From assembly GCA_944324665.1 (NCBI GenBank), contig CALUXD010000003.1:1-64000 (forward strand): a stretch of 64,000 nucleotides of DNA. The letters run 5' to 3'. The DNA comes from Candidatus Proelusimicrobium volucris. Its GTDB lineage: Bacteria > Elusimicrobiota > Elusimicrobia > Elusimicrobiales > Elusimicrobiaceae. Positions within the stretch are counted from its first letter, which is position 1. The number at the start of each line of letters is the position of its first letter. This document shows, piece by piece, positions 1 through 64,000 of this stretch. A model generated the notes under the pieces. It was not told where the DNA came from. It saw nothing but the letters and a program-made list of their open reading frames with translations, and did not search any database. Both the position numbers and the translations under genes were made by a program.

Positions 1-10
1 ATCCTTCTTA

Positions 11-33
11 AAAAGAAAAACGCCGACGTTTTT
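11..33 (-). terminator. Intrinsic terminator after tRNA-Gln
   Basis: Read on the minus strand, a 7-bp stem (AAAAACG/CGTTTTT) with a four-base loop is followed by a T-rich tail (CTTTTT). It lies about 25 bases beyond the encoded CCA of tRNA-Gln, so it probably ends the ispE-spoVG-tRNA transcript. The stem is A/T rich, so strength is uncertain. Confidence 0.55.
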
Positions 34-58
34 ATATTGGTCGTCGACGTTGTTTAAA

Positions 59-132
59 TGGCTTCCGGGCTAGGGATCGAACCTAGGATTTCTCCTCCAA
101 AGGGAGACGTGTTACCGCTACACCACCCGGAA
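59..132 (-). tRNA. tRNA-Gln (anticodon TTG), CCA encoded
   Basis: The minus strand folds into a cloverleaf. The 7-bp acceptor stem is TTCCGGG/CCCGGAA. The anticodon stem is TCTCC/GGAGA with loop CTTTGGA, giving anticodon TTG. The T arm carries GGTTCGATCC. The discriminator is G and the gene encodes its own CCA (positions 59-61). G73 fits glutamine tRNAs. It lies 50 bases downstream of spoVG on the same strand, with a terminator-like hairpin after it, so it may be co-transcribed with ispE-spoVG. Confidence 0.95.
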
Positions 133-182
133 ATGTATTGCAATGTTAAAGGCTTAATCCCAGCCGATACATATATTATATT

Positions 183-518
183 TTATTTGTCGGCGGACGG
201 CAAATTTGTTTCTTCCGCGGCGGGGGCGTCGTCGTCGGATTTAGGCGATACTCCGCTTGGGTTCTTTGCCAATTCCTCTTGATAGGCTTTCAGTATATTT
301 TCTTCCAAATACTTTCTGAACTCCTGGTTTATCGGGTGCACCATATCTTTGTGGGAGCCGTCCGGCAATTTCCGTGAAGGCATACACAAAAATACCCCTT
401 TGGCGCCTTCGACGATTTTCATATTCCTGACTACGAAAGAATCGTCAAAAGTTACGCTCGCAAACGCTTTTAGGCGTTCTTCGCCCATGAGATGAATTCT
501 TATCTCCGTGATTTTCAT
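183..518 (-). CDS. spoVG: SpoVG-family RNA/DNA-binding regulator
   Basis: A 111-residue protein of the SpoVG family, small nucleic-acid-binding regulators known from sporulation and septation in Firmicutes but present in many phyla. The family core is visible from the N-terminus: MKITEIRIHL, then LKAFASVTFD, then the GVFLCMPSRK segment and the (H)PIN motif near residue 74. The acidic, proline-rich C-terminal tail (about residues 95-111) looks disordered. I start at the ATG at 518 because GGAGGA lies about 8 bases upstream; a TTG at 533 lacks this. The start overlaps the ispE stop as ATGA, so translation is probably coupled. The ispE-spoVG pairing is common in bacteria. Its role in a likely non-sporulating organism is unknown. 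Confidence 0.93.
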   Translation of the reverse strand: MKITEIRIHLMGEERLKAFASVTFDDSFVVRNMKIVEGAKGVFLCMPSRKLPDGSHKDMVHPINQEFRKYLEENILKAYQEELAKNPSGVSPKSDDDAPAAEETNLPSADK

Positions 519-1429
519 ACTTGAGTCCTCCAAAAGTGCGTTAAGAAAACTGTTCTTCCGTCTTTTTCTATTTCCTTAACGATTCCCTTTGCCTTCTGTT
601 CATCTTGGACTAGCGCGAATACGCATGATCCCGATCCTGACATTAAGGCATATTGCGCGCCTAAGCCTATCAGTTCTTGTTTCAGCCGAGCTACGCTTCC
701 CTTGTACGTGAGAACGGAGTCCTCCAGCTTATTGTAAATCAAATGGGCGTAATCTTGCAGGGGACTTCCATTTTCAATACTATATACAAGTTTATTAAGA
801 TTGGAGATATGTGTCAAGATTTTTTCTTGCGGATTTATAGCTAATTTTGTATAGGCTTCTTTTGTGTCCGATCCTTCGCCGGGATAGGCTATTATCACCC
901 AAGGCGATCTTATTTTGCTTTTTATCGGGGTGAGAACTTCCCCTATGCCTTGCGCCTTAAAAAAAGTTTCGGGGTAGAGAAATACCGGCACGTCCGCGCC
1001 CAGCTTTGCCGCTATTTGTAGCAAGTCCTTCATTCGCTTTGCGTTCAATTCTATGTTGAACAGTTGGCACAGGGCGTTTATTACGGCGGCCGCGTCGGAA
1101 GACCCTGCCCCTAATCCCGAACCAAGCGGCATATTTTTTTCCAAGCGGATATCGCAGTGCGCTTTTATGCCGAAATATTCAAAAAAAGCATTCGCCGCTT
1201 TATAGGCCAAATTGCTTTTGTCTCCTTTTAAATTGGCGCCGAACGGCCCTTTGATTTTTAAATTTATTTCGGTTTTATCGGCTTTTTGGGCGGATATTTT
1301 TATATCGTCGCCTATGGCCAGCTTTGCAAAAAGGGTAGCCAAGTCGTGATAGCCGTTTTCTCTTTTGCCGGTGACTTCAAGAAATAAATTTATTTTCGCC
1401 GGCGCAAATACCGATATTTCACTGCTCAT
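515..1429 (-). CDS. ispE: 4-diphosphocytidyl-2-C-methyl-D-erythritol kinase
   Basis: A cytosolic GHMP-family kinase that phosphorylates CDP-methylerythritol with ATP in the MEP route to isopentenyl diphosphate. At 304 residues it has normal length. The N-terminal PAKINLFLEV signature is at residues 10-19, the glycine/serine-rich ATP loop PLGSGLGAGSSDAAA at about 101-115, GADVPVFL near 145, and the C-terminal GHMP motif MSGSGSCVF near 265. It sits between a MORN-like repeat gene and spoVG, with ATGA overlaps on both sides, so all three are likely one translationally coupled operon. The partner genes ispD and ispF are about 39 kb away in this window. Confidence 0.96.
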   Translation of the reverse strand: MSSEISVFAPAKINLFLEVTGKRENGYHDLATLFAKLAIGDDIKISAQKADKTEINLKIKGPFGANLKGDKSNLAYKAANAFFEYFGIKAHCDIRLEKNMPLGSGLGAGSSDAAAVINALCQLFNIELNAKRMKDLLQIAAKLGADVPVFLYPETFFKAQGIGEVLTPIKSKIRSPWVIIAYPGEGSDTKEAYTKLAINPQEKILTHISNLNKLVYSIENGSPLQDYAHLIYNKLEDSVLTYKGSVARLKQELIGLGAQYALMSGSGSCVFALVQDEQKAKGIVKEIEKDGRTVFLTHFWRTQV

Positions 1430-2436
1430 TTGTTTCCCTCCCCGAGGAGTTTGCCTTCTTCATATATTTCTATTTTATTGGGTTGGCCGTTTTCCGAGTA
1501 GAATATTTTCTTTCCGCTGAGCAGATTGTTTTTGTAATTTTCCACTATCAGCAAAGAACCGTTTTTTGCGAAAGTTTTTCGCTCGCCCTCAAGCAGACCG
1601 TTATTGAAGTTCTCCTCATGCATAGGCTCGCCCGTTTCGTAATAGAAAGTTCTTTTCCCGTGTTTTTTGCCGCCTTTGTAAAACGCTTGTACCTCTATTA
1701 TGCCTTCACTGTTGAATAGTTCGATTTTGCCGTCCCTTTTGCCGTTTTTATATTCTTCCGACATCAACAATTTGCCGGATGGGCTGAAGAGTTTTCTCGT
1801 CCCGTTGAGTATCCCTCCTTTATAAAACATTTCCTCTTCCGTAGGGATATTGTGGGTAAAATTAAAGCGTTTGGCTTTGCCTTCCTTAACGCCGTTTTTA
1901 TACTCTTCTTCTGCTATCAGCCGGCCTTGTTTGTCGTAAGTTCTTACGGTGCCCTGGGGTATCCCGTTTTTGAAATAGGCTTCCATCTTGACGCTTCCGT
2001 TGGGATAGAACTCTTTAGCCTCGCCGCTGAAGGCTTCCCCTTGGCTGCTGATGATCTCCCCGGCTTCGTTGAGTTCCTGCAATGCGGTCTGTTTGCCGTT
2101 TATGAAGAATATCCTCTGATGTATATTCCTAATAAAAGTTTTTCCTTCCTGAGCGGGGGTGACGGATTGATCTTTCCCGCTTAGGCTGGTAAAGAGGCTT
2201 CTGGTGGAAGATCTTTCCGTTCTGCCGGTAAGTGTGAGCGAATTCTTTAGTTTCCCGTCCTTATATGTTTTTTCCATACACAAATCGGCGTAATACTCTT
2301 TTACTTTGCCGTCGGGTATTTCTTCCAATTCGGAGGTGCTCTGAGTGGAGGCGTCCCTAATGGAAATCAAAGAGGCTTTAAAGAAAAATTTTTTATTTCC
2401 GAAGATTATCGCTATTATTTGATCTTTACTATCCAT
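1426..2436 (-). CDS. MORN/YwqK-like repeat protein
   Basis: A 336-residue protein. From about residue 110 it is built of short repeats with the pattern G-x-x-x-x-Y-x-x-x-G-x-L/K-x-x-E-x-x-Y-K-N-G, about 22-24 residues each and at least eight copies. This is typical of the bacterial MORN-like (YwqK-family) proteins. No signal peptide or membrane segment is obvious, so it may be cytosolic. The family often carries toxin-antitoxin labels, but nothing here supports that. I prefer the ATG at 2436 to the TTG six bases upstream, because the GGAACGGA stretch is better spaced for it. Its stop overlaps the ispE start (ATGA), making it the first gene of the ispE-spoVG unit. Function is unknown. Confidence 0.8.
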   Translation of the reverse strand: MDSKDQIIAIIFGNKKFFFKASLISIRDASTQSTSELEEIPDGKVKEYYADLCMEKTYKDGKLKNSLTLTGRTERSSTRSLFTSLSGKDQSVTPAQEGKTFIRNIHQRIFFINGKQTALQELNEAGEIISSQGEAFSGEAKEFYPNGSVKMEAYFKNGIPQGTVRTYDKQGRLIAEEEYKNGVKEGKAKRFNFTHNIPTEEEMFYKGGILNGTRKLFSPSGKLLMSEEYKNGKRDGKIELFNSEGIIEVQAFYKGGKKHGKRTFYYETGEPMHEENFNNGLLEGERKTFAKNGSLLIVENYKNNLLSGKKIFYSENGQPNKIEIYEEGKLLGEGNK

Positions 2437-2511
2437 AGACAATCCGTTCCGTAAAAAAATTAAAAATCGACGCCGGAATAAAACGCCAAAGCGCGGCGCG
2501 CCGTTTAGGGT

Positions 2512-2539
2512 ATTATACTTTTTTATAAGTTATTGACAA
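2512..2539 (-). promoter_or_regulatory. Minus-strand promoter for MORN-ispE-spoVG
   Basis: On the minus strand TTGTCA (2534-2539) is followed after 16 bases by a perfect TATAAT (2512-2517). The -35 box shares bases with the -35 box of the plus-strand trxA promoter, so the two promoters diverge from one TTGACAA/TTGTCAA site. Confidence 0.65.
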
Positions 2540-2561
2540 CATTTAAGTAATGATATATCCT
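2533..2561 (+). promoter_or_regulatory. Plus-strand promoter for trxA
   Basis: A perfect TTGACA (2533-2538), a 17-base spacer and TATCCT (2556-2561, 4 of 6 consensus bases) lie about 40 bases before the trxA start. It overlaps the oppositely directed promoter at its -35 box. Confidence 0.6.
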
Positions 2562-2602
2562 TAACATAGGGAGGAAAAGATTCAGTTACAGGGGTGTTTA
2601 TC

Positions 2603-2923
2603 ATGAGCGAAATACATCTTAACGACGCTAATTTCGATAAAGAAGTTTTAGATTATAAAGGCGTGGCGCTGGTGGATTTTTGGGCGCCGTGGTGCGGGCC
2701 GTGCAGAATGCTGGGCCCCGTGATAGAGGAAATCGCGGCCGAATATGAAGGCAAAGCCAAGATTTGCAAAGTCAATACGGACGACGCGGCTGAGAAAAGC
2801 GCACAGTACCGCATAGCTTCCATTCCCACTATTCTCTTGTTTAAAGACGGGGAATTGAAAGGGCAGATGGTAGGCCTTCAGAGCAAAGAAGAGTTGAAGA
2901 AACATCTTGATGCTCTTTTGTAA
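2603..2923 (+). CDS. trxA: Thioredoxin
   Basis: A cytosolic disulfide reductase of 106 residues, the standard bacterial thioredoxin size. The redox site WCGPC is at residues 30-34 within VDFWAPWCGPC, and the cis-proline loop ASIPTILLF is near residue 74. I start at the ATG at 2603, with AGGGG eight bases upstream; an in-frame GTG at 2594 falls inside that ribosome-binding site. It has its own promoter and is followed by a strong hairpin, so it is probably a single-gene transcript. No thioredoxin reductase gene is in the window. Confidence 0.97.
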   Translation: MSEIHLNDANFDKEVLDYKGVALVDFWAPWCGPCRMLGPVIEEIAAEYEGKAKICKVNTDDAAEKSAQYRIASIPTILLFKDGELKGQMVGLQSKEELKKHLDALL

Positions 2924-2951
2924 AAATTTATAATATAAATCTTACCGACGG

Positions 2952-2981
2952 TCTTTGCCCGCCTTTTCTGGCGGGCAAAGA
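2952..2981 (+). terminator. Strong hairpin after trxA, no T-tract
   Basis: A perfect 12-bp inverted repeat (TCTTTGCCCGCC/GGCGGGCAAAGA) with a six-base loop lies 28 bases after the trxA stop. The bases after it (TAAAATCC) lack a T-run, so it may stabilise the 3' end or act with Rho rather than as a classical intrinsic terminator. Confidence 0.5.
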
Positions 2982-3068
2982 TAAAATCCTACAATTTGGG
3001 AGTTCCCTATCCGTTTAAGGCGCTTGACGCCGAACAGATTGTAAATTAAGCTGTAAAATAACGGTATT

Positions 3069-5735
3069 ATGCCATTTTCCAAAGAATTTTTTATTATAGA
3101 CGCGCACGGTTTCCTTCACAGGAATTATCACGCTTTGCCCAAATTAAGGACATCCAAGGGCGAAGAAGCGGGCGCTTTATACGGTTTTGTAAATTGGTTG
3201 ATAAAATTCCTGAAGGAGAAAAAGCCTTCCCATGCGGCGGTATGTTTTGATTCCAAGGGCCCCACTTTCCGCCACGAACTCTACGGGGCATATAAAGCCA
3301 ACCGTCCCAAGCCTGACGAGGAACTTGTAAGCCAGCTTAAAATCGCGCGGGATCTGGTTTCTGCCATGGGATTGAAAACTGTTGCTATGCAGGGCGCGGA
3401 AGCTGATGATTTAATGGCGACTTTGGCCGCTTTGGCCGCAGGCAAAGGCGAGGAGGCTGTAATAGTAACCTCCGATAAAGACATATATCAGGCCGTCGGC
3501 AAAGGCGTAAAGATATGGTCTGGAGTGGCCAAAGACGGATATAAAGGGGAGGAAGGCTGCCTGGCCAAATTTGACGTGCCTTGCGGATATATGCTGGATT
3601 ATCTTTCGATAGTGGGCGACAGTTCCGACAATATTCCCGGCGCGCAGGGCATAGGCCCCAAAACCGCGGCGGAGCTTATTAAAAAGTTCGGGCATATAAA
3701 GGATATATACGCCGCGGCAAAAAACGGCGACGCTCAAATAAAGCCCGGCGTCATAAAGAAACTTTTGGACGCCGAAGAGCAGGTGCTTCTTTCCGAAAAG
3801 CTGGCGGCTTTGAAAACGGATTTGCCTTTGGGGCTCTCTTTTGATGATTTTAAGGTTAAAGAACCGTTTAAACAAGAGTTGGAGCTTTTTGCCAATCGTT
3901 TTGAATTTAAAAATTTATTTACGTTTTTGGATTCCTTTAAAAAAGAAGACTCGCCCGCCAAAAGCGAGCCGGTGCAGGGGGAATTGTTCGATTTCTGCGA
4001 TGAAGGGGAAATAAAGCCTTCCGCCGACATAAAGGCCAAAGGCGAAGTGCGCGAAGCGCAAAGCGCGTTTATATCTTTTGAGGAAGTACTAAAGCGCGGC
4101 TCAATAAGTAAAGAGTTGTTCGTTTACGTTGAGGAAGACGCCTTGCTATTGTCTTCCGGGCGGGGCAGCGCGGCGTTTTTGGAGGATTGCGCTCTGGACG
4201 ATAAAATGGAACGCGCCCTGTTTGATATTTTTGACGACGATTCCATCTTAAAAATAGGCCACGACATCAAATATGCTTTTAGGGTTTTGGGCTATGAGCC
4301 TAAAGCGGGTAAATTCATAAACTGTTTTGACGGCGCCTTGGCCAAGTATTGTCTGGATCCTTCGGGGGAATTCAGCCTTTTGGGCGCTTTGACGGTAAAT
4401 TTGGGGAAAATGCTTTCCTTGGGTGCCGGCTTAAAGGAAAGAATGTCTTTTTACGCCGATAATATTTGGCTTTTGAAAGACAAATTGGAAACTCTTTTGA
4501 AAGAAAAGACCGCTATGGAAGTGTATCGCGATATGGAAATCCCAATGATGAGCGTGTTGTTGAATATGGAAAACAACGGGATAATGGTAAATACGTCTTG
4601 GCTGAAGACATTGGCGATACTTCTCAATAAGGAAATGCTGTCCGAGCAAAAGGAAATAAATCAAATGGCGGGTTATGATGTCAACATAAACTCGCCCAAG
4701 CAGTTGGGCTCGCTTTTGTTCGAGAGGCTGGGGCTTCCTTCGTCCAGAAAGACCAAGACTGGCTATTCCACCGACGAAGAAACTTTACAGTCTTTAAAGA
4801 ATATACACCCCATAGCGGAGCATATCTTAAAATACCGCGAAAGTGCAAAACTCAAGAGTACTTATGTCGATTCTCTTTTGAATTTAGCCGGCCCGCAGAC
4901 GCACAGGGTACATACCAATTTCAATCAAACGGGTACGGTTACGGGGCGGCTTTCGAGCTTCAGCCCGAATTTGCAAAATATTCCCGTCCGCAGTGAAAAG
5001 GGCAAACTGATAAGGCAGGCGTTTATTGCGGGCGAGGGGAGAGTTCTGCTGTCGGTGGATTATTCCCAGATAGATTTAAGGGTTTTGGCGCACGAATCGG
5101 GCGACGCGGCTTTGATAAACGCCTTTAAGAACGCTGCCGACATACACAGGCAGACCGCGGCGGAGGTATTCAACGTCAAGCCTGAAGACGTAACCAAAGA
5201 AATGCGCTCTAGCGCTAAGGCGATAAACTTCGGGATAGTATACGGGCAGGGGCCTTTGGCTCTTTCGCAGAGTTTGGGCATATCGATGAGCGAGGCTAAA
5301 GACTATATAGACGCTTATTTCAAAAGATATTCCACGGTTAAAGCGTGGATAAACGAAACCGCAGAAAAAGCCCGTAAAGCGGGCTATGTAAAAACTTTGT
5401 TCGGCCATATCAGATACATACCGGAATTTGAGGCGGGTTCCGCCAGACTGAGCAGTTTTGCCAACCGCGCGGCGGTAAACACGGTGGTGCAGGGGGGATC
5501 ATCGGATATAATCAAAAAAGCGATGATAGACATCTTTTCTTCGCCTGAACTCGGGCAGTCGCTTTTGCTCCTGCAAGTGCACGACGAGCTTATTTTCGAA
5601 GTGCCCGAAGGCCAAATCCGCCAAACGGCTCAGTGGGTGAAGGGAAAAATGGAAAATGCCGTAAAGCTGAAAGTTCCTTTGCTCGCGCAGGCCAAAGCGG
5701 GGCGTAACTGGAACGAAATGGGCAAGGTAATATAA
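3069..5735 (+). CDS. polA: DNA polymerase I, proofreading domain degenerate
   Basis: An 888-residue repair and replication polymerase. Residues 1 to about 265 are the 5'-3' nuclease, with EADD near 121, TSDKD and GDSSDNIPGAQGIG. Residues about 300-480 correspond to the 3'-5' exonuclease fold but have lost the catalytic acids: the expected DTET strand reads FVYVEEDALLL, and the Exo II asparagine and aspartate positions read GHDIKYAFRVL. Residues about 490-888 are the polymerase: motif A DYSQIDLR from 664, motif B RSSAKAINFGIVYG near 715, motif C VHDE at 837-840. The phenylalanine in motif B is the form that discriminates against dideoxynucleotides. No clear ribosome-binding site is seen. The stop overlaps the coaE start (TAATG). 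Confidence 0.97.
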   Translation: MPFSKEFFIIDAHGFLHRNYHALPKLRTSKGEEAGALYGFVNWLIKFLKEKKPSHAAVCFDSKGPTFRHELYGAYKANRPKPDEELVSQLKIARDLVSAMGLKTVAMQGAEADDLMATLAALAAGKGEEAVIVTSDKDIYQAVGKGVKIWSGVAKDGYKGEEGCLAKFDVPCGYMLDYLSIVGDSSDNIPGAQGIGPKTAAELIKKFGHIKDIYAAAKNGDAQIKPGVIKKLLDAEEQVLLSEKLAALKTDLPLGLSFDDFKVKEPFKQELELFANRFEFKNLFTFLDSFKKEDSPAKSEPVQGELFDFCDEGEIKPSADIKAKGEVREAQSAFISFEEVLKRGSISKELFVYVEEDALLLSSGRGSAAFLEDCALDDKMERALFDIFDDDSILKIGHDIKYAFRVLGYEPKAGKFINCFDGALAKYCLDPSGEFSLLGALTVNLGKMLSLGAGLKERMSFYADNIWLLKDKLETLLKEKTAMEVYRDMEIPMMSVLLNMENNGIMVNTSWLKTLAILLNKEMLSEQKEINQMAGYDVNINSPKQLGSLLFERLGLPSSRKTKTGYSTDEETLQSLKNIHPIAEHILKYRESAKLKSTYVDSLLNLAGPQTHRVHTNFNQTGTVTGRLSSFSPNLQNIPVRSEKGKLIRQAFIAGEGRVLLSVDYSQIDLRVLAHESGDAALINAFKNAADIHRQTAAEVFNVKPEDVTKEMRSSAKAINFGIVYGQGPLALSQSLGISMSEAKDYIDAYFKRYSTVKAWINETAEKARKAGYVKTLFGHIRYIPEFEAGSARLSSFANRAAVNTVVQGGSSDIIKKAMIDIFSSPELGQSLLLLQVHDELIFEVPEGQIRQTAQWVKGKMENAVKLKVPLLAQAKAGRNWNEMGKVI

Positions 5736-6310
5736 TGGACTTTAGAATTAAAGGCAAAAAGGTTATAGGATTGACGGGTGGCATATCTTCTGGCAAGAGT
5801 ACGGTTTTAGAAATTTTTGGCGAGCTTGGCGCGGAAACGATATGCGCCGATAATCTTGGCAGAAAGTATTTTGAGATTTTAAAAGACCGCATAGCCGAAA
5901 CTTTCAATACGGCCGACAGAGCCAAAATCGCGTCATTGATATTTAAGGACGACGCCAAGCGCAAATGGCTGGAGAATTTGCTCCACCCGATGATAATTTT
6001 ACAAGCGCAAGAGATTATAAAAAACACGGATAAGGCGATAATCGTTTTTGATTTGCCGCTTTTGTTTGAGGCCGGCCTTGAAGGCGGATTTGATTTGACG
6101 ATATGCGTATGGGCTGATGATAAAGTCCGCTTGGCTAGGGCTCTGGCCAAAGGCTTTGAGAGGGAAGACTTTAAACGCAGGGATTTAAAGCAGTACGGCT
6201 TGGAGCTAAAAGCCGATAAAGCCGATATTGTGATATGCAATAACGGCGACAGAAAGACATTAAAGGAAAAGACGGTAAGAATTTTCAATATTATAAAAGG
6301 AAACCAATGA
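5735..6310 (+). CDS. coaE: Dephospho-CoA kinase
   Basis: A cytosolic P-loop kinase catalysing the last step of coenzyme A synthesis, ATP-dependent 3'-phosphorylation of dephospho-CoA. At 191 residues it is near the usual length. The Walker A loop [12 protein letters not shown] is at about residues 12-23, followed by the ADNLGRKYF stretch (usually DADxxxR), LLHPMI, and the FDLPLLFE segment diagnostic of the family. It starts on the last base of the polA stop, so it is co-transcribed and probably translationally coupled. polA-coaE-rho adjacency is found in several phyla. Confidence 0.94.
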
Positions 6311-6317
6311 GGTAATT

Positions 6318-7793
6318 ATGGAAACTAAAGAAGTTAAAGACGGTAAAGAAACTTTGAAAGAGAAAACAGCGCTTCGTAAAAGTTCCGCGCGTACGCAAAA
6401 TCAGAGCGTGGGCGAAAAGGCTTCGGCGCCCGCCTCTGCGGCCGCTAGCGACAAGAACGGCGGCAGGAACGGGTTTTCCCGTGCTTCGCAGGAACAGAAT
6501 AACAATTATCAGCCCAAGGCCAACGGCGCTAAGCCGATGGACGCCAGAGCGCTTGCCAAGCTCAGCGTGGCGGAACTTACCAAATTGGCTTTAAATTACA
6601 ATGTGGAAGATATTTCGGGTTTAAGGAAACAGGAGCTAATCGGCAAGATAATAGCGGTACAGGCCAAGCAAAACGGGTCGGTATACGGCGGCGGAGTGTT
6701 GGAAATATTGCCCGACGGTTTCGGTTTTTTAAGGTCGGAGGAGAATAACTATCTGGCAGGCGGCGAAGACATTTACGTATCGCCTTCGCAGATAAAACGC
6801 CTGGGTTTGAGGAAAGGCGATAAGATAGAAGGTTTAATACGTCCGCCCAAAGACAATGAAAGGTTTTTTGCCATGTTGCAGGTACAGAAAGTAAACGACA
6901 TCGACGCAGACAAAGTATACAGAAGGCCTTTGTTTGAGAACCTTACTCCGCTGCACCCCGACAGCCGCTTCACTTTGGAAGTGGACAAGAAAGATTTGAC
7001 GCAAAGGGTAATAGATTTAATGGCGCCGATAGGCAAAGGACAGAGGGCTTTGATAGTCGCCGCGCCCAAGACGGGCAAAACGGTAATGCTTAAAAGTATA
7101 GCCAATTCTCTTACGACGAATCACAAAGACATTGAACTTTTGGTATTGCTGATAGACGAACGCCCGGAAGAGGTAACGGATATGAGCCGCAGCGTCAACG
7201 GGGAGGTTATAGCCTCCACCTTTGACGAGCCCGCCGAAAGGCACGTGCAAGTGGCGGAAATGGTTTTGGAAAAGGCCAAGCGCGGCGTGGAGAACGGCAA
7301 GGACGTAGTTATATTGCTCGATTCCATCACCCGTTTGGCGCGCGCCTACAATACGGTTACGCCAGCCAGCGGGCGCGTATTGACGGGCGGATTGGAGGCG
7401 ACTTCACTTCAGCGCCCCAAAAGGTTTTTTGGCGCGGCGCGCAATATAGAGGAAGGCGGTTCCCTTACGATAATAGCCACGGCTTTGGTGGAAACGGGCA
7501 GCAGAATGGACGAAATTATCTTTGAGGAATTTAAAGGTACGGGCAACTGCGAAATCTGCCTTGACCGCAAACTGGCCGACAGACGCATTTTCCCCGCGAT
7601 AGACATCAACCGTTCTTCTACTAGGAAGGAAGATTTGCTTTTGACGGAGGAGGAATTAAACAAATCTTGGATAATGAGGAAGATCCTTTCCCCGTTAAGC
7701 TCGGTAGACGCGATGACTCTGCTTTTGGAAAAGTTATCCGCGACTAAATCTAACAAAGACTTTTTAAAGCAAATGGAAGTCAGCAGTTTTTAA
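6318..7793 (+). CDS. rho: Transcription termination factor Rho
   Basis: A hexameric RNA-dependent ATPase ending transcription. At 491 residues it is longer than the 419-residue E. coli protein because of an N-terminal extension of about 75 residues rich in Ala, Ser, Asn and Lys, probably disordered. Then come the Rho N-terminal helix domain ([16 protein letters not shown]), the cold-shock-like RNA-binding fold ([16 protein letters not shown]), and the ATPase with Walker A APKTGKT near 250, [13 protein letters not shown], and the arginine-rich C-terminal half. It lies seven bases after coaE with a GAGG-type ribosome-binding site. Such N-terminal insertions are known in Bacteroidetes and Actinobacteria Rho and can alter RNA binding; here that is inference. 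Confidence 0.97.
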
Positions 7794-7815
7794 AGAGCAA
7801 TATTGAAATCAAGCC

Positions 7816-7849
7816 AAGCCCAAAGCCACAAAAAGGCGGCTTTGGGCTT
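7816..7849 (+). terminator. Hairpin after rho, no T-tract
   Basis: A perfect 12-bp inverted repeat (AAGCCCAAAGCC/GGCTTTGGGCTT) with a ten-base loop lies 22 bases after the rho stop. As after trxA, no T-run follows. The repetition of this design suggests a 3'-end structure used in this genome. Confidence 0.45.
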
Positions 7850-7883
7850 AGGCGGGAAATAGAAAAAATCGCATAAATTATAG

Positions 7884-7889
7884 TATAAT
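7884..7889 (+). promoter_or_regulatory. Candidate -10 box upstream of rpmE
   Basis: A perfect TATAAT lies 32 bases before the rpmE start in a very A/T-rich stretch. No convincing -35 box is present at 16-18 bases, so this is only a partial promoter call. Confidence 0.4.
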
Positions 7890-7921
7890 ATAAAGGAAAT
7901 AATTTTTTGAGGTAATTTGAA

Positions 7922-8269
7922 ATGAAAGAAAATATTCACCCTAAATACGAAGTAGTGGAAGTAGTCTGCGCCTGTGGCGCGAAATTCAAGACTCGCTCCA
8001 CGATGAAAGCCGTCAAATTGGACATCTGCTCGGCGTGCCATCCGTTTTTCACCGGCAAGCAGAAGATGCTTGATACCGAAGGCCGCGTAGAGAAATTTAA
8101 CAAGAAATTCGCTTCCACCCAAGGCAAAATGGTAGTAAGAAAGCCGAAAACGGAAGTAAAGACGAAAAGAGGCACGGTAAAGAAAATTGCTTTAAGCACA
8201 ACCCCGGTAAAAGCGGCCAAGAAAACCGCCAAAACGGAAAAGAAAGCGGACAAAAAAGAAGCGAAATAG
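7922..8269 (+). CDS. rpmE: 50S ribosomal protein L31 with long basic tail
   Basis: Ribosomal protein L31 of the zinc-binding type. The N-terminal 65 residues show the family pattern MKENIHPKY and cysteines at 16, 18, 37 and 40 (CACG and CSACHPF), the expected zinc ligands, then the [10 protein letters not shown] end. Normal L31 is about 70 residues. This protein continues to 115 with a Lys/Ala/Thr-rich tail ([17 protein letters not shown]), probably disordered and possibly RNA-contacting. A ribosome-binding site (GAGG) precedes the start. An intrinsic terminator follows, partly separating it from prfA. The order rho-rpmE-prfA-prmC is widely conserved. Confidence 0.95.
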
Positions 8270-8286
8270 CTTTAAATGACGGTAGA

Positions 8287-8319
8287 AGCAGCCCCTCTGA
8301 AAAGGTGGGGCTGCTTTTT
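8287..8319 (+). terminator. Intrinsic terminator after rpmE
   Basis: A 9-bp stem AGCAGCCCC/GGGGCTGCT with an 11-base loop is followed by TTTTT. It lies 17 bases past the rpmE stop and ends 21 bases before prfA. Confidence 0.85.
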
Positions 8320-8340
8320 ATAGCGGAAAAAAGAGGACGT

Positions 8341-9399
8341 ATGGACATAAGTAAATTTAAGGAAGAATTTGAGCAGATAGAAGCGGAGCTTTCCGCGGGC
8401 AATATTACGCCTGAACATTTTAAGGAAAAGACCAAACGCCACGCCTTTTTAAAGCCGATAATAGAAAAGGCTGAAGAACTTAAAAAGGTGGAAGACGCCA
8501 TAAAGGCCGACCGCGAGATGATAGAAGACGGCGGCGATAAGGAAATGGCGGCCTTGGCTGCGGAGGAGCTCGCGGAACTTGAAGGAAAGCCCGATCAGCT
8601 GTTAAAAGAACTTAGGGTGCTTATCATTCCGCCCGATCCCAACGACTCAAAAAATATTTATTTGGAAATACGCCCCGGCGCGGGCGGCGACGAGAGTGCG
8701 ATATTCGCGGCGGAGCTTTTGAGGGTATATCAGCATTTTGCCCAAAACAGGGGTTGGAAAACTGAACTTTTGGAATATACGCCTACCGGTCTTAAAGGCT
8801 GCAAATATGTAAGTATGTTTATTAAGGGCGAGGGCGCTTATTCTTGGCTTCGCGACGAGGCAGGAACGCACAGGGTGCAGCGCGTACCGGATACGGAAAC
8901 TTCGGGAAGGGTGCACACCTCTACGGTAACGGTCGCCATAATGCCGGAGGCCGAAGATATTGATATACAAATCAATCCCGCGGATATAGAAATGGAAACC
9001 TGCCGCGCCGGCGGAGCGGGCGGGCAAAACGTAAACAAAGTGGAAACCGCCGTCAGACTTATACACAAACCCACGGGCGTGGTGGTAAGCTGCCGCGAGG
9101 AACGCACGCAAGGCGCCAACCGCGAAAAGGCGATGAGAATGTTGAAGTCTAAACTTTACCAAATGGAAGAGGCCAAACAGAACAAAGAGATTTACGACGC
9201 CAGAAAAGCGCAGGTGGGAACGGGTGACCGCTCGGAGAAGATAAGGACTTACAATTTCCCGCAGAGCAGGGTTACGGACCACCGCCTTAACGAGAATTTT
9301 CACAACATTACCGAAATAATGGAAGGCAATATTGAGGAGATACTCGACCATTTGCGCAAACTTCGTACCGAAGAGAAGCTGAAGGCGATGTCGATATAA
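8341..9399 (+). CDS. prfA: Peptide chain release factor 1
   Basis: Class I release factor RF1, reading UAA and UAG, 352 residues. The codon-recognition tripeptide is PDT at 183-185 in the RF1 context [14 protein letters not shown], which separates it from RF2 (SPF). The hydrolysis motif GGQ is at 227-229 in [18 protein letters not shown] start at the ATG at 8341, with GAGGA seven bases upstream; an upstream in-frame start at 8305 would run through the rpmE terminator. The modifying enzyme prmC follows two bases later, a classic pair. Confidence 0.97.
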
Positions 9400-9401
9400 C
9401 T

Positions 9402-10247
9402 ATGATAACGATACAGCAAATGGTGGACGGCGCTAAGGAACGCTTTGACGAAAAGGGCATAGACGAGCCTTTGGCACATGCCGAACTTATAGCGGCGTTT
9501 GTTTTGAACAAGAGCCGCACTTATATAAGGGCGTACAGGCAGAACGTTATTTACGAGAAGGAAGAAAACCTCTTCAACAAAATAGTGGAGGAGAAACTTT
9601 CCGGCAAGCCTTTGGCGCATATTATAGGAGAGGCTGAGTTTATGGGGCGGCTGTTCAGCGTCGGCCCTACGGTGCTGATACCGCGTCCCGAGACGGAAGA
9701 ACTGGTGGAGGAAGCGATAAAAAATCTACCCGGCGTACAGCCTTCGAGGATACTCGATCTGTGCAGCGGATCTGGCTGTATAGCCATAAGTTTGGCTTTT
9801 ATGTTTCCCGCGGCGGAAGTTATAGGGGGCGATATATCCGCGCAAGCCTTGGAAGTGGCCCGCAAGAACGCCTCTAATATGAATTTGGTCAAACGGGTGA
9901 AGTTTATACAAAGCGATTTGTTCGAAAATATAGAAGGCGAATTTGATTTTATTATATCCAATCCGCCTTATATTCCTACCGACATAATAGAAACCTTATC
10001 GCCGGAAGTTCGCAACGAGCCGCGCCTTGCCTTGGACGGCGGGCCCGACGGCTTGGATATTATAAGGAAGATAATCGCCAATGCCTGTGTCCATTTGAAA
10101 GCGGGCGGGCTTTTGGCTTTGGAAATAGGGTGCGCACAAAGCGAAAAAGTGTTAAAATTCTTTAAAGGCGAAGAGTGGGAAACTCCTTTCAGCGCCAAAG
10201 ATTTTGCCGGCATAGAAAGGTTTATATTCGCGCGAAAGAAGCGCTGA
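9402..10247 (+). CDS. prmC: Release factor glutamine methyltransferase
   Basis: A SAM-dependent methyltransferase that methylates the glutamine of the GGQ motif in release factors. At 281 residues it has normal length. The N-terminal helical domain is followed by the GKPLAHIIGEAEFMG stretch typical of PrmC, RPETEELVEE, the SAM loop LDLCSGSGCIAIS near residue 115-127, and the catalytic NPPY at 187-190. It starts two bases after prfA and is followed by murA after 18 bases, so these three are one operon. Confidence 0.95.
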   Translation: MITIQQMVDGAKERFDEKGIDEPLAHAELIAAFVLNKSRTYIRAYRQNVIYEKEENLFNKIVEEKLSGKPLAHIIGEAEFMGRLFSVGPTVLIPRPETEELVEEAIKNLPGVQPSRILDLCSGSGCIAISLAFMFPAAEVIGGDISAQALEVARKNASNMNLVKRVKFIQSDLFENIEGEFDFIISNPPYIPTDIIETLSPEVRNEPRLALDGGPDGLDIIRKIIANACVHLKAGGLLALEIGCAQSEKVLKFFKGEEWETPFSAKDFAGIERFIFARKKR

Positions 10248-10265
10248 GCCGAACTGGAGCTTAAA

Positions 10266-11531
10266 ATGGACAAATTTATAATACACGGCGGTAGAAAACT
10301 TAAAGGTACGGTGGAAATAGGCGGCAGCAAGAACGCGGCCTTGCCTATACTTATGGCCACTCTGCTTACAGATGAGACGTGCATAATCAACCGCGTTCCT
10401 GATCTTAGGGATATAAGAACCACTATAAAAATCTTGCAGGAACTTGGCAAGAAAGTGGAATATGACGCTGGTACTTTAACGGTAAAAGCGGGGCGCAAGT
10501 TAAAGACGGAAGTGCCTTACGATTTGGTAAAGCAGATGCGGGCAAGTTTTTGGGTGGCGGGGCCGCTTTTGGCTAGGTTTAAAAAAGCGGTTATACCTTT
10601 GCCCGGCGGCTGCGCGATAGGAGTGCGGCCCGTAGATATTCACTTGAAGGGTTTTGAGAAGATGGGCGCCAAGGTTTTGGTGCAGAATGGCAACGTGATA
10701 TTAAAGACCAGAAAGCTCAATCCCGCTAAAATAATTTTAAGTTTCCCCAGCGTAGGCGCGACGCAGAATTTGATGATGTGCGCCTGTCTGGTAAAAGGCC
10801 GCACGGTGTTGGAGAACATTGCGCGCGAGCCTGAAGTTTCCGATTTGATTAAAGCGCTCAAATCCATGGGCGCGGAGATAACACAAGATGCCAAAGGCCG
10901 CATAATAATAGAGGGCAAAAGCGAGCTTGGCGGTATGGAACATACCGTCGCGGCCGACAGAATACAGACTGGTACGTATATCATAGCGGGCGCGGTAACG
11001 CGCGGCGACGTTACGGTAAAGGACTGCATACCCGAGGACAACGAAATACTTTTGGATTATCTTAAAGAGGCCGGGTTTGACTTGCAGGTCGGCGAGGATT
11101 GGATACGAATAAAACCGAAATGCAAGAAGATAAAACCCGTCAATATCAAGACGGCCCCTTTCCCGGGTTTTGCTACGGATTTGCAGGCCCCGTTTATGAC
11201 TTTGATGTGCCTTTGCGGCGGGCAGAGTGAGATAAGCGAAGATATTTTTGAAAACCGCTTTATGCACGCGCCGGAACTTGTCCGCATGGGCGCGAATATA
11301 ACGATAGAACGCAACACCGCCAAGATTACTGGAGTTAAGAACTTCAGCCCCGCGGTGGTGATGTCTTCCGATTTAAGGGGCGGCGCGGCTTTGGTTTTGG
11401 CGGGATTGTGCGCGAAGGGCGTAAGCGAGGTCGAACGTATTTACCACATAGACAGAGGCTATGAACATTTTGAGGATAACTTAACCAAACTGGGCGCCAA
11501 AATAAAGAGGGTCAATCCCGTAACGCAGTGA
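10266..11531 (+). CDS. murA: UDP-N-acetylglucosamine 1-carboxyvinyltransferase
   Basis: Enolpyruvyl transferase making the first committed step of peptidoglycan synthesis, moving enolpyruvate from PEP to UDP-GlcNAc in the cytosol. At 421 residues it matches the family. The N-terminal GGSKNAALP motif is at about 21-29, and the catalytic cysteine is Cys116 in PGGCAIGVRP, so fosfomycin sensitivity would be expected from this residue alone. The C-terminal DRGYEHFEDNLTKLGA segment is conserved. It closes the prfA-prmC-murA unit and is followed by a bidirectional terminator. Confidence 0.96.
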   Translation: MDKFIIHGGRKLKGTVEIGGSKNAALPILMATLLTDETCIINRVPDLRDIRTTIKILQELGKKVEYDAGTLTVKAGRKLKTEVPYDLVKQMRASFWVAGPLLARFKKAVIPLPGGCAIGVRPVDIHLKGFEKMGAKVLVQNGNVILKTRKLNPAKIILSFPSVGATQNLMMCACLVKGRTVLENIAREPEVSDLIKALKSMGAEITQDAKGRIIIEGKSELGGMEHTVAADRIQTGTYIIAGAVTRGDVTVKDCIPEDNEILLDYLKEAGFDLQVGEDWIRIKPKCKKIKPVNIKTAPFPGFATDLQAPFMTLMCLCGGQSEISEDIFENRFMHAPELVRMGANITIERNTAKITGVKNFSPAVVMSSDLRGGAALVLAGLCAKGVSEVERIYHIDRGYEHFEDNLTKLGAKIKRVNPVTQ

Positions 11532-11898
11532 TATTACATTTTGCGCATCGGCATTTAATGCGCGAAATACAATTTAAAATCCATACGTTTTTTGCGTATG
11601 GATTTTTGTTTTTGTGGAATTGTACAAGCGTGGTTTTTTTGACTTGCGCCGAGTTTCCGCTGCTTTGCTTTGGAAGGTTTAAAATACCGCCGCCGTTAAA
11701 ACAGTGCGCGCGGAGCGGATAGTATTCTTTTTCGGGAAAGGCAAGGCCGTACGTATGAGTTTTCTCCGAAATCAAAAACAACTTGACTGTTTTTTTTTTT
11801 TGATAAATTTTCCATAATTCCAAGTCGGGCATGAGAGAGTATTAGCCTTTTTTATATTTTCGCCAGATTTGGATATTTTAAAAAGAGAGGAAAATTTT
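11532..11898 (+). other. 367-base gap between murA and a secreted protein
   Basis: It holds a small GCGCAT/ATGCGC inverted repeat just after murA, the strong terminator listed separately, and a run of 12 T at about 11790-11801 preceded by TTGACT (11783-11788). I find no convincing -10 box at the right distance and no believable gene. A minus-strand open frame spans most of the gap, but it has no ribosome-binding site and crosses the terminator, so I do not accept it. Confidence 0.5.
11576..11607 (+). terminator. Intrinsic terminator after murA
   Basis: A 12-bp stem AAAATCCATACG/CGTATGGATTTT around a T-rich seven-base loop, with T-runs on both outer flanks. It can work on either strand and ends the murA transcript. 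Confidence 0.8.
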
Positions 11899-12513
11899 AT
11901 GCAAAAAATAAAACTTAGTTTAAAAGCATTTTTGTTTATGTTTTTTGTTTCTTTCGTTTCTCTTGCGTTTGCCGAAATATGCTCAGATGTTGGTGTTGTG
12001 CAATATAAGCCCAGCGGCACTTGTGGAACTTCCAAACGGAGTTGCTGCTCCAACGGAAGCTGGTCCGGCTGGGACGAGGATTGCCCTAAAACCTGCGATC
12101 CCGCCACCAAACCCGCCACTACGGGCAGCTGCGGGGAAGACGGCAGCGGCACTTGGAGCAGAACTGTAACCTGTGATACCTCTACTTTGAAGTGGAAGAC
12201 CGGCAGCTGGGGTATTTGCAGTTATTGTACGCCGGGGGCGATATCTACCGATTGGAAGCTTTGCGATATTCCGCAAAAGGGCGTGTGCAATTGGAAGGGT
12301 ACGGCATATACTTGCCAATGTACCAATGACAATGATAGGCGAAACTGTATGATGGGGTCAGGTTCAAGCAACCAGGTAAGGGTTTGGTCGACTAAAAGGT
12401 GTAGCTGCTATTGTTGTGCGGCGGGGGCCAGTTATAGGCCTGCGGATAATTACTTCGGGTTTGAATGTTGGAAAGACTTTATGCAGTTAGCTCCTACAGC
12501 ATGTTTGTGGTAA
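11899..12513 (+). CDS. Secreted cysteine-rich protein of unknown family
   Basis: A 204-residue exported protein. Residues 1 to about 23 form a clear signal peptide (basic MQKIKLSLK, hydrophobic core, cleavage probably after AFA). The mature part of about 181 residues contains 21 cysteines, many in CC, CxC and CYCC clusters, with repeated W-S/G-x-W stretches (GSWSGWDEDC, GTWSRTVTC, KTGSWGIC) spaced rather like thrombospondin type-1 modules. I do not claim homology. So many cysteines imply disulfide cross-linking or metal binding outside the cytoplasm. The start is set by GAGAGGAAAA seven bases before the ATG at 11899. It stands alone between two terminators. Confidence 0.8.
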   Translation: MQKIKLSLKAFLFMFFVSFVSLAFAEICSDVGVVQYKPSGTCGTSKRSCCSNGSWSGWDEDCPKTCDPATKPATTGSCGEDGSGTWSRTVTCDTSTLKWKTGSWGICSYCTPGAISTDWKLCDIPQKGVCNWKGTAYTCQCTNDNDRRNCMMGSGSSNQVRVWSTKRCSCYCCAAGASYRPADNYFGFECWKDFMQLAPTACLW

Positions 12514-12551
12514 CGGTTTTCCTTGAGAGCAAAGCCTCTCTAAACTAACCG

Positions 12552-12582
12552 CCCCGCCGCTTATGCGGCGGGGTTTTCCTTT
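12552..12582 (+). terminator. Intrinsic terminator after the cysteine-rich gene
   Basis: A 9-bp GC-only stem CCCCGCCGC/GCGGCGGGG with a TTAT loop is followed by TTTTCCTTTT. Confidence 0.9.
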
Positions 12583-12647
12583 TAAGAAACTTCAAAAATA
12601 CAGAAAAGAAAGTTTATATAATTTAGATATATTTGCTCGGCGGTATT

Positions 12648-13868
12648 ATGAATTTTGAACAAACCGTAAAATTTCTGTTCGGCAGACAAAACCATAAAAA
12701 GAGCAGTTTGGCTTTGGTAAAAAAAACGGCGGAGAATATGGGGCTTTTCCCGCTCGGTTTTAAAATCGTGCATATAGCGGGCACAAATGGGAAGGGGACT
12801 GCCGCCTGCGCGCTGGGCACCATTTTAAAAGAGGCGGGTTTTAAGAGCGGCGTTTTTACTTCCCCGCATATCAAAACCCCGCTTGAAAGAATAAAAATAA
12901 ACGAGGTTTTAATAAGCGAGCCGGATTTTGCCAAGGCGGTTTCTTTCGTGAAAAAAAAACAGGCGGGTGAACTTAATTTTTTTGAAACTCTCACCCTTGC
13001 GGCTCTTTTTCATTTCAAATCTAAAAAAATAGATATTGCCGTATTGGAATGCGGCATCGGTGGTCTTTTGGACAGCACCAATATAGTCGATGCCGATATT
13101 TGTCTTATCACTTCCGTCGATTTGGACCATTGTTCAATGCTGGGCGGCAGTCTAAAAGAGATTGCCGTTCAGAAAAGCGGGATAATAAAGAAAAATTCTT
13201 TTGTGCTATGCGGCCCAATGGGCAAGGAAGCTCGTTCGGAAATCGCGAAAGCGGTTGAAAAGGCTGGGGCGAAACTCATCAAAACGGGACGAGTAAAAAA
13301 CCTTAGGCAGAATTTTAAAAAACTTGAAAGCTCTTTTGATTTTGAGGGGGAAACCTACCTCACCAAAATTATGGGCGCGGCACAGAGCGGGAATATCGCA
13401 TTGGCTATTAAAGCGGCCGGCCTTTTGGGTGTAAGAGTTGAAAAGTCTAAATCAGCTTTGGCTGGTTTTGCCATGCCTTGCCGTTTTGAAGTTATAAAAA
13501 TCAAAAGAGGCAAGTACTTGATCAAAGACGGCGCCCATAATCCCGCGGCTTTTAAAGAGTTTATAAAAACTTACAAAAACAGCCGCTTTTATAAACCGGA
13601 TAATACCCTGATTTTAGCCTGTTCCCAAGGCCACGATTATAAGAAACTTTGCGCCATAGCGGAAAAGGCATTTGCTAATATAGTTCTTGTCTGCCCGAAC
13701 GAGGAACGCAATATGAAAACGGAAAATTTGCTTAATTGCTTTAATAAAAGTGTGAAAGTATCGGTTTTAAGGGATATTTATTCTTTCAATCCCAGCGGTT
13801 TCCGCGGTAATGTAATAGCGGGTGGCAGCTTCTATTTGGCGGCCGTCTTAGAATACCGCGCCGCTTGA
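12648..13868 (+). CDS. folC: Folylpolyglutamate/dihydrofolate synthase
   Basis: A Mur-ligase-fold enzyme that adds glutamate to folates, and in many bacteria also makes dihydrofolate from dihydropteroate. It has 406 residues. The ATP loop HIAGTNGKGT is at about 42-51, followed by the FolC signature TSPHIKTPLERIKIN, then LECGIGGLLDSTN, and the C-terminal DGAHNPAAFKEF. I choose the ATG at 12648; a TTG at 12633 is possible and the ribosome-binding site is weak for either. It is followed by a promoter for the giant coiled-coil gene, so it is probably transcribed alone. No other folate gene is nearby. Confidence 0.93.
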   Translation: MNFEQTVKFLFGRQNHKKSSLALVKKTAENMGLFPLGFKIVHIAGTNGKGTAACALGTILKEAGFKSGVFTSPHIKTPLERIKINEVLISEPDFAKAVSFVKKKQAGELNFFETLTLAALFHFKSKKIDIAVLECGIGGLLDSTNIVDADICLITSVDLDHCSMLGGSLKEIAVQKSGIIKKNSFVLCGPMGKEARSEIAKAVEKAGAKLIKTGRVKNLRQNFKKLESSFDFEGETYLTKIMGAAQSGNIALAIKAAGLLGVRVEKSKSALAGFAMPCRFEVIKIKRGKYLIKDGAHNPAAFKEFIKTYKNSRFYKPDNTLILACSQGHDYKKLCAIAEKAFANIVLVCPNEERNMKTENLLNCFNKSVKVSVLRDIYSFNPSGFRGNVIAGGSFYLAAVLEYRAA

Positions 13869-13891
13869 CGGTATTACCGTGTAATAATTTC

Positions 13892-13920
13892 TTGACAGTA
13901 GGGCTTATTTCTGCTTAAAT
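13892..13920 (+). promoter_or_regulatory. Promoter of the giant coiled-coil gene
   Basis: A perfect TTGACA (13892-13897), a 17-base spacer and TTAAAT (13915-13920) lie 46 bases before the start codon of the coiled-coil gene. Confidence 0.65.
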
Positions 13921-13966
13921 TTTATATGGCGTATTATATATTTATATATAACATTTAAGAGGAAAT

Positions 13967-16900
13967 ATGTCTTTAGATAACAACGATAAGAACAATCAGG
14001 AATTTAACGAGTTTCTGCAGTCTTTGCAAGACGACGCAAATAAAAACGAGGCCTTGGCTTCAAGCGGTAGAGAAGAACCTTTCCCCTTTTCCGACAGTTT
14101 TGATATAGATTCTTTTGTTAAAGAGAACGCTATCCCTTCGGCGCAGGCCTCGGGCGAGGCGCAATCTTCGCAGGAGCCGCTTGCCTCTCCGCAGGAGAGC
14201 GGGCAAGAAAAGCGGGAAGAGCCATCCCCAAACTATACGGAGCTTTCGCAATCCGAATACAAGCCCGATTACGGTGCGCAAGAACCTTCTTATCGTTATA
14301 ATGAAACGAACTCTAACGAAGACTATTCCTATCAAGATGAGTTTGACGCCCCCTCTTACGCCAATTCCTCTTTTGAGAGCGGGCAGTCTTTGAAACATTT
14401 GGAGCAAAAAATCTCCGAGTTGGAATCGAGCTTTGTCGACGTAAATAAAGAAAAGGCCTATTATAACGGCCTTCAGAGCGAAATAGAAGGCATAGATTTG
14501 GAAGACAAAAACTCTTTTAAGCCGGGCGACGAATTTTACAAAAATATGTCCGCCACGATTGAAACGCTTAAAGGCAGCCTAAAAGCAATTTCCAGCGCCA
14601 ACAGGACAAGCGTATTAAACGATATTTCCGTTTTAAGAGGCAGTATCGACAATATAGTAAACGCCAGGCTCCAGTACGAAGAGAACCTGATCAACCAGGA
14701 CCAAACCCTTATTAACCGCCTGAGAGAAAAAACCAACCGTTTAAAATCTATAAACTTGGCTTTAAACAGCGAAGTTAAGAGAGCCAAAAACGAGAAATTG
14801 GAATCTTTAAGAAAATCGGCCGAGCAAACCAAGGAACTGCTTTCTTTAAGGGTGCAGCTCAATAAAGTTGAGGAAAAGGCTCGCCACGGCGATTTCAAGC
14901 TGTCGAGAATGGAACAGCATTTGTCGATTTTAAATCAGGAGAAGCTGGCATTAGACGAGGAAATCCGCAAAGTGAGGGAGGAGAAACTTTCCTCGATAAG
15001 GAAATCTTCGGAGCAGGCAAAAGAGATAATGTCGCTTCGTCTGGCACTTAGCAAGACGGAAGAGAAGTTTAAGCAGGAAGAGATACAGAACTCCTTTTTG
15101 AGGGAACAGCTTACCGGCCTTGAATCGGCGAAAGCGGCTTTGGATCAGGAGGTATATTCCACCAGGGCCGAGCGAGAGGCGGCTAAGAGGGAGGCCTCCC
15201 AACAGATAATAGAGATAGATAAACTTAAAAGGAGCATACAGCAGTCGCAGGATCTCTTGAACGCCAGCGCCAAAGAGGCGGGCGGACTTAGAGAGCAGAT
15301 TTTATCTTTGGAAACGAAACTCCAGCAAATGCACGGGGAGAACGCGGCTCTTTCCTTAAGGACGGAAGACAATATTCGCCAACTGGAAGCGGCCCGCGCC
15401 CAGCACGAGCGCGATATCGCCGCGCTTAAAGCCGAGCAGATGCGGGAAATCGAACTCTTAAAGAACCAAAAAGCGCAGGAAGCGCAAAGCATTACTTTGG
15501 AACTTCGCCGCGCGGAAGATAAATATCGCCAGGAAGAGACCTTCGTCAATACCTTAAAGCTGCAGATAGAATCTTTAAGAAACGACGTTAAAAATTTAGA
15601 CGACCAAAAACGCGGATTGGAGGGAAAATCGGCGGATTTGGCCAGGGAAATAGACTTTATAAAAGAAGGGCACGAGCGGGAAATAGAATCTTTGAAGCAG
15701 GAACTTGCCTCCGCGGGCGAGAAACTAACCCGCGAGCAGAACCAATACCAGTCCTTAAAGGAAACGCTGTCTTCCTTGGAGACGGAAAAAGCCTCTCTTA
15801 ACGAAGAAATCCGCAGGATTTTATCTGCTAAAGACGAAGCCCTCGCCGCCAATGAACGCTATATCAAAGATATAGAAAATCTAAAAGCGGAACATTCTTC
15901 TTTGGAATCTTCCTTAAAGAGCGAACTGGAGAGAATGACCGCCCGTCACGAGCAGGATTTGGCGGAATACAATGCTCTTAAAGAGAAAGAAGCCGCTTTA
16001 CGGCGCGACAATGCCGGTTATGAAAGCCGCATAAGCGAGCTCAGCGCACGGGAAGAGGGGTATAAAAAAGCGGGCGCTGATTATGAGGCAAGAATAAAGG
16101 AACTTCAGTCCAAAGAGGAGTCTGCCCGCAAGACCAATGAAGAGTATGGCGCTAAGATAGCCGAACTAGAGTCAAAGAAGGAACAGCTTCTGCGGGAGAA
16201 GGAAGCTTTCGAGCGCGAACTTAAGAGCAAAGAGGAAAATTACTCCAAAGAATTATCCAATTACAAAACCAAGATATTGGCTTTGGATGCGGAGCAGAAG
16301 GCGGCGGTTTCTAATCTGACTATAGAGATAGAAAACCTTAAACGCGAACACGAGGGTGCGGTAAGCTCTTTAAACAAAGAGAGTTCCACTCTTCGGGAAG
16401 AGAAGCATAGCCTTTTGACGGAGATAGATTCCTTGCGTTTGGCCTTGGGCGGACGTGATGAAGAAACCCGCAAACTGCGCGGGGAGTTGGACGGCCTGAA
16501 AGCGGGCATCGCCGCAGGCAACGAAGAAAAATTGCGTCTTGGCAAGGAAATAGAGTCCTTAATGCGCGACATTACCTCCCGTAACGATGAAAAGCAAACT
16601 ATTTTGGCGCAGGTAGAGGCCTTGAAAAAGGATCTTGCCGCCAGAGATGAAGCCGCAGGCAGGGCCGCACGAGAGGCCGCTTCCGAGATAGAGAATTTGA
16701 AGAGGGATATCTCCGCGCGCGAAGAAAATACGATAAAACTAAACGGCGAAATAGAAGCCTTAAGGAACAATGCGTCGCAAAGCGAGCAGCAGATGGCTCA
16801 GCTTGGTGCGGAAATAGAGAAGCTGAAGGCCGAGTTGGAAGAAAACCGCCGCTTAAGCGAAGAGGCCAAAGCCCGCCATGAGGAAGCGGAGCGAGCAAGC

Positions 16901-19078
16901 GCCAAGCGCATCAGCGAGTTGGAAGCGTCTTTAAACAAAAACAATGTATATGTAAGCCAAATAACGGAAATAAGTTCGTCTTTAGCCAAAGCTGAATCTG
17001 CCGTAAAAGAGAACGAGAATATAATCAATATGCTCAAAGGCGAGGTGGCGGCCGCCAACAGCCAAAAGGCTTTGATAGACGAAGAATTGAAAAAAGCCGG
17101 CAACGAGAAATACGAGATATTGAAACAGCTGGAAGAAAAGACGAAAGCCTTGGATGAATTCCAAAAACGCTATGAAGAAGAAGTGACGGCGTTAAAGGAT
17201 GCCCGCAGCAAAGAGTCCGCCGATTATGAAGAAAAACTGAAATCGGCTCAGGAGCGGTTAAATCAAGAGACGGAAACTGTAAATTCCTTAAAAAGCCAAA
17301 TAGTAATACTTGAGCAGGAAAAATCCAATCTTAACATGAAGCTTTCCAGCGCGGACTTAAAGGCCAGCAAGATAGTGGAGCAAACCGACGAGATAATCAA
17401 TTTAAAGTCTAAATTGGCTAAAGCTGAAAGCAGATTCTTGCAGGATACGGTATTGGTAGAGCAGTTAAAAGAACAGTATACGCAAAGCCGGGAAATGATT
17501 GCCAAGCTTGAAGAGGAAATATTGAGCCTGCGCAAGGAAAACGCGAAAGTAAAAGAAGATCTTGCCGGCAAAGAGGCGGAAATAAAACGCTTGAGCGAGG
17601 CTCTGGCCCAAAGCGAGGCGCAAGTAAAAGAAGGCCAATCCGCTGTGAAGCAACTTCAGGTGCACACTTCCCAGCTAAAGGCGGTAAACGCGGCTTTGGA
17701 TGCGGAAGTGAAAAAGGCGCAGGGCGAGAAACTGGAGGCTTTGCGCAAATCTGCCGATCAAGCCAAAGAAATATTGATGTTAAAACAGCAGCTTTCGGAA
17801 GCGGAAAGCAAGTTCAGCACATTGGATTTTGAGAACGGGATAGTATCGGTCCGCAAGGAATATGAGGCGAAAGTTGAGAAGCTTGAAAGCGAACTTAAAG
17901 ACGCTTCGGCTTTATGCGCGAGGCAGGTAAAAGAGCTTGAGGAATTAAAGACCGACAACAGCCGCCTAAAGAGTGCGGAAGAGGAAAAGGTAAAACTGCA
18001 AAGCAGTTATGACGTGCTTTCCGAGAAAGCTCAAAGTTTGGAAAATGAACTTGCCGCTTACAAGCAGAAGGAAGCCCGCGCCTCTACTTTGGCCAAGGCC
18101 AAAGCGGCGGCTTTGAGCGCGCAAATAGCCAAGATAAACAAAGAGAAAGCGGGCCTTAAGGAACAGCTTGACAATGCCCTGAAAGAGATTGAACGCCTCA
18201 CCGCCAAAGAGAAGGAAACGGCGGAAGCGCTCAATACTCTTAAAGCGAAGATAAGCGATAACGACGCCGTTATAGAGAAATTGAAGAAGGAAATAGTCAT
18301 TTTAACGGCGGAGAACCGCGAATTGAAACAGAACGCGGAGGTAACTTTAAGGAAAGAGAAGGCCTTGGCGAGCAAAATTAACGAGATGGAAAAGGAAAAT
18401 AAGAGCCTGGTTACTTCCCTTAATTTGGCCAAGGAAGACGCCGCGAAAACGGAGCTTACTTTGAACAAATTAAAGGCGGAGCGCACCCAGCTTAAGACGA
18501 GACCTTCCATGCCTCAGCCGCCCGCCCCGCAGCAACCCGCCGCGGGTAAGGAAAGTGTACAGCTATCCGCCGAGGCGGAAGATACCGCCGCGCCTTCCAT
18601 TAAGACTAAAACATCGGTTATAAATCCCAGCGTTTTGCCTTCGACGACCGAGCGCGATATGGCCTATCAGGACGGCTCCGCTGACGCCATAGCTGCTTTT
18701 GGTGAGCCTGTGCAGGAATTGGAAGTGGTGGAAGTGGAAGGCAATGAGATGGACTTGAGTATGATATTCGGCGATAGTGACGTGAACTTTAAGGATGAAA
18801 ATGCAGACAGTATGCCCACGGCCACCAATCCCGATATAGAACAAGTTAAAGCTACTACGATAAATCAACCCGGCAAAGCTCTTGCCAGCATGCAAAGCGG
18901 CGGGCCTTATGAGGAAATGGAAGTGACGGATCACTCAATTAAAGCGCATGGCGGGATAAGCAGGAAACCGGCAAGCAGACTGCCGCCCACTTACAGAGGC
19001 AGCGAGGCCTATTCCGATTTCCTTAAGAAGACCAAGAGCGTGTTTTACAGAATAAAATGGTCGCTTTTTAAGGAGTAA
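13967..19078 (+). CDS. Giant 1703-residue coiled-coil protein
   Basis: No recognised family. Residues 1-140 are acidic, Ser/Pro/Glu-rich and probably disordered. About 145-1520 are almost pure heptad-type sequence rich in Glu, Lys, Leu, Ala and Gln. The last 180 residues are again disordered (PQPPAPQQPAAG) and end in a short basic/aromatic segment, SDFLKKTKSVFYRIKWSLFKE-like, which could bind membrane. There is no signal peptide or transmembrane helix, so it should be cytosolic. A unit with E-K-L-x-S/A-L/I-R-K-S-x-x-Q starts near residues 275, 338 and 1254; the first two are 63 residues apart, nine heptads. It precedes ddl by 14 bases and may share its transcript. A filament-forming or cell-shape scaffold role is my inference. 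Confidence 0.85.
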   Translation: MSLDNNDKNNQEFNEFLQSLQDDANKNEALASSGREEPFPFSDSFDIDSFVKENAIPSAQASGEAQSSQEPLASPQESGQEKREEPSPNYTELSQSEYKPDYGAQEPSYRYNETNSNEDYSYQDEFDAPSYANSSFESGQSLKHLEQKISELESSFVDVNKEKAYYNGLQSEIEGIDLEDKNSFKPGDEFYKNMSATIETLKGSLKAISSANRTSVLNDISVLRGSIDNIVNARLQYEENLINQDQTLINRLREKTNRLKSINLALNSEVKRAKNEKLESLRKSAEQTKELLSLRVQLNKVEEKARHGDFKLSRMEQHLSILNQEKLALDEEIRKVREEKLSSIRKSSEQAKEIMSLRLALSKTEEKFKQEEIQNSFLREQLTGLESAKAALDQEVYSTRAEREAAKREASQQIIEIDKLKRSIQQSQDLLNASAKEAGGLREQILSLETKLQQMHGENAALSLRTEDNIRQLEAARAQHERDIAALKAEQMREIELLKNQKAQEAQSITLELRRAEDKYRQEETFVNTLKLQIESLRNDVKNLDDQKRGLEGKSADLAREIDFIKEGHEREIESLKQELASAGEKLTREQNQYQSLKETLSSLETEKASLNEEIRRILSAKDEALAANERYIKDIENLKAEHSSLESSLKSELERMTARHEQDLAEYNALKEKEAALRRDNAGYESRISELSAREEGYKKAGADYEARIKELQSKEESARKTNEEYGAKIAELESKKEQLLREKEAFERELKSKEENYSKELSNYKTKILALDAEQKAAVSNLTIEIENLKREHEGAVSSLNKESSTLREEKHSLLTEIDSLRLALGGRDEETRKLRGELDGLKAGIAAGNEEKLRLGKEIESLMRDITSRNDEKQTILAQVEALKKDLAARDEAAGRAAREAASEIENLKRDISAREENTIKLNGEIEALRNNASQSEQQMAQLGAEIEKLKAELEENRRLSEEAKARHEEAERASAKRISELEASLNKNNVYVSQITEISSSLAKAESAVKENENIINMLKGEVAAANSQKALIDEELKKAGNEKYEILKQLEEKTKALDEFQKRYEEEVTALKDARSKESADYEEKLKSAQERLNQETETVNSLKSQIVILEQEKSNLNMKLSSADLKASKIVEQTDEIINLKSKLAKAESRFLQDTVLVEQLKEQYTQSREMIAKLEEEILSLRKENAKVKEDLAGKEAEIKRLSEALAQSEAQVKEGQSAVKQLQVHTSQLKAVNAALDAEVKKAQGEKLEALRKSADQAKEILMLKQQLSEAESKFSTLDFENGIVSVRKEYEAKVEKLESELKDASALCARQVKELEELKTDNSRLKSAEEEKVKLQSSYDVLSEKAQSLENELAAYKQKEARASTLAKAKAAALSAQIAKINKEKAGLKEQLDNALKEIERLTAKEKETAEALNTLKAKISDNDAVIEKLKKEIVILTAENRELKQNAEVTLRKEKALASKINEMEKENKSLVTSLNLAKEDAAKTELTLNKLKAERTQLKTRPSMPQPPAPQQPAAGKESVQLSAEAEDTAAPSIKTKTSVINPSVLPSTTERDMAYQDGSADAIAAFGEPVQELEVVEVEGNEMDLSMIFGDSDVNFKDENADSMPTATNPDIEQVKATTINQPGKALASMQSGGPYEEMEVTDHSIKAHGGISRKPASRLPPTYRGSEAYSDFLKKTKSVFYRIKWSLFKE

Positions 19079-19092
19079 ATCGAGATTTCAAG

Positions 19093-20154
19093 ATGAAAGA
19101 CATAACTATTGGAGTAATATACGGCGGAAAGAGCACGGAGCATGAAGTCTCCGTGCATTCCGCGGGATATGTGTGCGAGTTGTTGGAAAAGAAATATAAG
19201 CTGGTAAAAATATACATCTCGCGCGAGGGCAAGTGGTACGCCCAAGATAAATGCGGCTATCTTCAGGGGGGTGACAAGCCCGTATCGCCCGTCGTAAATG
19301 AAGATTATAATCTATACGGCGCGGACGGCAAAACCTATAAGATAGATGTATTTTTCCCCGTTTTACACGGCGCTATGGGCGAAGACGGCACTATACAGGG
19401 CCTGTTTGAAATATTGGGCGTTCCTTATGTAGGGTGCGGCGTACTTACCGGCGCTTTGGGTATGGATAAGGAGCTGTGCAAGTTATTGGCCTCGTTTTAC
19501 GGCATTAAGATAGCACCTTACATCAAATTGGAAAAGACGGGCAAATACGATATGGCTCATCTTGAGGCGGCAGTAAAGGCTTTGGGTTACCCGGTATTTG
19601 TCAAGCCGATGAGTTTAGGCTCTTCCGTAGGGGTAACGCGCGTAGACGACGGGAAAGCTTTGCCCTCGGCAATAGAGAAGGCTTTTAAATATGAAGGCAA
19701 TATTTTAGTGGAGAAGGGCATAGACAAAGCGCGGGAAGTGTTTTGCTCTGTGATAGGCGACGGAAAGGAAATACATACATCTCTTTGTGGAGAGCTGAAA
19801 ACTGTCAGCAGCGCGTTTTTCGATTATAAAGCCAAATACGAAGATCCGCACGGCTGCGATATGAATGTTCCCGCCGATATACCCGAAGCTATGCAAGACG
19901 AGATGCGCAAAGCGTCCGCTACGATATTTAAGGTGTTGCGGGGTAAGGGCTTTGCCAGAATAGATTTCCTTTTGGGCCTTGACGGGCAGTTTTATTTTTC
20001 GGAGATAAACACTTTGCCGGGCATGTCTGCTACCAGCCTGTTCCCGCAGTTATGGGAAGCTAGCGGGAAGAAATATGACGACGTGTTGGATATTCTCATA
20101 AAGACTGCCTTTGACAGGAAGAACGAAAATGACGCTTACAGCATCGAGAGGTAA
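19093..20154 (+). CDS. ddl: D-alanine--D-alanine ligase
   Basis: An ATP-grasp ligase joining two D-alanines for the peptidoglycan stem peptide. At 353 residues it is the longer, DdlA-like form. The N-terminal signature IYGGKSTEHEVSVHSA is at about 8-23, FPVLHGAMGEDGTIQG near 84-99, the ATP-grasp loop VKPMSLGSSVGV near 173-184, and the metal-binding FARIDFLLG with FSEINTLPGMSATS near the end. It starts a chain of overlapping genes running to gpmI. Alr, which supplies D-alanine, is at 33.5 kb. Only a weak ribosome-binding site is visible. Confidence 0.96.
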   Translation: MKDITIGVIYGGKSTEHEVSVHSAGYVCELLEKKYKLVKIYISREGKWYAQDKCGYLQGGDKPVSPVVNEDYNLYGADGKTYKIDVFFPVLHGAMGEDGTIQGLFEILGVPYVGCGVLTGALGMDKELCKLLASFYGIKIAPYIKLEKTGKYDMAHLEAAVKALGYPVFVKPMSLGSSVGVTRVDDGKALPSAIEKAFKYEGNILVEKGIDKAREVFCSVIGDGKEIHTSLCGELKTVSSAFFDYKAKYEDPHGCDMNVPADIPEAMQDEMRKASATIFKVLRGKGFARIDFLLGLDGQFYFSEINTLPGMSATSLFPQLWEASGKKYDDVLDILIKTAFDRKNENDAYSIER

Positions 20155-20632
20155 AAGAGCGGCCGCTTATTTCGGGGCGATAGATCCCATATTGTATTTG
20201 ATATTGTTTTTTTGCATTGCCGGGCTTTTGAGGAATATGTTGGCGTTGTCCTTTCAAGGTTTTGACTACTCCACCATAGCGACCAGAGTGTTTTTGGCGA
20301 TGAGCGTGATATATTTCGCGCAAATAGTGTTGATACTCTTAAGGGAAAGGAACGCTTGGATAGTATCGGCATTGCAGGCGTTTTTTTGTTTTTACGTTTA
20401 TGAAGATTTTACGGCTTTGCCTTTCGCCAATGTTTTTAGAATGTTGTTCGGCGAGGGAATAATAAAGCTGGATTACGGCTGGATATACTTTATCAATATG
20501 GTAATAATCTCGGCGATGTTCAGCTTGGAATTGTTAAAAACCTATCTTATATACGCTTTGACTGTTCCGGCCTTTGCCAAGAAGAAAACCGTAAAAAAGG
20601 AATACCAGCCAAAGGAAGAAACTGTTTTATGA
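20129..20632 (+). CDS. Four-helix inner-membrane protein, unknown
   Basis: A 167-residue protein with four predicted membrane segments: about residues 16-36, 50-68, 74-95 and 120-145. It ends in a basic tail (AKKKTVKKEYQPKEE). I do not recognise the family. I start at the ATG at 20129, with GGAAG eight bases upstream; this lies inside the 3' end of ddl, giving a 26-base overlap. The stop overlaps the rlmN start as ATGA. Tight coupling to ddl could suggest a cell-envelope role, but the run also contains RNA-modification genes, so context is not decisive. Confidence 0.75.
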   Translation: MTLTASRGKRAAAYFGAIDPILYLILFFCIAGLLRNMLALSFQGFDYSTIATRVFLAMSVIYFAQIVLILLRERNAWIVSALQAFFCFYVYEDFTALPFANVFRMLFGEGIIKLDYGWIYFINMVIISAMFSLELLKTYLIYALTVPAFAKKKTVKKEYQPKEETVL

Positions 20633-21666
20633 TATTTGAGAAAGTTAAAGAATTTGTAAAGACTAAGGGTGTGCCTTTGTACCGCATAGCTCAGATAAGG
20701 CAGGCGGTTTACGAAAAGGGCATATCCGATTGGGACGAGGCGACGAACCTTCCCGCGGATTTGCGCCAAGCATTAAAGAAGGAAGTTAAACTGCTTAGTT
20801 TTGACGTCGTCAAAGTTGAACATTCCAAACGGGATATCGTATATAAAGCTTTATTCAAACTTAACGACGGCAATAAGATAGAAAGCGTATTGATGAAGCC
20901 GGGCAAGACTTGGAGCGTATGCGTATCTTCCCAGGCGGGCTGTCCGCTGGGCTGTGCGTTTTGCGCCACTGGCAAGCTTGGTTTTAAACGCCATCTTACA
21001 GACGAGGAAATAAGCGACCAGGTATTATTTTGGTATCAATTTTTAAGGAAGAATAATTTGGGTGAGCGCGTTTCCAATATAGTTTTTATGGGCATGGGCG
21101 AGCCTTTGCTCAATTATGTCAATGTGGTTAAAGCGATAGAGAATTTATCGTGTACGGACTATCTTAACATAGGGCAGCGGCACATATCGGTATCGACTTC
21201 CGGCATAGCTGACAAATTTTATAATTTGGCGCAGGATTTGCCGCAGGTTAATTTGGCTTTATCTTTGCATAATGCCGACAACGAGGAGCGTACTCGTCTA
21301 ATGCCGATAAACCGCAAATACGATTTGGATACTCTTAAGGAGAAACTGGAGGAGTATATAGCTCGCACCGGGCGGGAAGTATTTATAGAATACACCGTGA
21401 TAGAGGGCGAGAACAATTCGCCCGCGCATGTGCGCAAGCTGGGCAAGTGGATAAATTCGATTAAAGACAATTATCTGCTGCATGTCAATTTAATAGCGTG
21501 TAACGAGGCGGTGGGCAAAGCGGTGGCGACGCATGAAAGCAGCGTCAAGAAATTTGCCGCGGCTCTTAAAGCTATGAACATAAACGTCAGCATAAGAAAG
21601 AGTTTGGGCTCGGATATATCCGCCGCGTGCGGACAGCTGGCGGCCAAGGAGGGAAAACGAAAATGA
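20629..21666 (+). CDS. rlmN: Dual-specificity rRNA/tRNA adenine-C2 methyltransferase
   Basis: A radical-SAM enzyme that methylates C2 of A2503 in 23S rRNA and A37 in some tRNAs. At 345 residues it matches RlmN. The iron-sulfur cluster cysteines CxxxCxxC are Cys105, Cys109 and Cys112 in QAGCPLGCAFCATG. The GEPLLNY segment follows near residue 158, and the C-terminal catalytic cysteine lies in SAACGQL near residue 337. It overlaps both neighbours by ATGA. The Cfr subfamily is less likely given the RlmN-like N-terminus, but I could not test this by phylogeny. Confidence 0.95.
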   Translation: MIFEKVKEFVKTKGVPLYRIAQIRQAVYEKGISDWDEATNLPADLRQALKKEVKLLSFDVVKVEHSKRDIVYKALFKLNDGNKIESVLMKPGKTWSVCVSSQAGCPLGCAFCATGKLGFKRHLTDEEISDQVLFWYQFLRKNNLGERVSNIVFMGMGEPLLNYVNVVKAIENLSCTDYLNIGQRHISVSTSGIADKFYNLAQDLPQVNLALSLHNADNEERTRLMPINRKYDLDTLKEKLEEYIARTGREVFIEYTVIEGENNSPAHVRKLGKWINSIKDNYLLHVNLIACNEAVGKAVATHESSVKKFAAALKAMNINVSIRKSLGSDISAACGQLAAKEGKRK

Positions 21667-22103
21667 AAAAAATGATTTTGACGCTTTTTGCGGCCTGTGT
21701 AATAACGGGCTGCGCGAGCGTCGTGACGAATACCGATTATATACCCATGGGGCCCGACGGGCTTTCCGTGCAGATAACCGACGCGTCAAAAATGCCGGTA
21801 TTTACTTATTTAAAGGATATAAAGGAGCCTTGGGCGCCGATAGGTATGTACCGCGTTAAGGCCCTTCCCGACAATGACGAAGTGATAAAAAGCGAGATAG
21901 TAAAGATAAAGAAAGCGGCGGCGGCCAAAGGCGCCAACGCGATAATATTAAATCAATTTTACGATGACGCCGCGGCGCAGGACGGCCATCCGATAACTTT
22001 GGCGGCGTATTTTGTGAAATACGCCAGTGCGGTGACGGAAGCCGACAAAGCGAAAATACAAGAATACGCGGAATTGGAGAAACTGAGAAATGCCAACAAT
22101 TAA
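21663..22103 (+). CDS. Small lipoprotein, unknown
   Basis: A 146-residue predicted lipoprotein. The signal peptide ends in the lipobox VITGC, with the lipidated cysteine near residue 17. The mature part contains a segment (VKIKKAAAAKGANAIILNQFYDD) resembling the alternating Ala-rich helix and strand of YajQ/DUF4156-like envelope proteins, in which such a segment is common. I do not assign a family. The ATG at 21663 overlaps the rlmN stop (ATGA), and the 3' end overlaps queC by 14 bases. Confidence 0.8.
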   Translation: MKKMILTLFAACVITGCASVVTNTDYIPMGPDGLSVQITDASKMPVFTYLKDIKEPWAPIGMYRVKALPDNDEVIKSEIVKIKKAAAAKGANAIILNQFYDDAAAQDGHPITLAAYFVKYASAVTEADKAKIQEYAELEKLRNANN

Positions 22104-22788
22104 GAAGAGCGCAAGCAAGAAAGAAAAGAAAGCTGTAGTATTGTTTTCCGGCGGGCTGGACAGCACGACATGTCTGTATTGGGCTTTGGATAAGGGATAC
22201 AAGTGTTATGCCCTTAACGTAAAATACGGGCAAAAGCACAGCCGCGAGGCTTTAAGCGCGCGGGCGATATGCAAAAAGTTGGGTGTGGAACTTACGGAAA
22301 TTAAATTGGATTTCCCGTGGCTGGCGCAGGCGACGTCGCTTGTCGGCAAAGAAGAGCTTCCCGACGAATCTTTGGATGTGATAAAAGACAAAAACAGAAT
22401 ACCGTCGACTTATGTTCCCGCGCGCAATCTGGTTTTTGTGGCGATAGCGGCCAGCTTGGCCGATTCGATAGACGCCGAGGCGATAATAGCCGGCCCAAAT
22501 GCCATAGATTATTCCGGCTATCCAGATTGCCGGCCGGAGTTTTACGAGCCTTTGGCCAAAGCTGTAAAAGAGGGCACCAGAAAAGGCGTACAAGACGGCA
22601 AAATAAAAATAGTTACTCCGCTTTTGAAGCTGAGCAAGGCGCAAATAGCCAAGCTGGGCAAGAAATTAAAGGTCCCGTTTGCTATGACGTGGAGTTGCTA
22701 TAAAGGCGGCAAGAAGCCTTGCGGCAAGTGTGATGCCTGCAAACTCAGGGCCGAGGGCTTTAAAGAGGCGGGCATAAAAGACGAGTAG
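22090..22788 (+). CDS. queC: 7-cyano-7-deazaguanine synthase
   Basis: An ATP-dependent enzyme converting 7-carboxy-7-deazaguanine to preQ0 in queuosine synthesis. It has 232 residues. The PP-loop SGGLDSTT is at about 20-27, followed by YGQKHSREAL, the IPSTYVPARN(L/T)VF signature, and the C-terminal zinc site with four cysteines (SCYKGGKKPCGKCDACKLR). A lysine-rich N-terminal extension of about 13 residues is unusual but falls in the overlap with the lipoprotein gene. No queD, queE or queF is nearby, and no preQ1 riboswitch can fit, since there is no intergenic space. Confidence 0.96.
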   Translation: MPTIKKSASKKEKKAVVLFSGGLDSTTCLYWALDKGYKCYALNVKYGQKHSREALSARAICKKLGVELTEIKLDFPWLAQATSLVGKEELPDESLDVIKDKNRIPSTYVPARNLVFVAIAASLADSIDAEAIIAGPNAIDYSGYPDCRPEFYEPLAKAVKEGTRKGVQDGKIKIVTPLLKLSKAQIAKLGKKLKVPFAMTWSCYKGGKKPCGKCDACKLRAEGFKEAGIKDE

Positions 22789-22795
22789 AGGCGTT

Positions 22796-23245
22796 ATGAG
22801 ATATTTTCTTATTCTGGCTTTAACTTTAAGCGGAACTTTTGCCTTCGCGCAAGGCAAGGCCGCACTTAGCGAGGCGGCTGCGAAATATTCTTTGAAGCAG
22901 ACTGAAAGCGATGTGCTGCAGGAAGAGGAAAGCACCAAAAGCCTTATACTTAAATACGATTCCGCCCAGCCCGCGCAAAAGCAGGCCGTAAAGAAAGAGA
23001 TAGAAAAAAAGGAACTTGCCCGCGAGCAGGAACGCATCGACAAACAAAAACAGCGCATAAAAAGGCAGGAGGAGCAGATAAAGATATTAAAGCAAAAACT
23101 GGCCGAGCGCGAGAAGAATAAAGCCGATACTGTCAAAAAGCGGGTGGAATATTTAATAAGCGAAGAATCCGTGGAAAAGATAAAGAACGAATCGAAAAGC
23201 AAGAAAGTAATAGACAAAATAAAGACTAAAGCAAAACGCAAATGA
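22796..23245 (+). CDS. Small exported helical protein, unknown
   Basis: A 149-residue protein with a signal peptide (residues 1-18, cleavage after AFA) and a long charged helix (about 55-110) rich in Glu, Lys, Arg and Gln that probably forms a coiled coil. The C-terminus is strongly basic. No family is recognised. It lies seven bases after queC and its stop overlaps the sensor-kinase start (ATGA). An extracytoplasmic partner or ligand of that kinase is possible from position only. Confidence 0.75.
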   Translation: MRYFLILALTLSGTFAFAQGKAALSEAAAKYSLKQTESDVLQEEESTKSLILKYDSAQPAQKQAVKKEIEKKELAREQERIDKQKQRIKRQEEQIKILKQKLAEREKNKADTVKKRVEYLISEESVEKIKNESKSKKVIDKIKTKAKRK

Positions 23246-25305
23246 CACTGTTTTCAAGATTGTTCAAGCTGTTTATATCGGTAATAATAACGCCGTTGTT
23301 TGTGACGGGCGTATTCTTGTTTTATTATCAAGACCACAGCAAGACGGCAATACTTGAAAATTATTTTAATTTGGCCGATATATCGGCTTCCTACATCAAG
23401 CGCAATATAGGCGAGAGTGCCGCGCGCTTGGATTTTTTGGGGCAGGCGGCATCTTCCTACGAAGGGCAAAGCGCGGCATTTGAGAATATATTAAATGACA
23501 GCGTAAAGTCCAATCCGGAAATAATCTTTGCCGCGCTTTTGGGCAAAGACGGCAAAGAACTTTTCAGAAGCGAGGCCAATGACGCTTCCCGCATTTTGGG
23601 CAGCATAGACATATCTCAAGATCCTTCTTTCGGCTCCATTAACGACAAGGATATATCCATAAGTTATGTGGATTATACTTTGGACAGACCTTTAGTGGAG
23701 ATTATCTATCCTTTGGTAAACGGGAACTATATTTTCGCCGTTTTGGATTTGAGCGGCGTTTGGTACTCGGTTGGAATGCAGCGTTTGGGAGTGACGGGCG
23801 GGCTTTATTTGGCTTCCGAAGAAGGCTTTTTGAATTTTAATATTTTGCCCGCTCCCAAGATAAGCGGCGGCGCTTTATCAGAAGTTCTAAATAAAGATAA
23901 CGGCCTTATAAAATCCGTAAGATCCGAGCAGGGCGATAAGTTTGTAGGCGCTTACGCGCAGACGATATTACCTGGTGTCTACGTCTTGGCCTTGCAATAC
24001 GGCAAAGAGGCTTTTTACACAATCACGCTTACAAGCTGGATAATAGCGTTTTTTATATTGGCGACGACGACACTTTCCTACTTTGCGGCATATAACTTTT
24101 CCAAAGAGATAAGCGAGCCGATCGAGAGGCTTACGGAAGGTGCCCAGGAAATATCTTCGGGCAAGTTCGACGTTTCTTTGGATACCTCCGAGAGTTGGGG
24201 CGAATTTGAAATTCTTATAAATACCTTTAACGAGATGGCTTCGCGCCTAAGCGTTTATCAAGCTGTTCAGCTGGATAAACTTCTAGACGAGAAGAAAAAG
24301 ATAGATATGCTTGCCGGTCTTATGCGCGACGGCCTGATAATGTGTACTTTGCAGGGGCGGCTCTTGTTTGCCAACGCTACGGCAAACAAAATATTGGAAA
24401 GCGACGCTTTGTGCGGCGATTTGGAGTGCACTCTTTACGGCACCATGGCGCGCCCCGGATTAAAAGAACTGACGGGTATAAAGAGCGGAACGGTATTTGC
24501 CTACGAGAGTGAGGGCAAAAAGACTTATTTCGAAATTGTAAACGAACTCTTTCGCCCGGCCAATGAGGAAGCTGTTTCTATAATAATCTTCCGCGATATA
24601 ACGGCCGAGCATGAAATCCGCTCGATGAAGAACGATATTTTCAATGCCGTAGCGCACGATTTGCGCGCGCCGATAATGGGCTTGCAGGCTTATATAATGA
24701 TATTGAAGGAAGGTAATTTGGACGAGGATAAAAAGCGTAAAATGCTGGACGCGATGGATAGCTCTTCTAGCATGCTGAGCTCTTTGGTTGAAAACATTTT
24801 GGATATATCTCGCTTTGAGCGCGGGCTTTTGACGCTGAATAAAGAGGATTTTAATATAGCGGAGTCTTTAAACTCGGTGATAATCTCGCTGAAGTCTATG
24901 GCGGATTCAAAAGGGATATACATAAAATCCGCGGTGCCGTCGTATTTAATGATAAATGGCGACAAGGGCTTGTTGGAGAGGGTGTTTTCCAATTTAATTT
25001 CCAACTCTCTTAAATTTACCGAACGCGGCGGAATTGACATAAGCTACGCTTATATATCTGGAGAGGGCAGCACTGCATATCATCAATTTAAGGTAAAAGA
25101 CAGCGGCTGTGGGATAAGTAAAGAAGAACTGCCAAAAATATTTGAAAAGTACCATCGCGCGGACAGGAGCGAAAAGGGCTACGGACTGGGCTTGAGCATA
25201 GTCCGCCAGACCGTTTTGGCGCACGGCGGTGAAATAGAGGCTTATTCCGAAGAAGGTAAAGGCAGCGAAATAATATTTACTTTGCCCGCCTTGGAGGTTA
25301 AATGA
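23242..25305 (+). CDS. Membrane sensor histidine kinase (Cache-HAMP-PAS-HisKA-HATPase)
   Basis: A 687-residue kinase. A first membrane helix is at about 10-28, an extracytoplasmic sensor of about 225 residues looks like a double Cache/PAS fold, and a second helix lies at about 254-277. A HAMP linker (ISEPIERLTEGAQEISSG) follows near 290, then a PAS domain (MRDGLIMCTLQGRLLFANATA) near 355-460. The HisKA phosphoacceptor is His472 in VAHDLRAPIMG, and the ATPase has N (NLISNSLKF), G1 (DSGCGI) and G2 (GYGLGLSI) boxes. It overlaps its neighbours on both sides by ATGA. No response regulator is adjacent, so it is an orphan; the ligand is unknown. Confidence 0.93.
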   Translation: MTLFSRLFKLFISVIITPLFVTGVFLFYYQDHSKTAILENYFNLADISASYIKRNIGESAARLDFLGQAASSYEGQSAAFENILNDSVKSNPEIIFAALLGKDGKELFRSEANDASRILGSIDISQDPSFGSINDKDISISYVDYTLDRPLVEIIYPLVNGNYIFAVLDLSGVWYSVGMQRLGVTGGLYLASEEGFLNFNILPAPKISGGALSEVLNKDNGLIKSVRSEQGDKFVGAYAQTILPGVYVLALQYGKEAFYTITLTSWIIAFFILATTTLSYFAAYNFSKEISEPIERLTEGAQEISSGKFDVSLDTSESWGEFEILINTFNEMASRLSVYQAVQLDKLLDEKKKIDMLAGLMRDGLIMCTLQGRLLFANATANKILESDALCGDLECTLYGTMARPGLKELTGIKSGTVFAYESEGKKTYFEIVNELFRPANEEAVSIIIFRDITAEHEIRSMKNDIFNAVAHDLRAPIMGLQAYIMILKEGNLDEDKKRKMLDAMDSSSSMLSSLVENILDISRFERGLLTLNKEDFNIAESLNSVIISLKSMADSKGIYIKSAVPSYLMINGDKGLLERVFSNLISNSLKFTERGGIDISYAYISGEGSTAYHQFKVKDSGCGISKEELPKIFEKYHRADRSEKGYGLGLSIVRQTVLAHGGEIEAYSEEGKGSEIIFTLPALEVK

Positions 25306-26006
25306 CGGTTTTTTGGTATCTTTTGTTAGGGCATTTGCTTGCGGATTTCGTTTTTAAGGATAAGGACGGTTTTTACGGCATGAGCGTTAAATATTGCCTT
25401 TGGCGCGGATTTGTATATTTCGCGGTTTTAAGTTTGTGCTGCTATAAATATCTGGAATTGCCGTGGATAGATTTTTCGGGCATAGAGCTTGGCGGGTTGT
25501 TCTCATTGGGGTTGGCGGGCTTGGCGTATTTCGTTTATGCTTTTTTGGAGCGCAAAAACGAACGAGGTCGAAAGGCTTTGTTTTTGTTTGCGGGGCGGCA
25601 GTTTATACTTCTTAGTGTATTGTTTATAATAATGCCGGTAATTCCTTTCGACGGCGATTTCCTGCACTATATATACGGGCCGGATTTGCTGTTTGTGGTT
25701 AACGGGAGTTTGATTGCGGGTTATGTTATTTCCGAGTTGCTGATAAACTTGTCTTTGACTATAGATAAGCCGATAGACGCAAAAAGCCTTTTTGACCAGC
25801 GTTTCCATAATATGCTTTTAAGGGTTGTGCTGTTTTTGCTGATAATAATACCCGGCTGGTTCGGTGTAGCTGTGGCGGCGGCGGCGATGGCGTTTTTGAT
25901 AAAGCACGGTATTTTTAGGGACGATAAATTTTACTTTTATATAGGCTGCGCGCTGACGCTGGTTTTCGGATTGATATGCAAGGGGATATTTCACGGGATA
26001 TGTTAG
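25302..26006 (+). CDS. DUF3307-like polytopic membrane protein
   Basis: A 234-residue membrane protein with about seven hydrophobic segments. The N-terminal LLLGHLLADFVFKDK pattern is that of DUF3307 proteins (usually HLxGDF near the start), and the central segment ending in KPIDAKSLFDQR also fits small integral membrane proteins of that type. Function is unknown for the family. The start overlaps the kinase stop (ATGA) and the end overlaps the exonuclease start, so all three should be co-translated. Confidence 0.7.
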   Translation: MTVFWYLLLGHLLADFVFKDKDGFYGMSVKYCLWRGFVYFAVLSLCCYKYLELPWIDFSGIELGGLFSLGLAGLAYFVYAFLERKNERGRKALFLFAGRQFILLSVLFIIMPVIPFDGDFLHYIYGPDLLFVVNGSLIAGYVISELLINLSLTIDKPIDAKSLFDQRFHNMLLRVVLFLLIIIPGWFGVAVAAAAMAFLIKHGIFRDDKFYFYIGCALTLVFGLICKGIFHGIC

Positions 26007-26605
26007 ATAGGAAAATAGAAGAAGTAAAATTTATATGTTTGGATACGGAAACTACGGGTCTTGACCCTGCAAACGGCGGACGTATTTGCGAAGTGGCTAT
26101 GCTCGGCAGCCAAGGCGGGGAGCGCGCCGGCGCATATTGCACATTGTTAAATCCGCAGATATACATATCGCCGGAAGTTACGGCGATACACGGCATTACC
26201 AACGAGATGGTAAAAGACTCGCCTAAATTCGGCGATATAGCGTTTAATATGATAGATTTCCTGCAGGGTAATGTTCTTATATGCCACAATGCGGATTTTG
26301 ACGTTTCTTTTCTGAGGAAGGAATTTGAACTTTTGGGCCTTAGTATGCCGCAGGTGACTATATTGGATACACTTAAATTCGCCAGGGCGCACGGTAGTTT
26401 TTCCAGAAATCGTTTGGGCATAATAGCGCAGGAACTTGGGTTTTCCAGCGAGGGCTGGCACAGGGCTATGGCCGATACGATAATGACGGAGAAAATATTT
26501 TATTATTTTGTGGCCAAATTTAAGGAAATGGGCGCAAGCACTTTGGGAGATCTTGTTGCCCTGCAGAGCAGGAAAGTGATAGGATTTAATAAACAGGAGA
26601 TATAA
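26000..26605 (+). CDS. DnaQ-like 3'-5' exonuclease (DEDDh)
   Basis: A 201-residue exonuclease of the DnaQ/epsilon type, removing 3' nucleotides from DNA or RNA. The three Exo motifs are visible: CLDTETTGLDP near residues 13-23, LICHNADFDVSFL near 93-105, and the histidine-type Exo III HRAMADTIMT near 155-164. The start is uncertain: I use the ATG at 26000, overlapping the previous stop by seven bases; an ATG at 25976 would add eight residues. Separate proofreading subunits and RNase T/polC-like repair nucleases share this size. It could supply the proofreading that polA here has lost. Confidence 0.85.
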   Translation: MLDRKIEEVKFICLDTETTGLDPANGGRICEVAMLGSQGGERAGAYCTLLNPQIYISPEVTAIHGITNEMVKDSPKFGDIAFNMIDFLQGNVLICHNADFDVSFLRKEFELLGLSMPQVTILDTLKFARAHGSFSRNRLGIIAQELGFSSEGWHRAMADTIMTEKIFYYFVAKFKEMGASTLGDLVALQSRKVIGFNKQEI

Positions 26606-26608
26606 ATT

Positions 26609-28156
26609 ATGAGCAAAGTTGTTTTATTGATAAGAGACGGCTGGGGCGTAAGGGCGAGCAAGGAGCATAATGCGGTAAAAGGCGCCAAAACCCCTAATAT
26701 AGACAGATATTTAAAAGAATATCCGCACACTTTGATAGAGGCCTCCGGCGAGCTTGTCGGTTTGCCGGCGGGTTATATGGGCTCTTCGGAAGTGGGGCAT
26801 TTGAATATGGGCGCTGGCAGGATAGTCGTGCAGGAGTTAAAGAGGCTAAAAGACGCTTTTGAGGACGGCTCAATATACAAAGCGCCGGCTTTCAAAGCGG
26901 TAATCGATAACTGCGTAAACAATTCATCCGCGCTGCACCTTATGGGGCTTGTACAGGACGAAGGCGTCCACGCCCATCAGGACCATTTATACGCGATAAT
27001 CAAGCACGCGGCGGAAAAGGGGATAAAGACGGTATGGGTACACTTTTTTGCCGACGGGCGCGATACTCCGCCGCACAGCGCTTTGGGATATTTGAAGATG
27101 TTGGAAGGCAAAATGAGCGAGTACGGCGTAGGCAAGGTGGCCACGATAATGGGGCGCTACTATGCTATGGACAGGAACGAAACTTGGGATCTTACCTCCG
27201 AGGCATACGATTTGATAGTGGACGCCAAGGGCCGCCATTGCGCCAGCGCGCAGGAAGCGATAGAAAATTCCTATAAAAACGATAAGACACCCGACGGCGG
27301 CGAGATGGTGGACGAATATATCCCGCCTACCGTTATAGGCGATTATAAAGGCGTGAATGACGGCGACGGTATAATATTTTTCAACTTCCGCCAGGATAGG
27401 GCGATACAGCTTACCCGCGCCTTTGTGGAAGATGATTACAGCGGCGTAAGGAATCGCCGCCCCAAAATCACTTACTGCGGGCTTACGAAATATTACGACA
27501 GTTTTAAGTATAATGCCTTGTCCCCGATGACCGAAGGCGGCGGAATGAACAATTTGCTTGGCGAGGTTATCAGCGCGGCGGGTTTGACGCAACTTAGAAT
27601 AGCGGAAACGCAGAAGTTTAAGCACGTTACCTCGTTTTTCAACGGCAAGCTGATAAAACCTTTTGCCGGCGAAGACAGAATAGAGATAAAAGGCTCTTTC
27701 GATCCCGCCACGTTTGCCGAACATCCGGAAATGGACGCACAGCGCGTAGCCGACAGGGCGGTAGAGGAAATCGGCAAGAACAAATATGATTTTGTGGTTA
27801 TCAACTTCGCCAACTGCGATATGGTGGGGCATACCGGGAGTTATGACGCGGCGGTAAAAGCGACGGAAGTGGTGGACAAATGCTCCGGCGAAGTTACCGA
27901 AGCGGCGTTAAAGGCGGGCTATACGGTGCTTATTACGGCAGACCACGGCAACGCGGAAGAAATGTGGGACGACAAAATCAATATGCCCAAGACGGCGCAT
28001 ACCACCAATCCCGTGGAGTTTATTTATGTTTCCAAAGAGGGCAAAGGCATTGAACTTAAAGAAGGCGGCAAGCTTGCCGATATAGCGCCTACGGTCCTTC
28101 AGGTGCTTGGCGTAGCGATACCCAAGGAAATGACGGCCGAAACATTGATAAAATAG
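26609..28156 (+). CDS. gpmI: 2,3-bisphosphoglycerate-independent phosphoglycerate mutase
   Basis: A cytosolic, manganese-dependent alkaline-phosphatase-fold enzyme interconverting 3- and 2-phosphoglycerate in glycolysis. At 515 residues it has the normal length. The N-terminal metal site LLIRDGWG is at about 6-13, the catalytic serine is Ser60 in MGSSEVGHLNMGAGR, HFFADGRDTPP and FFNFRQDRA follow, and the C-terminal metal ligands lie in NCDMVGHTG and TADHGNAEEM. GGAG precedes the start. It ends the overlapping run that begins at ddl and is followed by a terminator. Confidence 0.97.
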   Translation: MSKVVLLIRDGWGVRASKEHNAVKGAKTPNIDRYLKEYPHTLIEASGELVGLPAGYMGSSEVGHLNMGAGRIVVQELKRLKDAFEDGSIYKAPAFKAVIDNCVNNSSALHLMGLVQDEGVHAHQDHLYAIIKHAAEKGIKTVWVHFFADGRDTPPHSALGYLKMLEGKMSEYGVGKVATIMGRYYAMDRNETWDLTSEAYDLIVDAKGRHCASAQEAIENSYKNDKTPDGGEMVDEYIPPTVIGDYKGVNDGDGIIFFNFRQDRAIQLTRAFVEDDYSGVRNRRPKITYCGLTKYYDSFKYNALSPMTEGGGMNNLLGEVISAAGLTQLRIAETQKFKHVTSFFNGKLIKPFAGEDRIEIKGSFDPATFAEHPEMDAQRVADRAVEEIGKNKYDFVVINFANCDMVGHTGSYDAAVKATEVVDKCSGEVTEAALKAGYTVLITADHGNAEEMWDDKINMPKTAHTTNPVEFIYVSKEGKGIELKEGGKLADIAPTVLQVLGVAIPKEMTAETLIK

Positions 28157-28172
28157 CTTCTGTTTTTACAGG

Positions 28173-28204
28173 CAAAACGCTCCGCTTTTTTGCGGGGCGT
28201 TTTT
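28173..28204 (+). terminator. Intrinsic terminator after gpmI
   Basis: The stem CAAAACGC(T)CCGC/GCGG(G)GCGTTTT with a T-rich loop is followed by a T-run (28200-28204). It lies 16 bases past the gpmI stop. Confidence 0.8.
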
Positions 28205-28278
28205 GCGTTTGGGGAACGATATGGAGACGTGCGGATTTAATACTAGGCTGCTTGTATATTGGCGGCACATATCCGCGG

Positions 28279-28320
28279 ATAGGACATAAGGTCCGCACAA
28301 CATAGGTCTTAAGTTCCTTG
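28279..28320 (+). promoter_or_regulatory. Composite 42-bp upstream element, copy 1
   Basis: The pattern ATAGGAC-N5-GTCC-N7-ATAGGTC-N5-TYCC-TTG begins 99 bases before the metzincin start codon. Exactly the same spacing occurs before both ankyrin genes at 56988 and 57820. GGAC-N5-GTCC is an inverted repeat, and the two ATAGGWC half-sites are 23 bp apart, about two helical turns. A perfect TATCCGCGGATA palindrome overlaps its left edge here (28270-28281). I infer an operator or special promoter; no consensus -10 is clear in this copy. Confidence 0.6.
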
Positions 28321-28377
28321 TAAAGAAGAGCTTTATTTATTAAATTATTATGTATATACGAGTATTGGAGAGTGAAT

Positions 28378-29790
28378 ATGATTAGGAAATTTTTACTTTT
28401 TATTTTTATGGTTGTATTCTCCTTGCCTTGTTCGGCCTGGGTATTCCTTACGGCAGTCGCCGAAGGGGAAAACGCTCCGTTGTTGACTTATAATATCGTA
28501 AATAATAAACCCATACGCGTTTGTATCGATTTTGTAGAAACTTCTTTTGACCGTTCAAACCGCAAAATAACGCGCAATTATATTCCTGCCGGCGAAAAGC
28601 GCGACAGATATTACAAGCAAGTTTCTTCGGAAATTACTTTAGCTTTAAGGAAATATGTAGATAATGCCAGAAAATATATTGAGCAATCGGGCCGTGCCGA
28701 AGAGTTTGAAGATTTAAAGCCATATCTCAATGATCCGCGCGTGGTATACATAAACGGCGGGCGCGACGCTAAAACGTGCGAGTCTTTCCCGCATGATAAT
28801 TCCGCAATGGATTTAAGGGTAATATTGGAAACGAATGACGAGCTGCGCAGTTATTTGCAAGGGCATAAAGGTTCGGCCTGGCAGGGTGATAGAAATTTTA
28901 TGAAACTCTTTTTCCATCCAGATTATATAGATGACAGATGGATAGATATCTTCTATTATAAATATGAAGATTTGCCATCTTCGGAGCAATCATCTAAAGC
29001 GAGAAGCATACTGTTGGAGCCTACCATAAGGCACGAAATCGGCCACACGCTGGGCCTTGGCGATCAGTATATGCTTGACGATATAAACCAAAGCAAAGAG
29101 TACGGATTGTCGCATATAATGCCGCTTACGGCAATAAATTCCGTAATGGGCGGGCGCGACAAGAACGGGGAGATACAGGCTTTGTCGTGTGACGACGCGG
29201 AAGGCATTATAAATTTGGTCGATTTTTATTCTAAGGACGTATCTTCAAAGCGCAGAACTGAGGGGTGGGCGTCATTATGTTGGAAGAATATAATGTATGA
29301 AGAATGTTTCGCCAGCAAAATAAGCGATGCGGAATATCAAGCCCAGCTTTCTTATGCGAGGAGCGGTTATTCTTCGCCTCGTCCGGATCATATAAGCAGG
29401 ATAAAGCAGGAGCGGCGCGAGCGCTACGCGTCAGCCGCTGCGGCGCAGAATGCTCAGCAAGAGGCGGAAGAAGCCAAACGCCGCGCTGAGGCCGCCGCCA
29501 GAGAGGCGGAATACAAACAGAAGTTAAAGGACCTCTTGAGCAAAGAGGCAGAGTACGGATATTGCCCGGTCTGCAAACAACCGCTTTTAAACACCGATTT
29601 TAACAATATGCGCAGGGTTAAAATACTTTCCGCGCCCCGCCAAAAGGTAACTCAGGGCGATAAAGTGTTTTACAGGTATCCTTACGGACAATGTAAGGTG
29701 AAGATCCATTCCGACTGTTACGAAGCCCTAAAGAGCAAAGGGGGGAAGCTCCCCTGGGCGCAGTGGTGCGCGCAAAGCAAAAAGCAATAG
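28378..29790 (+). CDS. Secreted metzincin-like zinc protease with C-terminal Cys/His module
   Basis: A 470-residue exported protein. The signal peptide covers about residues 1-20 (hydrophobic core, cleavage near CSA-W). The zinc-protease motif HEIGHTLGLGD starts at His219, with three metal ligands and the catalytic Glu220 spaced as in metzincins; the Met-turn is probably Met257 in NSVMGG. After the catalytic domain comes an Ala/Glu/Arg-rich helix (about 340-390), then a possible zinc-binding module with Cys396, Cys399, Cys440, His444 and Cys447 (CPVC and HSDC). GGAGAG sets the ATG at 28378. The family beyond metzincin is not recognised. The substrate may be host or envelope protein, by inference. 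A 42-bp element lies upstream. Confidence 0.82.
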   Translation: MIRKFLLFIFMVVFSLPCSAWVFLTAVAEGENAPLLTYNIVNNKPIRVCIDFVETSFDRSNRKITRNYIPAGEKRDRYYKQVSSEITLALRKYVDNARKYIEQSGRAEEFEDLKPYLNDPRVVYINGGRDAKTCESFPHDNSAMDLRVILETNDELRSYLQGHKGSAWQGDRNFMKLFFHPDYIDDRWIDIFYYKYEDLPSSEQSSKARSILLEPTIRHEIGHTLGLGDQYMLDDINQSKEYGLSHIMPLTAINSVMGGRDKNGEIQALSCDDAEGIINLVDFYSKDVSSKRRTEGWASLCWKNIMYEECFASKISDAEYQAQLSYARSGYSSPRPDHISRIKQERRERYASAAAAQNAQQEAEEAKRRAEAAAREAEYKQKLKDLLSKEAEYGYCPVCKQPLLNTDFNNMRRVKILSAPRQKVTQGDKVFYRYPYGQCKVKIHSDCYEALKSKGGKLPWAQWCAQSKKQ

Positions 29791-30026
29791 CTGCCAAGGT
29801 AAATAATGTGTATATAAAGGTAAAAGTCCACGCGGGGGAAAAGAAGAACGATTTAAAACAAAAGAGCCAAGACGCTTTTGAAATATGGGTAAAAGCGCCG
29901 GCGGAGCGCGGCCTTGCCAATGACGCGGTGAGGACGGTATTAGCCTCCCATTTGGGGCTAGAAGCAAAAAAACTGCATTTGATAAAAGGGGCGACGAGCC
30001 CCGCGAAAATATTTGAAATCAAATAA
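29763..30026 (+). CDS. DUF167/YggU-family protein
   Basis: A small cytosolic protein of up to 87 residues matching the DUF167 (YggU) fold: KVKVHAGEKKNDLKQ, then the hallmark WVKAPAERGLANDAVRTVLA, then LHLIKGATSPAKIFEI. Biochemical function is unknown. No ATG is available at the N-terminus, so initiation is probably at GTG 29763 or 29766, inside the 3' end of the protease gene (overlap 28 bases); a GTG at residue 14 is also possible. No good ribosome-binding site is seen. Confidence 0.8.
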   Translation: MVRAKQKAIAAKVNNVYIKVKVHAGEKKNDLKQKSQDAFEIWVKAPAERGLANDAVRTVLASHLGLEAKKLHLIKGATSPAKIFEIK

Positions 30027-30117
30027 ACGCTCTTTTCCCGCTTGGTGTTTTTTCGGCGCGAAAGGTAAAGCCAAGCAGTCTATTGTGCGGGTATCCGGCG
30101 AGCATTTAAGAAAAGAC

Positions 30118-30147
30118 TTGCCAAAACGGGCTGAATGATAGTATAAT
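30118..30147 (+). promoter_or_regulatory. Promoter of the rpsF operon
   Basis: TTGCCA (30118-30123, 5 of 6), an 18-base spacer and a perfect TATAAT (30142-30147) lie 109 bases before rpsF, leaving a leader of about 100 bases. Confidence 0.75.
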
Positions 30148-30154
30148 ATTTGTG

Positions 30155-30255
30155 GATAAGATATTCCATGGCGCAAGGTGAAAAGCCAAAAAATATCTAG
30201 GTGAAAGCGGGGTAAAGAGTACCCCGTGAGTCTTTATTTATCAAAAAACAGGAAT
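30155..30255 (+). promoter_or_regulatory. Possible S6:S18-type autoregulatory leader
   Basis: The leader between the promoter and rpsF contains a hairpin CGGGGTA/TACCCCG with loop AAGAG (about 30209-30228) just before the coding region. Operons encoding S6 and S18 in many bacteria carry an S6:S18-binding leader hairpin with a CCG-containing loop or bulge. The position fits and a CCCCG strand is present, but I cannot confirm the exact motif by eye. Confidence 0.35.
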
Positions 30256-30588
30256 ATGAAAACTTACGAAACAGTAACAATATTAAAACCGCAGCTCACC
30301 GATGGTGAAGTTGCAGCTTTCGTAGAAAAGGCGAAGGCGTTTATCTCCTCTTCGGGCGGGGAAGTTGTGTCCGAGGAGAAGCTGGGGCGGAGAAGATTCT
30401 CCCACGATATAGCTAAGAACCGCGAAGGTTTTTATCTTTACCTGAAGTTCAAAGCGCAGGGCGACTTTGTAAAGAAGTGGACCGATTCCATGCGTCTTAA
30501 CCAGAACGTGTTAAGGACGATGGTAATGAGCGCTGTAGAACACAAAATCAAACCGGCGAAGCAGGTAAAGACGCCGGCGGCCGCTTAG
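30256..30588 (+). CDS. rpsF: 30S ribosomal protein S6
   Basis: Ribosomal protein S6 of 110 residues, which pairs with S18 on the small subunit platform. The N-terminal MKTYETVTILKPQL and the LGRRRFSHDIAKNREGFYLYLKF core are typical. I start at the ATG at 30256, preceded by AGGA; an upstream in-frame start at 30226 would extend into the leader. The C-terminus is short and basic, ending TPAAA, without the acidic tail of E. coli S6. It is the first gene of rpsF-ssb-rpsR-rplI, a conserved order. Confidence 0.95.
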   Translation: MKTYETVTILKPQLTDGEVAAFVEKAKAFISSSGGEVVSEEKLGRRRFSHDIAKNREGFYLYLKFKAQGDFVKKWTDSMRLNQNVLRTMVMSAVEHKIKPAKQVKTPAAA

Positions 30589-30591
30589 TTT

Positions 30592-31023
30592 ATGGCAGGG
30601 CAGATCCGCTTACCGGAAATGAACCTGGTATTTCTTACCGGGCGTTTGACGCGCGATCCCGATAACAGGATGACTCAGCGCGGCCAAGCGATATGCGGCT
30701 TTGACATTGCGGTAAACCGCAGGTATATGGATAATGCTTCGGGCGAATGGAAAGACGAGGTAACCTATGTGCCGGTAACGGTTTTCGGCGATGCGGCCGA
30801 GCGCGCTAAGGACAGGCTCAAGAAGGGCGTACCCGTATTGGTGGAGGGGCGTCTTACTATGAGCGAGTTTGTCGATAAGAGCGGCCAAAACAGGAAGATA
30901 CTCCGCGTGACGGGGCGGCGCGTGCAGATACTGCAGAGTGCGGACGCTTTTAACCACGAGGATTCGGATATGGCCCAAGCGCAGGACGCTTCCGAAGTGG
31001 CGGAAGATGATGTGCCGTTTTAA
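30592..31023 (+). CDS. ssb: Single-stranded DNA-binding protein
   Basis: A tetrameric SSB of 143 residues. The OB fold runs to about residue 112 (NLVFLTGRLTRDPDNR, then FDIAVNRRY, then YVPVTVFGDAAE). A short acidic linker ends in the tip EDDVPF, the site that recruits repair and replication partners. It starts three bases after rpsF, so its ribosome-binding site must lie inside the rpsF 3' end. Placement between S6 and S18 genes is the common bacterial arrangement. Confidence 0.96.
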   Translation: MAGQIRLPEMNLVFLTGRLTRDPDNRMTQRGQAICGFDIAVNRRYMDNASGEWKDEVTYVPVTVFGDAAERAKDRLKKGVPVLVEGRLTMSEFVDKSGQNRKILRVTGRRVQILQSADAFNHEDSDMAQAQDASEVAEDDVPF

Positions 31024-31066
31024 ACTTTAAGCCTTGAGAGGCGGAAATTTAGAGGAAAGATAAAAT

Positions 31067-31387
31067 ATGTCAGAAGAAAAAATAGTAAAAACAGAAAATA
31101 CTGAAGCGAAAGCTCCCGCGGCGGCGGCCGAAGCGCGCCCGCAAAGGACTTTTGTACCCAGAAAACGCTTTGAATCCAGAAGAAAAGTTTGCAAATTCTG
31201 TGCTGAGAAGATAGATCATATTGATTACAAGAATATTCAGTTGGTAAAGAGCTTCACTATGGACAGCGGTAAAATCTTATCCAGAAGGATAACGGGCACC
31301 TGCGCTAAGCATCAGCGCCAGGTAACTCAAGCCGTCAAGAGGGACAGAAACTTGGCTTTCTTGGCTTATTGCTTACCGAAAAAATAA
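31067..31387 (+). CDS. rpsR: 30S ribosomal protein S18 with N-terminal extension
   Basis: Ribosomal protein S18, here 106 residues against the usual 75-80. The core starts near residue 38 (RRKVCKFCAEKIDHIDYKN) and contains the KILSRRITGTCAKHQRQVTQAVKRDR signature in two parts. The first 35 residues are rich in Glu, Lys and Ala (EAKAPAAAAEARPQR) and probably disordered. GAGGAAAG precedes the start. Cysteines at C42, C45 and the TGTC position suggest a zinc-binding form of S18. Confidence 0.95.
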   Translation: MSEEKIVKTENTEAKAPAAAAEARPQRTFVPRKRFESRRKVCKFCAEKIDHIDYKNIQLVKSFTMDSGKILSRRITGTCAKHQRQVTQAVKRDRNLAFLAYCLPKK

Positions 31388-31408
31388 ATTTTTTACAGGA
31401 GTTTTGAA

Positions 31409-31873
31409 ATGAAAGTTATTTTAAGAGAAGACGTAAAACATCTTGGTACGGTGGGCGAAATCGTAGACGTTAAACCCGGATATGCCAGGAATTTCCTTCT
31501 GCCCAAGAAATTGGTGGAATTGGCCACCCCGGCCGCTATAAAGAATTGGGAGCTAGGCGCCGAGAGAAGACAGAAAAAGATTGAAGCCGAACTTGCCAAA
31601 GCCAAGGAAGAGGCCGCCAAACTTAACGGCATTACGCTCAATTATACCAGGACGGTAAATATAGAGGGCGTGGTATTCGGTTCCGTAACTAAAGCGGACG
31701 TACAGAAGAGCTTGGCCGAACTCGGTCATAAAGTATCGAAGAACAATATCGATATTTTCAGCCCGATCAAAAAAATTGGCGATACCGAAGTATCCATCTA
31801 CTTCAAACCTACGGTATATGCTACCATTACCGTAAAGATAGAAGCGGTGGAAGACGAAAAGAACGCCAAATAA
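31409..31873 (+). CDS. rplI: 50S ribosomal protein L9
   Basis: Ribosomal protein L9, 154 residues, with the two-domain dumbbell layout. The N-terminal domain MKVILREDVKHLGTVGEIVDVKPGYARNFLLPK is followed by the long connecting helix rich in Glu, Lys and Ala (about 42-75) and the C-terminal RNA-binding domain. CAGGAG precedes the ATG. It ends the S6-SSB-S18-L9 operon and is followed by a strong terminator. Confidence 0.97.
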   Translation: MKVILREDVKHLGTVGEIVDVKPGYARNFLLPKKLVELATPAAIKNWELGAERRQKKIEAELAKAKEEAAKLNGITLNYTRTVNIEGVVFGSVTKADVQKSLAELGHKVSKNNIDIFSPIKKIGDTEVSIYFKPTVYATITVKIEAVEDEKNAK

Positions 31874-31883
31874 GCAGTTTTTT

Positions 31884-31925
31884 AAAATCCCCCCCGTCCG
31901 AATTTCGGGCGGGGGGATTTTTTTA
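31884..31925 (+). terminator. Intrinsic terminator after rplI
   Basis: A long GC stem AATCCCCCCCGTCCG/CGGGCGGGGGGATT is followed by a run of seven T. It lies 10 bases after the rplI stop. Confidence 0.9.
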
Positions 31926-32110
31926 TCTCGTGGAGAGGATTATTTGTATAGGGTATCTTCTGTGAGAGTTAAATACCTGTCAAGCAGGCGGCCGCGGCGT
32001 TTATGGCGGTTATTTTATTATCCGGCGGTATTTTGGCGCGGATCTCAAACGCCTTTAAGAATATATCTTAAATTGCTAGAATGATAATAATATATTAAGG
32101 AGTAAAATTT

Positions 32111-33496
32111 ATGGCACCTAACGATAAACTTCCGCCCCAGGCATTGGACGCGGAGATGGCCGTTTTAGGCTCTATGATGATAGAGCAAGAGGCATTGGAA
32201 AGGGCTTTTAACATATTAAAGGCGGAACATTTTTACAAGAGCGCGCATCAGAAGATTTATAAAGCTATGGCCGCTTTATCCGAGCGCGGACAAGCTGTGG
32301 ATCTTATCACTCTTACCGAGGCGCTAAAGAAGGAAGGTTTTTTGGCGGAAATAGGCGGGGAACGATATCTTTCCGAATTGATGGGAAAGGTATCTACCGC
32401 GGCACATGTTGAGCATTATGCCAAAATGGTCTATGATGCGGCATTGGTGCGGGAGCTGATCAACATATCTACCGCTACGGTAGAAGAATGTTATAAGAAT
32501 CAGGACGAACCGACTTCTTTGATAGACGAGGCACAGGCAAAACTTTTCCAACTGAACCAAAAGAGGGAGCTAAAAGGGTTTGTATCGTCAAAGGATATGT
32601 CCGGCGAAGTAATGCAGATGATAGAGAAGCTGATAGTGGACAAAAACCCTATAAAAGGTGTTCCGACCGGTTTTACCAAGTTTGATTTAAAGACGGGTGG
32701 CCTAAGAAAATCCGATTTGATAATATTGGCGGCGCGTCCTTCTCAGGGCAAGACGGCGATGGCTTTGAATATAGCTTATCACGCGGCGGTTGAAGCCAAT
32801 TTCCCTGTGGCAATATTCTCTTTGGAGATGAACCGCTATTCAATATATCAAAGAATGGTATGTTCCGCGGCTCAGGCGGATTTGCATCAAGTCAGTACGG
32901 GTATGTTCAAGAAGGAACGTTGGAAAGAATTGGCCAAAGAAATTCAAAGGATAGGCAAGGCCCCTCTTTATATAGACGATACCCCCGCATTGACGATTAC
33001 GGATATAAGGGTAAGGGCAAGGCGTCTTGCAAGCGAGCTGAACAAGCAAGGCAAGGAGCTGGGCCTTATAATGATAGACTATATGGGCTTGATAAGAGGC
33101 AGCGGCAAGAAGGTGGAATCGCGCCAGCAGGAAGTATCGGAAATATCTAGAATGTTAAAAGAGCTTGCCCGCAATTTAAATGTACCGGTATTGGCATTAT
33201 CGCAGCTGAACAGAAAGACGGAGGATAAGTCCCGTGCGGACAATCGTCCCCAGCTTTCGGATTTAAGGGAGTCTGGCTCCATAGAGCAAGACGCGGACGT
33301 AGTGGCTTTGATACACAGGGAAGGCTATTACAAACGCGATGATCCCACCCTTAAGACGGACGCCACTTTAATAATAGCCAAACAGCGCAACGGGCCTGTG
33401 GGAGATGTGAAACTTAATTGGTACAGCGAATACACCTTGTTTGCCAATCCCGCCCCCGAAAGCGTAGATATTCCCGCGGAGGTTGCCCCCGTATGA
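32111..33496 (+). CDS. dnaB: Replicative DNA helicase DnaB
   Basis: A hexameric 5'-3' helicase moving at the replication fork, 461 residues. The N-terminal primase-contact domain starts PPQALDAEMAVLGSMM. The RecA-like motor has Walker A ARPSQGKTAM, the FSLEM segment, Walker B LIMIDYMGLIRG, the SQLNRKTEDK H3 motif and DLRESGSIEQDADVV. The start is set by AAGGAG about eight bases upstream. The last bases overlap alr as ATGA. rplI-dnaB-alr is a frequent neighbour set. I see no intein. Confidence 0.97.
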   Translation: MAPNDKLPPQALDAEMAVLGSMMIEQEALERAFNILKAEHFYKSAHQKIYKAMAALSERGQAVDLITLTEALKKEGFLAEIGGERYLSELMGKVSTAAHVEHYAKMVYDAALVRELINISTATVEECYKNQDEPTSLIDEAQAKLFQLNQKRELKGFVSSKDMSGEVMQMIEKLIVDKNPIKGVPTGFTKFDLKTGGLRKSDLIILAARPSQGKTAMALNIAYHAAVEANFPVAIFSLEMNRYSIYQRMVCSAAQADLHQVSTGMFKKERWKELAKEIQRIGKAPLYIDDTPALTITDIRVRARRLASELNKQGKELGLIMIDYMGLIRGSGKKVESRQQEVSEISRMLKELARNLNVPVLALSQLNRKTEDKSRADNRPQLSDLRESGSIEQDADVVALIHREGYYKRDDPTLKTDATLIIAKQRNGPVGDVKLNWYSEYTLFANPAPESVDIPAEVAPV

Positions 33497-34614
33497 GCGA
33501 AATGCCGCTTCTGCGCCCCACTTATGCCGGAATAAATTTGAAGGCTTTGGCGGATAATTTGCTCAAAGCGCGGGCGGAACTTTCCGCGCGCGGGCGGGGC
33601 GATTGCAAGATATTGCTGCTTGTAAAGGCTAACGCTTACGGGCATGGGTCAAGGTTGATAGCTTCTTATGCTCAAGAGGGGAAACTCTGCGATGCTTTAG
33701 GGGTTGCCTCCATAGAGGAAGGCATAGAGCTAAGGAAAAACGGGATAATTCTGCCGATATTGGTTCTTGGCAGCATTTTTCCGTTTGATTGTTTTGAATA
33801 CGGTTTAAGATACGGGTTATCCCTGACGGTTGCGAGCGTAAGGGCGGCAAAGTATATAACGGAACTTGCCGAAAAGTTAAAGATAAAAGCCAAATGCCAC
33901 GTAAAGCAGGAAACGGGCATGGGCAGAATAGGCAGCCGCCGCCCCGCGGCTTTGGAGATACTCAGGATATTAAATAAGAGCGAGTATGTAAAAGTGGAGG
34001 GAGTATTCAGCCATTTTTCCAGCGCCGACGAGAACGAGCAATACACTCAAATGCAGCTGGGCTATTTTAAGGATTTATTGGCGCAGGCTTCCGCCGAGGG
34101 CCTTGAAACTGGACTGGCGCACATATCGGCCAGCAGCGGTTTTTTAAACTATAAAGAGGCCTGCTTTGATATGGTAAGATTAGGGCATTTGGCCTATGGC
34201 CTGGAAGAGGGATATAAACCGGTATTATCGCTTAAATCCAAGATAGTTTTTATAAAGGACGTACGGGAAGGCGCATGTATAAGTTACGGCCGCACTTTTA
34301 AATGCGCTCGGCCTTCAAAGATAGCGACTATACCTTTAGGCTACGGCGACGGTTACCACAGGGTTCTTTCCAATAAAGGCGAAGTATTGATAGAAGGGCG
34401 CAGATGTCCGCTGATAGGCAATATCACGATGGATATGCTGATGGCTGACATTACCGAACTTGGTGATATACCCGTCGGCAGCGAAGCGGTATTTATAGGG
34501 CGCCAGGGCGGTGCGGAAATCAAGGCGCGCGAAGTGGCGGCTTTGGCCGGCACGATAGATTATGAAATTTTGACGGGCCTTACGGCAAGGGTTCCGCGCA
34601 AGGCAGAGGAGTAA
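33493..34614 (+). CDS. alr: Alanine racemase
   Basis: A PLP enzyme converting L- to D-alanine for peptidoglycan, 373 residues. The PLP lysine is Lys45 in LLVKANAYGHG. HVKQETGMGRIG and VFSHFSSADEN follow, and the opposing catalytic tyrosine is Tyr265 in SYGRTF, followed by IPLGYGDGYHR. The start at 33493 overlaps the dnaB stop (ATGA); a longer frame from 33418 lies inside dnaB and is not needed. It supplies Ddl encoded at 19.1 kb. Its stop overlaps the mlaE start. Confidence 0.96.
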   Translation: MSEMPLLRPTYAGINLKALADNLLKARAELSARGRGDCKILLLVKANAYGHGSRLIASYAQEGKLCDALGVASIEEGIELRKNGIILPILVLGSIFPFDCFEYGLRYGLSLTVASVRAAKYITELAEKLKIKAKCHVKQETGMGRIGSRRPAALEILRILNKSEYVKVEGVFSHFSSADENEQYTQMQLGYFKDLLAQASAEGLETGLAHISASSGFLNYKEACFDMVRLGHLAYGLEEGYKPVLSLKSKIVFIKDVREGACISYGRTFKCARPSKIATIPLGYGDGYHRVLSNKGEVLIEGRRCPLIGNITMDMLMADITELGDIPVGSEAVFIGRQGGAEIKAREVAALAGTIDYEILTGLTARVPRKAEE

Positions 34615-35390
34615 TGTTCAAGAGTTTGGGCAGGTTAATAATAAGGGGATTGACGCAAATCGGCCAGGCTTCCGGCATGGTGTATTCGTGCTTGTTTTGG
34701 CTTGTAAAATCGCCTTTGGAATTTAATCAAACTATGCAGCAGACGGTAAAGATAGGGGTGGAGTCTATGGTAGTGGCTACGCTTACCAGTCTTTTTACCG
34801 GAATGGTATTGGCCTTGCAGGCGGGCACGACTATGCAGAGCATATTAAGCGAACCCATATATATAGGTACTTTGGTGGGGTTTTCTTTGGTAAGAGAGCT
34901 TGGCCCGGTATTGACGGCTTTTGTCGTGGCGGGGCGCGCGGGCGCGGCGGTAACGGCGGAGATAGGTACGATGCGCGTGACCGAGCAGATAGACGCTTTG
35001 CACACCTTGGGTACCGATCCGATAAGGTATCTTGTAATACCGCGCCTTATAGCCTTCACTTTAGCGATACCTATACTTACTTTATTTGCCAATGTTACGG
35101 GAATGTTCGGCGGTTTTTTGGTCAGCGTATACAGTTTGGGGGTGCCCTCAAACACTTATGTTGAGGATATAACGACATTTATCGGCGTGGACGATTTAAT
35201 GCACGGTTTTATAAAATCGATATTTTTCGCTTTTATGATAGGCGTTGTATGCTGTTACAGAGGCCTCTACACCAGGGGTGGCGCGGAAGGGGTCGGCAAG
35301 TCGACCACTAAGGCCGTGGTAACGAGTATGGTGCTGATATTGGTGCTGGATTATTTCCTTACGGCGATATTAAATTCTTTGGGTATATAA
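34614..35390 (+). CDS. mlaE: MlaE-type ABC permease
   Basis: Inner-membrane permease of the MlaE/YrbE family, 258 residues with about five or six membrane segments. Family signatures are visible: ATLTSLFTGMVLALQ, LVRELGPVLTAFVVAGRAGAAVTAEIGTM split over two stretches near residues 95-120, and TEQIDALHTLGTDPIRYLVIPR. It should work with the ATPase and the MCE protein encoded next to move phospholipids between the membranes. It starts on the alr stop (TAATG). Confidence 0.94.
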   Translation: MFKSLGRLIIRGLTQIGQASGMVYSCLFWLVKSPLEFNQTMQQTVKIGVESMVVATLTSLFTGMVLALQAGTTMQSILSEPIYIGTLVGFSLVRELGPVLTAFVVAGRAGAAVTAEIGTMRVTEQIDALHTLGTDPIRYLVIPRLIAFTLAIPILTLFANVTGMFGGFLVSVYSLGVPSNTYVEDITTFIGVDDLMHGFIKSIFFAFMIGVVCCYRGLYTRGGAEGVGKSTTKAVVTSMVLILVLDYFLTAILNSLGI

Positions 35391-36149
35391 ATGATAGAGA
35401 TAAAAGAACTTCGCAAAAGTTTTGGCGACAAACATATACTTAGGGGCGTGAACCTGAATATAAAAGAGGGAGAGGTTACCACGATAATCGGGGGCAGCGG
35501 CACGGGCAAAAGCACTTTAATAAAGTGTATAATCCGCCTGTTGGAACCGGAAAGCGGCTCTATCGTGGTAAACGGCGAAGACATTACCCACATAAAGAGC
35601 GAGATGGCTTTAGCGAAAGTGAGGCGGAACTTCGGGTATTTGTTTCAAGAGGGCGCTTTGTTTGACTCTTTGACTGTGGGTGAGAACGTTACCTTCGGGC
35701 TGAAATATCTTACCGATACCCCCAAATCGGAATACGCCAAAATCGCCAAAGAGAAGCTGGCTTTGGTCGGGCTGAAAGATATAGAGCATTTAAAGCCGTC
35801 GGAACTTTCCGGCGGAATGAAGAAGAGGGTTTCTTTGGCGCGCGTTTTGGCGACGGAACCGAAAGTGATTTTGTATGACGAGCCGACCAGCGGCCTTGAC
35901 CCTATAATGTCGGAGATAATAAGCGAGCTCATTTTGGATTTGAAGAAGAAATTAGGGGTAACCTCGATAGTAATAACGCACGATATGAAATCAGCCTTTG
36001 AAATATCCGACACTATGGCCATGCTCTATGAGGGGCATGTGGAGCTTGCCGCGGGCGTAAAAGAATTTAAGAAAACGAAAAATCCTTATGTAAAGCAATT
36101 TATAGAAGGCAGCAGCAAAGGGCCGATACAAATGCAGATAAGGAATTAA
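35391..36149 (+). CDS. mlaF: MlaF-type ABC ATPase
   Basis: ATPase of the Mla lipid transporter, 252 residues. Walker A is GGSGTGKST near residues 34-42, the Q-loop is FQEGALFDSLTV, the signature is ELSGGMKKRVSLARVL, and Walker B is VILYDEPTSGLDP with ITHDM as H-loop. The GALFDSLTVGENV stretch is typical of MlaF over other ABC ATPases. It starts immediately after mlaE. Confidence 0.94.
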   Translation: MIEIKELRKSFGDKHILRGVNLNIKEGEVTTIIGGSGTGKSTLIKCIIRLLEPESGSIVVNGEDITHIKSEMALAKVRRNFGYLFQEGALFDSLTVGENVTFGLKYLTDTPKSEYAKIAKEKLALVGLKDIEHLKPSELSGGMKKRVSLARVLATEPKVILYDEPTSGLDPIMSEIISELILDLKKKLGVTSIVITHDMKSAFEISDTMAMLYEGHVELAAGVKEFKKTKNPYVKQFIEGSSKGPIQMQIRN

Positions 36150-36184
36150 GGGTAATAAACTAGTATAAAAGGTATAATGGATAT

Positions 36185-37471
36185 ATGACATCGGAAACAA
36201 AAGTAGGCCTGTTTACATTTTTCGGATTGGCGCTGTTGGGCTTTTCCATATTTATGCTTGGCAATTTTACGATATCGAAAGGTTTCGACATCAACGTATA
36301 CTTTAAGAATGTATCGGGTTTGCCCGCTAAGTCCGTGGTTAGGCTAAACGGTGTGGAAGTGGGCAGAGTAAAGGAACTTAAGATAGACGGCGCTCGAGTC
36401 TTGGCGGTAGTACGGATAAACGAAGGCGTGATAATATATAAAGATTCGCGCTTTGCCATAGCGGCGACGAGTCTGATCGGCACCAATTATTTGCAAATAG
36501 ATCAAGGCACTGCGGCAAGCGGTATACTGGAAGCGGGCGACAGCGTCAACGGGTTAAGCCTGCCTTCGGTAACGGATATGGTGGCCGATACGATGTCTAC
36601 TATAAACAATTTGGCCGCCAGCATAGCCGATAACGGGAAATTTGCCAGCGATTTAAGCGCTACTTTGGAAAATTTGAGAATGCTTTCGGGCAATTTAAAC
36701 GAGTTAGTTTTTTCTTTAAGGCCGTATTTGTCGTCTTCTATGCAGGACGTAAGCGAGTTGACGAAAGCCTCCAAACAGCTGATGGACAAGCTGGATTCGG
36801 GCGACGGCCTTTTTACCGCTTTGGTGGAAGATAAACAGATGAAAGAGGACGTACAAAGCACCTTGGCCAATGTCAGGCAGGTAAGCGAGGACGCCAAGAA
36901 ATTTATCGGGCAAATGGCGCAGTTTAGGATATTCTGGGAATATGACGCGCGTTATCAGCCCGACGGCAATTTAACGGAATCGGACTTGGCGATAAAATTT
37001 GTCCCGGCCAACGGTTTTTCGTATTACAGATTCGGCATATCGGATATGGGCAACAGGGATAACGCGCCCAAGAACGATAAAGATTTCAGGGGCAAACCCA
37101 ATCAGATAGACGCGCGTCTGGGCCTTTACAACAAATGGGCGGACTTGCAAGTCGGTTTGATACGTGGCGCGGGCGGCGGCGTGCTTTCCTTAAGGCCTTT
37201 CTACAAGGCGGAGGCTTTGCCTTTAAAGACCTTCAGCGTATACGGTGAGGGTACCGATTTCGGACGCAACCGCGTAATAAACAATAAACTTTTCGACAAG
37301 CCCAAATTGGCGGTAGGCGCACGCACGATGATAACCAAGAACGTAGGCGTAGGCATAAGATACAACGAACTTATGGAAAAGGACGCGCGAGCCTTGCAGA
37401 TTACCGGCAACTTGTCCTTTGAGGATAAGGAGCTGGCGTCGCTTTTGGGTATAGCCAAATTGGCGAACTGA
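36185..37471 (+). CDS. MCE-domain (MlaD-like) lipid transport protein
   Basis: A 428-residue single-pass membrane protein. The N-terminal helix (about residues 9-28) anchors it, then one MCE domain follows (FKNVSGLPAKSVVRLNGVEVGRV, ending near SLIGTNYLQID), then helices of about 150 residues that in MCE proteins form a tunnel or needle. The last 150 residues look beta-rich (DARLGLYNKWADLQVGL, RPFYKAEALPL), resembling outer-membrane-associated tails. E. coli MlaD is 183 residues, so this is a long form. A TATAAT ends only six bases before the ATG and no ribosome-binding site is clear. Confidence 0.9.
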   Translation: MTSETKVGLFTFFGLALLGFSIFMLGNFTISKGFDINVYFKNVSGLPAKSVVRLNGVEVGRVKELKIDGARVLAVVRINEGVIIYKDSRFAIAATSLIGTNYLQIDQGTAASGILEAGDSVNGLSLPSVTDMVADTMSTINNLAASIADNGKFASDLSATLENLRMLSGNLNELVFSLRPYLSSSMQDVSELTKASKQLMDKLDSGDGLFTALVEDKQMKEDVQSTLANVRQVSEDAKKFIGQMAQFRIFWEYDARYQPDGNLTESDLAIKFVPANGFSYYRFGISDMGNRDNAPKNDKDFRGKPNQIDARLGLYNKWADLQVGLIRGAGGGVLSLRPFYKAEALPLKTFSVYGEGTDFGRNRVINNKLFDKPKLAVGARTMITKNVGVGIRYNELMEKDARALQITGNLSFEDKELASLLGIAKLAN

Positions 37472-37472
37472 T

Positions 37473-38828
37473 ATGAAATTTAAAACGGTTTACACTTGCC
37501 AAAAATGCGGATTTACTTCGGCCAAATGGCTGGGCCAATGCCCGGATTGCTCGGCTTGGAACACTATGACGGAAGAAGTGGTGCAGGAAGAGAGCAAATC
37601 CGCCAAGGCCGAGCGCAAGTCTTTTACGGATTTTTCTTCGGAGATGACCAAACTAAAAGACGCTCAAAGCCTTGAGCTTGCCCGCATACCTACCGGCATA
37701 AAGGAATTTGACCGCCTTACCAGCGGCGGGCTGGTGGAAGGGCAAATAATACTTTTGGCTGGTGCGCCTGGGATAGGGAAAAGCACTTTAATGCTTCAGC
37801 TTGCGGGCAGCCTTTCGCGCGAAAGGGGGGTATTGTATGTGTCGGGTGAGGAGTCTTCCTCGCAGATAGCGGGGCGCGCTGCGCGACTAAAAGTACAGGG
37901 CGACAATATCACTCTGCTTTCTGAAACCAATATCGAAAATATCATAAACGCGGCCAAAACCTCCAAACCGCAAGTACTTATAATAGATTCCATTCAAACG
38001 ATATATCACCCGCAGTTCAGTTCTTCCGCAGGTACGATAGCGCAAGTCAGGGAATGCGCTGGCGAAATTTTAAGATACGCAAAACCCAAGGGGATAATAG
38101 TATTCATTTTAGGACATGTGACCAAAGACGGCGCTTTGGCCGGGCCGAAAGTGCTTGAACATATGGTCGATACGGTTTTGTATTTTGATACGGAGCGCGA
38201 TAATATTCTAAGAATGTTGAGGGCGCACAAAAACAGATTTGGCGCAACTTCGGAAACGGCATTGTTCAAGATGGGCCCTTTGGGGCTGGAAGACGTGGAA
38301 GACGCAAGCGCTTATTTTTCCCAGACGTCCAGAACCAAAACTATGACTGGCCGCGCTTTCAGCGTGGCGGCGGAAGGCACAAGGCCAATACTTACGGAAG
38401 TACAGGCCTTGGTCAGCCCGACGCATTATCCCTTCCCCAGGCGTATAGCTACGGGGATAGATTTAAACAGATGCCAAATGCTTTTGGCCGCTTTGGAAAA
38501 GCACGTAAACGTCAATTTGGAAAACAGGGACGTCTACATCAGCCTAGCGGGCGGGGCGAAAATATCCGATCCCGCTTTGGATATGGCGGTATGCGCCGCG
38601 GTGATAAGCTCGGCGCGCGATAAAGCGCTGGAGGGAACAAGCGTGTTTATGGGCGAGGTCGGTATCTTGGGTCAGGCCGCGCCCGCTTATATGATGGACA
38701 GACGGATAGAGGAAGCACTTCGCTTGGGAATGAAGAAGATTTTTGTCCCGCCTATGAGGGAAAAATCCGCCAAGAGCGGGCTTGTGTATATAGAGGATTT
38801 ATACTCTTTATCTCTGCATATAAAGTAA
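37473..38828 (+). CDS. radA: DNA repair protein RadA
   Basis: A RecA-like branch-migration ATPase, 451 residues. The zinc finger has Cys9, Cys12, Cys23 and Cys26. Walker A GAPGIGKST follows near residue 90, then the RadA-specific HKNRFGAT motif (KNRFG) near 251, and the C-terminal Lon-like domain (LAGGAKISDPALDMAV). It starts two bases after the MCE gene stop, so it sits in the dnaB-alr-mla transcript. Confidence 0.96.
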   Translation: MKFKTVYTCQKCGFTSAKWLGQCPDCSAWNTMTEEVVQEESKSAKAERKSFTDFSSEMTKLKDAQSLELARIPTGIKEFDRLTSGGLVEGQIILLAGAPGIGKSTLMLQLAGSLSRERGVLYVSGEESSSQIAGRAARLKVQGDNITLLSETNIENIINAAKTSKPQVLIIDSIQTIYHPQFSSSAGTIAQVRECAGEILRYAKPKGIIVFILGHVTKDGALAGPKVLEHMVDTVLYFDTERDNILRMLRAHKNRFGATSETALFKMGPLGLEDVEDASAYFSQTSRTKTMTGRAFSVAAEGTRPILTEVQALVSPTHYPFPRRIATGIDLNRCQMLLAALEKHVNVNLENRDVYISLAGGAKISDPALDMAVCAAVISSARDKALEGTSVFMGEVGILGQAAPAYMMDRRIEEALRLGMKKIFVPPMREKSAKSGLVYIEDLYSLSLHIK

Positions 38829-39016
38829 AAGGGATTTATCTTTTATACAGCTTACCTAAAATACTAAACAAAATCTTATGGCGCGGGGAAAAGCCCTCGC
38901 TTTAATCTTTATAGACGAAAAAACGGACTAAAAAATAGTAAAATATAACTGTATACCCTTATGGCTTATAGAGAGGGGCCGTAAAGGGGATTTAAACTCT
39001 CTAAGGAGATAAATTT

Positions 39017-39970
39017 ATGCCGGTATGGATATTTAGGGTGTCGGCCTTGGTAGGCTGCCCGTTCCTGATGTACGCGTTGATATCCCAAGACGCACACAGT
39101 GTATTTATGGGTTTTCTGTGCGGAGTAATACTCGTATGCGCGGAATATTTCTTGAGGAGCTTGAGGTTTTTGAGCATAATGATAGGAATATTCGGCGCTT
39201 TGGTCGGATTTATTTTATATATGCTTATGGATTACAGCGTATACAGAATGAATGTGCCTGATATTATAGATTTTTGGACTGATTATCATACGGTCTTCGC
39301 CGGGGTTCTTACGGTATTGGGCGGTTTTTTAAGCATAATACGCGCGACGGAGCTTGAGGGGCTCTCCAAAAAGGGGCGCCATATCAAGATAGTTGACATG
39401 AGCGCTTTGATAGACGGGCGCATAGTGGATTTATGCGAAACGGGCTTTTTGAGCGGAACAATAGTTATACCGCAGTTTGTGTTGGAAAAGTTAAATGCGG
39501 TAGCCTCTTCCAAAGACGCTTTGCAGAAAGCAAAAGGGCGCAGGGGTTTGGATATTATAACCCGTCTTAAAGAATTAAAAACCATACCTGTCAAGATAAC
39601 CACCAAGGTGGCTGAGGGAAACACTACTCCCGAGAAGCTGGTATTTTTGGCTAAATATTTTAAAGGCGAGATAGTTACCATAGACTTTAACGTAAACAAA
39701 GAAGCGGTTATAGATAATATACCCGTACTTAACATTTGCGATTTGACCACCGCATTAAAGCCGGTGGTGCTGCCCGGGGAAAATATGTCTTTATTCGTAA
39801 TGAAGGAAGGCAAAGAGAAAGAACAGGGCATAGCCTATTTGGACGACGGTACCATGGTAGTTGTGGAAGACGGCCGAAAGTGGATAGGCAAGCGCGCGGA
39901 AGTGGCGGTATATTCGATATTGCAAACCTCCGCGGGCAGAATGATATTCGCCAAGATAAAGCAGAACTGA
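39017..39970 (+). CDS. Membrane PIN/TRAM-domain protein (YacL-like)
   Basis: A 317-residue protein with four hydrophobic N-terminal segments (about residues 5-110), a PIN nuclease domain starting KIVDMSALIDGRIVDLC, with the conserved acids D, E (LEKLNAVA) and D in VTIDFNVNK, and a C-terminal TRAM domain (EKEQGIAYLDDGTMVVVED). This is the layout of YacL, a membrane-bound putative RNase. The usual LDTS is VDMS here. AAGGAG precedes the start. It is followed two bases later by ispD, an association known in Firmicutes as well (yacL-ispD-ispF). Confidence 0.93.
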   Translation: MPVWIFRVSALVGCPFLMYALISQDAHSVFMGFLCGVILVCAEYFLRSLRFLSIMIGIFGALVGFILYMLMDYSVYRMNVPDIIDFWTDYHTVFAGVLTVLGGFLSIIRATELEGLSKKGRHIKIVDMSALIDGRIVDLCETGFLSGTIVIPQFVLEKLNAVASSKDALQKAKGRRGLDIITRLKELKTIPVKITTKVAEGNTTPEKLVFLAKYFKGEIVTIDFNVNKEAVIDNIPVLNICDLTTALKPVVLPGENMSLFVMKEGKEKEQGIAYLDDGTMVVVEDGRKWIGKRAEVAVYSILQTSAGRMIFAKIKQN

Positions 39971-39971
39971 T

Positions 39972-40628
39972 ATGAAGACTATTGCGGCGCTTATTTTAGC
40001 GGGCGGGCAAGGCAGCCGAATGGGCAGGCCCAAGCAAATGCTGAAGATAGGCGGCAAAGCGGTATTGGTGCGCAGCATAGAGGCGTTCAAAGCGTCTAAG
40101 CTGGTAAACAAGATAGTGGTGGTTACCACGCCGGAAAATTTTAAAGAGGTTTCGGCCTTGTTTTCTGATATATCTTACGCGCCGGCGGGCGCAAGCAGGA
40201 TAGAGTCTTTACAGAACGGTCTTACGGCGCTAGGCGCGGCGGATTTGATAGCGGTGCACGACGGCGCCAGGCCGCTTGTGAAGGCGGAATATATCGATAA
40301 ATGCCTTGCCGAGGCCGAAAAGTACGGCGCGGCGGTTTTATGCGTCCCGGTAAAGGATACGATAAAACAGGTAAAAGACGGCTTTATAGAGCATACTTTG
40401 GACAGGAATGTCCTTTGGGCGGCGCAAACGCCGCAGTGCTATAAAGGCGCTTTGCTTAAAGAGGCTATGGAAAAATACGGTTCTTTGAAAGACGCCACCG
40501 ACGAATCCCAGCTGGTGGAGAAGCTGGGCGTAAAAGTACGGGCGGTAAAATCGGGCTATGAGAATTTGAAGATAACTACTCCCGAAGATTTGACAATGGC
40601 AGAGGCATTATTATGCAAACAAAAGTAA
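39972..40628 (+). CDS. ispD: 2-C-methyl-D-erythritol 4-phosphate cytidylyltransferase
   Basis: A MEP-pathway enzyme that attaches CMP to methylerythritol phosphate, 218 residues. The CTP-binding loop ALILAGGQGSRMGRPKQ is at about 6-22, VHDGARPLV near 97-105, and AAQTPQCYKG with the C-terminal KITTPEDLTMAEALL are typical. It starts one base after the yacL-like gene and overlaps ispF by 16 bases. Confidence 0.95.
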   Translation: MKTIAALILAGGQGSRMGRPKQMLKIGGKAVLVRSIEAFKASKLVNKIVVVTTPENFKEVSALFSDISYAPAGASRIESLQNGLTALGAADLIAVHDGARPLVKAEYIDKCLAEAEKYGAAVLCVPVKDTIKQVKDGFIEHTLDRNVLWAAQTPQCYKGALLKEAMEKYGSLKDATDESQLVEKLGVKVRAVKSGYENLKITTPEDLTMAEALLCKQK

Positions 40629-41101
40629 AAGTGGGATTTGGTTTTGACATACACAGATTGGTGGAAGGCCGCAAATTGATAATGGGCGGCATGGAAATCA
40701 AACATAATAAAGGGCTTTTGGGGCATAGCGACGGCGATGTGGTGCTCCATGCGGTATGCGACGCGGCTTTAGGCGCGGTGGCCGCGGGCGAGATAGGGGT
40801 TTTCTATCCGCCGACGGATATATCGATAGCGGGCATTTCAAGCGTAGTAATAGCGCGGCGCGTTATCGATGTGCTTAAAGAAAAGAAAGCCGAAATAGCC
40901 CATATGGATATTACGGTAGTAGCCGAAGAACCTAAAATGCGCGTTCATTACGACGCTATAAGAAAGTCCCTAGACGGCATTTTTGCCGTCGGGTTGGATA
41001 ATATCAGTTTTAAAGCCAAGAGCCACGAAGGCCTTGGAGAAATCGGCCGCGGCGAGGCTATCGCCTGCTACGCGGCGGTAACGGTAAACTTAAGGAGCTA
41101 G
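40613..41101 (+). CDS. ispF: 2-C-methyl-D-erythritol 2,4-cyclodiphosphate synthase
   Basis: A zinc-dependent trimer that closes the cyclodiphosphate ring in the MEP pathway, 162 residues. Metal ligands are the Asp and His of FGFDIHR near residues 12-14 and the His of GHSDGDVVLHA near 42. The usual FPDTDP reads FYPPTDIS here, keeping the Asp. KAKSHEGLGEIGRGEAIAC is the conserved end. It overlaps ispD, so the two are translationally coupled. Confidence 0.95.
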   Translation: MQTKVKVGFGFDIHRLVEGRKLIMGGMEIKHNKGLLGHSDGDVVLHAVCDAALGAVAAGEIGVFYPPTDISIAGISSVVIARRVIDVLKEKKAEIAHMDITVVAEEPKMRVHYDAIRKSLDGIFAVGLDNISFKAKSHEGLGEIGRGEAIACYAAVTVNLRS

Positions 41102-41108
41102 AATAAAA

Positions 41109-41666
41109 ATGAGCAAGACTATACTTTCCATACTCTGCGCGACGGTGCTTTTGGGCGCGTGTACGAGTTACAATCAAAAGAATTACAAAAGATACGACGG
41201 CATCAGCTATGCCGAATACGAAAGACAGCGCAAAGAACGCGAACAGCAATACGAATATCTTTACGAAACCGTAAGCGAGGAAGATATAACCTCTCCTTAC
41301 GATGCGGCGCCTGAAGTGGTGGAAGAAGATGTGGTGGAAAGCGTAAACAGCTCTTACGGAGAGGCGGTTGTTGTAATGGCCTCAAAGAAAATATCTTTGG
41401 GCCGCGACGCCAATTACAGCGATATGGAAAAATTCCAAAGAGCATTGGATTCCGCTTACGGGACGGTATTTTCGCATTATAAAGCGGACGGGTTTACTTA
41501 TGCGATGTCGCCTGCGGGAACGGTAAATCCGCTTTCGGTTATCGATGTGCAGTGCATATTGAGCGAAAGCTTCGCCACGGCGAAAGGTAAGGCGGTGTGC
41601 GATTATTTCTTCACGCAGATCCCGCTGGAGTACGCCAAGGAAAAGGAAAATGCTAAAAATTTATAA
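41109..41666 (+). CDS. Lipoprotein, unknown
   Basis: A 185-residue predicted lipoprotein with lipobox LLGAC and the lipidated cysteine near residue 18. The next 70 residues are Tyr-, Glu- and Arg-rich (KRYDGISYAEYERQRKE) and look disordered; the C-terminal 100 residues seem folded and contain two cysteines (VQCIL, KAVCDY). No family is recognised. Its 3' end overlaps cysS by 17 bases. Confidence 0.8.
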   Translation: MSKTILSILCATVLLGACTSYNQKNYKRYDGISYAEYERQRKEREQQYEYLYETVSEEDITSPYDAAPEVVEEDVVESVNSSYGEAVVVMASKKISLGRDANYSDMEKFQRALDSAYGTVFSHYKADGFTYAMSPAGTVNPLSVIDVQCILSESFATAKGKAVCDYFFTQIPLEYAKEKENAKNL

Positions 41667-43041
41667 TACCCTCAGCAAGAAAAAAGACGAATTTTCGCCT
41701 TTAAACGGCGGATTTGCCACTATGTATTGCTGCGGGCCCACCGTATACAATTACGCGCATATCGGCAATTTGAGGACCTATATTTTTGAGGATTTGCTCG
41801 TCAGGACTTTATCGGCCGATATGCCGGTAAAACACGTGATGAACGTCACCGATGTCGGACATTTGACTTCCGACGCCGACAGCGGGGAAGACAAAATGGA
41901 ACTGGGCGCCGCGCGCGAAGGCAAAAGCGCGTGGGACATAGCCAAATTCTATGAGAAGAAATTTTTTGAGGATTTCGACTCCCTAAATTGCAAAAGACCT
42001 ACGGTAATTGCCCGCGCTACCGAGCATATCAAAGAGATGATAGCCTTGGTAAAGAAGTTGGAGGAAAAGGGCTTAACGTATAAGACTTCCGACGGAATTT
42101 ATTATGACACTTCCAAGTTCCCCGGATATCACAGCTTGGTCGGGCGCGCGCATATTGAGGGTTTAAAGACGGGCGCCAGGGTGGATTTTAACGACGAAAA
42201 ACGCAACCCCAGCGATTTCGCTTTGTGGAAGTTCTCCCCTAAAGACAAACAACGCCAAATGCAGTGGGACAGCCCTTGGGGGGTAGGTTTCCCGGGCTGG
42301 CATATAGAATGTTCGGCTATGGCTATGAAGTATTTGGGCGACACCTTGGATATACACTGCGGAGGAATTGACCATGTGGCCATACACCACACCAACGAGA
42401 TTGCCCAAGCGCAGGGCGCGACGGGCAAGCAGTATGTGCGTTATTGGATACACGGCGAGTTCCTTATAATGGCGAACGGAAAGATGTCCAAATCGGGCGG
42501 CGGGTTCGTCACGTTGGACACTTTAAAGGAGAAGGGTTACAGCCCGCTGGATTACCGCTATTTATGCTTGGGCGCGCATTATAGAACGCAGTTGGAGTTT
42601 TCTTACGAGGCGCTTACTTTCGCGCGCAATACCCGCCTTGGCCTTATGGAGAGGATAGCCGCCCTTAAAGAGGCGGGTGAAACGGGCGTCAAGGACGAAA
42701 CTTCGCTTAATGCCGCGAAGGCGGCTTTTAAGGACGCTATGGACGACGATTTAAACGCCTCCAAGGCTTTGGCGGTTTTCTGGGAATATATCAAGGGCGG
42801 CGCCTGCGCAGGCGATAAACTTGAATTTATAAAATATGCCGACGGCTTTTTGGGGCTTTCTTTGCTTGAGGGCGAAGCGCAAAAACCTTTGCCGCAAGAA
42901 GCTGAAAAACTTCTGGAGGAGCGCAAAGCGGCGCGCGCCAAGAAAGATTTTAAGACTTCCGACGAACTTAGAGATAAACTTTCCGCCATGGGCATAGCGG
43001 TTAAAGATACGCCCAAAGGGCAGGAATGGAGGTGGAAATAA
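41650..43041 (+). CDS. cysS: Cysteinyl-tRNA synthetase
   Basis: Class I aminoacyl-tRNA synthetase charging tRNA-Cys, 463 residues. Cys28 in MYCCGPTVYNYAHIGN is the likely zinc ligand, HIGN is at 37-40, WHIECSAM and the CGGIDHVAIHHTNE zinc/cysteine site follow, and KMSKS is at 278-282. It overlaps the lipoprotein gene upstream and the deaminase gene downstream (TAATG). The ispDF-cysS linkage is common. Confidence 0.97.
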   Translation: MLKIYNTLSKKKDEFSPLNGGFATMYCCGPTVYNYAHIGNLRTYIFEDLLVRTLSADMPVKHVMNVTDVGHLTSDADSGEDKMELGAAREGKSAWDIAKFYEKKFFEDFDSLNCKRPTVIARATEHIKEMIALVKKLEEKGLTYKTSDGIYYDTSKFPGYHSLVGRAHIEGLKTGARVDFNDEKRNPSDFALWKFSPKDKQRQMQWDSPWGVGFPGWHIECSAMAMKYLGDTLDIHCGGIDHVAIHHTNEIAQAQGATGKQYVRYWIHGEFLIMANGKMSKSGGGFVTLDTLKEKGYSPLDYRYLCLGAHYRTQLEFSYEALTFARNTRLGLMERIAALKEAGETGVKDETSLNAAKAAFKDAMDDDLNASKALAVFWEYIKGGACAGDKLEFIKYADGFLGLSLLEGEAQKPLPQEAEKLLEERKAARAKKDFKTSDELRDKLSAMGIAVKDTPKGQEWRWK

Positions 43042-44252
43042 TGACGGCTTTTCCCAAAGAGTTTTTGCTGAAAATTCCTAAATCCGATTTGCATTTGCAT
43101 TTGGACGGATCTCTGCGTTTAAGCACGCTTATAGAACTGGCCAAGAAAGAGAAAGTGGCCCTGCCCGCCTATACCGAAGAAGGCTTGAAGAAAGCCGTAT
43201 TTAAGGATAAATATAAAAATTTGGGTGAATATCTTAAAGGGTTTTCTTATACCGTCGCGGTTATGCAGAACGCCAAGAATATAGAGCGTATAGCCTATGA
43301 GTTGGCGCAGGACAATATCGCCGAAGGCGTAAGATATATAGAAGTGCGTTTTGCCCCGCAGCAGCATTGTTCCAAAGATTTAAGGCCCGAAGACGCCGTA
43401 AGAGCAGCCGTAAAGGGTTTAGAGCGCGCGGCCAAGGAACATAATGCTTCCAAAGCGGTAAAATCTGGCGAGGATGTGGAGTTCCACTTCGGCATAATAG
43501 TTTGCGCGATGAGAAGTTTCAACAAAGATATGTCGCCTTATTACGGTTATATGTTCCAGGTGCTGGCGCACGCCAAGGACGACGAGGTCTTCGCGATAGC
43601 CAGCCTTGAGCTTGCCAGAATAGCCGTCCTGCTTAAAAAAGAGGGCTTGCCCATTGTCGGTTTTGACTTGGCCGGGCAAGAGGCAGGCTACCCCGCGGAA
43701 CATCATTGGCAGGCTTATCAGCATGTGCACGAGGCTTTTATCAGAAAGACGGTGCACGCGGGCGAGGCTTACGGGCCTGAAAGTATTTTCCAGGCTATTA
43801 CCGAATGCCACGCCAACCGCATAGGACACGGCACTTTAATGTTCGATTATAATGCCATACAGGATAAAAACGTAAAGAACAAAAAACAATATGTTGAGGA
43901 TTTGGCCTCCTATATAGCCAACGAACGTATCGGCGTGGAAGTATGCATAACAAGCAATTTGCAGACTTTGCCCTTCATAAAAAAGGTGTCCGACCACCCG
44001 GTAAAACAAATGATAAAGAGCGGGCTTTCCGTAAGCATTTGCACCGATAACAGATTGGTATCGAATACTTCCGTCACCAAAGAGCTGGAATTGCTTTGCG
44101 ATAATATCAATATAACCAAACGCGAACTTCGCAATATCGTGATAGCGGGTTTTAAGGGGAGTTTCTTCCACGGTCCGTTTAACGATAAACGCAAATTCGT
44201 AAGAGCGGTGATAGAAAAATATAACCGCTTGGAAAAAGAATATCTTAAATAA
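43041..44252 (+). CDS. Adenosine deaminase family hydrolase
   Basis: A zinc-dependent TIM-barrel deaminase of 403 residues, longer than E. coli Add (333). Metal ligands are His18 and His20 in DLHLHLDGS, and the catalytic HAGE is at 239-242. The NRIGHG motif is present. The usual TDDP/TDNP near the C-terminus reads TDNRL (Asp336, Asn337). An insertion near 120-160 (ERAAKEHNASKAVKSGEDVEF) adds length. A start at 43041 has an excellent GGAGGTGG site. Adenosine or a related purine, including aminofutalosine, could be the substrate; I cannot decide. It closes the operon and meets a terminator. Confidence 0.85.
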   Translation: MTAFPKEFLLKIPKSDLHLHLDGSLRLSTLIELAKKEKVALPAYTEEGLKKAVFKDKYKNLGEYLKGFSYTVAVMQNAKNIERIAYELAQDNIAEGVRYIEVRFAPQQHCSKDLRPEDAVRAAVKGLERAAKEHNASKAVKSGEDVEFHFGIIVCAMRSFNKDMSPYYGYMFQVLAHAKDDEVFAIASLELARIAVLLKKEGLPIVGFDLAGQEAGYPAEHHWQAYQHVHEAFIRKTVHAGEAYGPESIFQAITECHANRIGHGTLMFDYNAIQDKNVKNKKQYVEDLASYIANERIGVEVCITSNLQTLPFIKKVSDHPVKQMIKSGLSVSICTDNRLVSNTSVTKELELLCDNINITKRELRNIVIAGFKGSFFHGPFNDKRKFVRAVIEKYNRLEKEYLK

Positions 44253-44265
44253 GCAATATGATTTT

Positions 44266-44296
44266 AAAAGCCCCCGCTTAAAGCGGGGGCTTTTTT
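44266..44296 (+). terminator. Bidirectional terminator between convergent genes
   Basis: A perfect stem AAAAGCCCCCGCTT/AAGCGGGGGCTTTT, flanked by T-runs on both strands, separates the plus-strand deaminase gene from the minus-strand DUF6056 genes. Confidence 0.9.
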
Positions 44297-44377
44297 ATCG
44301 CCTAGAAAATATGGAGAAGGAGAAATCCGCCCGTTTAGTCTTAGCGATGTGGGCTTATCTGGTAAACGAAAGCGGCG

Positions 44378-45733
44378 CTATATTATGTTTAATTGCGAGT
44401 CGTCTTTATTGGGAATGACTATTTTGTTTAGGCCGAGCAGTTTTTCCTTTTCTTTGCTGAGCAGAACATCGTAGTAGGATATTTTTAAATTTCTTGTCGG
44501 GCCGTCTACGGAATCAAGATAAGGGATATAAGCCGTGGGCGGGTTTTGAGCGCGCAGCTTTTCTATATAGACGCTTCTGGCTTTCTCCCAAGAGTGCAGG
44601 GCGATGTATTGCACCGAGAAAAACGGCGTAATAATAAGCGCGAAAATAAAAGCCGCCCATGCAAATATACGTATTAAGGGGAGTTTATACGCCTCTTGAA
44701 AATATTTAATTAAAAATACAAAGGATACTATCCACATCGCGCTGGCGGAATAAAAGGCTCTGCTGTTGCCCAAAATAGGCGCACCAGCCAATATCGCCGC
44801 CAAGAACAAAGCGGTAAGAAAGGATATGGCCCAATAGAGAAAATCATTGTTTCTTAAAGCCTTGAGCCTTGTGGAAAAAAGCTCAAGCAGCGCCAAGACC
44901 ATCGTTATCGGCGGAATTAAAAACATACTTGCCGCCAAATCCTGCAGTTTGGGATAGTGCCAAGTCAGTTTTTCCAATATGGACGCCTGCTGGAAAAAAG
45001 CTATCAGCGGGTGGGCCGCCCTCTTATAAGAGCCCGGCGCAGCGAAAAGCAAAACAAGCCCGATAAAAACGCCAAGGAAAATTATCGTCAGGGCCGGCCA
45101 AATTTTTATCCGTTTGATAAAGCAATAAATTATAAATAAAGAAATAATGATAAAAGCGGCTATGCTGTTATTTTCGTTGCTCATTCCCAAAATAAAAGCG
45201 CCGATAAACAGCAAAATTGATTGCCAAATTTTTAGGTTCGGCGTCTTGCCGGTTTCGTATATATGCCTTAAAAATATCAGGAACCATACGAAAGGCAGAA
45301 AGCTCCAGCTGTAATTGCACGCGCCGCCTAGCCAAAACAAGGTGTTGTCCGGCTGAACGACCAAAAATACGCTCGCCGCCGCGACTAACACGAAAAAGGG
45401 GAAATCCTTGAGGGAAGAAAATTCCGCCCGCTTGCCTTTTATCAGCCTGATAATAGATAACACCAAAAACAATTGCATTAGCGGGTTTAAAATAAGAAAC
45501 AACCACTTGCCGTTGGCTATTATTATATTGTTTATCAAAAGCCCTATGCGGGGGTTGTTGTGTGTATAAGAAAAGAAATAAGTCTTTACCGCGCCGATTA
45601 AATCCGGGCATCGGAATTGATAAAAATATTCGTCTGCGCCGTAGGGGTACAGATAGGAAAAAACAAAAATGAATAACGCAAATAGCGTAAAGCCAAAAGC
45701 CCAACAAGTATAATTAAAGTTGATTTTCTTCAT
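44378..45733 (-). CDS. DUF6056-like polytopic membrane protein, copy 1
   Basis: A 451-residue membrane protein with about 11 hydrophobic segments. Motifs shared with the copies at 45735 and 51255 are, in order: SYLYPYGADEY in the first extracytoplasmic loop, N-x-P/A-R-I-G, QPDNTLFWLGGACNYSW, GMSNEN, APGSYKR, a tyrosine-rich RAFYSASA segment, and a C-terminal NLKISYYD strand. Acidic residues in the first outer loop are the hallmark of GT-C glycosyltransferases using polyprenyl-phosphate sugars. It follows the second copy by one base and ends the gtrA-gtrB-like unit. The glycosyltransferase role is inference. Confidence 0.8.
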   Translation of the reverse strand: MKKINFNYTCWAFGFTLFALFIFVFSYLYPYGADEYFYQFRCPDLIGAVKTYFFSYTHNNPRIGLLINNIIIANGKWLFLILNPLMQLFLVLSIIRLIKGKRAEFSSLKDFPFFVLVAAASVFLVVQPDNTLFWLGGACNYSWSFLPFVWFLIFLRHIYETGKTPNLKIWQSILLFIGAFILGMSNENNSIAAFIIISLFIIYCFIKRIKIWPALTIIFLGVFIGLVLLFAAPGSYKRAAHPLIAFFQQASILEKLTWHYPKLQDLAASMFLIPPITMVLALLELFSTRLKALRNNDFLYWAISFLTALFLAAILAGAPILGNSRAFYSASAMWIVSFVFLIKYFQEAYKLPLIRIFAWAAFIFALIITPFFSVQYIALHSWEKARSVYIEKLRAQNPPTAYIPYLDSVDGPTRNLKISYYDVLLSKEKEKLLGLNKIVIPNKDDSQLNII

Positions 45734-45734
45734 A

Positions 45735-47120
45735 TTAAATCACGTTCGGATTGGAAAACATATATAAAGATAAGGCTTCTTCCCGCTCGTCTGTTTGTAC
45801 GCGCAGGCCCAAATAGTCGGAATATCCGATAAAGCCGAATACCGGGTCATAAAACATTATCGTAAGATTGTTGTTTGGCCCTTTGATGTATTTATAAGGC
45901 ATTAGGAATACGGTTTTTGATCCTCTTCCTTTTGCTTGCGCTATATCGTTTTGCCTGGCTTTATCCTGGCGGTGCAAGTTTATATACGGGTAAACGAAGG
46001 CGGGTGTAAAAGCTATGGCGCAGGCCAAAGCCAGCATTGAGCAATACTTTACCGCTTGAAATTTGTAGGCTTCCTGCAAGTATATTAAAGTGAATACGAA
46101 AGAAATCAAAGCCGCGACGGACGCCGTATAAAAGCATCGCCCTGTTATGAACGGCACCGCGAAGAGTACGCAAGCCAATATCCAAGAACATATAAAGAAT
46201 ATTACGGCCAAAATATAATTTTCGTTTTTGAAACGCGCTGGCTTGTCTTTATCCAAAGCGCAAATGAGCAGTGCGATAAAAGTAATTACGGGTATAAGGA
46301 ACATAGCTTTAATATAAAAATGTATGTGGGAGATATGCCAAAGCAGTTTATCCCGCAAAGATGAATTATTGAAATAATCAAAAATATCCGTGTTCAGCCT
46401 ATTCCACATAGCAGGCGCGCCGAAAAGCAAGCCTATGCCGAGCGCCAAGCCCAAGGCTGTAAGCCAAAAATGTTTTTTAAGTTTAAGGCCCGCCATATAG
46501 AATCCAGCCGCGAAACATACTATAAGCCCCATTGTCAGCGGGCCGCTGTTTTCGCTGCTCATACCTAAAGCCAGCGCGATAAAAAACAGGCCCGCAATCG
46601 CTTTTTTGCTTAAATTAAGATTGCCTTTCGCTTTATATTCCAGATGAAGCCAAGTTAAAATCCACAAAAACGGCAGGGCGCTCCAGCTGTAATTGCACGC
46701 GCCGCCTATCCAAAATAAAGTGTTATCGGGCTGGGCGACTGCAAATACGGAGAGCAAAGCTATAAGCAGCACGGCGGGGAAATCGGATAATTTTTTAAAG
46801 TCGGGCAAACGTAAATGCACCAAAGCGAAAAACGAGAGTATCCATATCGTTTGGACAATCGGATTTAATATCAAAAAACTCCATTTACCCAAATACAATA
46901 TTATATTATTGGCTATAAGCCCTATTCGGGCGTTCTCCACCCCGTAGGAAAAAAAGTATTGCTCCAATGCTCCCCAAAGAGTTTGGCGCCTTAAAATATA
47001 TTCGTCTGCGCCGTAGGGGTAGAGATAAGAAAGAATAAAAATAAACAGGACATAAGTAAAAAAGAACAAACCCCATATTGCCAAGGGTTTGGCCTTAAAA
47101 TTTTTTATGGTTTCAGTCAT
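45735..47120 (-). CDS. DUF6056-like polytopic membrane protein, copy 2
   Basis: A 461-residue paralogue of the neighbouring gene, with the same ordered motifs (SYLYPYGADEY, ENARIG, QPDNTLFWIGGACNYSW, GMSSEN, RCFYTASV, NLTIMFYD). About 11 membrane helices are predicted from hydrophobicity, with a short soluble C-terminal end. Its start lies inside the 3' end of the GtrB-like gene (8-base overlap), so it should be made together with it. In Gtr cassettes this third position encodes the transferase that decides the acceptor and linkage; that analogy is the basis of my functional guess. Two diverged copies could serve two acceptors or two linkages. Confidence 0.8.
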   Translation of the reverse strand: MTETIKNFKAKPLAIWGLFFFTYVLFIFILSYLYPYGADEYILRRQTLWGALEQYFFSYGVENARIGLIANNIILYLGKWSFLILNPIVQTIWILSFFALVHLRLPDFKKLSDFPAVLLIALLSVFAVAQPDNTLFWIGGACNYSWSALPFLWILTWLHLEYKAKGNLNLSKKAIAGLFFIALALGMSSENSGPLTMGLIVCFAAGFYMAGLKLKKHFWLTALGLALGIGLLFGAPAMWNRLNTDIFDYFNNSSLRDKLLWHISHIHFYIKAMFLIPVITFIALLICALDKDKPARFKNENYILAVIFFICSWILACVLFAVPFITGRCFYTASVAALISFVFTLIYLQEAYKFQAVKYCSMLALACAIAFTPAFVYPYINLHRQDKARQNDIAQAKGRGSKTVFLMPYKYIKGPNNNLTIMFYDPVFGFIGYSDYLGLRVQTDEREEALSLYMFSNPNVI

Positions 47121-48042
47121 TCAATTTTTCCTCTTTGATTATATAAGCGGGGCGATGTTTTACTTCCGAAAATATTCTGCCTACATATTCGCCCAAAATT
47201 CCTATCGACATAAGCTGCACTCCGCCAAAGAACAATATCAGCACCGCCAATGAGGCATAGCCCGGTACATCTTTGCCGAAGATTAAAACCTTAAGTATTA
47301 TAAACGCCGCATATAAGAACGAAAGCCCCGCTACCAGCGCGCCGAAATAGGTCCACAGCCGCAAAGGCATAGTGCTTGCGTTAAAAATTCCGTCCAGCGC
47401 GAAATTCCAGAGCTTCCAATAAGACCATTTGGTTTCGCCGGCCGCCCTCTCCGGGCGCACATATCCAACCGAGGCCGTCTTAAAACCCGCCCAATTGAAA
47501 AGCCCCTTCATAAAAAGAGTACTTTCGTTTATCTGCTTTATGGCCTGGGCGACATTGTGATCCAGCAGGCGGAAGTCGCCGGTATTTTCCGGTATCGGGC
47601 GGCGCGCAAAAAAATTATGCACCTTGTAAAACCAAGAAGATAAAAATTTCTTGGCCGCGCTGTCGCTGTCGCGGTTAATCCTTACGCCAAGCACCATATT
47701 GTAGCCCTCTTTCCATTTCTCTACGAAGGCGGGGATAAGATCGGGCGGATCCTGTAAGTCTATATCCATTGGTATTATGGCTTTGGTGTCGGATTTTTTT
47801 ATGCCGCAGAGGAGTGCGGACTCTTTGCCGAAATTCCTTGAAAGGCTTATATAGTTTATGGCTGGGTTATCCTTGGCGCGGGTTTTGAGTATTTGCAGAG
47901 TGCCGTCGGTAGAGCCATCGTCTACGAAAAGATATTTGTAAGTTAAATTAAGCCCTTCCAATACGGGCCCGGTGGAACGTAAAAAAAGGTCTATAGATTT
48001 TTCTTCATTGAAAATTGGAACCAAAATAGTTAAATCTTTCAT
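47113..48042 (-). CDS. GtrB-like polyprenyl-phosphate glycosyltransferase (GT2)
   Basis: A 309-residue GT-A enzyme of the DPM1/GtrB/ArnC type, which loads a sugar from a nucleotide donor onto undecaprenyl phosphate at the cytoplasmic face. The N-terminal catalytic domain has PIFNEEKSI, FVDDGSTDGT, the SRNFGKESAL stretch, the DIDLQDPPDLI metal/donor motif and NTGDFRLLD. Two C-terminal membrane helices (about 230-250 and 265-288) end in VKHRPAYIIKEE. The ATG at 48042 has AGGAGGGCGGAGAG directly upstream and overlaps the gtrA-like stop (ATGA), so the pair is coupled. Confidence 0.92.
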   Translation of the reverse strand: MKDLTILVPIFNEEKSIDLFLRSTGPVLEGLNLTYKYLFVDDGSTDGTLQILKTRAKDNPAINYISLSRNFGKESALLCGIKKSDTKAIIPMDIDLQDPPDLIPAFVEKWKEGYNMVLGVRINRDSDSAAKKFLSSWFYKVHNFFARRPIPENTGDFRLLDHNVAQAIKQINESTLFMKGLFNWAGFKTASVGYVRPERAAGETKWSYWKLWNFALDGIFNASTMPLRLWTYFGALVAGLSFLYAAFIILKVLIFGKDVPGYASLAVLILFFGGVQLMSIGILGEYVGRIFSEVKHRPAYIIKEEKLND

Positions 48043-48458
48043 CTCTCCGCCCTCCTGAAAGAATAATGTTTGAAAAGAAAATACGTCATTATCGTAACCA
48101 AGGCCAAACTTATCAGCTGCGCGAAATAGATATTCACGCTTAAACGTTCCGTCAATAGATACAGCAGCAAAGCGTTTATCAAATATCCGCAAAGCCATAC
48201 GCTCATGGCTTTTAGATATTCTTTTACATATCCGCCCTTAGTTCTAAATACCAAAAATTTCTGCGCCAAATACGAATTGAAAGAAGATAATATATAAGAT
48301 ATAAACAATGCCGCTTGATACCGCTCTTTGCCCAATAAAAATAAAATCACTGCAAAAATAACATAGGAAGCCGCGGTATTGTATCCGCCCGTCGCTATAA
48401 ATCTTATTGGGCGCGGCAAAGAAAACCATAGCCGAGCGATATTATTTGTTGTTGTCAT
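48039..48458 (-). CDS. GtrA-like four-helix membrane protein
   Basis: A 139-residue membrane protein of the GtrA family. Its start RPIRFIATGGYNTAASYVIFAVI matches the family pattern of FxxVGxxxTxxxxxxF, and there are four helices and a basic C-terminus (FKHYSFRRAER). GtrA proteins are thought to flip polyprenyl-phosphate-linked sugars across the inner membrane. I start at the ATG at 48458, inside the end of the ClC-like gene (17-base overlap); a TTG at 48488 is possible. It is coupled to the GtrB-like gene by ATGA. Confidence 0.88.
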   Translation of the reverse strand: MTTTNNIARLWFSLPRPIRFIATGGYNTAASYVIFAVILFLLGKERYQAALFISYILSSFNSYLAQKFLVFRTKGGYVKEYLKAMSVWLCGYLINALLLYLLTERLSVNIYFAQLISLALVTIMTYFLFKHYSFRRAER

Positions 48459-50013
48459 TTTCAGATTTGTTCCCGTCTTTCCCCGCAAGTTCTTCTTCCG
48501 GGAAAAGCATTAAATGGTTTAGAAGGGAAAATTTCTTCTTAAACTCTGTTTTCTGCTCTTGGGGCTTTTCCTCTGCGGTGCTCTTGGCGGGAGTATCGCT
48601 TTGTGATATTTCCGCGGTTTTCTTTTTCTTGCGGGGTTTCTTCTCATTTTGTTTCAAAACATCAAAATTCTTCATATCCGGTATAAGGTGTCGTACGCTG
48701 GCAAGAATAAAATTCTTCTTTTTTAAAGTTTTTTCAAGCTGTTTGACGCTTTGTCTGGGCGCTGGTTCTTCTTCGTCTTCGGCCATATTTTTGTCAAAGG
48801 TAAAATGTTGCTTGGAAAATATGCTGCGCCTGCCCGTTATCAGGAAACTGACTATGCACGATACCGCCGCGTAAGGTGCCACCGTCGCGCCAAAAAGCTC
48901 TATCGCCATTACGCTCGCCGCCAAAGGCGTATTGGCCACGCCAGCCAACACGCTTACCATTCCCAGCGATGCGAAAGTGACGGTATCAATCCCCAAAATA
49001 TGCGCAAAGAAGTATCCTGCATTGGCGCCTATAAAAAGTACGGGGGTAATTAAACCGCCTACTCCTCCGCCTGCGAAAGTAAGAGAAGTCGTGATAATTT
49101 TATACATAAACCCGAAGGTTAAGGCCTGATCGCCCGCAAGTATCGCCTCCACCCGTTCCATGCTGAGGCCCAGGTAGGCGGGCGAGGTCAGCAGGGCTAT
49201 CAATATTATCAGCGCAGCAGCTATAAAACATCGCCAAAAGTTGGAAAATTTGACCGCAATAAAACGGAATATTATCTGCGTTACTTTAAGAGCTTCGATA
49301 AATATCAGCCCCACCACGCCAAAGAACAATCCGGCAAAAAACACTTGCAGCAGCGAGCTGTCTATATTTAAAGTTTGCAGGTTCATCGGGTGATAGATGT
49401 ATTCTACCCCGAACAGGTGCGTAACCTGAAACGCCGTTATGCCCGAAATGAAAGCTGGGAACATAACCTCGTAAAACACCGTACCTACGCTTAACACTTC
49501 AAGCCCGAACAGTGCGCCGGATATAGGTACGCCAAATACGCCCGCAAAGCCCGCGCTTACGCCGCATATCATAAGTTTGCGGCGCTCTTGTTTATTAAAA
49601 GAAAATAAATCCGAACAAAAAGAAGCCACACCCGCGCCTACGTCCGCGCACGGCGATTCCTTGCCCGCCGATCCGCCAGCGGAGATGGTTATTATGGGAA
49701 GGAAAAACGCTTTCGCCGCCGATATTAAAGATATGGGGCGTTTGTCGTTTATCGCGGCTATCGCGTCGTTGGTGCTGTATCCTTTATCTTTGGGATATAC
49801 TTTTTTTGCCAAGTGGTTTACCAAAAGCAAACCAAGCGGCAGCGCAAAGAAATAGTATTTGAAGGAAGTCGTGTAATCAACCGCGGCGGAAAGCAGTTTT
49901 AAGAACATCGCGTTGAATACTCCCACCACCGCGCCTATAAAAACCGAGGCCAGGAACCATTTTAAGATATTAAAAAAGGCAATCCTTCGCCTTAAAATAA
50001 ATTCGGTCTTCAT
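48442..50013 (-). CDS. ClC-family chloride channel/transporter
   Basis: A 523-residue protein with a ClC transport core of about 400 residues and a C-terminal cytosolic tail of about 110 residues that is Lys/Glu/Pro-rich, with no CBS domain. The core has AGGSAGKESPC, containing the conserved gating glutamate of the usual GKEGP motif, FGVPISGALFGLE, and GGLITPVLFIGANAG for the GxFxP motif. The usual GSGIP serine is not found. This pattern fits a broad bacterial ClC subfamily, and transport of chloride or another anion cannot be decided by eye. It starts on the marC stop (TAATG). Confidence 0.88.
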   Translation of the reverse strand: MKTEFILRRRIAFFNILKWFLASVFIGAVVGVFNAMFLKLLSAAVDYTTSFKYYFFALPLGLLLVNHLAKKVYPKDKGYSTNDAIAAINDKRPISLISAAKAFFLPIITISAGGSAGKESPCADVGAGVASFCSDLFSFNKQERRKLMICGVSAGFAGVFGVPISGALFGLEVLSVGTVFYEVMFPAFISGITAFQVTHLFGVEYIYHPMNLQTLNIDSSLLQVFFAGLFFGVVGLIFIEALKVTQIIFRFIAVKFSNFWRCFIAAALIILIALLTSPAYLGLSMERVEAILAGDQALTFGFMYKIITTSLTFAGGGVGGLITPVLFIGANAGYFFAHILGIDTVTFASLGMVSVLAGVANTPLAASVMAIELFGATVAPYAAVSCIVSFLITGRRSIFSKQHFTFDKNMAEDEEEPAPRQSVKQLEKTLKKKNFILASVRHLIPDMKNFDVLKQNEKKPRKKKKTAEISQSDTPAKSTAEEKPQEQKTEFKKKFSLLNHLMLFPEEELAGKDGNKSENDNNK

Positions 50014-50618
50014 TATAGATTATAGGACTTCATAAACTCCGCTATGCCGTTCATTACCATATTGACCGACATCAGCACCAATAACATACCAGTCAGCCTT
50101 TCCACCGCGATAAGACCGCGTTTGCCCAACATATTGCTTATCGGAAAGGAGAGCAATAATATCGCGGAGTTTATCATCGAGGCTATCAGCAGAGCGATAA
50201 GAATCTTCCACAAGTTGCCGCCCGGCGTGGCCGAAAAGATGAGCAGCATACTCAAAGTGGCAGGCCCGGCTATAAGCGGTATGGCCAAAGGAACGATAAA
50301 AGGCTCTTCGTCTTTGGGATTGGTTTTTGTCGTTTCGTCTTCAAGCGAGTTGAAAACGAGTTTCAGCGACATTATGAACAGTATTATACCGCCCGATATA
50401 CCCATGGAGTATTGTTTTATTCCCAGCAGGTCTAGCGCTTTGCCGCCCGCAAAAAGGAAAGTTACCATAATTATGGTGGCTATCGCCAATTCCCTTAGCA
50501 ACACAAAACGCCGTCTTTCCGGCGAAACTTTTTTGAGAGAAGTTATAAACAGCGGTATATTGCCGAAAGGATCCATAATCAGGATAAGCGTTACTACGGC
50601 AGAAAATATAAATTCCAT
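50013..50618 (-). CDS. MarC-family integral membrane protein
   Basis: A 201-residue membrane protein of the MarC (UPF0056) family with six helices. Signatures are LIMDPFGNIPLFI near the N-terminus, ISGGIILFIMSLKLVF, and VPLAIPLIAGPATLSMLL. Despite the gene name in E. coli, no antibiotic-resistance role is established and the function is unknown. It overlaps the ClC-like gene (TAATG). Confidence 0.92.
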   Translation of the reverse strand: MEFIFSAVVTLILIMDPFGNIPLFITSLKKVSPERRRFVLLRELAIATIIMVTFLFAGGKALDLLGIKQYSMGISGGIILFIMSLKLVFNSLEDETTKTNPKDEEPFIVPLAIPLIAGPATLSMLLIFSATPGGNLWKILIALLIASMINSAILLLSFPISNMLGKRGLIAVERLTGMLLVLMSVNMVMNGIAEFMKSYNL

Positions 50619-50690
50619 AAAACACCTTCAATATCTAAAAATTCAAGAGCAAGCGTTGTTGCGGCCCTCTCAAAGAGGGATGGGGCAATA

Positions 50691-51149
50691 TTAGGAGCCC
50701 GAAGAGCATTCCTCTATGTTGATGACTTCACAGATATCGTCATCATCGCCTGAAGCGGTGCAGCAGGTTTCCGTGGTGCCGTCGTCGCCCGAAGCGTAGG
50801 TTGTCGTCAAGGTGAAGTTGCCTATGCTTCTGGTGGCGGTAATCTTCGTGCTTTCCAACTTATATGTGAAATAGTCTGTCTGGAAACTGGCTCCCGTAAT
50901 ATTTTCGGACGAGGAATCTTTGTTCGTCCTCAAGTCGAAATCCAGATTCGAAAAATCCGTAGCGTATGCGTCGTTGACCGCGTAGTATCGCACCTGCGCC
51001 TTTTCCACCGCGGCGAGTATTCCCATAGCTTCCATCGCGCGCTGTCTTTCCAGCACGTTGAAATATTGCGGCAAAGCTATCGCGCCGAGTATGCCCACCA
51101 ACAGCACTACCACCAGCAATTCCAAAAGAGTAAAACCTTTCTTATTCAT
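50691..51149 (-). CDS. Type IV prepilin-like protein
   Basis: A 152-residue prepilin. The leader MNKKG is followed by the processing site G/F and the conserved Glu5 in FTLLELLVVVLLVGILGAIALPQYF. Then comes an alpha-helix (LERQRAMEAMGILAAVEKAQVRYY) and a small Ser/Thr/Asp-rich globular part ending in four cysteines (ETCC and ICEVINIEEC), likely a disulfide-bonded loop. It resembles the PilE-like pilins that are numerous in Elusimicrobia, by memory rather than search. It has its own promoter and lies between a DUF6056-like gene and the Gtr-type cassette, which suggests it may be a glycosylation target. No pilus assembly genes are in the window. Confidence 0.93.
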   Translation of the reverse strand: MNKKGFTLLELLVVVLLVGILGAIALPQYFNVLERQRAMEAMGILAAVEKAQVRYYAVNDAYATDFSNLDFDLRTNKDSSSENITGASFQTDYFTYKLESTKITATRSIGNFTLTTTYASGDDGTTETCCTASGDDDDICEVINIEECSSGS

Positions 51150-51196
51150 AATACTTTCCCCTTTAAGATAATAATATAAATATATTTTATAGATAT

Positions 51197-51225
51197 AGTT
51201 TATCAGTATGAAAGGCGGCAGTCAA
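51197..51225 (-). promoter_or_regulatory. Promoter of the pilin gene
   Basis: On the minus strand TTGACT (51220-51225), a 17-base spacer and TAAACT (51197-51202) lie 48 bases before the pilin start codon, in an A/T-rich leader with AAAGGGG as ribosome-binding site. Confidence 0.6.
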
Positions 51226-51254
51226 ATTTATATTGGTTTTCCGGCCGTGTCCGC

Positions 51255-52589
51255 CTAAAATTGTTTTATGTGTTTTTGCCCCTGGATAGGGCGGTCCGCC
51301 GGTTGGGTGGCGAACAGGTACTTATTGCGCAGCGTCACGGGCGCGTCGTAGAAATAGACGGAAAGGTTGTCATAGGGGCCTTTGGGAACGATAAAATGAA
51401 GCAAAAAGACTTCCTTTTGGCCTTTATCCTCGGCCTGGCGCAGTATGTATTTTCGTATTTCCTGCTGTTTGTTGAGAGCGAAAAAGGGCGCCGCGAAAAG
51501 AGGGGTTATTATTACGGCGAATATCAAAAACGGGTACATTATGAATCTAAGCGGTATTTTTAAAAGGGTTAGGGAATATACGAACGCGATTATGGTTATA
51601 TAGGTGGCGGGATAAAAAGGCCTTAAATTTACTATGGGGGCCAAGGCTAGAGCGCAGGCCATAGCCAAAGCCAGCAGGAGCAGAGCCGCGGGGAATAATA
51701 TTTTATCCAAGGATTTATTTCTTAAGTAATGGAACAGCAGTATCAGCGCGGTAATGGGGAAGAGGAAGAAATTCGCCGCGCAGGCTTTTAGCAAAAAAGA
51801 GGCGTGGGTTATAATTTTTGCCGTCAGGGGCAAATGCCTGAAGTATTCGTATTGCTCCATATTAACGCGGAAATATAGCCCCGGAGAACTAAAGAACACC
51901 ACTAAGCCCGCGCCGACGCCGGCGGCGGATATTTTTAAAAAGCGGGGGATATTCTTTCCGTTAAGTTTAAGGTATAGGGAAGTTAATATTATAAGGATTA
52001 AAGAGGCCGGGCCAAGCGTTTCGCCTGTCATGCCCAGCATAAAAGCCGCCAGGAACAACGGGGTTGGCGTTTTATTTAAAGAGGGGGGAAAATCTTTTCC
52101 GTCCCGCAGATATATTCTTATTATTATGACAAACGGCAGGAACAGCAGCAGAGGCCAGCCGTAATTGGAGGCTCCGCCTATCCAAAAAATATTGTTATCC
52201 GGCTGGGCTACGGCGAATGTATTTAGGATAAGAATCAAGAGGAAAGCGGGGTAATCTTTTAGGGTTTTGAAATTGGGCAGTCTTAGGAATACGGCGTAGA
52301 AGGAAAGCAGGGCCAGGGCGAGCTGAACGAGAGGATTTATCACGGCGAAAGCGTAATCGGATATAAAAAGGACTATTCTTGCCGGTATGATTCCTATTCT
52401 TGGGCTATTGGTGAGGCAAGCTAGGAAAAACCCTTGTATAATATCCAGAGCGTGCCTGGGGTATAGGCTGTATTCGTCCGCTCCCAAAGGATAGAGATAA
52501 CAAAGCCAGGCGATGAATGCGACGAATAGAAAAGCGGTAAAGCTCCATATGAGCAAGGAGGGGATATTATATTTCGCGCGAGATTCCAT
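51255..52589 (-). CDS. DUF6056-like polytopic membrane protein, copy 3
   Basis: A 444-residue, third member of the family found at 44378 and 45735, more diverged: CYLYPLGADEY, NSPRIG, QPDNNIFWIGGASNYGW, GMTGETLGP, RPFYPAT and NLSVYFYD. Again about 11 membrane helices. It lies directly upstream of the pilin gene on the same strand, about 105 bases apart, with a pilin promoter between. In Pseudomonas aeruginosa the pilin glycosyltransferases TfpO and TfpW are also encoded beside the pilin, though downstream. A GT-C transferase role is inference from topology, motifs and context. Confidence 0.8.
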   Translation of the reverse strand: MESRAKYNIPSLLIWSFTAFLFVAFIAWLCYLYPLGADEYSLYPRHALDIIQGFFLACLTNSPRIGIIPARIVLFISDYAFAVINPLVQLALALLSFYAVFLRLPNFKTLKDYPAFLLILILNTFAVAQPDNNIFWIGGASNYGWPLLLFLPFVIIIRIYLRDGKDFPPSLNKTPTPLFLAAFMLGMTGETLGPASLILIILTSLYLKLNGKNIPRFLKISAAGVGAGLVVFFSSPGLYFRVNMEQYEYFRHLPLTAKIITHASFLLKACAANFFLFPITALILLFHYLRNKSLDKILFPAALLLLALAMACALALAPIVNLRPFYPATYITIIAFVYSLTLLKIPLRFIMYPFLIFAVIITPLFAAPFFALNKQQEIRKYILRQAEDKGQKEVFLLHFIVPKGPYDNLSVYFYDAPVTLRNKYLFATQPADRPIQGQKHIKQF

Positions 52590-52669
52590 TATTAAGATTC
52601 TATTTTTTTATAGTTAGTTTGGCAATGATGCGCGGCCGCGTATTATAAACAGGGAAGGGGCAAATAAAA

Positions 52670-52741
52670 CGCCCCCTAGGAGAATCGAACTCCTCTCACC
52701 AGATTGAAAATCTGGTGTCCTAACCGATAGACGAAGGGGGC
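52670..52741 (-). tRNA. tRNA-Glu (anticodon TTC)
   Basis: The minus strand gives a complete cloverleaf with acceptor stem GCCCCCT/AGGGGGC, anticodon stem CCAGA/TCTGG with loop TTTTCAA (anticodon TTC) and T arm GGAGTTCGATTCTCC. The discriminator is G, as usual for Glu. CCA is not encoded, unlike tRNA-Gln in this window. It follows tRNA-Lys by 31 bases. Confidence 0.96.
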
Positions 52742-52772
52742 GTAAAGTTCGCTTGCCGCGAACATACCATTT

Positions 52773-52844
52773 TGCGCTCGGTGAGGCTCGAACTCACGAC
52801 CCCCCGCTTAAAAGGCGGATGCTCTACCACTGAGCTACGAGCGC
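52773..52844 (-). tRNA. tRNA-Lys (anticodon TTT)
   Basis: The minus strand gives acceptor stem GCGCTCG/CGAGCGC, D stem GCTC/GAGC, anticodon stem TCCGC/GCGGG with loop CTTTTAA (anticodon TTT), and T arm GTGAGTTCGAGCCTCAC. The discriminator is A and CCA is not encoded. A promoter about 55 bases upstream should transcribe it together with tRNA-Glu. Confidence 0.96.
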
Positions 52845-53146
52845 TTAAAAATCTGTTTGAAAGAACAAAAAATAATGGGGTTTAACCCCAACACATATAT
52901 TTTAACAAAATTAAAACGGCTTGTCTACAAAAATTGAAAAATTCAACTTTATTCAATTTACCGCAGTTCGTTAACATTGGTTAATAGTGTTACATATATT
53001 ATATCAAAAAAATAGATTTAAGTATTAATATTGTGTTTTTTAATCGTCATATGGTTTCTGGGCAAGTCTGCGGATATTATTATATAATAAGATTTTAGAG
53101 AACTTTAAGGAATCTACACACAGCTTTAATATATAAGGAGATTTGT
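52845..53146. other. A/T-rich gap between tRNAs and ridA
   Basis: About 300 A/T-rich bases. On the minus strand they hold the tRNA promoter (listed) and, between it and tRNA-Lys, a 6-bp hairpin TGGGGT/ACCCCA followed by a T-rich run on the minus strand (about 52867-52890). Toward ridA there is no obvious -35/-10 pair apart from A/T-rich boxes near 53080-53095. No open frame is convincing. Confidence 0.5.
52899..52927 (-). promoter_or_regulatory. Promoter of the tRNA-Lys/tRNA-Glu unit
   Basis: On the minus strand TAGACA (52922-52927), a 17-base spacer and TAAAAT (52899-52904) lie about 55 bases before the 5' end of tRNA-Lys. Confidence 0.55.
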
Positions 53147-53527
53147 ATGGGAAAGAAGATAGTATCGTCCGATGCGGCGCCCAAGGCGATAGGGCCTTAT
53201 TCACAAGCGGTCAGGAACGGAAGCTGGGCATTCATATCGGGTTGTTTGCCGGTTGACCCCATAACAGGTGAGCTTGCGGGCGGTGACGTACGCGCGCAAA
53301 CCGAGCGCGTATTGGAGAATTTGGGCGAGATACTAAAAGCGTGCAAGATGGATTTTAAACATGTATTGAAGACTACGGTTTTTATGACTGATCTATCTTG
53401 TTTTGCGGATATGAACGAAGTTTATGCCGAGTTCTTTAAGGATAACCCTCCTGCACGCAGTACGGTGCAGGTTGCGGCTCTTCCGAAGGGGGCCTTGGTA
53501 GAGATAGAGGCGATAGCCAGAAAGTAG
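53147..53527 (+). CDS. ridA: RidA-family enamine/imine deaminase
   Basis: A trimeric RidA (YjgF) protein of 126 residues that hydrolyses reactive enamines and imines, such as 2-aminoacrylate from serine dehydration. The N-terminal DAAPKAIGPYSQAV, the central ERVLENLGEILKACK helix, the arginine of PPARSTVQV, which binds the substrate carboxylate, and the final VEIEAIA are all present. AAGGAG precedes the ATG. A terminator follows, so it is a single-gene unit. Confidence 0.96.
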   Translation: MGKKIVSSDAAPKAIGPYSQAVRNGSWAFISGCLPVDPITGELAGGDVRAQTERVLENLGEILKACKMDFKHVLKTTVFMTDLSCFADMNEVYAEFFKDNPPARSTVQVAALPKGALVEIEAIARK

Positions 53528-53540
53528 GGCTGAAAGATTT

Positions 53541-53569
53541 AAGGCGCGGTATCCAATCCGCGCCTTTTT
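53541..53569 (+). terminator. Intrinsic terminator after ridA
   Basis: A 9-bp stem AAGGCGCGG/CCGCGCCTT with loop TATCCAAT is followed by a T-run; it lies 13 bases past the ridA stop. Confidence 0.9.
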
Positions 53570-53592
53570 ACGATAAGTGAGGGAAGAGGGAA

Positions 53593-55170
53593 ATGTCTTT
53601 AGATTTAAAGGAAAGCGAATTTTTTAAGCAGAAAAGGGCGGGTGTATTATTGCCTTTATTTTCCATGCGCAGTGCTGGCGACTGGGGCTGCGGCGATATG
53701 GGTTCTTTAAAGGAATGGATAGAATATTTAAGCGGTTACGGGGTTAGTATACTTCAGATTTTGCCGATACACGAAACTGAACCGGGGCAGAACTGCCCTT
53801 ATTCGGCGTTAAGCGCGTATGCGATAGATCCAATATATATAAGTATAAATGACGTTTCCGATGTGGCGGCTTCTCAGCAGGCGCAGGATTTGATTAAGCA
53901 ATACGGGGAGGAAATAAAATTCTGGCGTAGCGAGAAGAAGGTCTTTTACAGGTTTATCAAATCGGCCAAGTATAAGGTATTGTGGGCGGCGTACGAGCAC
54001 TTTTGGAATAACGAGAAATCTGCCAATACCGCCCGTTACGAACAATTTTTGGAATTTCATCAAAAGCACGCGTCTTGGCTTGTGCCGTACTGCATATTCA
54101 GGAGCGCCAAGGACAATTTGGGCTGGACCAGTTGGAAACATTGGGAGAAGCGTTTAAAAGAGTTGGATTTAAACTATTTGCGGGAGTATTCCGTATCCAA
54201 CTATAAGCAGATGATGTTTTTTAGTTATTTGCAGTGGCAGCTTCAGCTTCAGCTGGCGGAAGTCAGGCGTATAGCCGCTTCGCGGGGAGTGCTTTTGTTT
54301 GGGGATATTCCTTTTGGCGTCAATTTAGACAGCGCCGACGTGTGGAGTAATCAGAGCAAATATTTGGACGGCTATGAAATCGGTGCGCCCAAGGATCAAT
54401 TTTCGGAAGGGGGGCAGAAGTGGGGTTTGCCCGCGTATAACTGGCCTGCGATAGAACAAAGCGATTTCAATTTATGGCGCGGCAAGATAGCGCGCGCCTG
54501 CGAGATATACGATATGTTCCGCTTGGATCATTTTGTAGGATTTTTCAGGACGTGGATATTCGGCCCCGGCGACGACATCGGCAAGTTTGATTTGGAGGGG
54601 GAGGATAAACAAAAAGCGCGCGGCGCGGCTTTTATGGAGGCTGTCTGCCAGTCGGCGGGCGGCAAATTGCCCATAGGGGAAGATTTGGGCGTTATACCCG
54701 ATTATGTACGCGCTTATATGAAGGAGGTTTCCCTTCCCGGCTATAAGGTAATCAGGTGGGAGAAAGACAACGAAGTGTTCCGCGAGCCGCGGGAGTATCC
54801 TTTGGCTTCGCTTGCGACTACGGCTACGCACGATACGGAAACATTAAGAGAGTGGTGGGACATTATGCCCGATTGGCAGCGCGCAAATGTATGGGAAATG
54901 ATTTCGGCGCAAAAGACGGACGGCAGAGTCCCTTTCACGGCGGAGGTGCACCGCGCGATATTCAAGCGGGTAATGGGTGCCGGTTCTTGCTTTGTGATTT
55001 TCCCTTTACAGGATATAATAGGGGAAAAGGAGCGTATAAACACGCCCGGTACAGTCGGCGAGGAGAATTGGAGTTACCGCGTCCCGTTTGAGACGGCGGA
55101 ATTCAACTCCGCCTATTTGGATAATATGCGTATGTTTAAAGAGGAGGCGCAAGCCTCGGGGCGCATATAG
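53593..55170 (+). CDS. malQ: 4-alpha-glucanotransferase
   Basis: A cytosolic GH77 amylomaltase transferring glucan segments in glycogen or maltodextrin metabolism, 525 residues. The N-terminal RAGVLLPLFSMRSAGDWGCGD, the QILPIHETEP and SPYSALSAYAIDP-like stretch, the LFGDIPFGVNLDSADVW segment, the catalytic aspartate of FRLDHFVGFFRTW, the acid GEDLGVIP and THDTETLREWW are all in family order. No other glycogen gene is nearby. GAGGGAAGAGGG precedes the start. Confidence 0.96.
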   Translation: MSLDLKESEFFKQKRAGVLLPLFSMRSAGDWGCGDMGSLKEWIEYLSGYGVSILQILPIHETEPGQNCPYSALSAYAIDPIYISINDVSDVAASQQAQDLIKQYGEEIKFWRSEKKVFYRFIKSAKYKVLWAAYEHFWNNEKSANTARYEQFLEFHQKHASWLVPYCIFRSAKDNLGWTSWKHWEKRLKELDLNYLREYSVSNYKQMMFFSYLQWQLQLQLAEVRRIAASRGVLLFGDIPFGVNLDSADVWSNQSKYLDGYEIGAPKDQFSEGGQKWGLPAYNWPAIEQSDFNLWRGKIARACEIYDMFRLDHFVGFFRTWIFGPGDDIGKFDLEGEDKQKARGAAFMEAVCQSAGGKLPIGEDLGVIPDYVRAYMKEVSLPGYKVIRWEKDNEVFREPREYPLASLATTATHDTETLREWWDIMPDWQRANVWEMISAQKTDGRVPFTAEVHRAIFKRVMGAGSCFVIFPLQDIIGEKERINTPGTVGEENWSYRVPFETAEFNSAYLDNMRMFKEEAQASGRI

Positions 55171-55202
55171 CGGAAATTATCCGGAAAAGGGCAAAAAAAC
55201 AG

Positions 55203-55231
55203 TTGCAATATCATTAAAAAAAGATAATAAT
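55203..55231 (+). promoter_or_regulatory. Promoter before the 573-residue unknown gene
   Basis: TTGCAA (55203-55208), a 17-base spacer and AATAAT (55226-55231) lie 38 bases before the start codon of the next gene. Confidence 0.5.
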
Positions 55232-55269
55232 GTCTTTTAAAGAAGAACCTAACAGAGGAGGGCTGTAAG

Positions 55270-56991
55270 ATGCGTGTTTTTAAGAGTAACACAACCAGAA
55301 TAGTTATAGCTTGCTTTATAATATTTATGGCTATACCGTTTATATTTGTTGAAAGTTCGGGCGAAGGCAGAAGAAGCGACGTATCAATCCCGTTGGAAAC
55401 GACGTCCAACCCTCTTTCCAAGATAATAGACAGAATAGGATCTTTTTACGGATTTAAGAAACGGCCCGCCCGCGCTTCGTTTAACAAAAGCGGGGCTGCG
55501 CCTTCCGATAACGGAGAGGTGCTGGCTTCGCTTAAGCGTCCCGCGGAGTTATCTTCCGAAGGGCGGATAGAAGGTGCGGGTTTGCCTGCCGCGGGCGGCG
55601 ATATTTTTTCTTCCGACGGTTCTTCTTCCGACGGTTCTTCTTCCGGCGTTAGCGTAAGCGGCGGCGGTGCGGTGCCTGCGGGGCGACTGCCGCAGGTTAA
55701 AGAATATGTCCGTATGGACGGGGAAACTTACGAAGTAGTTACCGATCCGGCGGGCCGCAAGTTTGTGGCTATGCCCGACGGTTTTGTCCCTTACGAAAAA
55801 TTGATGTCCGATACCGTATCTCAGGAGGAGTTTGACGCCGCGCGTGCTCAAGCGCCTGACCTTGAGGATTGGGAAATTTTTGAGGCTCTAAGAAGCCCCG
55901 GCGGCCTTCCGGCTTATTTGGCGAGCGGCGGCAATAATGTCTTTTACAGGGACGACACCCCCGGTTATTATGACAGGGACGGCAAAGAAGGCAGCAGGCT
56001 GTTCGGCCTGCGCGCTGGCGGCCGCGGCGGAGAGGAAGATGATATCTACGACGAGCGCAAACTTATAAAGAGCATTGTTGACAATAAAGAAAGAATCTCC
56101 TCTAAAAAAAGCGGTATTAGCGGCGGTATGCGCGTGAAATATGTGGAAGGCAAAAAAGCTCAAGACGCGGATAATGCCGATACGCAAAATAATAATACTT
56201 TTGCTTCTCTTATAGAAAACGGCGTAATTATCGGCGACGAAAAAGTGGGGCTAAAGGCGGCTTCAAATTCCCAGAGGTCTTTTAGGGAACGCAATAAAGA
56301 ATCCGAATTGGATAAAACCATAAAGCTAAAAGACGAAAGCGTAAATATCTATATGGCAAAAGCTATGGGCGTAGCCAATTTCTCTAAGGAAGACGAAAAC
56401 GGCGAAGAACTAAAAAACCCCTGGGTATATCCGGCGGATTTGGATTTAGCCAATACCCCCGGTAAAAATTTTTTTGACAGCAATGCAAATGTTTTTGCGG
56501 GCAAGGAATATATCAAAGACAATTTTATTCAAAGCGATACGCTGTATCAGTCAGCGATAAAGGACTTAAAGGATTTAAAGACGAAAAACAATCTTGATAT
56601 TAAGCTTGCCGTGGTTGACGGGCTTGAGGAAGACGGCAAAATAAAAGCCGTCTCCAAGGATACCTTCCACTATAAAATAATAGAAAGGCTTACGGAAGGG
56701 GAGGATAAATTCGGCCCGTATGTAGATATAAAACCCGCCGATAAAGCCGATACTTTATTGGTCGTCTCCGACCCGGATACGCTTAATAATTTAAAAAAGG
56801 CGGGCTATAATGCCGTTTTGTTTAACAATTATGCGATAACCCCCTCCGATATGAGCAATTTCTATACAAGCGCCTTAAAGGAAGTTGCTAATATGGCTCG
56901 TTTAAAACAGGAAGGTATTGCGAACCGTCAGGAAGTCCTTGCCAAAACCAAGGATATCGCGGAAGCTAAAGTAGGCATTAGGGGAATATAG
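55270..56991 (+). CDS. Large membrane-anchored or exported protein, unknown
   Basis: A 573-residue protein that I do not recognise. Residues about 9-27 form one hydrophobic segment without a clear cleavage site, so it is probably an uncleaved anchor or signal peptide. A Ser/Gly-rich low-complexity region with an SSDG repeat lies at about 117-138. Then VKEYVRMDGETYEVVTDPAGRKF begins a region that may be folded. The C-terminal third (about 400-545) has alternating strands and helices (KLAVVDGLEEDGKIKAV, DTLLVVSDPDTLNNLKKAGYNAVLFNN), like a Rossmann-type or receiver-like fold. CAGAGGAGGG is an excellent ribosome-binding site. The stop codon lies in the first bases of the duplicated ankyrin unit. 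Confidence 0.75.
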   Translation: MRVFKSNTTRIVIACFIIFMAIPFIFVESSGEGRRSDVSIPLETTSNPLSKIIDRIGSFYGFKKRPARASFNKSGAAPSDNGEVLASLKRPAELSSEGRIEGAGLPAAGGDIFSSDGSSSDGSSSGVSVSGGGAVPAGRLPQVKEYVRMDGETYEVVTDPAGRKFVAMPDGFVPYEKLMSDTVSQEEFDAARAQAPDLEDWEIFEALRSPGGLPAYLASGGNNVFYRDDTPGYYDRDGKEGSRLFGLRAGGRGGEEDDIYDERKLIKSIVDNKERISSKKSGISGGMRVKYVEGKKAQDADNADTQNNNTFASLIENGVIIGDEKVGLKAASNSQRSFRERNKESELDKTIKLKDESVNIYMAKAMGVANFSKEDENGEELKNPWVYPADLDLANTPGKNFFDSNANVFAGKEYIKDNFIQSDTLYQSAIKDLKDLKTKNNLDIKLAVVDGLEEDGKIKAVSKDTFHYKIIERLTEGEDKFGPYVDIKPADKADTLLVVSDPDTLNNLKKAGYNAVLFNNYAITPSDMSNFYTSALKEVANMARLKQEGIANRQEVLAKTKDIAEAKVGIRGI

Positions 56992-57029
56992 GACCAAAAG
57001 TCCTTAAAAAATAGGTCCAAATTCCCTTG
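56988..57029 (+). promoter_or_regulatory. Composite 42-bp upstream element, copy 2
   Basis: ATAGGAC-N5-GTCC-N7-ATAGGTC-N5-TCCC-TTG, 103 bases before the first ankyrin gene and in the same register as the copy before the metzincin. A perfect TATAAT follows at 57045-57050, but the TTG box is too close to it for an ordinary -35, so activator-dependent transcription is plausible. The element begins inside the stop codon of the upstream gene. Confidence 0.65.
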
Positions 57030-57090
57030 AAAACAAGGTGTATTTATAATAGCATTAAGTTATAGGAATATTTTTAAAGGAGCGGCAAAT

Positions 57091-57762
57091 ATGAAGTTTA
57101 AAATAATAACGGCGGCTTTATTATTGGGCATAATGGCGGGCTTTTCGGCCGATGTAATGGCGCAGGTGGGGGTACCGCACAGCAAAAGGGGTACCGGCAG
57201 CCTTTGCGATTATGATAGCAGGACAAGATATTATTATTGGGGAGCTGTTTTTTGCGGTCCTTACGGCGGCGATATGGAGTTTATAAAATTCTGCTATGAA
57301 GATGCTATCTCCCGCGGTTATGTGATAGATAAAGACTATACGGACGGAATTGGATATGTTACGACGTCAGCAGCAGGGTGCGGGCGGCTTGAAGGGCTTA
57401 AGTTCTTTCTTGACAAGGGTTTTTACCTTGACGAAGTAAACAGAGATTCAATGCAGACTCCTTTGCAAATTGCGGCGGAGCAAGGCCACTATGAGGTTTG
57501 CAAGTACCTTTTGGAGAAAGGCGCAAGCCCCTTAAAGAAGTCTTACGCGATACACGAAGACGCATACTACTATGCCAAGCAATCGGGTGTGCATAGCGTA
57601 ATCAAATTAGTGGGCGACGCATGGCGCAAATGGCAAGGATTGGCGGAAGCCAGGCGCGAAGAATATAAGCAAGACATCAAGAATCTTAATCTTAACGATT
57701 ATGAGAAGTTCAAACTGAAACATAATCTTGGCAATTTTAAAGCGGAGATGTTCTTTTCTTAA
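57091..57762 (+). CDS. Exported ankyrin-repeat protein A
   Basis: A 223-residue protein with a cleavable signal peptide (about residues 1-25, ending VMA-Q). The mature N-terminus (VGVPHSKRGTGSLCDYDSRTRYY) is conserved with the neighbouring copy. Ankyrin-like repeats occupy about residues 60-150: GYVTTSAAGCGRLEGLKFFLDKG and QTPLQIAAEQGHYEVCKYLLEKGA are two clear units. A charged C-terminal helix follows. Ankyrin repeats mediate protein binding; an exported form suggests an envelope or extracellular partner. GGAG lies eight bases before the ATG. Substrates and partners are unknown. Confidence 0.85.
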   Translation: MKFKIITAALLLGIMAGFSADVMAQVGVPHSKRGTGSLCDYDSRTRYYYWGAVFCGPYGGDMEFIKFCYEDAISRGYVIDKDYTDGIGYVTTSAAGCGRLEGLKFFLDKGFYLDEVNRDSMQTPLQIAAEQGHYEVCKYLLEKGASPLKKSYAIHEDAYYYAKQSGVHSVIKLVGDAWRKWQGLAEARREEYKQDIKNLNLNDYEKFKLKHNLGNFKAEMFFS

Positions 57763-57785
57763 TAGTTTGTAAAAAGACAAAATTT

Positions 57786-57815
57786 AAAAGCCCGCCTATT
57801 TCGGCGGGCTTTTTT
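57786..57815 (+). terminator. Intrinsic terminator after ankyrin gene A
   Basis: Stem AAAAGCCCGCC/GGCGGGCTTTT with loop TATTTC and a run of six T. Confidence 0.9.
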
Positions 57816-57819
57816 ATGG

Positions 57820-57861
57820 ATAGGACCAAAAGTCCTTAAAAAATAGGTCCAAATTCCCTTG
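57820..57861 (+). promoter_or_regulatory. Composite 42-bp upstream element, copy 3
   Basis: The same element as at 56988, 102 bases before the second ankyrin gene, with the TATAAT at 57877-57882. It is part of the duplicated unit, so this copy is not independent evidence; the metzincin copy is. Confidence 0.65.
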
Positions 57862-57921
57862 AAAACAAAGTGTATTTATAATAGCATAAGTTATAGGAAT
57901 ATTTTTAAAGGAGCAGTAAAT

Positions 57922-58578
57922 ATGAGGTTTAAGATAATAACGGCGGCTTTATTGTTGGGCATAATGGCGGGCTTTTCGGCCAATGTAATGGCGCAGGTGG
58001 GCGTACCGCACAGCAAAAGGGGGACGGGCAGCCTTTGCGATTATGATAGCAGGACAAGATATTATAGCTGGGACAGCGTTTTTTGCAGTCCTTACGGCGG
58101 CGATATGGAGTTTATAGAATTCTGCTATGAAGATTCAATCTCCCGCGGTTATGTGATAGATAAAGACTATACGGATGCAGGCGGATACGTAACAGCCTCT
58201 GCGGCACTGTGCGGGCGGCTTGAAGGGCTTAAGTTCTTTCTTGACAAGGGTTTTTACCTTGACGAAGTAAACAGAGATTCAATGAAGACTCCTTTGCAAG
58301 CTGCGGCGGAACAAGGCCGTTATGAGGTTTGCAAGTACCTTTTGGATAAAGGAGCAAGCCCTTTAAAGAAGTCTTACGCGATACATAAGGATGCATACTA
58401 CTATGCTAAGCAATCGGGTGTGCAGAGCGTAATCAAATTGGTGGGCGACGCATGGCGGAAATGGCAAGGATTGGCGGAAGTCAGGCGCGAAGAATATAAG
58501 CAAGACATCAAAAAACTTAATCTTAACGATTACGAGAGGTTTAAACTGAAACATAATCTTAATGTTTCCAGAGGATAA
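57922..58578 (+). CDS. Exported ankyrin-repeat protein B
   Basis: A 218-residue paralogue of the preceding protein with the same signal peptide (ending NVMA-Q) and ankyrin units (GYVTASAALCGRLEGLKFFLDKG, KTPLQAAAEQGRYEVCKYLLDKGA). Replacements cluster at surface-type positions of the repeats (GIG to AGG, Gln to Lys, His to Arg, Glu to Lys), which may change binding partners. The C-terminus ends NLNVSRG instead of GNFKAEMFFS. I start at the ATG at 57922, with GGAG upstream; a start at 57859 would run through the promoter region. Confidence 0.85.
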   Translation: MRFKIITAALLLGIMAGFSANVMAQVGVPHSKRGTGSLCDYDSRTRYYSWDSVFCSPYGGDMEFIEFCYEDSISRGYVIDKDYTDAGGYVTASAALCGRLEGLKFFLDKGFYLDEVNRDSMKTPLQAAAEQGRYEVCKYLLDKGASPLKKSYAIHKDAYYYAKQSGVQSVIKLVGDAWRKWQGLAEVRREEYKQDIKKLNLNDYERFKLKHNLNVSRG

Positions 58579-58606
58579 ACTTTGTTAGACTTATGATTTT
58601 ATCGGG

Positions 58607-58635
58607 AAAGCCCGCCTATTTCGGTGGGCTTTTTT
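58607..58635 (+). terminator. Intrinsic terminator after ankyrin gene B
   Basis: Stem AAAGCCCGCC/GGTGGGCTTT, with one G-T pair compared with the first copy, loop TATTTC and a run of six T. It also separates the convergent thiN gene. Confidence 0.88.
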
Positions 58636-58650
58636 ATGGATAGATAATAG

Positions 58651-59280
58651 TTACAAATTATAAATCATTACCAGCAATTTGCCTTTTTCAAATTCTACGG
58701 AAAAATCTTTGCTTTTGGCGATATTGCTTACGGCGCTTTGCCCCACTTTTAATTGAGCGTTTTTCAGCCCGTATTTAAGGCCTTTAAGAGTTAAGGCTTC
58801 TATGTCGCTAAAGGGGATAAGGCTGACTACGGCGCCTTTTTGAGCGTTAAAGCGGCGGGAAGATTCTATGGGATATATCCGCCATTTAGGGGATTTGACT
58901 TCTATATTAAAATTTTCAACCGCGCCGAATAGAGAAGAAAAATTGCTTAAAGTAAAATCCAATCGTCCGCCCGTCATACAAGTTACCGTAATGCGCTTGG
59001 GTTTGACGACTTTGCAGAAAGAGAGGCCTTTTTCCAGGTCGGTATTGTCTTGGCGGGATATTTTAAATAATCTCCGGGGGCCGAGTTCTTTTTTTGCTTC
59101 TTGCGATATCGAATCCAAATCGCCAAGCGCCATATCGGGCAATATGCCCGCTTTTAAGGCGGTATCCGCCCCGCCGTCCAAAGCCAAAACAAAATCGTGG
59201 GATTTAGCTTCCCGTCTTAAAAATATCTTCCCTGCGGATTTTGCGCCCGCTATTATTAAAATGGAATCAATCTCGCGCAT
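58651..59280 (-). CDS. thiN: Thiamine pyrophosphokinase
   Basis: A cytosolic enzyme transferring pyrophosphate from ATP to thiamine to give thiamine diphosphate, 209 residues. The N-terminal catalytic domain has ALDGGADTAL near 33-42, LGDLDSIS near 52-59, the DNTDLEKGL motif near 77-85 and TGGRLDFTLSNF near 103-114; the C-terminal beta domain binds thiamine. Its start overlaps the end of the symporter gene by 14 bases, implying coupled translation. That link suggests the symporter may bring in thiamine or a precursor. Confidence 0.93.
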   Translation of the reverse strand: MREIDSILIIAGAKSAGKIFLRREAKSHDFVLALDGGADTALKAGILPDMALGDLDSISQEAKKELGPRRLFKISRQDNTDLEKGLSFCKVVKPKRITVTCMTGGRLDFTLSNFSSLFGAVENFNIEVKSPKWRIYPIESSRRFNAQKGAVVSLIPFSDIEALTLKGLKYGLKNAQLKVGQSAVSNIAKSKDFSVEFEKGKLLVMIYNL

Positions 59281-60670
59281 ATTTTACCTTAACTATATTA
59301 AAACCTATTATAACTAAATTTAAGATAATTCCGATATAAAATCCGTCCACTTGCGCCGCAAAACCGCTTTTCGGCAAAAGGTCCCATACGGTTATCGCGA
59401 GCGCGGAAAATAAAGCGGAAAAAGTAAACACTTTATCCTTTATAGTGCCGGGCCAAATGTAGCCCGCCAGCATAGGTATCAGCAGACAGGCCGACATATA
59501 AGAACCCATGGTAAACCAGATCTTTCTGAAGTTCCCCTCAAAAAATACCGCAAGCGCTATCGCCAAAGCCGCTATGAGAAAAAATGAAACCTGATTAGCT
59601 ATAAGTTTATTCTTGAACTTGTTTTTGAATAAATCGTAAACCACCGTATTTGACGCTATGAACAAAAAGGAATCCAAAGTGGAGAGTATCACCGCCAGTA
59701 TCCCCGCGATAAAAAAACCCCTCAGGCCCGAGGGCAAAAGCTGTACGGCGTAGAGGAAATACGCGTGTGAGGCCTGGGCATCTGGCAGTAAAGCCCGCGC
59801 GTACAGCGCGCCAGCCGTGGTGCAAATATCGAAACAAAACCAAATTAGAGTGCATATCAATATGCCGCTGCGCGCGGTTTTGACGTCCTTGGCCGCAAAA
59901 CACCGCTGATAAAATGATGGATCCACCAAAGTGGCCAAAGCTATCGCGCCCCAAATAAGAGTGTTTAGCCATCCGTTGCCGCCGGTAAGGGAGAAATGGC
60001 TCGGCGGGAGATTAGCCGTCAAAAAATCCAAACCGCCGAATGTACATAAAGAGTATATCAATACTATCAATACCGCCAAGCACATTGCCGTAAACTGCAC
60101 CGCGTCGGAAAAGACCACCGCCCTAAATCCGCCCCAAGCGCAGTAGAGTGAAACGAAAGCCGTCCCTATTACCATTCCCCATATTACCGGTACGGAAAAA
60201 ATCAAATTCAAAAATATTCCCAAACTTAGCACGTAGCTTATCGGCAATATATTAAAAAACGTAAATACCGCCGCCGTCTTGGCCGATTTCGGCCCGAACA
60301 TCCTGCCCGCCAAATCGGGTATCGTTACGCTTTGGTATTGCTTTACTTTCTTTACCAGAAACAAAGCAAATATTATGTAAGCGGCGTACCAAAACAAACC
60401 CTGCGTGACAAAATTGTATATCCCATAGTTGAAAGTTATCTCGTTTACGCCGAATATCCCGCCATACCAGCTTGCGGCCAAAGTCGCCACGAAAAGCGGC
60501 AAAGTAAGGCGCCTGCCCATAAGCATATAGTCGAGCATAATACTGCCGCTTTTTTTGCGAAGGCTTTGCCCGTAAAGCACCGCGGCCACCGTCAGAAGCT
60601 GGACTAGTACGAATACCGTTATATCCGCCGCGGTTATAACTTCAAGAATATTTATTTGGGGTTTGAACAT
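59267..60670 (-). CDS. Sodium:solute symporter family protein
   Basis: A 467-residue member of the SSS (SLC5-like) family with about 13 membrane helices. Visible features are the ASWYGGIFGVNE stretch in helix 2, the DLAGRMFGPKSA segment, the AWGGFRAVVFSDAVQF signature, and the LATLVDPSFYQRCFAAKD and ILSTLDSFLF segments that line the sodium site in SSS proteins. Substrate cannot be read from sequence. Overlap with thiN makes thiamine or a precursor a testable candidate. It follows the YfcC-like gene by 35 bases containing a hairpin. I see no TPP riboswitch. Confidence 0.9.
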   Translation of the reverse strand: MFKPQINILEVITAADITVFVLVQLLTVAAVLYGQSLRKKSGSIMLDYMLMGRRLTLPLFVATLAASWYGGIFGVNEITFNYGIYNFVTQGLFWYAAYIIFALFLVKKVKQYQSVTIPDLAGRMFGPKSAKTAAVFTFFNILPISYVLSLGIFLNLIFSVPVIWGMVIGTAFVSLYCAWGGFRAVVFSDAVQFTAMCLAVLIVLIYSLCTFGGLDFLTANLPPSHFSLTGGNGWLNTLIWGAIALATLVDPSFYQRCFAAKDVKTARSGILICTLIWFCFDICTTAGALYARALLPDAQASHAYFLYAVQLLPSGLRGFFIAGILAVILSTLDSFLFIASNTVVYDLFKNKFKNKLIANQVSFFLIAALAIALAVFFEGNFRKIWFTMGSYMSACLLIPMLAGYIWPGTIKDKVFTFSALFSALAITVWDLLPKSGFAAQVDGFYIGIILNLVIIGFNIVKVKYARD

Positions 60671-60678
60671 ATAAAACC

Positions 60679-60700
60679 GCGGGGTCTTTTAAGCCCCCGC
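60679..60700 (-). terminator. Weak hairpin between the YfcC-like and symporter genes
   Basis: On the minus strand GCGGGG and CCCCGC enclose a ten-base loop and are followed by GGTTTTAT. The stem is short and the T-run interrupted, so it may only attenuate transcription. Confidence 0.45.
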
Positions 60701-60705
60701 ATAAC

Positions 60706-62100
60706 TTACTGCCAATTTATGTAATTTGCTATCGCCAAGAATATGAAGGACATCGCAAACCATACTCCCACCAAAGGTATGACGAACCTGAACCATTTCT
60801 GGAAGGATAACTTCGCCATGCCGATTACGCCTATTACCACCGCGCTGGTGGGGATACATACATTCGTCCAGCCGTCGCCGAACTGATAGGCCAATATCAT
60901 AGTCTGGCGGGATATGCCGATAAGGTCCGAAAGCGGCGCCAAAATCGGCATGGTCAATACGGCTTTGCTCGAGCCCGAAGGTATAAAGAAGTTTATTGCC
61001 GCCTGCATTATGAATGCCGCCCAAGAGGCTATCGTCGAATTTAAATGCGATATTATGCCCGCCATAAAATGCAGTATAGTATCCAAGATATGGCCGTTTT
61101 CCGCTATTATGATGATGGCCGTGGCCAAAGCCAGCAGGAAAACTATCTCAGCCATACTCTTTACGCCTTCGTAAAAAGCGGAGGTGGCCTCGCTCACTTT
61201 AAGGCCGCCCAAAAACGCCGCCACTGCCGCCAAGCCTAAAAACAGCGCGCCGATTTCCACTATGTACCATTCGTATTTAAGCACGCCCACTACCAGCCAG
61301 ACCATCGTGGCGGCAAAAGCGAAAAGCACCCAAAAGTGACGCTTGGTAAAAGGTTCCATGCTCTGTTTGTCCAAATTAAGCTCTTTGATTTTCTCACGGT
61401 CGAAGTCATAAGTCAGGCTGGCTTTGGGATCTTTCTCTATCTTTCTGGCGTAGAGCATTACAAATACTATGGCGATAATTGTCGCGCAGGCCCAGATTAT
61501 CGTCCTAAGCCCGATACCGGAATATAGAGGCAGCTGCGCTATGCCTTGTGCTATGCCCAAAGTAAACGGATTCATAAAAGCGCCGGCAAAGCCCGCCGAA
61601 GCGCCTAAAAACGGAACCGATATGCCTACCAAAGAATCGTATTTAAGCGATATGGAAAGCGGTATGAATATCGGGATAAAAATTAACACCTCTTCCGACA
61701 TTCCGAACGTTGCCCCGCCCAAAGAGAACAGTGCCATCGTTACGGGAATATACAATGCCCTTAAACTCGGATGGCGCATAAAAACTGTGCTGGCACGTTT
61801 TATCGCGGCGGTTATCGCACCTGTTTTCTCTATAATCATAAACGCGCCGCCTATTATCAAAAGGAAAGCCATAATCTCGGCCGTGGTAGAGCGCGCAAAA
61901 GACTGCATAGGCGCTTTTAGCACGTCGAATAAAGATTGAGGCGATTTGTCTATATAGTGAAAAGAGCCTTCTACAAGTATCTGCCTTCCGTCGACAATCT
62001 GTTTGTCGTAGCTGCCCGCGGGTATGAACCATGTGCATAAGGCCGTCAGTACTATTATTACGGCCAATATTACAGTGGTGTTAATTTTTATTTTGAACAT
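60706..62100 (-). CDS. YfcC-like (DcuC/ArsB-superfamily) anion carrier
   Basis: A 464-residue membrane protein with about 12 helices. The N-terminal IVLTALCTWFIPAGSY and the TAEIMAFLLIIGGAFMIIEKTGAI stretch are typical of YfcC proteins, as are LGGATFGMSEE, FMNPFTLGIAQGIAQLPLYSGIGLR and INFFIPSGSSKAVLTMPIL. Substrates in the family are C4-dicarboxylates, basic amino acids or unknown carboxylates. The ribosome-binding site AGGAAG precedes the start. It is divergent from rsmI. Confidence 0.9.
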   Translation of the reverse strand: MFKIKINTTVILAVIIVLTALCTWFIPAGSYDKQIVDGRQILVEGSFHYIDKSPQSLFDVLKAPMQSFARSTTAEIMAFLLIIGGAFMIIEKTGAITAAIKRASTVFMRHPSLRALYIPVTMALFSLGGATFGMSEEVLIFIPIFIPLSISLKYDSLVGISVPFLGASAGFAGAFMNPFTLGIAQGIAQLPLYSGIGLRTIIWACATIIAIVFVMLYARKIEKDPKASLTYDFDREKIKELNLDKQSMEPFTKRHFWVLFAFAATMVWLVVGVLKYEWYIVEIGALFLGLAAVAAFLGGLKVSEATSAFYEGVKSMAEIVFLLALATAIIIIAENGHILDTILHFMAGIISHLNSTIASWAAFIMQAAINFFIPSGSSKAVLTMPILAPLSDLIGISRQTMILAYQFGDGWTNVCIPTSAVVIGVIGMAKLSFQKWFRFVIPLVGVWFAMSFIFLAIANYINWQ

Positions 62101-62189
62101 TTACCTAACTGCTTCCTCCGTCAAAAGAAAAAATATTATTTTATTAATATATTTTATAAAATAAGATCGTCTATTTGATACAATAAATT

Positions 62190-62882
62190 ATGCTCTACAT
62201 CGTACCTACGCCGATAGGCAATTTGCAGGATATAACCCTGCGCGCTTTAGATACTCTTAAAAACGCGGATTTTATTCTTTGCGAGGATACCCGCCAAACG
62301 GGCAAACTCCTTAGTTCGTACGGGATAAACGTAAGGACTTTAAGATATAACGAAAACGACGAAAATTCCATAAAGGGTTTGCTTGCTCTTCTTAAAGAGG
62401 GCAAGAACTGTGCGCTAGTTTCCGACGCGGGCACGCCTTGCGTGTCCGACCCCGGGTGGAAGCTCGTCAAAGCCGCGCGGAAAGCTGGCGTAAAAGTAAC
62501 GGCTTTGCCGGGCCCAAGCGCGGCGGCTTGCGCTTTAAGCGGGGCAGGCATTGGCGGCGGAGGCTTTACTTTCTTGGGTTTTATGCCCAGAAAGCAGGGC
62601 AAGATAATCAAAACCGTCAAAGCGGCCTTGGCTTTGCAAAAACCGGTGATAATATATGAATCGCCTTACAGAATAGTGAAACTTTTGGAAATAATAAAAA
62701 ACGAAATCGGCCCCAATATCCAAGCCGTAGCGGCAAGAGAGCTCAGCAAAACTTTTGAGGAATACATAAGCGGCAGCGTAAGCGAAGTGTGGGGGGATTT
62801 GTCCTCCCGCAAGAAAATACTGGGCGAGTTTGTTTTGATACTGTCGGGCGGAGGCGAGCTCGCGGAAGAAGATGATGACTGA
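62190..62882 (+). CDS. rsmI: 16S rRNA 2'-O-ribose C1402 methyltransferase
   Basis: A SAM-dependent tetrapyrrole-methylase-fold enzyme that methylates the ribose of C1402 in the decoding centre, 230 residues. The opening YIVPTPIGNLQDITLRAL, the CEDTRQTGKLLSSYGI stretch, LVSDAGTPCVSDPG and LPGPSAAACALSGAG are all diagnostic. No ribosome-binding site is visible and a TACAAT box (62179-62184) ends six bases before the ATG. Its 3' end overlaps the Sua5/TsaC gene. The usual C-terminal domain is short here. Confidence 0.95.
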   Translation: MLYIVPTPIGNLQDITLRALDTLKNADFILCEDTRQTGKLLSSYGINVRTLRYNENDENSIKGLLALLKEGKNCALVSDAGTPCVSDPGWKLVKAARKAGVKVTALPGPSAAACALSGAGIGGGGFTFLGFMPRKQGKIIKTVKAALALQKPVIIYESPYRIVKLLEIIKNEIGPNIQAVAARELSKTFEEYISGSVSEVWGDLSSRKKILGEFVLILSGGGELAEEDDD

Positions 62883-63495
62883 TACCAAAATATTCGATTT
62901 AAAAACTTTCGGCAGATCTGAGACGGCATTTTTGGCAGAGGCTTTGCTTTCTGGTAAGACGGCTGTCTTGCCTACCGATACGGTTTACGGAGTGGTGGTA
63001 TGCGCCAAACGGGAATATTTGGGGGCTTTAAACGCCCTTAAAGAAAACCCGCCAGACAAACCCGCGCAAATACTTTGCACCAAAGCGCAGGCTCGGGTTC
63101 TGGCTTTGCCCGGCCCCGCGCTTGACGCCGCGCTTGGAATTTGGCCCAAGCCTTTGACGGCGATCTTGCCAGCTTCCCCGGAAGGGAAAGTTTTAAGCGG
63201 CCTAAATACCGTGGGATTGCGCGTGCCGGCGGGCGGGTTTATGGCGGATCTGTTTGGGGTTATGGGCGCGCCTTTATACGCCAGCAGTGCGAATATGCAC
63301 AGCCTGCCCACACTGGAGCGGGAGGAGGACATACTTGACATTTTCTCCGGAAAGGCCGATATAATAATAAAGGGCGGATTTCTGAAAGCCGCCTCTTCGT
63401 GCGTAGCGGATTTAAGCGTTTGCCCGCCTAAGATAATAAGGGAAGGCGGCCTTGGGGAAAGAGAAAAGCAAATAATATTCTCCAAAATAAAATAA
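62872..63495 (+). CDS. Threonylcarbamoyl-AMP synthase (Sua5/YrdC/TsaC family)
   Basis: A 207-residue YrdC-domain protein that makes threonylcarbamoyl-AMP from threonine, bicarbonate and ATP for the t6A37 modification of tRNA. Signatures are GKTAVLPTDTVYGVVV, followed by the KENPPDKPAQILC stretch (KxR-type loop), WPKPLTAILPA, GLRVPAG, and APLYASSANMHSLPT. Starts at 62872 and 62875 are both possible; the former overlaps rsmI by 11 bases. The Sua5 C-terminal domain is absent. Confidence 0.93.
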   Translation: MMTDTKIFDLKTFGRSETAFLAEALLSGKTAVLPTDTVYGVVVCAKREYLGALNALKENPPDKPAQILCTKAQARVLALPGPALDAALGIWPKPLTAILPASPEGKVLSGLNTVGLRVPAGGFMADLFGVMGAPLYASSANMHSLPTLEREEDILDIFSGKADIIIKGGFLKAASSCVADLSVCPPKIIREGGLGEREKQIIFSKIK

Positions 63496-63513
63496 TTTTG
63501 TTAATATAGAGTT

Positions 63514-64000
63514 ATGGATAAATACACCACGGTTACATTAATATTGGCATTGTTCTTCTTTTTCCTTGCCTGTTTCCTGCTTTATCTATTGATAAGAAAG
63601 CAGCTGGCCCTCCATGCGGAACGGGCCAGTATCGGCGATTTGAACAAGAGAATAAAGGCGCTGACCCGCAATTTAATGGATATGGTACAGCAGAAAGAAG
63701 ATCTTGAACGGATAAACGATATGCGTTCGAAGTTCGTTTCCGTTGTTGCCCACGATTTGAAACAACCCCTGACACTGCTTAACGGGTACTCCTCGCTTTT
63801 AAGGGAGAATATCAAAGAAGAGGACCGGAATATACTGGACAATATAGACAAAGCCGCCCTCAATATTGAGAGATTGACGAACGATTTGGCGGACGTGTCT
63901 GCGGTGGAATGCGGGCGGATAAAATTAAATTTTTCTAAATTTGTGTTTAACGATCTTATCGAGGAAATATTCAATCAGTACCGGGGAGTGGCCGCCCGCA
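63514..64000 (+). CDS. Membrane sensor histidine kinase, cut by the window edge
   Basis: An open frame starts at the ATG at 63514 and continues without a stop to the last base, 162 residues so far. Residues about 6-27 are one membrane helix (TLILALFFFFLACFLLYLLI), so the sensor part is minimal. A helical linker leads to the HisKA motif VVAHDLKQPLTLLNGY near residue 77-92, with the phosphoacceptor histidine. The ATPase domain would lie beyond the window. No ribosome-binding site is clear and the start is tentative. Confidence 0.85.
   Translation, partial: MDKYTTVTLILALFFFFLACFLLYLLIRKQLALHAERASIGDLNKRIKALTRNLMDMVQQKEDLERINDMRSKFVSVVAHDLKQPLTLLNGYSSLLRENIKEEDRNILDNIDKAALNIERLTNDLADVSAVECGRIKLNFSKFVFNDLIEEIFNQYRGVAAR

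What the first reader, a model, noticed from the sequence alone, without database searches (positions are those of the whole stretch)
28279..28320. A 42-bp composite element shared in exact register by three exported-protein genes
ATAGGAC-N5-GTCC-N7-ATAGGTC-N5-TYCC-TTG occurs at 28279-28320, 56988-57029 and 57820-57861, starting 99, 103 and 102 bases before the start codons of the metzincin and the two ankyrin genes. The ankyrin copies are a duplication, but the metzincin gene is unrelated and 28 kb away, so at least two independent sites agree in fixed bases and all spacings. GGAC-N5-GTCC is a palindrome and the ATAGGWC half-sites are 23 bp apart on one face of the helix. I found no other copy in intergenic DNA of this window. 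A regulon of secreted proteins under one activator or alternative sigma factor is the likely explanation.
Basis: seen in the sequence. Interest (0 to 1): 0.75.

Follow-up and report, generated by a model that had tools for sequence, protein, structure and literature searches.

The report
Shared control switch for secreted-protein genes
A paired DNA control element sits directly in front of about 27 genes for exported proteins in this Elusimicrobium-like gut bacterium and recurs across its class; it is most likely the binding site of one response regulator and so exposes an undescribed secretion programme in a barely studied phylum.

Summary
It comprises two dyad-like boxes (TRGGHCY-WW-RGDCCYA), 23-24 bp apart. 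The inner box abuts TTG, the -35 of a sigma-70-type promoter whose 17-bp spacer and -10 box emerged without being selected for. A sequence model finds 28 sites in the genome (E<0.05); 27 precede genes with a signal peptide, including six metzincin-type proteases. A scan of 84,980 species genomes for box plus promoter returns almost only Elusimicrobiota: 63 of 71 next genes have a signal peptide, against 117 of 459 neighbouring genes (odds ratio 23, p=6e-25). It occurs throughout Elusimicrobiaceae and in other families of the class, but not in five family-f10 genomes tested. The geometry (boxes centred near -42.5 and -65.5) is that of a tandem-site activator; no alternative sigma factor is needed. 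Best regulator candidate: a NarL-family response regulator related to VraR and DevR/DosR, with a DevR-type recognition helix, in a conserved operon with a Cache-domain sensor kinase. It is the only GerE-domain protein in seven element-bearing genomes, and the box accommodates the DosR core GGGACTWWAGTCCC. The regulon is strongly supported; regulator and activation are inferred.

The parts
28280..28294 (+). outer box of element 1 (TAGGACATAAGGTCC)
   Evidence: sequence; box family
28303..28317 (+). inner box of element 1 (TAGGTCTTAAGTTCC)
   Evidence: sequence; logo
28318..28346 (+). predicted promoter: -35 TTGTAA 28318-28323, 17-bp spacer, -10 TAAATT 28341-28346; start expected near 28353
   Evidence: fixed TTG-N20-TAnnAT columns in 34 stacked elements
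28378..29790 (+). exported metzincin-type protease (470 aa, signal peptide, HEIGHTLGLGDQY)
   Evidence: no Pfam match, so the fold is inferred from the zinc motif
56989..57003 (+). outer box of element 2 (TAGGACCAAAAGTCC), overlapping the stop codon of the preceding ORF
57012..57026 (+). inner box of element 2 (TAGGTCCAAATTCCC)
57027..57055 (+). predicted promoter: -35 TTGAAA 57027-57032, -10 TAGCAT 57050-57055 (a TATAAT at 57045-57050 would leave a 12-bp spacer)
57091..57762 (+). exported ankyrin-repeat protein, 223 aa
   Evidence: Pfam Ank_2 1.4e-8, signal peptide
57821..57835 (+). outer box of element 3
57844..57858 (+). inner box of element 3
57859..57887 (+). predicted promoter: -35 TTGAAA 57859-57864, -10 TAGCAT 57882-57887
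57922..58578 (+). second exported ankyrin-repeat protein, 218 aa (duplicate)
   Evidence: Pfam Ank_2 1.1e-7, signal peptide

Best explanation
The 42-bp element is the operator half of a promoter class. A dimeric activator binds two 14-16-bp dyads, TRGGHCY-WW-RGDCCYA, whose centres lie about 42.5 and 65.5 bp before the transcription start. The inner dimer abuts the -35 and helps sigma-70 RNA polymerase start transcription. Shown here by computation: the fixed anatomy, about 27 such promoters in this genome, their near-exclusive use for exported proteins, and their presence across class Elusimicrobia. Inferred: activation rather than repression, the transcription start, and the regulator. The best candidate is the NarL/FixJ-type response regulator 'RR-B' (G000 contig 2 near 15,690; L349 4727-5389), encoded just downstream of a dCache-HAMP membrane kinase and a receiver-kinase hybrid. 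An outside signal would then switch on a set of secreted proteins that includes metzincin-type proteases and ankyrin proteins.
For: Unselected -10 at a fixed 17-bp spacer and fixed box positions in 34 stacked elements. Box spacing 23-24 bp. 28 sites in the own genome, 27 before signal-peptide genes, of which 24 by the heuristic and 3 (L189, L191, L200) by eye. 63/71 against 117/459 background in named genomes. Sites in 52/52 family genomes and before signal-peptide genes in 23 of 28 best hits outside the family. RR-B: full-length relative of VraR and DevR with K-T-I-K-N aligned to DevR K-T-V-K-N; RR-B is the only GerE protein in seven element-bearing genomes; f10, f4, f3, f11, f12 and G209 lack RR-B-type proteins in what was read, and lack the enrichment, apart from three f10 genomes enriched for the short unit only. 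DosR operator TTSGGGACTWWAGTCCCSAA fits the box (PMC2275270); DevR promoters have packed sites with the inner one overlapping -35 (PMC3029386). Conserved RR-B operon.
Against: No binding or expression data. RR-B-type proteins occur in G202, G224 and G154 without enrichment of the short unit. No box stands before RR-B or its kinases. Regulator families other than GerE were not surveyed, so co-occurrence could reflect shared ancestry only. KT[VI]KNH-like helices are common in this family (general knowledge). Signal peptides were called by a simple heuristic.
Confidence: 0.62

Rival explanations
1. Same promoter class and regulon, but the activator is another protein: the second NarL-type regulator RR-A, or a regulator of a family not surveyed here.
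For: RR-A is also present in the family. Other regulator families were not searched.
Against: RR-A is missing from G213 and six other element-bearing genomes whose only GerE protein is RR-B. Box shape and size match operators of RR-B's relatives.
Confidence: 0.25
2. The boxes bind a repressor that shuts off these strong promoters until a signal arrives.
For: The promoters carry recognisable -35 and -10 boxes, and the inner box abuts the -35.
Against: A second box fixed further upstream near -65 is typical of activators. The conserved part of the -35 is only TTG (position 4 T 21/34, later positions weak) and -10 boxes such as TAGCAT are imperfect, as expected of activator-dependent promoters. 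Repressor sites usually overlap the core promoter or the start.
Confidence: 0.09
3. An alternative sigma factor reads the 42-bp element itself as its promoter.
For: Fixed spacings; a single functional class of genes.
Against: The boxes are dyads and sit upstream of a separate TTG-N20-TAnnAT promoter. Some promoters score without the outer box (L196, L200).
Confidence: 0.02
4. An RNA hairpin pair in the leader of the transcripts.
For: GGNC-N4-GNCC can pair.
Against: Upstream of the predicted -35, so not transcribed from it; no Rfam match.
Confidence: 0.01
5. A short mobile or scattered repeat, or chance similarity.
For: Two of the three window copies are a tandem gene duplication.
Against: Copies share box and promoter columns, not flanks; fixed distance before one gene class; zero in shuffles; reversed-pattern controls far lower in the family.
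Confidence: 0.01

Closest known systems
DevR/DosR regulon of Mycobacterium tuberculosis and OsdR of Streptomyces
   Same: NarL-family response regulator; palindromic operator with the core GGGACTWWAGTCCC, or AGGGCCGATCGGCCCT for OsdR (PMC2275270, PMC5069765); two or more closely packed sites, the inner one overlapping the -35 (PMC3029386); regulon of tens of genes.
   Different: Targets here are exported proteins, not dormancy genes; the sensor is a dCache-HAMP kinase plus a hybrid; the box is looser (TRGGHCY half-sites); no box before the regulator gene; other phylum.
VraR/LiaR-type regulators of Firmicutes
   Same: Best full-length relatives of RR-B among solved structures (VraR, E=7e-39).
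   Different: VraR controls a cell-wall stress response (general knowledge); its helix has KTVKTH where RR-B has KTIKNH.
DegU of Bacillus (secreted degradative enzymes)
   Same: A NarL-type response regulator that controls secreted enzymes (general knowledge).
   Different: Operator of another type (general knowledge); not compared here by sequence.

Membership tests
DevR/DosR-type regulon | Palindromic box with core GGGACTWWAGTCCC | tested here: met
   RGGHCYWWRGDCCY accommodates all 14 core positions; e.g. GGGACTAAAGTCCC at L192. Many boxes deviate in one half-site.
DevR/DosR-type regulon | Two or more boxes, inner one at the -35 | tested here: met
   compare PMC3029386
DevR/DosR-type regulon | NarL-family regulator with DevR recognition residues K179, K182, N183 | tested here: met
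   RR-B aligns K-T-I-K-N to DevR K-T-V-K-N. That RR-B is the regulator is inferred.
DevR/DosR-type regulon | Hypoxia/dormancy target genes under DosS/DosT-type kinases | tested here: not met
   Targets are exported proteins; the kinase has dCache-HAMP-HisKA domains. Hence 'works like DevR', not 'is the DosR regulon'.
DevR/DosR-type regulon | Phosphorylated regulator binds the boxes and activates | not testable with these tools
   needs gel shift and reporter assays
Alternative-sigma-factor promoter | Element itself occupies -35/-10 and no sigma-70 promoter follows | tested here: not met
   TTG-N20-TAnnAT follows at fixed distance
Structured RNA leader | Transcribed conserved RNA or known family | tested here: not met
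   No Rfam match; upstream of the predicted -35

The most novel reading that the evidence does not exclude
A class-wide phosphorelay of Elusimicrobia (dCache sensor kinase, receiver-kinase hybrid, RR-B, next to TadE/TadG-like pilus genes) is a dedicated master switch of a secreted-protein programme, using a DosR-like operator for exoproteome control.
Probability: 0.45. Interest if true: 0.7.

Novelty: new member of a known kind. Interest (0 to 1): 0.6.

Why it matters
The literature searches made here found no description of a regulon or operator in Elusimicrobiota. This element defines one directly from sequence: about 27 co-regulated, mostly uncharacterised exported proteins per genome, in gut and environmental members. 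It gives a ready test list for what these bacteria do to their surroundings and names one regulator and one sensor to test. The pattern can also be used to pick out secreted proteins in unannotated genomes.

Tried and rejected
Rfam gave only tRNAs. The ankyrin protein has no relative in viral contigs, and the promoter region has no match in phage records. Paper searches on Elusimicrobia regulation found nothing on point. Pfam and NCBIfam name few targets. Considered and dropped: alternative sigma factor, RNA hairpin, mobile repeat, DNA uptake signal (the boxes are tied to promoters, not scattered). Structure prediction was not run, because sequence already places RR-B with VraR and DevR.

Full report
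OBSERVATION. The three copies are exactly where stated, with 0 expected by chance and no fourth copy in the window at up to 3 mismatches. Starts lie 99, 103 and 102 bases before ATG. Read directly from the sequence, a terminator-like hairpin followed by T's stands between the upstream gene and element 1 (about 28177-28208) and between the two ankyrin genes before element 3 (about 57790-57816), so these elements begin separate transcription units.

ANATOMY. Thirty-four elements from the own genome and relatives, anchored only on the inner box and TTG, were stacked without gaps. Four blocks appear. The outer box is TAGGHCYWW...CC. The inner box is TAGGTCYWWAKNCCC, 23 bp further on. TTG follows directly (in the own genome often as CTCTTG). 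TAnnAT stands exactly 20 bp after TTG (second position A 31/34, fifth A 30/34, sixth T 30/34) although it was not used for selection. If TAnnAT is -12 to -7, the box centres are near -42.5 and -65.5. Full dyads such as TAGGTCTAAAGACCTA occur in relatives. Over 135 sites the outer box is 23 or 24 bp from the inner one in 52 of 75 upstream dyads found at any distance of 10-49 bp; shuffled upstream DNA gives 6 in total.

DISTRIBUTION. The 15-base unit is enriched over the reversed-pattern control in nearly all genomes of the family and less regularly elsewhere in the phylum. A sequence-only model R1 finds 28 sites at E<0.05 in the own genome once reverse-strand duplicates are merged, and sites in 52 of 52 family genomes, typically 10-30 each. 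Among 39 other genomes of the phylum it finds sites in families f2, f5 and f7, and none in five f10 genomes. An exact scan of 84,980 named species genomes for box plus TTG-N20-TAnnAT listed 80 of 100 stretches; 69 of the 80 titles name Elusimicrobi- taxa, many of them Elusimicrobiaceae or Elusimicrobium from animal guts.

WHAT THE PROMOTERS DRIVE. In the named scan 63 of 71 next genes have a signal peptide, against 117 of 459 other genes in the same stretches (Fisher p=6e-25). The eight clearly foreign hits (Gastranaerophilales, Methanoplasma, Sulfurovum, Clostridia, Christensenella, Spirochaetae, Flavobacterium, Rufibacter) lie inside genes or lack an exported gene, as chance hits should. In the own genome 27 of 28 sites precede a signal-peptide ORF: 24 by the heuristic and 3 by eye (L189; L191, whose ORF is interrupted; L200, far downstream). 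The exception, L202 (E=0.02), is probably chance. Only part of the exported proteins is covered: of 12 heuristic signal-peptide genes in the window, 3 have the element. Targets include six proteins with HExGH-x5-DxY (metzincin-type zinc site), three ankyrin proteins, a HEAT-repeat protein, a protein with a glutaminase-like domain and a weakly UshA-like protein; most have no known domain. Outside the family, 23 of 28 best hits, one per genome, also precede a signal-peptide gene. Orthologues keep the element where spacers differ: the ankyrin protein at 49% identity (L046, L233) and a 428-aa protein at 59% (L077); these were fetched through the element, so the comparison shows conservation of form, not its frequency.

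REGULATOR. The own genome has two NarL-type response regulators. RR-B aligns over its full length with VraR and DevR; the DevR residues K-T-V-K-N align with K-T-I-K-N. From general knowledge K179, K182 and N183 of DevR contact DNA; a paper cited in PMC12919924 reports in its title that K182G impairs binding. SVKTxKNHLN, with small variations, is present in the f1, f2, f5 and f7 RR-B proteins read. Of eleven genomes with a single GerE protein, seven have four or more model hits, including G213 with 25, and in all seven the single protein is RR-B. GerE proteins read from f3, f11, f12, f10 and G209 are of other types, and most f10 and both f4 genomes have none. RR-B's neighbourhood is conserved in f1 and f5: dCache-HAMP sensor kinase, receiver-kinase hybrid, RR-B, TadG/TadE-like genes, with an exported protein ahead of the kinase in f1. 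Published operators of this family match: DosR TTSGGGACTWWAGTCCCSAA (PMC2275270) and OsdR AGGGCCGATCGGCCCT (PMC5069765). DevR promoters have closely packed sites with the inner one overlapping -35 (PMC3029386).

WHAT IS SHOWN AND WHAT IS INFERRED. Shown by computation: the element, its spacing, its tie to a promoter, the exported-protein bias, the taxonomic range. Inferred: the transcription start, activation, RR-B as binder, the nature of the signal. Counter-evidence kept in view: G202, G224 and G154 have RR-B-type proteins without enrichment of the short unit; no box stands before RR-B; other regulator families were not searched.

VERDICT. The kind of system, a response regulator with tandem boxes at a set of promoters, is known; the regulon, its operator and its range in this phylum appear undescribed.

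Noticed in passing
L191 (G000:C2 545281-545352, minus strand): The signal-peptide ORF behind this promoter stops shortly after a run of seven A, and the rest of the protein continues in another frame: a broken gene, a sequencing error or slippage at the A run.
   Followed up: partly
G173, G105, G146 (family f10): These genomes are enriched for the short unit TAGGNCYWWWNNYCC (e.g. 23 against 0 reversed in G173) but have no promoter-model hit: a different repeat, or contamination.
   Followed up: no
L185/L204 (G000:C2 628183-628290): Two divergent exported-protein genes are driven from overlapping elements on opposite strands, with two model hits back to back.
   Followed up: partly
L349 4727-7194: RR-B lies directly ahead of TadG/TadE-like genes in f1, f2 and f5 genomes, hinting at a link between the signalling operon and a Tad-type pilus.
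   Followed up: partly
own-genome targets L177, L187, L190, L194, L197, L203: Six regulon members share HExGH-x5-DxY, a paralogous set of exported metzincin-type proteases that Pfam does not recognise or recognises only weakly.
   Followed up: partly
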